Origin: a virus
IMG/VR virus record: IMGVR_UViG_3300044547_000415
Location: 1 to 22,579 of that record
Strand: one strand, 5' to 3'
Length of the DNA stretch: 22,579 bases
A program made the translations under genes and the position numbers. The notes under the pieces are model-generated. The model was not told where the DNA came from. It ran no database searches and saw only the letters and a list, made by a program, of their open reading frames with translations. Positions 1 through 22,579 of the stretch are shown here, one piece after another (position 1 is the stretch's first letter; the number at the start of each line of letters is the position of its first letter).

Positions 1-172
1 ACCCATCTAAATACCCTTTTGCATATTGAGCTTTTATCTCATAACTATTTTCTTTAGCAATTTCTTTACGCCAATAATCCTCAGACTGATTACGAATTGC
101 TTGATCAAATGATCCTAAAAGCATTCCTACTTGTGCATCTACATTTGGATTACGAAAGATATTAAATCTCAC
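1..172 (-). CDS. Hypothetical protein, 3' part beyond the window
   Basis: An open frame runs from a GTG start at 172 to the left edge with no stop, giving 57 visible residues beginning MRFNIFRNPNVD. An AGGA sequence lies 4 bases before the GTG, and the stop of the upstream gene is 6 bases away, so it continues the same operon. The visible part is charged and probably helical (SFDQAIRNQSEDYWRKEIAK), with no membrane segment or metal-binding motif. I do not recognise the family; length and function cannot be judged from this fragment. Confidence 0.6.
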   Translation of the reverse strand, partial: MRFNIFRNPNVDAQVGMLLGSFDQAIRNQSEDYWRKEIAKENSYEIKAQYAKGYLDG

Positions 173-178
173 CTATTC

Positions 179-550
179 CTACCCTCTTACAGCCCGTGAA
201 TCGCGTTCTTTAATTACTTTATCAGCACACTCTTGACAATAGCCAAAGTACCAATATTTATGTACGCGAATTTCTACATTTTTATCCCAGCCACTAGCAC
301 CGCAAAGTTCGCAAGTTTTAGAGGCATTAATTTCTGCTACTGTGACAATATCATCCATAATTTCACGACGAATATCACCGTAGGATATTTCAAGGGATTG
401 GTCATAGTAATATCTCAGACCACCAAACTTTTCTTTGATCTGAGAAATTTTATAATCAGGGTCAATATACTTTAGTTTCCTATGAGTATCATCAATGATA
501 CTCTTCCAACCGTCACTACACTCTAGGCCGTATGGTTCTGGGTAACTCAT
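179..550 (-). CDS. Conserved phage protein with C-terminal zinc-binding cysteines
   Basis: A 123-residue protein. I start it at ATG 550, which has AGGAG five bases upstream; a GTG two codons earlier sits almost on that Shine-Dalgarno site and is less likely. The N-terminal half carries CSDGWKSII and QIKEKFGGLRYYY, a pattern I recall from many small phage proteins of unknown function. The C-terminal half has CELCGASG and YCQEC, two CxxC pairs that could hold one zinc ion. It follows the preceding gene by 8 bases. The role is unknown; a nucleic-acid-binding accessory protein is a guess from the zinc motif. Confidence 0.85.
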   Translation of the reverse strand: MSYPEPYGLECSDGWKSIIDDTHRKLKYIDPDYKISQIKEKFGGLRYYYDQSLEISYGDIRREIMDDIVTVAEINASKTCELCGASGWDKNVEIRVHKYWYFGYCQECADKVIKERDSRAVRG

Positions 551-558
551 CTCCACTC

Positions 559-762
559 CTATACTCCGTTAAGTTCTTGTAGTTTTGCTATTGCAGAGTT
601 CCATCCGTCAGAGAACCCTTCATCATAAGTTTTATCTTTTCCATGACTCTTCTTGTCCTTATAATGATCTCTAACACTATCGATCAAATTACAATAGGCA
701 CAATTCTTTCGCTCTTTAATGTGTGGGTTTGGTGTTGGACAAAGACCATCATGCCCCTTCAT
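559..762 (-). CDS. Small Cys/His-containing hypothetical protein
   Basis: A 67-residue protein starting at ATG 762, which overlaps the end of the upstream gene by 14 bases. The N-terminus has CPTPNPH followed by CAYC near residues 8-24, a possible zinc site. The rest is charged and ends with a helix (YDEGFSDGWNSAIAKLQEL). Cys-led small proteins of this kind are common in actinobacteriophage accessory regions, but I cannot assign a function. Confidence 0.75.
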   Translation of the reverse strand: MKGHDGLCPTPNPHIKERKNCAYCNLIDSVRDHYKDKKSHGKDKTYDEGFSDGWNSAIAKLQELNGV

Positions 763-994
763 CTTGCATCTCTCTATCTCCTATAGTTACAAAATACATA
801 ACCTTAGACGATTCTACCATAGCCGTAGAACTTTTTCCTAAAAAAGTATGAGGAATAGACCACCAGCCCTGGTATCTAACAGGATTATTGCACACATCTT
901 TAATTACAATCGGTTTATTACCCTCAAGATATATCCAAAGGTCAGTAGTCTTATCTTCTTCTAAATAAAGATTAAGTTCTGCGTAGTCATGCAT
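749..994 (-). CDS. Small hypothetical protein
   Basis: An 81-residue protein, ATG 994, overlapping the upstream gene by 8 bases and the downstream start by 14. The sequence alternates short hydrophobic and polar stretches (LNLYLEEDKTTDLWIYLEG, KVMYFVTIGDRE), suggesting a small beta-rich fold. There is no membrane segment and no recognisable catalytic motif. Tight overlap on both sides supports a real gene in a polycistronic unit. Confidence 0.7.
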   Translation of the reverse strand: MHDYAELNLYLEEDKTTDLWIYLEGNKPIVIKDVCNNPVRYQGWWSIPHTFLGKSSTAMVESSKVMYFVTIGDREMQDEGA

Positions 995-1271
995 TTTTAT
1001 TCATTCTGTCCCATAAAACATCCATAAGCTCTTCATTGTCTACCTCGCCAGGATTAGAAAGACATTCTGAGATGAGCTTCCAAATACCCTCGCTTCTCTT
1101 GAAGTTCTTTATAGTTCCCTCACGCTCTCCATCAAGGTCATCTGAATAAACAAATACGTAATCCGAATAGTCAACGTCACCTTTACCATCGTTAGCCAAT
1201 ACAAACTTACCAATTGTTTTTGAATTATCTTCTTCCCCAAAGGGTACAAGATCTACTGTAACTCTAATCAT
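987..1271 (-). CDS. Conserved hypothetical protein (MIRVTVDLVP family)
   Basis: A 94-residue protein with a clear AGGAG six bases before ATG 1271. The N-terminus MIRVTVDLVPFGEEDNSKTI followed by FVLANDGKGD resembles a widespread small conserved hypothetical family that begins with this beta-strand pattern; family membership is from memory. The C-terminal half is helical and acidic. No enzymatic motif is visible. It lies 9 bases after the 135-residue gene and belongs to the transcript that appears to start at the promoter near 1700. Confidence 0.8.
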   Translation of the reverse strand: MIRVTVDLVPFGEEDNSKTIGKFVLANDGKGDVDYSDYVFVYSDDLDGEREGTIKNFKRSEGIWKLISECLSNPGEVDNEELMDVLWDRMNKNA

Positions 1272-1280
1272 AAAGGACTC

Positions 1281-1688
1281 CTAATCCCATAGTTCTGTAA
1301 AATGATCTGCTAACCAGTGTACACTAGCTTTGATATCTTTGTCAAGTACCCCGCCAGATTTTTTGACATCTTCTTCATCCCAAGCAAGGCCATTGTTTAG
1401 ATATTGTGTGAAAATTGAAATGTGGTTTAAATAATCAGCATCTCTTCTAATCACCATGGACTCTACATCAGTGCCATACATGTCGTCATCGTCTTTATAG
1501 GCCATTGACACGCCAATTCCACTATCTATATACCATTGTAGAACTCCTGCAAATACTCCTGCTAAATAGGTGTCTGCGTTCCACATGTCTCTATCACTGT
1601 AACCTCGCGTAATGCGTTGATACCACCACTTGGGGGTACGAATGGCATTACGAATACTTCTTTTAATCGATAGGTATTCTTTGTTCAT
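1281..1688 (-). CDS. Conserved phage protein, apparently leaderless
   Basis: A 135-residue protein. The basic N-terminus with TPKWWYQRITRGYSDRDMWN followed by DTYLAGVFAGVLQWY matches a phage hypothetical family I recall with a WW-x(4)-RG-x(2)-D-x(2)-W signature. No role is known to me. The start at ATG 1688 lacks a convincing Shine-Dalgarno sequence, but a -35 TTGACA and -10 TAGACT place the likely transcription start on the ATG itself. The gene therefore looks translated from a leaderless mRNA and heads the operon 1688 to the left edge. Confidence 0.85.
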   Translation of the reverse strand: MNKEYLSIKRSIRNAIRTPKWWYQRITRGYSDRDMWNADTYLAGVFAGVLQWYIDSGIGVSMAYKDDDDMYGTDVESMVIRRDADYLNHISIFTQYLNNGLAWDEEDVKKSGGVLDKDIKASVHWLADHFTELWD

Positions 1689-1694
1689 GCCTAA

Positions 1695-1723
1695 AGTCTA
1701 CTCTTCTTTGTTAGATGTGTCAA
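1695..1723 (-). promoter_or_regulatory. Sigma70-like promoter giving a leaderless transcript
   Basis: The minus strand reads TTGACA (1723-1718), a 17-base spacer, then TAGACT (1700-1695), then six bases and the ATG at 1688. The -35 is a perfect consensus; the -10 fits TAnnnT. It lies inside the last codons of the upstream 38-residue gene. Expected initiation coincides with the A of ATG. Confidence 0.65.
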
Positions 1724-1814
1724 GATACGTTAGTGGAGTAACTTTTCTTTTCTTCCATTTAAGAACCATAGAGCCGTCTTTTCCTATTTTCCATTTACCT
1801 GAAAACTCCTTCAT
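1698..1814 (-). CDS. Basic 38-residue protein
   Basis: ATG 1814 to TAG 1698, 38 residues beginning MKEFSGKWKIGKDGSM, with a Lys/Trp-rich centre (LKWKKRKVTP). A strong AGGAGG lies five bases before the ATG, supporting translation despite the small size. It is preceded by the symmetrical element at 1815-1864, whose proximal arm covers part of the Shine-Dalgarno sequence. No family is recognised; a small nucleic-acid-binding peptide is possible from its charge, but this is only a guess. Confidence 0.6.
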   Translation of the reverse strand: MKEFSGKWKIGKDGSMVLKWKKRKVTPLTYLDTSNKEE

Positions 1815-1864
1815 GTTAACCTCCTGTTAATGTAGTAAAATTACTATAACATACCAAGGTTAAC
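1815..1864 (-). promoter_or_regulatory. Concentric dyad over an extended -10 promoter and Shine-Dalgarno site
   Basis: Outer arms GTTAACCT/AGGTTAAC (1857-1864 and 1815-1822) and inner arms TAGTAA/TTACTA (1833-1846) are both perfect and share one centre at 1839.5. On the minus strand the inner arm overlaps a TGTTATAGT extended -10 (1851-1843), and the outer proximal arm overlaps AGGAGG. A second possible promoter is TTGGTA (1857-1852) with TACATT (1834-1829), 17-base spacer. This suits an operator or an RNA structure controlling the 38-residue gene. On the plus strand it is followed by a T-run (1870-1877), so a terminator of opposite transcription is an alternative. Confidence 0.5.
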
Positions 1865-1875
1865 AAATCTTTTTT

Positions 1876-2022
1876 TTATGAAGCGTTTCTCAGTCCGTTC
1901 TTTATAAAATAAGATAGCTCGTTGCAATCATCACACGGATCAATTGAATGTTCACATGCCCAAACTATTTCTTTAGATATTCTTTCTCTCCAGTAGATTT
2001 CTGGATCTCCGTCTTTTCTCAT
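1876..2022 (-). CDS. 48-residue Cys-containing protein
   Basis: ATG 2022 to TAA 1876. The Shine-Dalgarno sequence is GGGG ending about five bases before the ATG. The protein begins MRKDGDPEIYWRERISKEIV and carries C23, H25, C30 and C33 (WACEHSIDPCDDC), which could bind a metal ion. It is charged and soluble. The start, ribosome-binding site and Cys motif together make it more than a chance frame. Function unknown; it resembles other one-zinc-site phage micro-proteins in this region. Confidence 0.6.
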   Translation of the reverse strand: MRKDGDPEIYWRERISKEIVWACEHSIDPCDDCNELSYFIKNGLRNAS

Positions 2023-2044
2023 AACTACCCCTGAAAAATGATCT

Positions 2045-2072
2045 CACATAAACATGTGGCAGTTATATTATA
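2045..2072 (-). promoter_or_regulatory. Possible promoter -10 and leader hairpin
   Basis: TATAAT on the minus strand at 2072-2067 is followed by a perfect 5-bp stem CACAT/ATGTG with a GTTT loop (2058-2045), then the Shine-Dalgarno and ATG of the 48-residue gene. No good -35 is found at 16-18 bases; TTGACG occurs but 22 bases away. If used, the mRNA would have a leader of roughly 38 bases. Confidence 0.35.
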
Positions 2073-2080
2073 CCTCTTAG

Positions 2081-2146
2081 TTAATCATCATCTTCGTCAA
2101 TATTCTCAATATTATGGATTAGATATAGATCTTTCATCTTACCCAT
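2081..2146 (-). CDS. 21-residue acidic micro-ORF
   Basis: ATG 2146 overlaps the TAA of the 102-residue gene as TAATG, and the frame ends at TAA 2081. The peptide begins MGKMKDLYLIHNIEN and ends in DEDDD. The TAATG junction is the same coupling used at several certain gene pairs in this window, which is the main support. It could be a real micro-protein or only a terminal re-initiation product. Confidence 0.4.
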   Translation of the reverse strand: MGKMKDLYLIHNIENIDEDDD

Positions 2147-2454
2147 TATAGATACCCATTTTTCTTCCACTCTGAGTAGCCCAAAGAATCTTCAGGAAGA
2201 GATTTGTCTTGTACTAGAGGTACTTTGTTTGTTGAATAGGTGACTGATGCTTCCTTATGCTTATCAGTCTTTGCCTCATGTTCTCTCCGAATTGCCCAAT
2301 CCAATGCTGATGCAATGCTTTCTGCGGTAGATGTAAAAGCACTTACAATATCTCCAGGGTGATTCTTACTACCCTTCTTAAAATAATTCTGTTCATGAAG
2401 ACTATCCACTACCATTGCAGCAAACTCTTCTGTTGTCATATATAAATTACTCAT
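2146..2454 (-). CDS. Hypothetical protein, 102 residues
   Basis: ATG 2454 is preceded by GGAG with a short AATA spacer. The first 60 residues look alpha-helical (TTEEFAAMVVDSLHEQN, STAESIASALDWAIRREHEA); the rest is polar with a SEWKKNGYL end. No metal, membrane or catalytic motif is visible. It is followed through a TAATG overlap by a 21-residue micro-ORF. Not recognised. Confidence 0.75.
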   Translation of the reverse strand: MSNLYMTTEEFAAMVVDSLHEQNYFKKGSKNHPGDIVSAFTSTAESIASALDWAIRREHEAKTDKHKEASVTYSTNKVPLVQDKSLPEDSLGYSEWKKNGYL

Positions 2455-2474
2455 TATTCTCCAAGGTTTAGGTT

Positions 2475-2500
2475 AGTTGCTATCCGCTAGAAACGCAACT
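2475..2500 (-). other. Small intergenic inverted repeat
   Basis: AGTTGC and GCAACT are perfect 6-bp arms (2475-2480, 2495-2500) around a 14-base loop in the gap between the 60-residue and 102-residue genes. No T-run follows on the minus strand, so it is not a good intrinsic terminator; it may be a processing hairpin or chance. Confidence 0.25.
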
Positions 2501-2505
2501 TTCTC

Positions 2506-2688
2506 TCATACAATTTGTGTTTTTTGTGTTTGGGAAAGTGTGTGACATGTGCATCCACATAGTCCATGTCTAAATTGATAAGGACATGTTTCATGATCTT
2601 TTGTCATACACCACCCAGAGGGTTGGGTCATTTGTCTATCTGGTGTATCTTGAAAGAGATTTGCTTCCTCTTTCCTTCTACTTGTCAT
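2506..2688 (-). CDS. Cys/His-rich 60-residue protein
   Basis: ATG 2688 to TGA 2506. The C-terminal half is dense in possible zinc ligands: C27, H32, C35, H41, C44, C46, C48, H49 (GWCMTKDHETCPY and GLCGCTCH). This resembles small actinophage proteins with a C-x-C-x-CH ending. It overlaps the 26-residue micro-ORF by 11 bases and has no obvious Shine-Dalgarno of its own, so coupled translation is likely. Met20 is an alternative start that would keep all ligands. Function unknown. Confidence 0.7.
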   Translation of the reverse strand: MTSRRKEEANLFQDTPDRQMTQPSGWCMTKDHETCPYQFRHGLCGCTCHTLSQTQKTQIV

Positions 2689-2758
2689 TTATGCTATTAA
2701 ACTTATGCTCAAAGTAGCTGTCGATTCCATCCATCTCATTCTCCTTCTCTAGGTTCAT
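2678..2758 (-). CDS. 26-residue leaderless micro-ORF
   Basis: ATG 2758 to TAG 2678, beginning MNLEKENEMDGIDSYF. The ATG is six bases after a -10 TATTAT that has a perfect TTGACA at 17 bases, so transcription should begin on the ATG. An inner ATG (residue 9) has AAGGAG six bases upstream, so the same mRNA may also be initiated by a Shine-Dalgarno route. It ends inside the next gene's start. It may be a true peptide or a leader coupling translation to the Cys-rich gene. Confidence 0.5.
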   Translation of the reverse strand: MNLEKENEMDGIDSYFEHKFNSINDK

Positions 2759-2764
2759 ATACAT

Positions 2765-2793
2765 ATAATACTAGGCTGCTTTTAGTTTGTCAA
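2765..2793 (-). promoter_or_regulatory. Sigma70-like promoter giving a leaderless transcript
   Basis: The minus strand has TTGACA (2793-2788), 17 bases, TATTAT (2770-2765), then six bases before ATG 2758. It lies in the end of the glycosylase gene. Both boxes and the spacing are near consensus, making this among the best promoter matches in the window. Confidence 0.75.
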
Positions 2794-3268
2794 TACTTTT
2801 AGAGAAAAAATCTTCACTTTTATGAGTAGGCCAATAGTAGTTACACTTGTCACAACAAGAAATAAAACTATCAAACATAAACTCTGCATAATATTCTGGA
2901 TCTTTACGATATAGATTATTACGATGGGATTGATGAATTCTCTTATCTCCCCACCAAGCTGGCATAACTATATTGTTTCCACGATTCCAATTGTTGTTAT
3001 GTATTTCTAATATAGCATTCCAATTTTTATCTGTCTTGATTCCGCGATGAACGCATTCGTCTTTGATTGCTTTAAGATATGAAAACAGTCCCATATCATA
3101 ATTTTTCCACATTAGTACTGCTGGATGCCGTACCCAAGCACCTTGGGTTCTACCAGAGGACAATATGTTATATATTTGTCTTCCTTCTAATAATTGTTTC
3201 AATAGTCTTTTATTATCTAGGACTGATGCTGATTTTATAATATTATCGAACGGAACAAAAGTTTGAAT
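2771..3268 (-). CDS. Pyrimidine-dimer DNA glycosylase family protein, ATT start
   Basis: The protein has RHPAVLMWKNY, RGIKTDKNW, PAWWGDKRIHQSHRNNLYRK and DPEYY, the signature of the actinobacterial family annotated MSMEG_6728 / pyrimidine dimer DNA glycosylase-endonuclease V (from memory). Such enzymes excise UV-damaged bases. Family members begin close to MQTFLP followed by a VLD-x(2)-RL-x-KQ stretch. The frame encodes I-QTFVPFDNIIKS and VLDNKRLLKQLLEG upstream of the first ordinary start (TTG 3202). The in-frame TAG of the HNH gene at 3272-3274 blocks further extension, so the full N-terminus can start only at ATT 3268 or ATC 3271. AAGGAG lies six bases before ATT. This gives 165 residues. 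Confidence 0.8.
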   Translation of the reverse strand: MQTFVPFDNIIKSASVLDNKRLLKQLLEGRQIYNILSSGRTQGAWVRHPAVLMWKNYDMGLFSYLKAIKDECVHRGIKTDKNWNAILEIHNNNWNRGNNIVMPAWWGDKRIHQSHRNNLYRKDPEYYAEFMFDSFISCCDKCNYYWPTHKSEDFFSKSIDKLKAA

Positions 3269-3271
3269 GAT

Positions 3272-3742
3272 CTACTCCTTTGGTTGTAGTGTACGACTAT
3301 CATATCCTAGTGACTCAATAAAGTCAACAAGTCGATTTATCTCTGTTTCATAATATTTAGATATTTGCATTCTTTTTATATTTTCGGACCTGCTTACTGG
3401 CTCAAGGTGGCTTGGCTCAATACATAGCTTATTTCTACATAAATGATCCAAGGTGTCGTGACGACCTATTTCTTCAATCATTATTTTGTAATAGATACGA
3501 TGAACTAAATAATTTATATATTTCCATTTGACATTTGGATAGCCACCAGTATCAACATGACCAGTCCAAACCAAACATCCATTATCATTTCTTATAGACT
3601 TTCTTTCTATTCTTTCTTTTAAGGTTTCTTGAGTTTTGAGTGGCGACAATTCCTTGCTTCTCTTTATTTGCATTCGGTGACCCGAGCAATAACCGATTGA
3701 AGATGATTTTGGCAGTTCGCAATTTTCAAACATACACTTCAT
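3272..3742 (-). CDS. HNH endonuclease with N-terminal zinc motif
   Basis: A 156-residue protein. Residues 3-22 (C3, C8, C19, H22) may form a small zinc finger. The HNH_3-like core follows: CLVWTG at 56-61, VHRIYY near 80, LDHLCRNKLCIEPSHLEPVS from about 98 and NIKR at 121. D99/H100 and H112 fit the active site, and C102/C107 a structural zinc. It probably nicks or cuts DNA, as a free-standing homing-type or packaging-related nuclease. ATG 3742 is six bases after TATAAT, so the transcript appears leaderless. Its stop codon overlaps the Shine-Dalgarno region of the glycosylase gene, tying the two DNA-active proteins together. Confidence 0.9.
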   Translation of the reverse strand: MKCMFENCELPKSSSIGYCSGHRMQIKRSKELSPLKTQETLKERIERKSIRNDNGCLVWTGHVDTGGYPNVKWKYINYLVHRIYYKIMIEEIGRHDTLDHLCRNKLCIEPSHLEPVSRSENIKRMQISKYYETEINRLVDFIESLGYDSRTLQPKE

Positions 3743-3748
3743 TTAACT

Positions 3749-3778
3749 ATTATAGCATATCTTTCAACCAGCAGTCAA
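3749..3778 (-). promoter_or_regulatory. Sigma70-like promoter giving a leaderless transcript
   Basis: TTGACT (3778-3773), an 18-base spacer and a perfect TATAAT (3754-3749) are followed by six bases and ATG 3742 of the HNH gene. The -35 overlaps the final codons of the zinc-ribbon gene. No Shine-Dalgarno sequence can fit between the -10 box and the ATG in the transcript. Confidence 0.75.
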
Positions 3779-3957
3779 TCTCTTTCTATAAGATCTAATG
3801 GAGTTGGAGCTGTTAGCTTAGTCTGACAGTAAGCACACTCACAGTCAAGTAAATATCCTATAATTTCATAATCTTCATCAAACTGAACTTGGACAGTAAA
3901 TAAATCTGATCCACATTTAACGCACACCCTAGTTGGTATGCCCCTGCAATCTAGCAT
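3775..3957 (-). CDS. Small zinc-ribbon protein
   Basis: I start it at ATG 3957, preceded by GAAGGG at 8 bases, rather than at the TTG two codons upstream. The 60-residue protein has C12-x2-C15 (VCVKCGSDLF) and, after an acidic beta-strand segment (VQFDEDYEIIGYLLD), C41-x2-C44 (CAYC). This is a simple zinc ribbon of a type frequent in actinophages. It is two bases beyond the 19-residue micro-ORF and shares its promoter. A DNA- or RNA-binding role is usual for the fold, but nothing specific can be said. Confidence 0.8.
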   Translation of the reverse strand: MLDCRGIPTRVCVKCGSDLFTVQVQFDEDYEIIGYLLDCECAYCQTKLTAPTPLDLIERD

Positions 3958-3959
3958 GA

Positions 3960-4019
3960 TCAATACCCTTCGTAATATGATAGAAGAAAATCTTCATCAT
4001 CATAGTATGATTCGTCCAT
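3960..4019 (-). CDS. 19-residue leaderless micro-ORF
   Basis: ATG 4019 to TGA 3960 encodes an acidic, tyrosine-rich peptide (MDESYYDDEDFLLSYYEGY). The ATG is seven bases after TAAAAT of a consensus promoter, so it would be the first codon of a leaderless mRNA. Its end carries the GAAGGG Shine-Dalgarno of the zinc-ribbon gene, so ribosomes finishing here could pass directly to that gene. Whether the peptide acts, or only delivers ribosomes, cannot be told from sequence. Confidence 0.45.
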   Translation of the reverse strand: MDESYYDDEDFLLSYYEGY

Positions 4020-4026
4020 TTTCCTA

Positions 4027-4055
4027 ATTTTACAGGAATTATATCTTATTGTCAA
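4027..4055 (-). promoter_or_regulatory. Consensus promoter at the end of the endonuclease VII gene
   Basis: TTGACA (4055-4050), 17-base spacer, TAAAAT (4032-4027), then seven bases to ATG 4019. The -35 overlaps the stop region of the upstream gene. This is the first of the closely spaced promoters that serve the left accessory region. Confidence 0.75.
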
Positions 4056-4492
4056 GACTGATTTAATAAATAAAGGATAGCTCTTTGTAAAGAACTTATT
4101 TCATCTTTAAACCCGCCAAGAGATGTATTGCACAAGCTGCACAATAGACCTCTAACTTCTCCTGTGGCATGATCATGATCTACAACAAGATCTTTTTTGT
4201 TTTGACAGATCCAGCACTTGCCTTCTTGCTCAACAAAGATCTCTGTGTATTTTGCTAATGTTATATTGTATTTTCTCTTTAAATACTTTTCTCTTACGGC
4301 TTCTGGATCTCTAGCTTTTTCTCTACGCATTCTATCTTTACGTTGTTTGTTGTCACATGCCCTGCACTCTGGCCTAATTTCTCCAGGTTTAGTAGAATTT
4401 TTTGCAAACTCAAGCTCAGAAAGAATTCTTTTACACACATAGCAGTATTTTTCTGTAGGTGCTGGAAACAAAACTTCCTGATAGCTTTCCAT
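4052..4492 (-). CDS. Recombination endonuclease VII family nuclease
   Basis: A 146-residue protein. The N-terminal zinc motif uses C17, C20, C43 and C46. The C-terminal His-Me finger has CWIC (93-96), VVDHDHATGEVRGLLCSLCN (103-122) and a conserved SLGG. This is the T4 endonuclease VII (gp49) family signature; those enzymes resolve branched DNA, while short phage copies may instead act as free-standing HNH nucleases. ATG 4492 overlaps the stop of the glycosyltransferase gene as TAATG. The promoter for the next transcription unit begins in its last codons. Confidence 0.9.
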   Translation of the reverse strand: MESYQEVLFPAPTEKYCYVCKRILSELEFAKNSTKPGEIRPECRACDNKQRKDRMRREKARDPEAVREKYLKRKYNITLAKYTEIFVEQEGKCWICQNKKDLVVDHDHATGEVRGLLCSLCNTSLGGFKDEISSLQRAILYLLNQS

Positions 4493-5286
4493 TACATTAA
4501 ATTCCTATTTGGAATCTTTCTGTTTTCTACACTAAGCAATTCTCCTCTATGCTGTGCCTGCAAATCTTTTCTTACCCATGTCATTCCATAGGTATCTTCT
4601 AGATTTTCGACACCCTCGCGGCGTTTTAATCTTTCAGCCATGGACTGGAATGTTGGATCATCACTAAGATTTAGGTTTGCATTATGAGACCATGGCAAGT
4701 CGTAGTAAGCTGGTGCGTTGACTAAAAGCATTCCCGCAGTGTTCCAATGCTCCTCCAACCTAGGACTTGCATTTATTAATTTTCCAGTGAGGCCGTAAGC
4801 AGGAACTGAGACACTAACTAATGGATGATCGACCTCTAGCATTCCACCTATCAGTTCTGGCTGAAGAATCATATCTGAATCTACATAAAGAATAGCATCG
4901 TAACTAACAACACCTTCTTGTGGTGTTGCTTCTCCCCAATGGTGACCAGACATAACTCTTCTTCTTTGAGCAAACTCACGAATAAGATTACGACCAGTCT
5001 CTATTCTTATCCACCTATTTTGTGATGTTACTTCAGACTGCATATCATTTATAGAGTATGTCCAATAGTCCCCTGACACCTCCTTAAGGGCATCAATAAC
5101 TCTTCCGAATGGTTCTAGACCTCTTTCATCCAATTCAAATGATGCAAAAAATTTAGTATTAGGGAACTTTTCCATAATAGAAAGTCTGTTGTCTAGCCAC
5201 GACATGTCCTCGTTTTTATCACACTTCCAACCTACAAGTGGTGTTCCAATTACAAAGTGCTTACTGTAATCTATTTCCTTAAACAT
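4492..5286 (-). CDS. Glycosyltransferase with DxD motif (GT-A-like)
   Basis: A 264-residue protein. YDAILYVDSDMILQPELIGG at 129-148 carries the D136-S-D138 motif that binds Mn2+ and the nucleotide-sugar in GT-A enzymes. Upstream RNLIREFA is a typical helix before it, and AGMLLVNAPAYYDLPW and DDPTFQSMAERL fit acceptor-side motifs. There is no signal peptide or membrane segment, so it should act in the cytoplasm. AGGAG lies five bases before ATG 5286. It closes the glycan cassette and is coupled to endonuclease VII. Donor and acceptor are unknown. Confidence 0.85.
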   Translation of the reverse strand: MFKEIDYSKHFVIGTPLVGWKCDKNEDMSWLDNRLSIMEKFPNTKFFASFELDERGLEPFGRVIDALKEVSGDYWTYSINDMQSEVTSQNRWIRIETGRNLIREFAQRRRVMSGHHWGEATPQEGVVSYDAILYVDSDMILQPELIGGMLEVDHPLVSVSVPAYGLTGKLINASPRLEEHWNTAGMLLVNAPAYYDLPWSHNANLNLSDDPTFQSMAERLKRREGVENLEDTYGMTWVRKDLQAQHRGELLSVENRKIPNRNLM

Positions 5287-5887
5287 TTTTGCTCCTATTT
5301 CTTATTATCGCTGTAGCTGATAGGGGGCTACTTCTTTCTCCCCGAATAAATATTCCTACTATCTCCATATTCTTATCGATGTACTCTTTTTGCTCATCTG
5401 TTGAGTAGGGAGAGGTCCATCCATTTACATTAAAACCTTCTAAAAGGTCAAGGGTATTGATATCGTTTGGTGCAAGAAAATGTTCTCCGCACCATGGAGC
5501 ATGAAGATCCTCAATGACATATAATTTTGAAAATTTAAAAAGAGTAGAGAAAGAAACTTGCATCATCTGTGCCGTGTGCCCACCATCATCTAGAATAACG
5601 TCATACTCTCCTGTAATGTTGTTAAGCATCTGATCAACATTAAGTTGGTCAACTATTCGTATATCGCATCCATTAATCGGAGTACTTGGGTTAATATCCC
5701 AACCCTCAGCTATAGAAGCCTTTGGCAACCATTCTCTCCACGCTTTCAATGACGCACCAGACTGTACACCTATTTCTAAGAACCTTTTGATGTTTTTGCG
5801 ATCAAAGTGCTTTTCATAAAAGTTCATGTACTCATGGTAAGTTGATTTATCCGTTCCATACTTTAGTCCTATTTTATGAAGATTCAT
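5279..5887 (-). CDS. SAM-dependent methyltransferase, macrocin-O-methyltransferase-like
   Basis: A 202-residue protein. N-terminal KYGTDKSTYHEYMNFYEKHF and FLEIGVQSGASLKAWREWLP (about 36-55) match the class I methyltransferases related to macrolide/sugar O-methyltransferases. LEIGVQSG is motif I and binds SAM; GWDINP is the acidic strand-2 motif; YDVILDDGGHT resembles the metal-binding DDG region. It starts at ATG 5887 with an ATGA overlap, and its end overlaps the glycosyltransferase start by 8 bases. Methylation of a sugar is likely from family and neighbours; the substrate is inferred only. Confidence 0.85.
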   Translation of the reverse strand: MNLHKIGLKYGTDKSTYHEYMNFYEKHFDRKNIKRFLEIGVQSGASLKAWREWLPKASIAEGWDINPSTPINGCDIRIVDQLNVDQMLNNITGEYDVILDDGGHTAQMMQVSFSTLFKFSKLYVIEDLHAPWCGEHFLAPNDINTLDLLEGFNVNGWTSPYSTDEQKEYIDKNMEIVGIFIRGERSSPLSATAIIRNRSKNV

Positions 5888-6345
5888 TTGACAACATTCA
5901 CCTGTTCTATGTAGTCAGAGCACACTCCATAAAAAGAATTTGGCATTCTTAAGTCTTTATATTGTTCTCCGCGTTCTGGTAAAACAACTATGCACTTATC
6001 TGATTTTATTTCTTTTCCTGGGTAGGCCCAGATAAAACCCTTACTTGTTAAGACTGCATCATCTTCGTTGTGGCTAAAGCAATTATAATAGTCGCTTCTT
6101 CTACAAAAGTCAAGGGCTAGAAGATTTTTACAATGAATCCATGCATGATCTCTAATACTATTAAGATAGCGTTCACTAATTTCATATTCAAGCATGTCGT
6201 GACCTAGAAATAAAGAGCCTTCCATTAACCACAAATCAATTTCAACATCATAGCCAAGCTCTAAGGCTTCATTTAAATACTCTGGAGAATTTTCTCTATC
6301 TATATTTGGACCGCTAATGTTTCCTCTATGAGAAATCAGTTTCAC
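5884..6345 (-). CDS. Glycerophosphodiester phosphodiesterase-like protein
   Basis: I choose GTG 6345, which overlaps the upstream stop as GTGA, over a TTG six codons earlier; this puts the active-site start at the usual place. The 153-residue protein has KLISHRGN (H6, R7), REN (E19, N20), DVEIDLW (E35, D37) and LGHD (H49), the HR...EN...ExD...H pattern of GDPD/PI-PLC-like TIM barrels. Usual GDPDs are about 240 residues, so this is a short phage-type form. It would cleave glycerophosphodiesters to glycerol-3-phosphate or a related phosphomonoester. It sits between two methyltransferases in the sugar cassette. Confidence 0.8.
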   Translation of the reverse strand: MKLISHRGNISGPNIDRENSPEYLNEALELGYDVEIDLWLMEGSLFLGHDMLEYEISERYLNSIRDHAWIHCKNLLALDFCRRSDYYNCFSHNEDDAVLTSKGFIWAYPGKEIKSDKCIVVLPERGEQYKDLRMPNSFYGVCSDYIEQVNVVK

Positions 6346-7049
6346 TTCTCTACCTGCACCCAAATCCAGTTTCTGTGATTATCTCCTGGACCTGTTGGTC
6401 GAATGTCTGATTTATAATTTTTAAATCCAATCTTATTAACTAGGTCATCGGATAGTTCAGATTCATCAGTAATGCTTACATCTGCATGACCATTAGTAGT
6501 GATAGCATCATAAACATTATCATAGTACCCTGCAGTTTCTGTGTGAGCCTTTCCACCATATCCCATTTGGAAACAAAGTTTCCCACCTGGCTTAAGAATT
6601 CGATAAGCTTCTTTAAGAATGTTAAATCTAATTTCATGCACACAAATATGTTGAAAACAAATAACTGCAAAGAATACGTCATAAGTATTATCTTTAATCA
6701 TACTGAGACTGTCTCCAGGTGTGGGGTAAAGGTTTGGCAACTCAATTCCATTATGCTCAATATTAATCTTAGCTTTATCTAGATTTGTCTGAGCAATATC
6801 TACTCCATCAATTCTTCCAAAACGATCATGAAATTCAATAATGTTTCTCCCTGGACCACAGCCATAGTCTAAGGCTACTAGTCCACTTGTATCAAAGTCT
6901 TTAAAAAGGTATGTGTCATAGTCAGGCCAGTCATTATGGGCATCATATGATCCAACAACAGGGTCTCTATATGTTAGGGACCATGCTTCTGCATACCCCT
7001 CATAATGATCGTTTTGCATCTTTAAATAATCTTTTTTATTTTTCATCAT
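6342..7049 (-). CDS. Class I SAM-dependent methyltransferase
   Basis: A 235-residue protein. LDYGCGPGRN (60-69) is SAM motif I, GRIDGVDIAQ the acidic motif II, DVFFAVICFQHI the motif IV region and LKEAYRILKPGGKLCFQ the strand typical of Methyltransf_11/25 domains. The C-terminal region is less conserved. ATG 7049 overlaps the upstream stop as ATGA. Context with a nucleotidyltransferase and glycosyltransferases suggests a small-molecule or glycan substrate rather than DNA; the sequence has none of the catalytic DPPY-type motifs of DNA amino-methyltransferases. Confidence 0.85.
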   Translation of the reverse strand: MMKNKKDYLKMQNDHYEGYAEAWSLTYRDPVVGSYDAHNDWPDYDTYLFKDFDTSGLVALDYGCGPGRNIIEFHDRFGRIDGVDIAQTNLDKAKINIEHNGIELPNLYPTPGDSLSMIKDNTYDVFFAVICFQHICVHEIRFNILKEAYRILKPGGKLCFQMGYGGKAHTETAGYYDNVYDAITTNGHADVSITDESELSDDLVNKIGFKNYKSDIRPTGPGDNHRNWIWVQVEK

Positions 7050-8413
7050 GCCTCTCTGTTATTTTCTAAAAAGTAATTTAAATCTTCTGGAGTTCCAATG
7101 CCCCACATTTTTTCAATAAACTTTGGCCTAATCTTTTTGTTATCACTAACAGCTTCATTAAAAACTGGGCAAACATAAAACTCATTGTTAGTTCTAATAT
7201 CCTTATCAATCATTTGCTTTGCATACTTTACATAGTCTGATCCATGCTTCCAGTAATAAACTCCAACTGTAGCGTTGTCAGATATTGGATTTTTCTCTGC
7301 TACCTCTACAATAAAACCGTTGTCATCAAGTCTTGCATAAGACCACTTTGGATGAGTTGCTTTAAAGGTCATTATTCCTGCATCAACATTAGAAGCTGTG
7401 AATGCATACATAGCCTCATTTGCATCCCAGTCCATAACCTGATCTGAGTTTGCAATAACCAATGGCTTGTCGCTATCAATTAGACTCTCTGCAAGAAGGG
7501 TGGTGCAGGCAGCACCCTCTGTTATCCCATCAACCTGAACAATGTCACAACCTGGGGCAATAAGGTTTAGCACTTGCTTTAAATTATATTTTTCATAATG
7601 TTCTTTTTGTACTAAGAAAATGTAATGAGCATCAAGATTAAGATTCTCTACAACCACTTGAATCATTGGCTTTCCATGTACTTCAATCAGTGGCTTAGGG
7701 AAGGTGTATCCAGCCTGAGCAAACCTTGATCCTGCTCCAGCCATAGGAATAAGAACGTTCATCTCTTTATTAATCCATGGAATAGTTGCCTGATTCTCAA
7801 CCTTATCCAGCATGTTTACAAACCTTTCATAGCTTAAATCATCAGAATTCTTTATTGGGTATAGTATAGCACCAGATGCCTTTGCACCCTCTCTTCCAAT
7901 GTGAGAATCTTCAACAATTATTGTATCTCTTGGGTGAGCATCTAAGGCCGTCATACATTTCCAATACATCTCTGGATAAGGCTTATGATGCCTAACATCT
8001 TCATTACTAACAACATAGTCAACAAGGTGAAGCAATCCTAATGAGCTTAATGCTACTCTGACGGTATCTCTAATGCTGTTGCTTGCCACTGCTATTTTAT
8101 ATTTGCGATCTCTTAACGCAAACATAATTTTGATTGCAGTTACGTTGTATTGAAAGTTCTCTAGCAATGCTATGGTTTCTTCTTGTTTTTGTTTCCAGAT
8201 AAAATCATGTTGATCTATTGGCAAACCCTTTTCAATTGTAAGCATTTCAAGCTTTTTCTTTGTACTGAGTCCGTCATATTTTGCAACATGCTCTTGATAG
8301 GTTATGCAGTATTTTGGGGCAACAAGTGCAATAGCATTATTCAATGCATCAAAGTGCAAATCACGAGAATCCATTAACACACCATCAAGATCAAAAATAA
8401 CTAACTTATTCAC
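7046..8413 (-). CDS. HAD phosphatase-nucleotidyltransferase fusion
   Basis: A 455-residue two-domain protein with a GTG start (8413) in a GTGA overlap. Residues 1-205 are a HAD domain: D8-L-D10-GV, S111 in VASNS, K144-P and VEDS (168-171). Residues 218-455 are a sugar-nucleotidyltransferase: NVLIPMAGAGSRF with K240-PL, TEGAA near 299-302 and ANSDQ (D324). It should both activate a sugar- or polyol-phosphate with NTP and dephosphorylate a related phosphate, possibly an earlier intermediate. Donor substrate is not readable. The fused form suggests two steps of one pathway. Confidence 0.9.
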   Translation of the reverse strand: MNKLVIFDLDGVLMDSRDLHFDALNNAIALVAPKYCITYQEHVAKYDGLSTKKKLEMLTIEKGLPIDQHDFIWKQKQEETIALLENFQYNVTAIKIMFALRDRKYKIAVASNSIRDTVRVALSSLGLLHLVDYVVSNEDVRHHKPYPEMYWKCMTALDAHPRDTIIVEDSHIGREGAKASGAILYPIKNSDDLSYERFVNMLDKVENQATIPWINKEMNVLIPMAGAGSRFAQAGYTFPKPLIEVHGKPMIQVVVENLNLDAHYIFLVQKEHYEKYNLKQVLNLIAPGCDIVQVDGITEGAACTTLLAESLIDSDKPLVIANSDQVMDWDANEAMYAFTASNVDAGIMTFKATHPKWSYARLDDNGFIVEVAEKNPISDNATVGVYYWKHGSDYVKYAKQMIDKDIRTNNEFYVCPVFNEAVSDNKKIRPKFIEKMWGIGTPEDLNYFLENNREA

Positions 8414-9057
8414 TGTTGTGGCCCTGCATGTCTATGCCATTTGTTATGCCTAACAATTGCGTTGCCATTACACTTCATTACATATTTATTACGAACCCGC
8501 ATTGACCACTCCACATCCTCTTCTTCATTCCACACAAGAGATTCATCAAGTGGTTCTTCTAGCAGTACATGTTTCTTTACGATAAAAAACCCGCCAGAAA
8601 TATACATGTATTGTGTTTGTGACCAATCATTATAATTAAGAGACCAAGCTCTTCCATGTCCAGGTTTATCCCATAGGGACCAGTCCATAGGATTACGATA
8701 ACCATTAATTAAATACTGTGGACAAGAACAAATATCCCAGTCTATTCCAAAAGTTTTAAAAGCTTCATACCAACCTGGGTCAAAGACATGGTAGTCATGC
8801 AGAAGAACTACGTTATCATATCTAGCATTCTGGACTATAATATTTTTCTTACGAGTAATCCACTTTGGTTTTTGATTTTCATCAAAGTCTATGATACGAA
8901 TATCTTCTCCATCAATACCGCTTGAGTCTCCACCACCAACAAAGATGATTTCATAGTCAGGGATATTAAGATTACGAATAGACAGTATTATCTCTTGAAG
9001 TCTAGCCTTATCTTCATAGACAGTTATTATTCCAAAGGTAAAAGGTATTTCACTCAA
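8410..9057 (-). CDS. Family 2-like glycosyltransferase
   Basis: A 215-residue protein starting at TTG 9057 in a TTGA overlap, with GAGGAA just upstream. FGIITVYEDKARLQEIILSI is the N-terminal strand-helix of GT-A folds; VVLLHDYHVFDPGW has D88-x-H90 in place of the usual DxD; EEEDVEWSMRVRNK is the ED motif that supplies the catalytic base in GT2 enzymes. No membrane segment. It is shorter than many GT2 proteins but has the complete set of motifs. Substrates unknown. Confidence 0.85.
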   Translation of the reverse strand: MSEIPFTFGIITVYEDKARLQEIILSIRNLNIPDYEIIFVGGGDSSGIDGEDIRIIDFDENQKPKWITRKKNIIVQNARYDNVVLLHDYHVFDPGWYEAFKTFGIDWDICSCPQYLINGYRNPMDWSLWDKPGHGRAWSLNYNDWSQTQYMYISGGFFIVKKHVLLEEPLDESLVWNEEEDVEWSMRVRNKYVMKCNGNAIVRHNKWHRHAGPQQ

Positions 9058-9332
9058 TCTTCCTCGCTCTCTAAGAATTCATCAAGATCTTCATATTCCC
9101 CATCTGGATCAACCCCAAACAGGCTACAAAGGAATTGCCAAGTTTCTTCAATTAAAGATAGACCCTCTAGTGTTGGGTCGGCAAGTTTATAGGAGACTGA
9201 TTGTGCAAGTGGTATTCCAAGGTTGTTGTATGAAATAAAATCTTCAACTTCTGCATCGTCAATGAAGATGTTTTTTAAGAAATGCTCTCTGATAAACTCT
9301 TCAATGATGTCACACTTCTTTTTAATTTCCAT
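9054..9332 (-). CDS. Acidic hypothetical protein
   Basis: A 92-residue protein, ATG 9332, with AAGGGAG seven bases upstream. It is strongly acidic at the end (DPDGEYEDLDEFLESEED) and helical elsewhere. No motif is recognised. It is the first gene after the hairpin at 9370-9393 and leads the glycan cassette, overlapping the glycosyltransferase start. An accessory or anti-host factor is possible, but nothing in the sequence shows it. Confidence 0.75.
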   Translation of the reverse strand: MEIKKKCDIIEEFIREHFLKNIFIDDAEVEDFISYNNLGIPLAQSVSYKLADPTLEGLSLIEETWQFLCSLFGVDPDGEYEDLDEFLESEED

Positions 9333-9355
9333 AATAGCTCCCTTGTTTATTCTTA

Positions 9356-9361
9356 ATTATA
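9356..9361 (-). promoter_or_regulatory. Possible -10 box for the glycan cassette
   Basis: A perfect TATAAT on the minus strand, preceded directly by TG, lies 23 bases before ATG 9332. No -35 match is present at 16-18 bases. Its place just after the hairpin makes it a fair candidate for a new transcription start with a leader carrying AAGGGAG. Confidence 0.4.
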
Positions 9362-9369
9362 CAGTAAAG

Positions 9370-9393
9370 GGGCAGATCATTTCTGACCTGCCC
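9370..9393 (-). terminator. GAAA-loop hairpin after the SSB operon
   Basis: On the minus strand GGGCAGGTCA and TGATCTGCCC form a 10-bp stem with one G-U pair and a GAAA tetraloop, six bases after the stop of the 58-residue gene. The following CTTTACTGTATAATT is only weakly T-rich, so it may be an inefficient terminator or an RNA-stabilising hairpin. Confidence 0.65.
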
Positions 9394-9399
9394 ACAATA

Positions 9400-9576
9400 C
9401 TATCGGTATTTCTTTCTTAGCTGAGGTCTTAGCCCTGCCTTTACCAATGCTTGATATTCAATTGAATAAACTTTTTCACTTGAATCCCCTGGCTTTCCTC
9501 CTAGAGACTTTCTCAAGTTACTAGAGGCTGCAGTAAAGGACCTTTCCAAACGATCAGCTTCGTCTGGACCTACCAC
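9400..9576 (-). CDS. 58-residue basic protein after SSB
   Basis: GTG 9576 overlaps the stop of the SSB gene by one base (TAGTG), and the frame ends at TAG 9400 just before the hairpin. The protein begins MVGPDEADRLERSF and ends VKAGLRPQLRKKYR. The pattern Y-Q-A-L-V-K-x-G-L-x-P-Q-x-x-K-K-Y-R is one I recall from small actinophage proteins. Position between SSB and a terminator fits a genuine last gene of the operon. No function known. Confidence 0.7.
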   Translation of the reverse strand: MVGPDEADRLERSFTAASSNLRKSLGGKPGDSSEKVYSIEYQALVKAGLRPQLRKKYR

Positions 9577-9968
9577 TACTCACCCCAGGGGTTGTCTATG
9601 TCTGGCATGACTTCCGACTTTAATGTTGAGGAAGCATTGTCGCTTCCCCTAGAGATTATTGATGGACCAACGTCTGTTGCCTCAATTTCATAAGCGTAAC
9701 CATTTGTTCCATCTTTACGCTGAAATGATCGGCCCTTTAGCTTTCCATGAACAATGACCCTCTGCCCTTTCTTAAGTGACACAGAGCCTTCAGCAAGCTT
9801 CCTCCAACAAGTAACATCAATGTATGTAGTGTCAGAGTCCTTCCATTCACCGTTAGCATCCTTGATACGCTCGTTGCTTGCAATCCTAAGCTTAGCAAGC
9901 TTATGGCCCCCAGCATCCTTTGTTTCTGGATCTGCTACTAGATTTCCAATTACCGTAATCATACTCAT
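9576..9968 (-). CDS. ssb: Single-stranded DNA-binding protein
   Basis: A 130-residue OB-fold protein. ITVIGNLVADPETKDAGG opens the fold, followed by KLRIASNERIKD, TYIDVTCWRKLAE, LKKGQRVIVHGKLKGRSFQ and YAYEIEATDVG, the order seen in bacterial SSBs. The tail ends in PDIDNPWGE, short and acidic but without the bacterial DDDIPF terminus. It would coat single-stranded DNA during replication and recombination. ATG 9968 overlaps the upstream gene as ATGA. An alternative Met is two codons in. Confidence 0.95.
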   Translation of the reverse strand: MSMITVIGNLVADPETKDAGGHKLAKLRIASNERIKDANGEWKDSDTTYIDVTCWRKLAEGSVSLKKGQRVIVHGKLKGRSFQRKDGTNGYAYEIEATDVGPSIISRGSDNASSTLKSEVMPDIDNPWGE

Positions 9969-10264
9969 TTTAAGAATCCATTTCCTCTAGTTTTTAATTT
10001 ACTTGGTAGTGTGTCACCAGTATCAATGACTGGCTCTAGTGTAACCTTAACTCCGAAAGAAGTCAAGGCTTTTCTTATTTTTTCTAAATAAGCTACACAA
10101 CGAATTCTTTCTGATTCGTTGTAATAGCCCCATTGTGACTCATAGAACCTGACTGCAATGAATCTGTTCCTTGGGTCAAGATCGTACTCAACTATGTCGA
10201 TTACGAATTCATGTGGTGGTTTAATTGATCTTACTGCTTTTTGCATAGCCAATGTATAAATCAT
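9965..10264 (-). CDS. Hypothetical protein between WhiB and SSB
   Basis: I start this gene at ATG 10264, where it overlaps the WhiB stop as ATGA, not at the TTG nine codons upstream. The 99-residue product begins MIYTLAMQKAVRSI and has alternating strand and helix segments (EFVIDIVEYDL, NRFIAVRFYES, ERIRCVAYLEKIRKAL). It has no catalytic motif I can name. Conserved order with SSB would suggest a DNA-metabolism role, but this is inference. Confidence 0.75.
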   Translation of the reverse strand: MIYTLAMQKAVRSIKPPHEFVIDIVEYDLDPRNRFIAVRFYESQWGYYNESERIRCVAYLEKIRKALTSFGVKVTLEPVIDTGDTLPSKLKTRGNGFLK

Positions 10265-10548
10265 TTTGTCTCCATAGTTATAGATGACCAAACATTAAAC
10301 CATTTGTTCTTGTCTTTATGATTGTTAAACTCTTTTGATATCTTACCTTTTTCAAAGTAAACCCCTCCCCAGACTCCCCACTCTTGCCTACTAATGGCAC
10401 TTGCAAGGCACTGTCTTTGTACAGGACAACTTTGACATAAAGAATCTATTGCTTGTCTTAAATCAAGGTCCTCTTCATATTTATCAAAGAAGAAGTTTGT
10501 ATCTAAGTTTAAACATTTTGCGTCTAGCTTCCAATCTTTTTTAGGCAT
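10261..10548 (-). CDS. whiB: WhiB-like Fe-S transcriptional regulator
   Basis: A 95-residue protein from ATG 10548 (a GTG one codon earlier is also possible). C12, C38, C41 and C47 (AKC and LCQSCPVQRQC) are the four ligands of the [4Fe-4S] cluster, and EWGVWGGVYF is the WhiB G-[VI]-W-G-G turn. The C-terminal tail after it is short and moderately basic. Wbl proteins are restricted to Actinobacteria and their phages; phage copies can redirect host sigma factor-dependent transcription and block superinfection. This is the strongest host marker in the window. Confidence 0.95.
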   Translation of the reverse strand: MPKKDWKLDAKCLNLDTNFFFDKYEEDLDLRQAIDSLCQSCPVQRQCLASAISRQEWGVWGGVYFEKGKISKEFNNHKDKNKWFNVWSSITMETK

Positions 10549-10760
10549 CACATCACCGACTCAGGAAGATCCCAACCCTGATCGATGCATGGGTAAACTG
10601 TTTTCCTATACCACTGCATCGTTGACTTATCAAAGAATCCTACATGCAAGTACTCTGCATAGTCATCTTTTACAAGGTGAATTATATCCCACCCATCCCA
10701 AGATAAGCTAGAGTTTTTACTTACGATCTCTTCAGCATCATTCTGATTGGATACTATCAT
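10548..10760 (-). CDS. Small hypothetical protein upstream of WhiB
   Basis: A 70-residue protein, ATG 10760, with GGAAAGGT eight bases upstream. It is acidic and aromatic (LSWDGWDIIHLVKDDYAEYL, STMQWYRKTVY, CIDQGWDLP). It overlaps the membrane-protein gene before it by 23 bases and the WhiB start after it. No known domain is visible. Confidence 0.7.
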   Translation of the reverse strand: MIVSNQNDAEEIVSKNSSLSWDGWDIIHLVKDDYAEYLHVGFFDKSTMQWYRKTVYPCIDQGWDLPESVM

Positions 10761-11010
10761 TGTTGAATACCTTTCCAGTTATGACATATACAAAATATAT
10801 CACCAGTAGCTCTAAGGCAAACCATAAGATAAAGCCTATCTGATTGGTAGCAATTCCGTACCACAAGATAGTAACCATATGAATGACCCACGCTATTATT
10901 AACAGGACGAACTTTTTAATACTTGATTTTTGAAACATTGAAGAGTACACCATTATATATAAAAGTGCAACTGCTCCAAAGACTATAAGAGACCAGGTGT
11001 TAAGACTCAT
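10738..11010 (-). CDS. Small membrane protein with three predicted helices
   Basis: A 90-residue protein. Hydrophobic segments lie near residues 5-24, 33-54 and 58-79, with KSSIKK between the first two and a polar tail. It should sit in the host inner membrane. ATG 11010 overlaps the deaminase gene end by 11 bases. Not near lysis genes that I can see, so holin is only one possibility among several, including a superinfection-exclusion protein. Confidence 0.75.
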   Translation of the reverse strand: MSLNTWSLIVFGAVALLYIMVYSSMFQKSSIKKFVLLIIAWVIHMVTILWYGIATNQIGFILWFALELLVIYFVYVITGKVFNNDSIQSE

Positions 11011-11371
11011 AAATTTCCTCTATTGTATGTATTACTTTCTTTATACCAGAGCTTTTAATAAGCTCGTTGCAGACACAACATGGTTTACTATTCCTGTCTA
11101 TACCCTGCCGATTAACCCTTGCAACATAAAGAATGGCTCCTCTAGAATTGCTACCTGCTTCACGCAAGGCAACTTCCTCAGCATGTCTGGAGCAATGAAC
11201 CTTGATAAGTTCTTCTGGAATGTTGTGAGGGTGATTCTTAAATCTATTAAATCCTGTACCAACAACACGACCAGACTTTACAATGATTGCTCCATGCTTT
11301 TTGTTTTCTTCAGATTTTTCAGCAAAGTATCTAGCCATGTTGAGAAATGAAACATCTTTGTTTGATAGCAT
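11000..11371 (-). CDS. dCMP/cytidine deaminase-like zinc enzyme
   Basis: A 123-residue protein with the deaminase zinc site: H63-A-E65 in CSRHAEEVALRE and P97-C98-x2-C101 in SKPCCVC. KHGAIIVKSGRVVGTGFNRF is the substrate-binding strand pair. Glu65 would be the proton shuttle. Phage relatives convert dCMP to dUMP for dTTP synthesis; cytidine, guanine or tRNA targets are other uses of the fold. At 123 residues it is near the minimum for the family and lacks the extra insert common in larger dCMP deaminases. ATG 11371 makes a TAATG junction with the SLOG-like gene. Confidence 0.85.
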   Translation of the reverse strand: MLSNKDVSFLNMARYFAEKSEENKKHGAIIVKSGRVVGTGFNRFKNHPHNIPEELIKVHCSRHAEEVALREAGSNSRGAILYVARVNRQGIDRNSKPCCVCNELIKSSGIKKVIHTIEEIYES

Positions 11372-11718
11372 TATGATCTAAAGATCCCTACTTCAATTCC
11401 AGCAAGCTCTGCTTCAGCGGTAATTCGTGAAGGCTTGTCATTTTTATTTGCAAAGTGGGCAAAATAAGAAACATAAGATATATTCTCAGATATATAACTT
11501 GCTGGCAATTTTTTAAAAATAACTTTGAACCCTTTTTGTTTTAGATAATTCTCTGCAGAGTTACAAAAAGCAGCAGTAAAACTATTAATCTTATGTGGTC
11601 CAGCAGACCATACCTCTATAACGTTTTCGTTATTAGGCTGTGAAAGTGCTACACCCATAGCTCTCATGAACACTTCGTAGTCTGTGAAACCTTTAGTTCC
11701 CTCAACTGCAATAATCAT
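11371..11718 (-). CDS. SLOG-like Rossmann-type protein
   Basis: A 115-residue protein. MIIAVEGTKGFTDYEVFMRAM followed by EVWSAGPHKINSFTAAFCNSAE and KQKGFKVIFKKLP resembles the glycine-rich beta-alpha pattern of SLOG/DUF2493-type nucleotide-binding proteins. The match is to the fold pattern only. Close homologues, as I recall, occur in phages of freshwater Actinobacteria. It is placed just before the deaminase with a TAATG overlap, fitting a nucleotide-sensing or nucleotide-processing role; low certainty on function. Confidence 0.7.
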   Translation of the reverse strand: MIIAVEGTKGFTDYEVFMRAMGVALSQPNNENVIEVWSAGPHKINSFTAAFCNSAENYLKQKGFKVIFKKLPASYISENISYVSYFAHFANKNDKPSRITAEAELAGIEVGIFRS

Positions 11719-11720
11719 TT

Positions 11721-12014
11721 TTATACTTTCTCTAGTCCTGCAATAATTTCCATAATCTCAGACGGTAGCAAATCAGAGTTGAGTTCGTCAACTTTAGATC
11801 CACTATCAACGTCTATTGAGGAGTTCCTATATGGTGCTCTCATAAGACTATCTTTTTGTTTCCAATACGCCATCTTATTATATACATAGATGGGTATAAT
11901 GTCAATAGATTCTTCTATCACCTGTTCAGTATTTTTGCATTTAAAAAGAAAAATACTAAAAAGTATAATCTGTGTGATAGCAATAGGAATCCATATTAAA
12001 AACATGGGGGTCAT
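11721..12014 (-). CDS. Single-pass membrane protein, paralogue B
   Basis: A 97-residue protein. Residues 3-24 are one hydrophobic helix. The soluble part has YVYNKMAYWKQKD, then a Ser/Asp-rich linker and a C-terminal helix (LPSEIMEIIAGLEKV). The AYW...D...ID...S..L...I..L spacing is also found in the next gene upstream, which suggests the two are tandem duplicates. The soluble domain would face the cytoplasm or periplasm depending on orientation, which I cannot decide. Function unknown. Confidence 0.75.
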   Translation of the reverse strand: MTPMFLIWIPIAITQIILFSIFLFKCKNTEQVIEESIDIIPIYVYNKMAYWKQKDSLMRAPYRNSSIDVDSGSKVDELNSDLLPSEIMEIIAGLEKV

Positions 12015-12016
12015 AA

Positions 12017-12451
12017 TTAGCCGTCTTTCATACTGTCAAGGATCATTAACAGTCTATTTAGGTCTCTTTGAGTCAAAGAATGTGCATCTATTGGCTTGGC
12101 ATTCTCATTATTGATTTGCCCGTTTACAACTTCTGCTTCGTAAAAAATATTATCATGAACCCAATATGCTTTTCTTTCTAATATTGCGACACGAATAGTA
12201 TTTTTTCTTCTTATTCTATCTAGTTGACTTTTTGGAGAGTTGTCATTGAAAATTGCTTCAAGGTCATGAATCATTGGTTCCATTCCAATGTTCTTGTTCT
12301 GGATGGACATAATTCTATTCGACTCTTGCTTTAGAGCCTTTAAGGATGGATTCAGTCGTGATTTGATCGTAAACAAAATCATGCTCAAATTTATTACGTT
12401 TATTGCTACTATGCTTAACCATGCTTTGTAGATTACTGTGCTGTCCTTCAT
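12017..12451 (-). CDS. Single-pass membrane protein, paralogue A
   Basis: A 144-residue protein with one hydrophobic helix near 9-29 and then a charged stalk (LKALKQESNRIMSIQ). The C-terminal part has ILERKAYWVHDNIFYEAEVV, then IDAHSLTQRDLNRLLMILD. This matches the layout of the neighbouring 97-residue protein. ATG 12451 lies nine bases after AAAGGAG, and the gene has its own consensus promoter. Another frame starts at 12455, but the hydrophobic helix and paralogue support the one given. Confidence 0.75.
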   Translation of the reverse strand: MKDSTVIYKAWLSIVAINVINLSMILFTIKSRLNPSLKALKQESNRIMSIQNKNIGMEPMIHDLEAIFNDNSPKSQLDRIRRKNTIRVAILERKAYWVHDNIFYEAEVVNGQINNENAKPIDAHSLTQRDLNRLLMILDSMKDG

Positions 12452-12477
12452 CCATTACATCTCCTTTAGTTAGATAT

Positions 12478-12506
12478 ATAATATCTTTTTTTTACTCTTT
12501 TGTCAA
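12478..12506 (-). promoter_or_regulatory. Consensus promoter for the membrane-protein/WhiB/SSB operon
   Basis: TTGACA (12506-12501), a 17-base A-rich spacer and TATTAT (12483-12478). Transcription should begin about 20 bases before ATG 12451, leaving AAAGGAG in the leader. Unlike the leaderless set, this start has an ordinary ribosome-binding site. Confidence 0.75.
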
Positions 12507-12869
12507 GTATTTTTCAAAAGAGAATGGTGAATCTATCCAAACATGTTTTTTTGATTCTCTATTAGCTATGGCACGAGACCAGGAAAACCCTGCATCTCCA
12601 CCCCAGGCATCCCACATAATGCGACCATTAGAAGGATTGCTTGTATTATAAAAATCTTTTCCCTTTTTATCAACTTCATGACGAGCAAAGAAAGAGTACA
12701 TTCGTTTTACTGTTGATAGAGACATTGCCCTACCTGCAACAATATCTGAAGCTCTTCCCCAACCAATAGGGGTTCCAGCACCTGTAGCCTTGCCCTCTTC
12801 TTTCCATCTAAGGGCACGCCTTGCTGCTGCTTTCATTCCAGCAGTTGGGCTATAGGTTTCTTCTGCCAT
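12492..12869 (-). CDS. Conserved phage head-module-type domain protein
   Basis: I start at ATG 12869 (125 residues) because AGGA is nine bases upstream; ATG 12878 sits directly on that site. MKAAARRALRWKEEG, then ARASDIVAGRAMSLSTVKRM and YSFFARHEVDKKGK, then GRIMWDAWGGDAGFSWSR are the marks of a domain I know as part of larger phage portal/protease-region proteins. Here it is free-standing. It overlaps the preceding gene, which has another domain from the same family of composites, by 20 bases. Biochemical activity is not known to me. Confidence 0.8.
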   Translation of the reverse strand: MAEETYSPTAGMKAAARRALRWKEEGKATGAGTPIGWGRASDIVAGRAMSLSTVKRMYSFFARHEVDKKGKDFYNTSNPSNGRIMWDAWGGDAGFSWSRAIANRESKKHVWIDSPFSFEKYLTKE

Positions 12870-13950
12870 GCTCTTCATTCCTGAAAAGATTTAGTGAGAT
12901 CGGGGCATTTCCTCTTGTATTAACTCTTTTTGCATGAGCTGGCATATTAGAGAAAATTGAAGAAAGATCTTCTGGAACTTCTATTTTTTCTGAGCTATCA
13001 CTTTCGAGTACTGGAGAGTTGTCAACAATCTCTTCTGTATCCCATGCTGAAATAGCTTCTTTAATAAGATCAATGTTTTCTATTGACTTACCCATAGCTC
13101 TAAGGGTTCCTACCTTGTGACCGACTCTAGTGTCTGTTGGCTTGCCATCTCTGTATAGTCTGATTACTGCTGCTGGGGCTTCTGGAGTACCTGTAATTGT
13201 AAAGTCTGAGTTTGGAACATTATACTTACCATCTCTAATAATTCTTTCTACCTTACCAGTTGCCCTACCGCCACTTGAGTTCCAGGAAACCATTTGTCCT
13301 ACACGAACAGAGTCTGCCTTACCCATGTCATCCATGTCGTGGTCCATGTCCATATTATCATTCATATTGTCATCCATGCTGTCATTCATATTATCATCCA
13401 TTTCTGTATTTACTAGTCCATCTGGAATGGCTGCTAGTCTACACTTTGAGTTTTCTTGTATTTCAAAAGAAAGCAGTTTACATCCTAAAGTACCTTCTGC
13501 TTTATCATAATGAAAGGCACAGTTTCCACACTTGACGCCTATATTTGCAACTTCATTTTCATTAGGCAACTCATATCCAACCCACACACCTGAAGATGCC
13601 TTATCGAATGGGCCATACTCTTCAGCGATTCTAATCAAAGAGTTATAAAAAGCTTTCTCTTGTGGAACAAGAAGATTAAAAAGATCTTCAGGATTCATAT
13701 GTTCAGCTTTATTTACCATTTCGTAATCAGTAAATCTTTTTTTCTTTTTTGGCTTTATTGCTTGAGGATATTTATTTGGAGTAACTTCATTTGTAATTAC
13801 TGCCTTGTCAGATTCGGAAGCATACAAAGCTGCCATTTGGTCTTGTGCTGCTGACTGACTAGAATGACACCCTTCGATCTCAGTAGTTCCTTGTTTTACT
13901 ACTGCATACCCAGCGCAACCACCATAGTTTTGCTTAATTTCCCAGGGCAT
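12850..13950 (-). CDS. Multi-domain phage protein with Cys4 cluster, Asp/Met repeat and HVA1-like domain
   Basis: A 366-residue protein. Residues 1-46 (MPWEIKQNYGGCAGYAVVK, GCHSSQSAAQDQMAALYASE) match an N-terminal segment I recall from phage prohead-protease-region composites. A lysine-rich linker follows. C141, C144, C157 and C170 may bind zinc or an Fe-S cluster. Residues 184-209 are a repetitive Asp/Asn/Met tract. Residues about 216-285 (VGQMVSWNSSGGRATGKVERI, VIRLYRDGK, VGHKVGTLR) resemble the HVA1 Tudor-like domain. No protease catalytic set is visible. A virion or assembly role is inferred from the domain company. Confidence 0.8.
   Translation of the reverse strand: MPWEIKQNYGGCAGYAVVKQGTTEIEGCHSSQSAAQDQMAALYASESDKAVITNEVTPNKYPQAIKPKKKKRFTDYEMVNKAEHMNPEDLFNLLVPQEKAFYNSLIRIAEEYGPFDKASSGVWVGYELPNENEVANIGVKCGNCAFHYDKAEGTLGCKLLSFEIQENSKCRLAAIPDGLVNTEMDDNMNDSMDDNMNDNMDMDHDMDDMGKADSVRVGQMVSWNSSGGRATGKVERIIRDGKYNVPNSDFTITGTPEAPAAVIRLYRDGKPTDTRVGHKVGTLRAMGKSIENIDLIKEAISAWDTEEIVDNSPVLESDSSEKIEVPEDLSSIFSNMPAHAKRVNTRGNAPISLNLFRNEEHGRRNL
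13324..13401 (-). repeat. Low-complexity Asp/Asn/Met coding repeat
   Basis: About 26 codons built from ATG, GAT/GAC and AAT units encode runs such as MDDNMNDSMDDNMND. It is an in-frame tandem repeat inside the 366-residue gene, likely prone to length change by slippage. It probably forms an acidic, flexible linker between the Cys cluster and the HVA1-like domain. Confidence 0.8.
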
Positions 13951-14198
13951 TACTTGCTTACCTCAATGCATCCATCTTCACAAATGGTTACATTACCCTC
14001 CCAATTGTCCTTGACAAATCTTTCAAACTTTCTGCGCTCTAGCCCACGATTACTATTTATCTTAACGCAAACTGAGTTATTTTCTGGATGGGTGCCGCAA
14101 ACTTCCATTCCTTCATAGTCTCTTAACTTATCAATGTTGAGAACCATATCTTCATTAGTTACTTTTGCAAAATTATTCTTAAAAATTTTATTAAACAT
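13950..14198 (-). CDS. Small hypothetical protein, apparently leaderless
   Basis: I start at ATG 14198 (82 residues, MFNKIFKNNFAKVTNED) rather than the start 13 codons upstream, which would lie inside the GMP reductase-like gene. The chosen ATG is six bases after TATAAT of an extended -10 promoter and has no Shine-Dalgarno. The protein is mixed alpha/beta with scattered cysteines (VCGTHPENNSVCVKI, TICEDGCIEV). It ends in a TAATG overlap with the 366-residue gene. Not recognised. Confidence 0.7.
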   Translation of the reverse strand: MFNKIFKNNFAKVTNEDMVLNIDKLRDYEGMEVCGTHPENNSVCVKINSNRGLERRKFERFVKDNWEGNVTICEDGCIEVSK

Positions 14199-14204
14199 GA
14201 GATT

Positions 14205-14213
14205 ATTATACCA
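14205..14213 (-). promoter_or_regulatory. Extended -10 promoter, leaderless
   Basis: TGGTATAAT on the minus strand (14213-14205) is an extended -10 box; no -35 match is seen at 17-18 bases. Six bases separate it from ATG 14198. It overlaps the stop of the upstream enzyme gene and would serve the 82-, 366- and 125-residue genes. Confidence 0.6.
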
Positions 14214-15225
14214 CCAGAGCGTGGGGTTTTGATTCATTTACACTTAATGGGGAAACTTTAATAGCTTCTGAATGTATATGTAAGGATGATAGATTATCTA
14301 CCCCCGAATAATAACACCCGCTACCCAAGCCTCCCCTGACCTGATCAATAATTGCATTGACAGATCCCTTGTATGTAATCGTTGTAGAAACACCTTCTGT
14401 AACAGAAGACTTTCCTATAAAATCAATTTGAGCTTTATCAGAGGCCATTCCCCTAAAGTGCTTAACAGTTGTTCCATTTGACTCAAATACTTCTCCTGGT
14501 GATTCGTCTGTTCCAGCAAGCATTGATCCCAGCATGACTGCATCTGCTCCCAAAGCAAAAGCTTTTACCATGTCTCCACTGTTTCTAATTCCACCATCAG
14601 CAACAATTGAACACTGATATTCGTTTTGCAATGCTACTTCAGATATTGAATGAGCAGTAGGAACTCCATGACCACTTACTATCCTTGTTGTACATACGCT
14701 TCCACCACCTATTCCAACACGAATAGAGTCTGCTCCAACCTCTGCAAGTCTTTTAAATCCGTCGTAAGTAGCAACATTGCCTGCCATAATATGTGCATCT
14801 GGCAGGGCTAATGAAAGTTCTTTAACTGCATTAATTGCATTGTCACTGTGACCATTAGCGGTATCAACTAAAAATATTCTTACACCTATCTTGTATAAGC
14901 TGTCTGCCTGTGATAGAAAGCCATTGTTAGATGCAATGGCTACTCCAAAATTATATTTGTCTTCAATAAGGTCTTGAGACTTTGCTACTTGTTCTTCATA
15001 ACTCATATACCTATGAAGTATTCCCAATCCACCCCTGTCAGACATAGCCTTACACATCTCTACATCGCAGACTGTATCCATTGGTGATGCAATTACTGGT
15101 GTATAAAGACTAATTTCTTTTGCCCCATAACCAATTGACATTGTTAATCTTACGTCGTGCCTTGACTTTACTGAGCTGTGTTGTGGCACCAAAAGGATGT
15201 CATCAAAACAAAGTGATTCTTTCAT
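14206..15225 (-). CDS. GMP reductase / IMP dehydrogenase family enzyme
   Basis: A 339-residue TIM-barrel protein without CBS domains. FDDILLVPQ (7-15), ASPMDTV, DTANGH (121-126), the [15 protein letters not shown] loop with catalytic C178, ADGGIR (209-214) and [14 protein letters not shown] are all present. The [11 protein letters not shown] loop looks IMPDH-like. The region [10 protein letters not shown] (257-266) followed by TEGV lacks the Arg-Tyr pair of the IMPDH flap and is nearer to the GMP reductase GMSSEMA segment, with Asp where GMP reductases have Glu. The enzyme would interconvert IMP, XMP or GMP; direction is uncertain. AGGAG precedes ATG 15225, 7 bases after the terminase stop. 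Confidence 0.9.
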
Positions 15226-15232
15226 TATTCTC

Positions 15233-17017
15233 CTATAGTAATTTGAAGCCTCTTAGATATTCTTCTATCTCTTCTGTCATTTTAGGTTTAGCTTGTTCCT
15301 CTACCAGATCTCTATTTCTATCTGCTTTAAAGGAAGACCATGTGTGAATCTCTACATCTCCAATAGTTTCTCTTCTTGTCTTGCTGATTGCATTGTATAC
15401 TGAACCACACATGGCATCAGCTAAGTCCTTAGACTTCTTTCTTGGGTGATCAACTCTATTGTTTGGCATGATTCTTAATTCTAATAACTCATCTAGTAAG
15501 ATATCGATATGTGGCGCAGCAACTCTTTCTTCATAAAAAAGCATTGCCAAGTCTTCATAATGTTTTTTTGCAACAGATAAAGTTTCTGTATTTATGCTGA
15601 CCTGTTTTAACTCTTGTTGAATATCAAATGATTGCCAGCGGTCAAAGGTGACCATACCTAAATTAAATCCATTTCTTTTAAGATTAATAATCCAGTTCTT
15701 TACCTCTGAAAGATCTACTGGACCTTCTCTTTTTGGTTCCCACCAAGCTATAGCATCCACCACAACGAATGGAACTACCTGTGTGTAGTCATTGAACGAC
15801 TGGACTTCTACCCATCTTTCAACATGACTGATTGCAACCGCACACTTATCATGCTTCTGTGCAAGGTCTGCATGGACATAGTAAATGGTATCTGGATTGG
15901 GTTTAAAGTTTAAATCAAATCTTCTATTTTGATCTAAAGGATTACGAATAGACAATGATCTTTCTATCTTCTCTCTAGACTTAAAAAAAGAATCTGTACT
16001 GTTTCCTGGCATACATGCAAATCGCATTAGGGCATCAGACGGTTCCTTATAGAAGGCAATCTTAAAGTCTTCAATATTTCTTGTGGGATTTATTTCCCAT
16101 GTGGGTCTCTTTAATGCAAACACCCGTGGGTATTTATAGGAAATTATATTATCTTCTTCCCACTCAATTTCAAAGGTATTTCCTGGAGAGTCCTCTGGTA
16201 AGTCTTCATTAAGAATAAACTTATGGCTTCTTATAATAGTTTCTTTTTCTGCAATAGCATCTTCATATGCATTGCTAATAAAGTCTCCCTTAAATCTAGG
16301 AAAGGAAAGAAGAACAACTTTTCCATAGTCAGGGAATCGTGAATCAACTGAACCACGAAAAGCTTTATAAATATTGTCAGCGGTTTTTGCTTGATCATTT
16401 GATGCCGCCGCTGACTGCATAGCGAATCCTGAAATCTCGTCAAGGATAGCCATGAACAGGTTCAAACCTTCGTGAGACTCTCGTTCTGAATGTCCTGAGT
16501 AAACAGTGATAGATTTATCAAACTTAATTGAACCAACTTTTGTATCAAATTTTCCTGCAAACCAGGGAGAGTTTGCAATCTTCTTTACAAAGTTATCAAA
16601 GAATACATTCTTTGCTTGCTCAGCATTGATAGCAATGTTAATAAGGTCAATAGAGTCATCTGGTGGCTTGCCATAATACATGGCAGGATCTTTAAGAGAT
16701 AGCAATTTATAAACTACATAGGCTACCCCCACAGTTGCTGTGTGATCTTTTCCGCTACCCTTACCTAGTTGCTGAATAATCTCAGTCTTAGTATACTTTT
16801 TATACTGCTCAGTTCCCTCTTCAAAGCCCATCATCTTTATCAAATCTTCTTTGCGATAGATCTGACTCATGCATTCAACAAGTGTGTACTGATACTCTGA
16901 CAGTGGTGGTAGTCCAAGGAACTGTGGATTAGTAACAAAAGTTTTAACGTCTACTGGTTCTTCATCAAAGAGGTCATCATCTAACGCATCCATGAAGTCA
17001 GAAAAATCAATTGTCAA
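15233..17017 (-). CDS. terL: Terminase large subunit
   Basis: A 594-residue DNA-packaging motor. The ATPase has Walker A G85-KGSG-K90-D and Walker B LFMAILDE with D193-E194. The RNase H-like nuclease has D384 (YYVHADLAQKHD), D459 (MVTFDRWQS) and D531/D534 (SKDLADAM). The protein would bind the empty head, pump DNA and cut it. The start is TTG 17017, with GAGGTAG at a good distance; ATG 16993 lacks such a site. It follows the small subunit by an 11-base overlap. Portal and capsid genes do not follow directly, which is unusual. Confidence 0.95.
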   Translation of the reverse strand: MTIDFSDFMDALDDDLFDEEPVDVKTFVTNPQFLGLPPLSEYQYTLVECMSQIYRKEDLIKMMGFEEGTEQYKKYTKTEIIQQLGKGSGKDHTATVGVAYVVYKLLSLKDPAMYYGKPPDDSIDLINIAINAEQAKNVFFDNFVKKIANSPWFAGKFDTKVGSIKFDKSITVYSGHSERESHEGLNLFMAILDEISGFAMQSAAASNDQAKTADNIYKAFRGSVDSRFPDYGKVVLLSFPRFKGDFISNAYEDAIAEKETIIRSHKFILNEDLPEDSPGNTFEIEWEEDNIISYKYPRVFALKRPTWEINPTRNIEDFKIAFYKEPSDALMRFACMPGNSTDSFFKSREKIERSLSIRNPLDQNRRFDLNFKPNPDTIYYVHADLAQKHDKCAVAISHVERWVEVQSFNDYTQVVPFVVVDAIAWWEPKREGPVDLSEVKNWIINLKRNGFNLGMVTFDRWQSFDIQQELKQVSINTETLSVAKKHYEDLAMLFYEERVAAPHIDILLDELLELRIMPNNRVDHPRKKSKDLADAMCGSVYNAISKTRRETIGDVEIHTWSSFKADRNRDLVEEQAKPKMTEEIEEYLRGFKLL

Positions 17018-17528
17018 GGATAACTACCTCACTAGATTTTGATGCCTCTGATAGTCTTGACATAATTTCATTACGAATCTCTGGGTGGTTCTGTGCAACT
17101 TCTTTAAGAATGTTAATAAGAATCTCATGCTTACGTTCCATGGTGGCAAGCTCTTCTGCGATTTCTTTGTTATCAAGCAGTCCTGCTCTTTGCAGCATAT
17201 CAATACGCTTTGCCTCAATGTCAGTGATTAGTTTAATTGCGGTGGTCTTAGCACCCAAGTTAGATGTTTGATCTGCAGAGTCAATAACTTCATACGCCTT
17301 ACGAATAAGGCTTGAGTAATGCTGATCTGCTCCTGCCAAAGCTTCTCTTGCCCTAGCATGGATAGCCTCATTGCTACTAGCCATTTGTCGCCAGTCATTA
17401 AGCAATGCATTGACACGGGTTCTTGGAATATCTAATTCCATAGAAATCTGTGCGGTGTCAAGACCTTTTAAATATTCTGTTGCAACAGCGTTTACTTCAT
17501 CAAGGTGTTTGATTAGGTCGTTTGACAC
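17007..17528 (-). CDS. terS: Terminase small subunit-like protein
   Basis: A 173-residue helical protein. The N-terminus has an HTH-like segment (VATEYLKGLDTAQISMELDIPRTRVNALLN, split here by the helix turn at IPRTRV), then a long coiled region (IEAKRIDMLQRAGLLDNKEIAEEL). Its place directly before the large subunit supports the call. GTG 17528 has GAGAGG five bases upstream. It overlaps the upstream gene by 29 bases. It would bind the packaging site on phage DNA. Confidence 0.75.
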   Translation of the reverse strand: MSNDLIKHLDEVNAVATEYLKGLDTAQISMELDIPRTRVNALLNDWRQMASSNEAIHARAREALAGADQHYSSLIRKAYEVIDSADQTSNLGAKTTAIKLITDIEAKRIDMLQRAGLLDNKEIAEELATMERKHEILINILKEVAQNHPEIRNEIMSRLSEASKSSEVVILDN

Positions 17529-17796
17529 GCTGGCCTCTCTTCTTTGGAATATGCTTTACGCGGTCAGGGTAAAAAGATCTAAAGGCACAGCTTATGCCTC
17601 TTTCTAATTCAATACAATCTACCCAAGAGATTCCATTCTTTGGGTTAGTGACATAGTTGAGAAACTTAAACTTAACTCCCCAAATACCCTTGACTTTAAT
17701 CAAATCGCCTTTTGTTATTTCTTTGCCTTCACTTGTCACAAAAGAGTCTTCTCTGTTAAACGGATCGCTGATTTCAACTTTCTTCCGTCTTCCCAT
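17500..17796 (-). CDS. Small basic protein before the terminase genes
   Basis: A 98-residue protein with AGGAGA before ATG 17796. GRRKKVEIS opens it, and the middle (EGKEITKGDLIKVKGIWGVKFKFLNYVTN, in two strands) plus GISWVDCIE resembles a small conserved phage protein family found near terminase genes, as I recall. The C-terminus is very basic (KKRGQRVKRP). A beta-barrel nucleic-acid binder is plausible. No enzyme motif. Confidence 0.75.
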   Translation of the reverse strand: MGRRKKVEISDPFNREDSFVTSEGKEITKGDLIKVKGIWGVKFKFLNYVTNPKNGISWVDCIELERGISCAFRSFYPDRVKHIPKKRGQRVKRPNQTP

Positions 17797-18127
17797 TGTC
17801 TCTCCTAAGCCTAGTATCTTTACTGTCCACTAATTTTAGCACGAGATAGCCTACCAAGTCAAGGATATCATTATCTCCTGCATAAGAAGAACCATTCTTT
17901 ATTCTATTAAGCTTATCATCGATACGAACATCTATCTGATCACCTGGAGGAATCTTTGCAAAAATTTGTATTGGATTTAGGGCTGAGTTTCCATAGGCAA
18001 TATTCTTTTTAAGTAGCAGGTTTGCAACTTCTACACACTGAAGAAGAAGCTCTGGCCCTGCTGGAGCCTGCTTACTTAACTCAATAAGCTCTCTCATCAA
18101 GCCTATCCATTTTTCATCTTCAATCAT
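17774..18127 (-). CDS. DUF1599 / Nmad1-like protein
   Basis: A 117-residue protein, ATG 18127 in an ATGA overlap. KKNIAYGNSALNP, then DQIDVRIDDKLNRIKNG and DNDILDLVGYLVLKL, match the layout of the nucleotide-modification-associated domain 1 family (DUF1599) as I know it: a YGxS motif, an R-x-D-K-x-x-R helix and a D-L-x-G-Y helix. The family is linked to phage nucleotide metabolism and modified bases; its direct reaction is not established to my knowledge. The MazG-like, deaminase and GMP reductase-like genes nearby fit a nucleotide role. Confidence 0.75.
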   Translation of the reverse strand: MIEDEKWIGLMRELIELSKQAPAGPELLLQCVEVANLLLKKNIAYGNSALNPIQIFAKIPPGDQIDVRIDDKLNRIKNGSSYAGDNDILDLVGYLVLKLVDSKDTRLRRDNGKTEES

Positions 18128-18291
18128 CTTCTACCTTTTCTTCCCATTTTTAATCCGAATTTATTTAGATAAAGATACACTGTCTGTACTGTGCATCCAC
18201 ATTCTTTTGCAATCTCTTCTGGACTCTTTTTGTCCTGAACATATCTTTTATGAAGCCAACTTTTGCTTTTATAAAGGTCATACTTAGGCAT
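18124..18291 (-). CDS. Small helix-turn-helix protein
   Basis: I start at ATG 18291 (55 residues), overlapping the RuvC-like gene by 8 bases; longer starts lie wholly inside that gene. WLHKRYVQDKKSPEEIAKEC then GCTVQTVYLYLNKFGLK is a homeodomain-like HTH, with S-P-E-E-I-A as helix 2 and T-V-Q-T-V-Y as the recognition helix. The basic tail is GRKGRR. It probably binds DNA, as a regulator or a recombination helper. Confidence 0.8.
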   Translation of the reverse strand: MPKYDLYKSKSWLHKRYVQDKKSPEEIAKECGCTVQTVYLYLNKFGLKMGRKGRR

Positions 18292-18877
18292 TGTATAGCA
18301 TGTTCCATCTGTCGGACACATACCATCCCACACCAATTGCATCAGCAACATCGTCATCCGTAATCTTCACCTTAAAGTTTTTGTTTACAGAGTCGATAGT
18401 TCTTTGCTTTCTTGTCTTTCTTTCTTCGCCTTTATACCAAGACTTTGACTTGCCTGGATTCTTTCTAACTATCTCCTGCTTTTCTGATATTGATAAAAGC
18501 TTTGTTCCTATATAATTTTGCCATTGCATAGGAGTGATAGTCTTAATGTTTTTAATCCCCGCTACTTGTGCTGCTCCAAGGATCGCTCCCTGCACAAGAG
18601 ACAGTTGCATTGCCGTCTTTGGGCTATTGCTATAAATAGCAGACTCAATGACAAGCGCATCTGCATTAACCATCTTAAAAAGCTGTATCGCTTTTTTACA
18701 GGCATCCCCTGATTTATAGAGAGCATCTGTACCATTAAATCTAATCTTGCCATACTTAACCAACTTTCCGTTTGTAAAATAAGAAAAGGCAAGAGAGTTT
18801 GTTGATGCATCCACAGCAATGATTGTTTGTGGTTTTATGTTGTCTTCAAGAGCCTGTCTAATTTTGTTCGTAGTCAA
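18284..18877 (-). CDS. ruvC: RuvC-like Holliday junction resolvase
   Basis: A 197-residue RNase H-fold nuclease. IIAVDASTNSLAFSYF gives D23, LVIESAIYSNSPKTA gives E78, and KITDDDVADAIGVGWY gives D174-D176 and D179, the four-acid set for two metal ions. QLSLVQGAILGAA and ITPMQWQNYIG are the usual RuvC helices. It would cut four-way junctions before packaging. The only start with the full N-terminus is TTG 18877, which overlaps the zinc-ribbon gene by 20 bases; its Shine-Dalgarno is weak. Confidence 0.9.
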   Translation of the reverse strand: MTTNKIRQALEDNIKPQTIIAVDASTNSLAFSYFTNGKLVKYGKIRFNGTDALYKSGDACKKAIQLFKMVNADALVIESAIYSNSPKTAMQLSLVQGAILGAAQVAGIKNIKTITPMQWQNYIGTKLLSISEKQEIVRKNPGKSKSWYKGEERKTRKQRTIDSVNKNFKVKITDDDVADAIGVGWYVSDRWNMLYNA

Positions 18878-19148
18878 AGTAATTCTTTAGCTCCCTCATA
18901 AAAATTTTCATTTTTGATTGGTGTACCAAGCAGTTGTCACAGATGCCTGAATCATTGTAAATGCTTAGGAGGGTATTACACCCTCCTCCACACTTCTTTT
19001 CTTTTCCCTTGCGATTTTTTCTTTTTTGAAGATGATATCTTTCTAGGATCTTTTCCTTGCTTGCTTCCTGCCTGCATTCAGAGTTGCAATAAATTTGTTT
19101 TGTTGTGTTTGGCGAGAACTGTTTATCGCACCACTTGCAGTAAAGCAT
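18858..19148 (-). CDS. Two-module zinc-ribbon protein
   Basis: I start at ATG 19148 (96 residues), one base after the Cas4-like stop and with AAAGGA about 10 bases upstream; the ATG at 19169 has no spacing to its purine run. C4-x2-C7 with C21 and C25 forms one ribbon; KKCGGGC and GICDNC form another. A very basic stretch (HLQKRKNRKGKEKK) separates them. It may be a DNA-binding partner for the adjacent Cas4-like and RuvC-like nucleases. Confidence 0.75.
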   Translation of the reverse strand: MLYCKWCDKQFSPNTTKQIYCNSECRQEASKEKILERYHLQKRKNRKGKEKKCGGGCNTLLSIYNDSGICDNCLVHQSKMKIFMRELKNYFDYEQN

Positions 19149-19149
19149 T

Positions 19150-20010
19150 TTAGAAGAGTCCTTTCTCATCCTTTCGACGCGCTATCTTGATATCTCCGAC
19201 AGGTGCATCCTTACACGCCTGCTGTATGGGACAGTTTTGACATATTTTTATGTCATTGCTTCTAAAGGGAACCTCTGGAAGCTTTCTGTCTTTCCATGCA
19301 GCATGAACATCTCTCATCCAATCAAACAGATAATCAACAAAATCTACATGATTTTGAGTAATGTTCACTGGTACTGCTAGTAGTTCATGAGTATTTTTAT
19401 TCTCATATAATATTATACCGTTTTTCTTCTTATAGATTTTCATATAAATTAGAAGCTGCACGATATGATATGTACTAGCCTTCTTAGATCTCTTATGCCT
19501 ATCAAAAGAATCATGGTTGGTTGTCTTAATTTCCACCACATACTCTGTATTATTCCAATTGATAAAACTATCTGTGTAACCAAAGATAGGTGGGTCCTCA
19601 TTAATTGTCTTTCTTTCGTTATCAATTAAGATACCAGAATCTTCTAATGCTTTTTGAATACGAGCGTGCCTATCTGAACCACTATCCATGTTAGTGATAA
19701 CCTTGCCACTCTTGTACTCATAAAATTCTGCACCATCAAATGCTAGATACCAATACCTTGGGCATACGCCATGATTCCACACCAATGTTGATGGAGCGAA
19801 AGTTTTCTTCTGCATGTGCTTTGGAACATTGTCTTTACGATAGCCTTCTTCTATGGCCTCAACAAGTCCAGAAAGGGGGCCAGAGTCCTGGAACTCTGAC
19901 TCGTCTTGCATCTCTGTTTGCCACGCAGTTTCTAACTCTTCAAACTTTTCCACATCCTTTAGCACACTCTTGCTCTTTTTTAGAATCTTACTTACAATTG
20001 TTTTAGCCAT
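19150..20010 (-). CDS. Cas4-like RecB-family exonuclease with Fe-S cysteines
   Basis: A 286-residue protein. C83 (GVCPRYWYL) and C257, C260, C266 (ICQNCPIQQAC) are the four [4Fe-4S] ligands of Cas4/AddB-type nucleases. The PD-(D/E)XK core has H115, D147 (GYTDSFI), E160-I-K162 (VVEIKTTN) and QLLIY at 185-189. It would degrade or trim DNA ends. GGTG precedes ATG 20010. No Cas1/Cas2 or CRISPR array is present, so a recombination role with RecA, SSB and RuvC is most likely. Confidence 0.9.
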   Translation of the reverse strand: MAKTIVSKILKKSKSVLKDVEKFEELETAWQTEMQDESEFQDSGPLSGLVEAIEEGYRKDNVPKHMQKKTFAPSTLVWNHGVCPRYWYLAFDGAEFYEYKSGKVITNMDSGSDRHARIQKALEDSGILIDNERKTINEDPPIFGYTDSFINWNNTEYVVEIKTTNHDSFDRHKRSKKASTYHIVQLLIYMKIYKKKNGIILYENKNTHELLAVPVNITQNHVDFVDYLFDWMRDVHAAWKDRKLPEVPFRSNDIKICQNCPIQQACKDAPVGDIKIARRKDEKGLF

Positions 20011-20011
20011 G

Positions 20012-20317
20012 TCACACCTTCACTAGATATTTTAGAGATGCAACAATCTTATCAAGTTCTGCTGCAGTTGTGTAATAGATATTTTTCTTTGCTGTATTTC
20101 CTTTTTCTACGTTAGTCATCCACCTGGCTTGCAAAGCTAGTTTTGCTGCAATTGCTTGCATACGAACAATTTCTACAGATGCAACGGCAAGGGGAATGTC
20201 TGGCTTTAGAATTAGCTTGGTTATAAACTCTAGTGCTTTAGTAAGTTCTTCATCTTCCATGAACTCTGCAATATTATATAAATCATTAATCTCTTGTAGC
20301 GTACTCTTATCCGTCAC
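20012..20317 (-). CDS. Helical hypothetical protein
   Basis: A 101-residue, mostly helical protein from GTG 20317, which overlaps the upstream gene by 11 bases. The middle (VEIVRMQAIAAKLALQARWM) is a long amphipathic helix; the C-terminus is TTAAELDKIVASLKYLV. It stands directly before the Cas4-like gene (one base between). A DNA-binding or scaffold partner of the recombination enzymes is possible. Not recognised. Confidence 0.75.
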   Translation of the reverse strand: MTDKSTLQEINDLYNIAEFMEDEELTKALEFITKLILKPDIPLAVASVEIVRMQAIAAKLALQARWMTNVEKGNTAKKNIYYTTAAELDKIVASLKYLVKV

Positions 20318-20612
20318 TTTTCTCTCTTATCTCTCGTAGTTCTTCGAATTCATTCCACTCAATTATAGCAAGTCTTGTCTTGTGTGTGTCTCCAAGAACA
20401 ATCATGAGGACTGGTGACTTTTCTGGATCTGTCTTTAATGTGTCTGTACATATCTTTGCCCATACATCACGATTTATAGAAAATGATTTAGAGTATTCCT
20501 TTACATCAACTATGTACCTGTCAAGGCTTCCGTCAGCTTTTTGTATCTTTCCCCTACCAGAGTTCTTGTGTGGGGTCGCACCTATTCTTCTAAGTTCAGC
20601 ACGCTCGCTCAT
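20307..20612 (-). CDS. Putative PD-(D/E)XK-type nuclease
   Basis: A 101-residue protein. An early Glu (ERAELRRIGA), GRGKIQKADGSLDRYIVDVK and EYSKSFSINRDVWAKI, then PVLMIVLGD and RLAIIEW, resemble the short archaeal-Hjc-like or Holliday-junction-resolvase-like phage nucleases. The usual E-x-K would be D-V-K here. If active it is a second junction- or end-processing enzyme near RuvC. The match is by motif layout only. ATG 20612 joins the zinc-ribbon gene as TAATG. Confidence 0.7.
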   Translation of the reverse strand: MSERAELRRIGATPHKNSGRGKIQKADGSLDRYIVDVKEYSKSFSINRDVWAKICTDTLKTDPEKSPVLMIVLGDTHKTRLAIIEWNEFEELREIREKSDG

Positions 20613-20755
20613 TAGTAACCCCTGTCTCTTTTTATGTTGACGGTAGAGACAGTATCACAGTCTTTACACTTCCATGTAATATCAAGAACGGCTGGGTAGA
20701 ATCTTGCTGTTGATATTTTTTGCTGACAACTTTGACAAGAAAATTCTCCATGCAT
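20612..20755 (-). CDS. 47-residue zinc ribbon after RecA
   Basis: I start at ATG 20755, 10 bases after the RecA stop; the longer start at 20821 would overlap RecA by 56 bases. C7-x2-C10 (FSCQSC) and C30-x2-C33 (WKCKDC) frame a beta hairpin (ARFYPAVLDIT), a complete minimal zinc ribbon. The tail NIKRDRGY is basic. It is the linker gene between RecA and the putative nuclease and may bind DNA. Confidence 0.65.
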   Translation of the reverse strand: MHGEFSCQSCQQKISTARFYPAVLDITWKCKDCDTVSTVNIKRDRGY

Positions 20756-20765
20756 CACTTCATAC

Positions 20766-21773
20766 TTAGAGTAGCTTGACAAGTTCTTCTGCTTTCTCTG
20801 GGTTCTCCCTAAGCCACTCAATCACCTTTGCACGCCCCTGGAACCTCTCTCCAAGGACGGTATACCATGCTCCACCCTTTTCAACCTTACCAAGTTGCTC
20901 TGCAACGTCTAGGACTTCTGCAATATTGTCCACGCCAATATTATCGCCGTCAAAGTAGAAATCATACTGACCGCTGATAAAAGCGGGTCCAGTCTTATTG
21001 AAGTCCACATTCCATGTAACACTTCTTCCAATTTTCTTTTCAATTAATTTATCTCCTGTTGCTATCTTGTCTTTGATTGCTTGGTTTTCTGATTCACTAG
21101 ACCAAAGTTTTACAATGGTGCTAGAGAAAAACTTAACAGCGTGACCACCAGTTGGAGCGTGGCTGACATACATAGCCCCAATTTGATTTCTTTGTTGAGA
21201 TATAAGAATCAAAAGGGTTTGCTTTGTCTGGTTGTTTGCATAGTTAAGCATCTTCACGGCATTAGTCATGTCTCGTGCTTCTGCACCAATTTGCTTTGTG
21301 TTCTCAAGTTGCTTTAGTTCTGAGCTATCCTTTTCAAAGTAGATTGCTGGAAGAAGGGCAGAGATAGAATCTACAACAATTATGTCTGCTCCTGCTGACA
21401 TAAGCTGTGTAGCAACATCTACCATATCATTGACAGTTCTGGCCTGAGAGTAGATTAATTTCTCTGGATCTGCCCCCAGCTTCTTTGCCCAGTCTGGATC
21501 AAACGATTGTTCTGCATCTATCCAAGCACAGATCTTTCCTTCTTTCTGAGCCTCACCAATCATCTGTAAACAAAAGGATGATTTTCCTGCTGACTTGTTT
21601 CCCCAGATAAGTATTTGACGACCATATGCAAGACCACCTTTTAGTGCATTGTTTAGTCCAATGCTTGGAGTCTTTTGCTTATGTACTTCAATTCCTGATG
21701 CTGATGTAATTTTCTTTCTAAGCTTTGGATCTAACTGAGAAAGAACTGATTCCATATTAATAGTATCTGACAT
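20766..21773 (-). CDS. recA: RecA recombinase
   Basis: A 335-residue RecA-family ATPase. Walker A GNKSAGKS is at 58-65, catalytic E88 is in WIDAEQSFD, and Walker B IIVVDS is at 131-136. LISQQRNQIGAMYVSHAPTGG corresponds to the RecA L2 region, and the C-terminal domain (LGERFQGRAKVIEWLRENPE) is the short bacterial type. It forms filaments on single-stranded DNA and pairs homologous strands. A phage copy frees replication and repair from the host RecA. ATG 21773 overlaps the MazG-like stop as TAATG. Confidence 0.95.
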   Translation of the reverse strand: MSDTINMESVLSQLDPKLRKKITSASGIEVHKQKTPSIGLNNALKGGLAYGRQILIWGNKSAGKSSFCLQMIGEAQKEGKICAWIDAEQSFDPDWAKKLGADPEKLIYSQARTVNDMVDVATQLMSAGADIIVVDSISALLPAIYFEKDSSELKQLENTKQIGAEARDMTNAVKMLNYANNQTKQTLLILISQQRNQIGAMYVSHAPTGGHAVKFFSSTIVKLWSSESENQAIKDKIATGDKLIEKKIGRSVTWNVDFNKTGPAFISGQYDFYFDGDNIGVDNIAEVLDVAEQLGKVEKGGAWYTVLGERFQGRAKVIEWLRENPEKAEELVKLL

Positions 21774-22099
21774 TATGCCAGTACCCCATGCATTCTTTCT
21801 CTTTCTGTATTATATTTTACTTTTTCAACTAAAGACTCTTCGATGGATTTGTTAGTATAACCATCACGAACAAGTCCAGCCCATAAATCTAGGGTACGAA
21901 TTATAATGTCTGACAACTCTTTGACTACACTATCGCCACCCTCCTCTTTACGCATTGCTTCTAAGACCTCTGTGGCCTCTGAATGAATCATTGCAATCTG
22001 CTTCATATAAAAGATCAGACCGTTATTTGCTTCCCAGAAGCCTTTGTCAATAGCATTGCTATGAATCTCAAATGCTAACTCATCTATACCGTATGTCAT
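21773..22099 (-). CDS. MazG-like nucleotide pyrophosphohydrolase
   Basis: A 108-residue all-helical protein. E41-ATE-44 and E61-LSD-64 (SEATEVLEAMR and KELSDIIIRTLDL) are the ExxE/ExxD metal ligands of the MazG/all-alpha NTP-PPase family. One motif set and the short length mark a single-domain phage form. It would hydrolyse dNTPs or ppGpp-like nucleotides; the target is not readable. ATG 22099 overlaps the polymerase stop as ATGA. Confidence 0.85.
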   Translation of the reverse strand: MTYGIDELAFEIHSNAIDKGFWEANNGLIFYMKQIAMIHSEATEVLEAMRKEEGGDSVVKELSDIIIRTLDLWAGLVRDGYTNKSIEESLVEKVKYNTERERMHGVLA

Positions 22100-22579
22100 T
22101 TACTTATCTCCTTTACTGTTATCGTTCCATCTTTAAGTTCGTTCATTAAAAGCTTTTGAATACTTCCTGGTTCGCATTTCATGTAGGCTTCAGCAAACAT
22201 AGTCGGAAAGACAACGACAGGAATTAGATTACGATCATAATCTGCAAGAACCATATGAGCCATTCTCTTTCCTGCTTTTGTTACTCTAGGGTTAAAAGAT
22301 AGCACAAAATACTCATTTTGTCCATATGGCAAGGTCTTGTAGTTTAAGAACTTTGTCAATGGTGACTTTACTTTATCAGCATCTTCTACCTGTAAAAAAT
22401 CTGCTATTCGATTACTTGCTGAAAGAATTATGTATGTCTTTCCTACTTCTATCTTGCTATCTTCTTCATCAAAGATTCCTACCATACCCGTCTTGTCCAT
22501 AAACTCTACACGACACCACCCCTTGCCACGCTTTATCTTTTTAGCCATTCCCATAACAATATGACTCTTGGACTCATCA
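22096..22579 (-). CDS. DNA polymerase III alpha-like C-terminal OB domain, 5' end beyond the window
   Basis: The frame is open to the right edge (DESKSHIVMGMAKK...), so ATG 22554 is probably internal and the gene begins outside. The visible 160 residues hold one beta-rich part (GWCRVEFMDKTGMVGIFDEE) and a second with MAHMVLADYDRNLIPVVVFPTMFAEAY, the strand order of the OB domain at the end of DnaE-type polymerases. The palm with the catalytic aspartates would lie outside. A separate short OB protein starting at 22554 is the main alternative. Confidence 0.7.
   Translation of the reverse strand, partial: DESKSHIVMGMAKKIKRGKGWCRVEFMDKTGMVGIFDEEDSKIEVGKTYIILSASNRIADFLQVEDADKVKSPLTKFLNYKTLPYGQNEYFVLSFNPRVTKAGKRMAHMVLADYDRNLIPVVVFPTMFAEAYMKCEPGSIQKLLMNELKDGTITVKEISK

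Follow-up and report, generated by a model that had tools for sequence, protein, structure and literature searches.

The question raised by this locus is where translation begins in a gene that has an open frame and a conserved domain and lacks an ATG, GTG or TTG at the place where the domain starts. The gene belongs to the PF03013 pyrimidine-dimer-glycosylase family and lies in a 22.6-kb viral record (the window, that is, the whole stretch of DNA analysed), the terminase of which is 54.7% identical to Streptomyces phage terminases. On the minus strand, the open reading frame of an HNH-nuclease-like gene (3742-3272) ends AAG GAG TAG, and the next codons are ATC ATT CAA ACT TTT GTT CCG TTC (Table 1). 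The glycosylase frame is closed by this TAG (3274-3272), and no canonical start codon is found before the TTG at 3202-3200, which lies 22 codons into the conserved domain. These observations agree with an earlier note on this DNA, which had proposed a start at ATT and had named ATC 3271 and ATT 3268 as the only candidates left by the TAG.

The same note had placed AAGGAG six bases before ATT and the HNH and glycosylase genes in one frame, and both statements were confirmed on the minus strand: AAGGAG occupies 3280-3275, the spacer TAGATC separates it from ATT by 6 nt (ATC is 3 nt away), and the two genes are three bases apart in a single frame, both here and in the related contig L020. Its statement that the HNH stop shares bases with the ribosome-binding site did not hold, because AAGGAG consists of the last two sense codons and abuts the TAG with no overlap. 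The RNA structure at the start site is nothing unusual (z -0.39). The scanned region holds 10 promoter-like sites where 7.1 (sd 2.5) would be expected, and the one inside the 3′ end of the HNH gene could serve the glycosylase gene alone.

Table 1. Features around the proposed start of the glycosylase gene, in window coordinates
Feature	Position	Strand	Remarks
PF03013 pyrimidine-dimer-glycosylase-family gene	2771..3268	-	165 codons from ATT, plus TAG stop (2773-2771)
TTG, first canonical start codon	3200..3202	-	inside the conserved domain
ATT, proposed start codon at the family Met position	3266..3268	-	placed by alignment of relatives
ATC, other in-frame near-cognate codon, less likely start	3269..3271	-	3 nt from AAGGAG, one residue ahead of the family Met
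TAG stop of the HNH gene, in the glycosylase frame	3272..3274	-	
Shine-Dalgarno sequence AAAGGAG	3275..3281	-	made by the last HNH codons, 6 nt before ATT
Promoter-like TTGACT-17-TATGAT inside the HNH 3′ end	3299..3327	-	10/12 matches, weak evidence
Free-standing HNH-nuclease-like gene, 156 aa	3272..3742	-	between the small upstream gene and the glycosylase gene; absent from L004-L008
Sigma-70-like promoter TTGACT-18-TATAAT, TG before the -10	3749..3778	-	11/12 matches; -10 ends 6 nt before the HNH ATG
Small gene ending PTPLDLIERD	3775..3963	-	directly precedes the glycosylase gene in HNH-free relatives

The conserved domain places the start precisely. The frame matches PF03013 with E 4e-17 and 62.8 bits (cut-off 23) over positions 2-80 of 81, and profile position 2 is the Q after ATT, so that position 1 falls on ATT. 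The residues QTFVPF and then VLDNKRLLKQ, encoded 3′ of ATT and correctly recognised in the earlier note as the conserved beginning of the family, give the window protein the whole N-terminal motif MQTF(L/V)P...LD..RL..Q..E except the Met itself. In an alignment of 52 sequences, numbered with ATT as residue 1, Q2, F4, D18, R21, L22, K24, Q25 and E28 are invariant, and in the AlphaFold2 model (mean pLDDT 92) residues 1-10 are predicted at 95. If only ATG, GTG and TTG are admitted as starts, the reading frame begins at TTG 3202, and a short protein could be made from there after the ATG was lost to the HNH insertion; it would lack five invariant residues (Q2, F4, D18, R21 and L22). The proposed check by N-terminal alignment thus revealed no shift to an ordinary downstream start, since the residues before TTG 3202 are conserved.

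Relatives carry a start at this same position. Among 47 loci found in viral contigs by protein similarity, 45 reach the start, with ATG in 41, ATT in two and ATC in two. The ATT pair (L002 and L003) are copies of the window's phage: these two further contigs (L002/L049 and L003/L051, from two IMG datasets) have the same ATT and are 99.9% identical to the window over 5.6-13 kb, with 4-7 mismatches elsewhere. A sequencing error at the ATT is ruled out by the three near-identical contigs and by the relatives. The ATC pair is L020/L021, whose protein is 63% identical and which shows the same context behind a different HNH nuclease, with ATC-ATC where the window has ATC-ATT. A search with the L020 protein gave, for the best 80 of at least 600 relatives, ATG in 72, GTG in seven and ATC in one (L137, which is the L020 contig again). 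Three queries matched 66, 58 and 38 named phage records, of which we examined 13; ATG stands at the aligned codon in 12, the deposited coding sequence begins at that ATG in nine, and the remaining record, L454, does not align at the start codon. An ATH copy (ATT, ATC or ATA at this place) occurs in none of the 13. Since relatives and named phages mostly carry ATG there, the family start is the position claimed from the sequence, and the proposal of a start at ATT is supported. Downstream of its glycosylase gene, L020 also carries an array of 13 phage tRNA genes (5364-7916, plus strand).

The neighbouring ATC (3271-3269) would give a protein one residue longer. It precedes the ATT or ATC of the Met position in both the window and L020, and could be favoured on that ground, but AAGGAG is just 3 nt away from it, the family Met aligns with ATT, and the codon before the ATT, ATC or ATA is GTC in L103 and, for the majority of the other lineages listed, one that is not near-cognate to ATG. 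Spacing (6 rather than 3 nt) and the family Met position both favour ATT over ATC, and we regard initiation at the ATC as very unlikely.

How the ATG came to be lost can be approached through alleles that have or lack a nuclease gene at one site. The window HNH gene resembles HNH_3 (E 1.2e-4, 22 bits, under the 24.8 cut-off) and zf-His_Me_endon (E 8e-4, 20 bits, under the cut-off of 27), while its L020 counterpart is of another type, HNH-AP2, and passes HNH_3 at 34.4 bits. In L004-L008, whose flanking DNA is 90-99% identical to that of the window, ATG CAA ACA TTT comes directly after a small gene ending PTPLDL(I/V)E. For the L020 lineage the HNH-free ATG allele is L139, with one difference over the 52 aligned bases through ATGCAAACAT. 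After ATGCAAACAT, L020 continues with a promoter-like TATAAT, the HNH-AP2 gene and then AAAGGAGTAAATC ATC CAAACATTCGT, so that the original ATGCAAACATT lies upstream of the HNH gene and CAAACATTCGTG downstream. The comparison of L020 with L139 thus shows the nuclease gene flanked by direct repeats of CAAACATT, with a new ribosome-binding site supplied by its 3′ end. In the window the insertion step is inferred from the relatives, because its 5′ flank keeps no copy of ATGCAAAC. The TATAAT ends 6 nt before the nuclease ATG in the window and also, by eye, in L020, which suggests that the nuclease mRNAs of both lineages may be leaderless.

The repeats of L020 allow another reading, in which the HNH region is removed by splicing, as an intron, or else is skipped by a bypass, and an upstream AUG is joined to CAA ACT TTT. 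With ATGCAAACATT upstream and CAAACATTCGTG downstream, an exact removal between the repeats would restore an ATG. However, Rfam detected no intron family in six such loci or in the window region, ATGCAAAC is missing upstream in the window, the insert (about 470-490 nt) is almost wholly open reading frame, and non-AUG genes with no upstream HNH reading frame are common. We therefore consider an intron or a bypass exceedingly improbable.

The two junctions are alike. By eye, window and L020 agree over about 22 nt with two differences, and the alignment gives 16 nt with one difference; a common descent of the junctions is possible, despite the different type of the nucleases. The junction pattern AAAGGAGTARATCATHCARAC matched five viral contigs, four of which belong to the window or the L020 lineage. 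The match in the fifth, L052, was rejected, being an unrelated reading frame that resembles a homing nuclease (by eye), in which the codons for KGVNHPN spell the pattern; the agreement of these codons (L052:2069-2089, plus strand) with the L020-lineage junction AAAGGAGTAAATCATCCAAAC may be chance or may hint at the origin of the junction. In L020 (3523-3555, plus strand) ATGCAAACATTA, a remnant that precedes the HNH-AP2 gene, makes with TAATGTTTGCAT what is, by eye, a perfect 12-nt inverted repeat around the -10, possibly an operator and possibly chance. A second, different HNH-like reading frame lies two genes upstream in the window (4052-4492, minus strand; 30 protein letters judged by eye), in DNA common to the HNH-free relatives L004-L008.

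The earlier note had offered as another option the readthrough of the TAG, giving an HNH-glycosylase fusion with no initiation at ATT. Having the two genes in one frame and three bases apart, in L020 as well as in the window, is what this reading has in its favour. It loses ground in the relatives: L020 has TAA and an HNH-AP2 nuclease, the upstream gene is in another frame in L103, L111, L115, L117 and others, and L070, L081 and L130 have no upstream reading frame passing the length and distance limits. In the window itself TAG is an ordinary stop, ending 9 of the 44 reading frames taken as genes; ARAGORN detected no tRNA gene there, in what is a genome fragment, and no suppressor tRNA in 11 scanned loci, likewise all fragments. 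The N-terminus would moreover be buried in a fusion. We judge readthrough highly improbable.

To see how often other members of the family lack an ATG, we searched viral contigs for ATT, ATC or ATA (together ATH) at the Met position. The first scan, with the pattern GGAG, 3-9 nt, ATH and codons for QTF(x)P, gave 87 viral stretches; 83 lie outside the two lineages, and tblastn assigned 27 of these to the family and 56 not, a number of the order that, by a rough estimate, chance alone would give. The second scan dropped the Shine-Dalgarno requirement and added the later LD..RL codons, and gave 57 contigs; for the 28 loci that were new, the class was read from the translated start instead of from tblastn. 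The combined census holds 59 viral contigs with ATT, ATC or ATA at the Met position, one of which, L584, is probably a chance match; duplicates (L001-L003, L020, L021, L137) and a genome record (L228) were left out. We termed strict the contigs with an in-frame stop 2-56 codons upstream, no ATG, GTG or TTG between and at least 115 aa. There are 44 of these among the 59 (ATT 33, ATC 6, ATA 5), falling into 23 groups at 80% identity and 18 at 60%. The others are non-strict through a canonical in-frame upstream codon (L060, L077, L091, L103, L121, L582, L585, L587, L592 and L600-L603) or through short length (L584 and L594). ATT, ATC or ATA thus occupies the aligned position in many other phage lineages.

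In a FastTree phylogeny of 236 representatives from before the second scan, the 24 ATH tips, among them the non-strict L060, L077, L091 and L103 and the archaeal L228, need 17 changes. One clade, marked by FNKCAY, contains ATT in L111, L117 and L118, ATA in L099 and ATC in L582, and has no ATG copy among the loci compared, where ATG copies without GGAG could have been missed; it looks as if ATG were avoided there.

Nuclease genes are found beside several of these starts. Among 34 ATH loci examined, 27 have an upstream reading frame of at least 60 aa ending within about 80 nt, and HNH_3 matches 8 of the 27; among 135 ATG loci, a side that includes a few GTG copies, 81 have such a frame, and HNH_3 matches at most 1 of the 81, L018 having another HNH type. 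The comparison of these upstream frames covers the top 25 of 46 families, ranked by members. By sequence, the eight HNH_3-matching frames look like those of L002, L020, L084, L088, L103, L115, L592 and L603, of which L084 and L088 are near relatives and L103, L592 and L603 are non-strict. These counts indicate that nuclease genes accompany ATG loss in several lineages, and that the majority of the ATH loci examined lack them; between L089/L090 (ATT) and L511 (ATG), for instance, little in the leader differs besides the spacer and the start codon.

Relatives of the window gene that have ATH starts are under purifying selection. We compared 15 ATH gene pairs, which share members and four of which include non-strict copies (L582, L103 twice, L091). 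Thirteen were informative, one of the others being identical and one differing at two synonymous sites, and gave dN/dS of 0.055-0.226 at dS of 0.14-2.7, near saturation in several. The pairs keep their codon class while synonymous sites diverge, and so the genes look translated and used; the values come from relatives, the window lineage being known as near-identical copies. They bear on the possibility that the window gene is dead. A mobile gene that inserts at a start codon could plausibly inactivate the gene concerned, but the full-length frame is open in the three near-identical contigs, a strong, correctly spaced Shine-Dalgarno sequence stands ahead of the ATT, and the low dN/dS of the non-AUG pairs elsewhere extends over long divergence. 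A dead gene, or one reduced to the short protein from TTG 3202, is in our estimation very improbable.

The strength of the Shine-Dalgarno sequence also distinguishes the two kinds of start. GGAG lies 3-9 nt before the codon in 25 of the 43 strict contigs from the census made without regard to the Shine-Dalgarno sequence, and in 9 of the 113 ATG copies fetched by protein similarity alone, the two sets differing in clade make-up. Counted by groups, in which any member counts, the figures are 14/22 strict and 4/72 ATG. The tests gave p 6e-11 for contigs (26/44) and p 1e-8 for groups (15/23), from tables that include one contig found only via GGAG. GGAG is absent from eight of the 23 groups, four of which also lack any Shine-Dalgarno match of at least 4 nt, so a strong Shine-Dalgarno sequence is not universal among ATH genes.

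We consider it highly probable that the glycosylase gene is initiated at AUU behind a strong Shine-Dalgarno sequence following insertion of an HNH-like gene, and that loss of the ATG is recurrent in this phage family. The ATT start is thus very probably real and one of many. In the proposed sequence of events, a glycosylase gene formerly starting with ATG would have received, at its 5′ end, a free-standing HNH homing-endonuclease-like gene that brought its own promoter; the 3′ end of this insert would supply the ribosome-binding site, and ATG would have become ATT, a change that the insertion itself may have caused. Translation would start at the AUU (3268-3266), with AAAGGAG in the last HNH codons, at a spacing of 6, holding the ribosome while fMet-tRNA starts on the near-cognate codon. 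This start may perhaps be fed in part by re-initiation of ribosomes finishing at the HNH TAG three bases away, with direct entry by others. The same loss of ATG, in working genes, has occurred many times in phage members of the family. The first residue would be Met, and Met removal is not expected when residue 2 is Gln, as in the window protein.

AUU starts are familiar from E. coli, where they tune IF3 (infC) or limit poly(A) polymerase (pcnB). Both are cited in PMC13009471 and PMC2268962, and they resemble the present case in that AUU starts a working gene; they are host genes, whereas here a phage repair-family gene has switched repeatedly and independently, sometimes with a mobile nuclease gene upstream. 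A parallel is found in S. aureus, where, according to PMC13009471, the AUU of cvfC1 and the AUA of ccpN and infC have extended Shine-Dalgarno sequences, and the start and the Shine-Dalgarno sequence of cvfC1 and ccpN are conserved in relatives. Compared with AUG, reporters of cvfC1, ccpN and citZ yielded about 10% in poor medium, and ccpN reached up to 30% in rich medium. The shared feature is a near-cognate AUN start with an unusually strong Shine-Dalgarno sequence. The S. aureus starts were seen by Ribo-Ret and, for cvfC1, ccpN and citZ, tested by luciferase, whereas the phage starts are known from sequence, and their Shine-Dalgarno strength varies, down to the four groups lacking a 4-nt match. 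High IF3 suppresses non-canonical starts, and also re-initiation that lacks a Shine-Dalgarno sequence, according to PMC2268962. We read the combination of AUU and AAAGGAG as a genuine, though weak, start because of the S. aureus AUU/AUA precedent and these IF3 findings; its yield is probably low, and selection may keep the expression low or sensitive to IF3.

The T4-like phages offer a parallel for the nuclease. According to PMC2988022, their homing nucleases contain promoters for the genes that follow, an arrangement thought to help the nucleases to be retained. Their free-standing HNH homing endonucleases are, like ours, mobile nucleases beside a conserved gene, carrying expression signals of the neighbour; the T4-like phages embed promoters, whereas here, where homing is putative, a Shine-Dalgarno sequence is found in the last nuclease codons and the neighbour starts with a non-AUG codon. 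This suggests that a mobile nuclease could make its neighbour dependent on its translation signals, the ribosome-binding site in the nuclease playing the retention role that promoters would play in T4-like phages.

T4PDG (endonuclease V) uses an N-terminal amine and an active-site glutamate, as stated in PMC3285167. Its likeness to the present family lies in the name and in the invariant Glu28; for fold and chemistry, a sequence profile search with the glycosylase gave no link to T4PDG or any solved structure, and Foldseek with the glycosylase model against the PDB gave no match with E below 1. If the family does use its N-terminal amine like T4PDG, a fused or truncated product would be inactive, and exact initiation would be favoured.

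A wider and more tentative idea, which we hold to be somewhat doubtful, is that AUG has been converted repeatedly and selectively to AUU, AUC or AUA, mostly behind strong Shine-Dalgarno sequences, so that a DNA-cutting repair enzyme is throttled in a way that responds to IF3. Homing-endonuclease genes would be one recurrent cause, the ribosome-binding site in their last codons keeping the interrupted gene usable and making nuclease loss costly. The many independent non-AUG origins in one family are natural replicates for the purpose of a weak start codon, and the family gives a direct test of phage use of IF3 control. Gene finding limited to ATG, GTG and TTG would shorten or miss such genes. 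Among the papers listed from the open-licence PMC literature, none described AUU starts for this family or their repeated origin in phages, which is weak evidence that no such report has been printed.

Judging from the sequences compared, non-AUG starts outside the glycosylase family are rare. With a matched pattern, viral DNA gave 10 ATH and 98 ATG loci of the family (10/108, near-copies included). The matched viral and chromosome scans required T at the third base of codon 9, which undercounts ATG and ATH alike; a broad ATG pattern gave at least 120 matches, and the non-AUG share rests on the matched scan pair only. In 3.5 Mb of viral DNA, other families had ATH in 0 of 386 mapped starts with GGAG (p 2e-7 against 10/108), after mapped positions had been moved to any canonical start with a Shine-Dalgarno sequence that lay no more than three codons away, a step that could hide a real case. 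Before the reassignment, the mapped start of two other-family reading frames (L145 and L387) was the ATH one codon beyond an ATG. A further 27 other-family reading frames mapped to ATH with no GGAG. A scan of equal design for HU genes gave one ATT (L341) against 62 ATG with the HU signature (10/108 vs 1/63, p 0.057), besides 44 ATG hits without the signature and three ATH hits that are not HU. L341 is a minus-strand HU-family phage gene with an apparent ATT start behind AAAGGAG and no canonical alternative, and all 19 mapped relatives in the fetched set place the start on the same codon. The HU case indicates that the non-AUG habit may not be unique to the glycosylase family.

On chromosomes, genome samples of 398, 395 and 294 had pattern matches in 3, 5 and 6 genomes, counts with no usable denominator. 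The pattern scan of genome contigs gave 21 stretches, one of which is a family member by tblastn (L228, a Methanohalobium MAG, with ATA). In L228 (4370, plus strand) and in L574, which are two archaeal genomes, the family gene has ATA right after a TAA, and the two have the GGGAGGTTCTAA leader in common.
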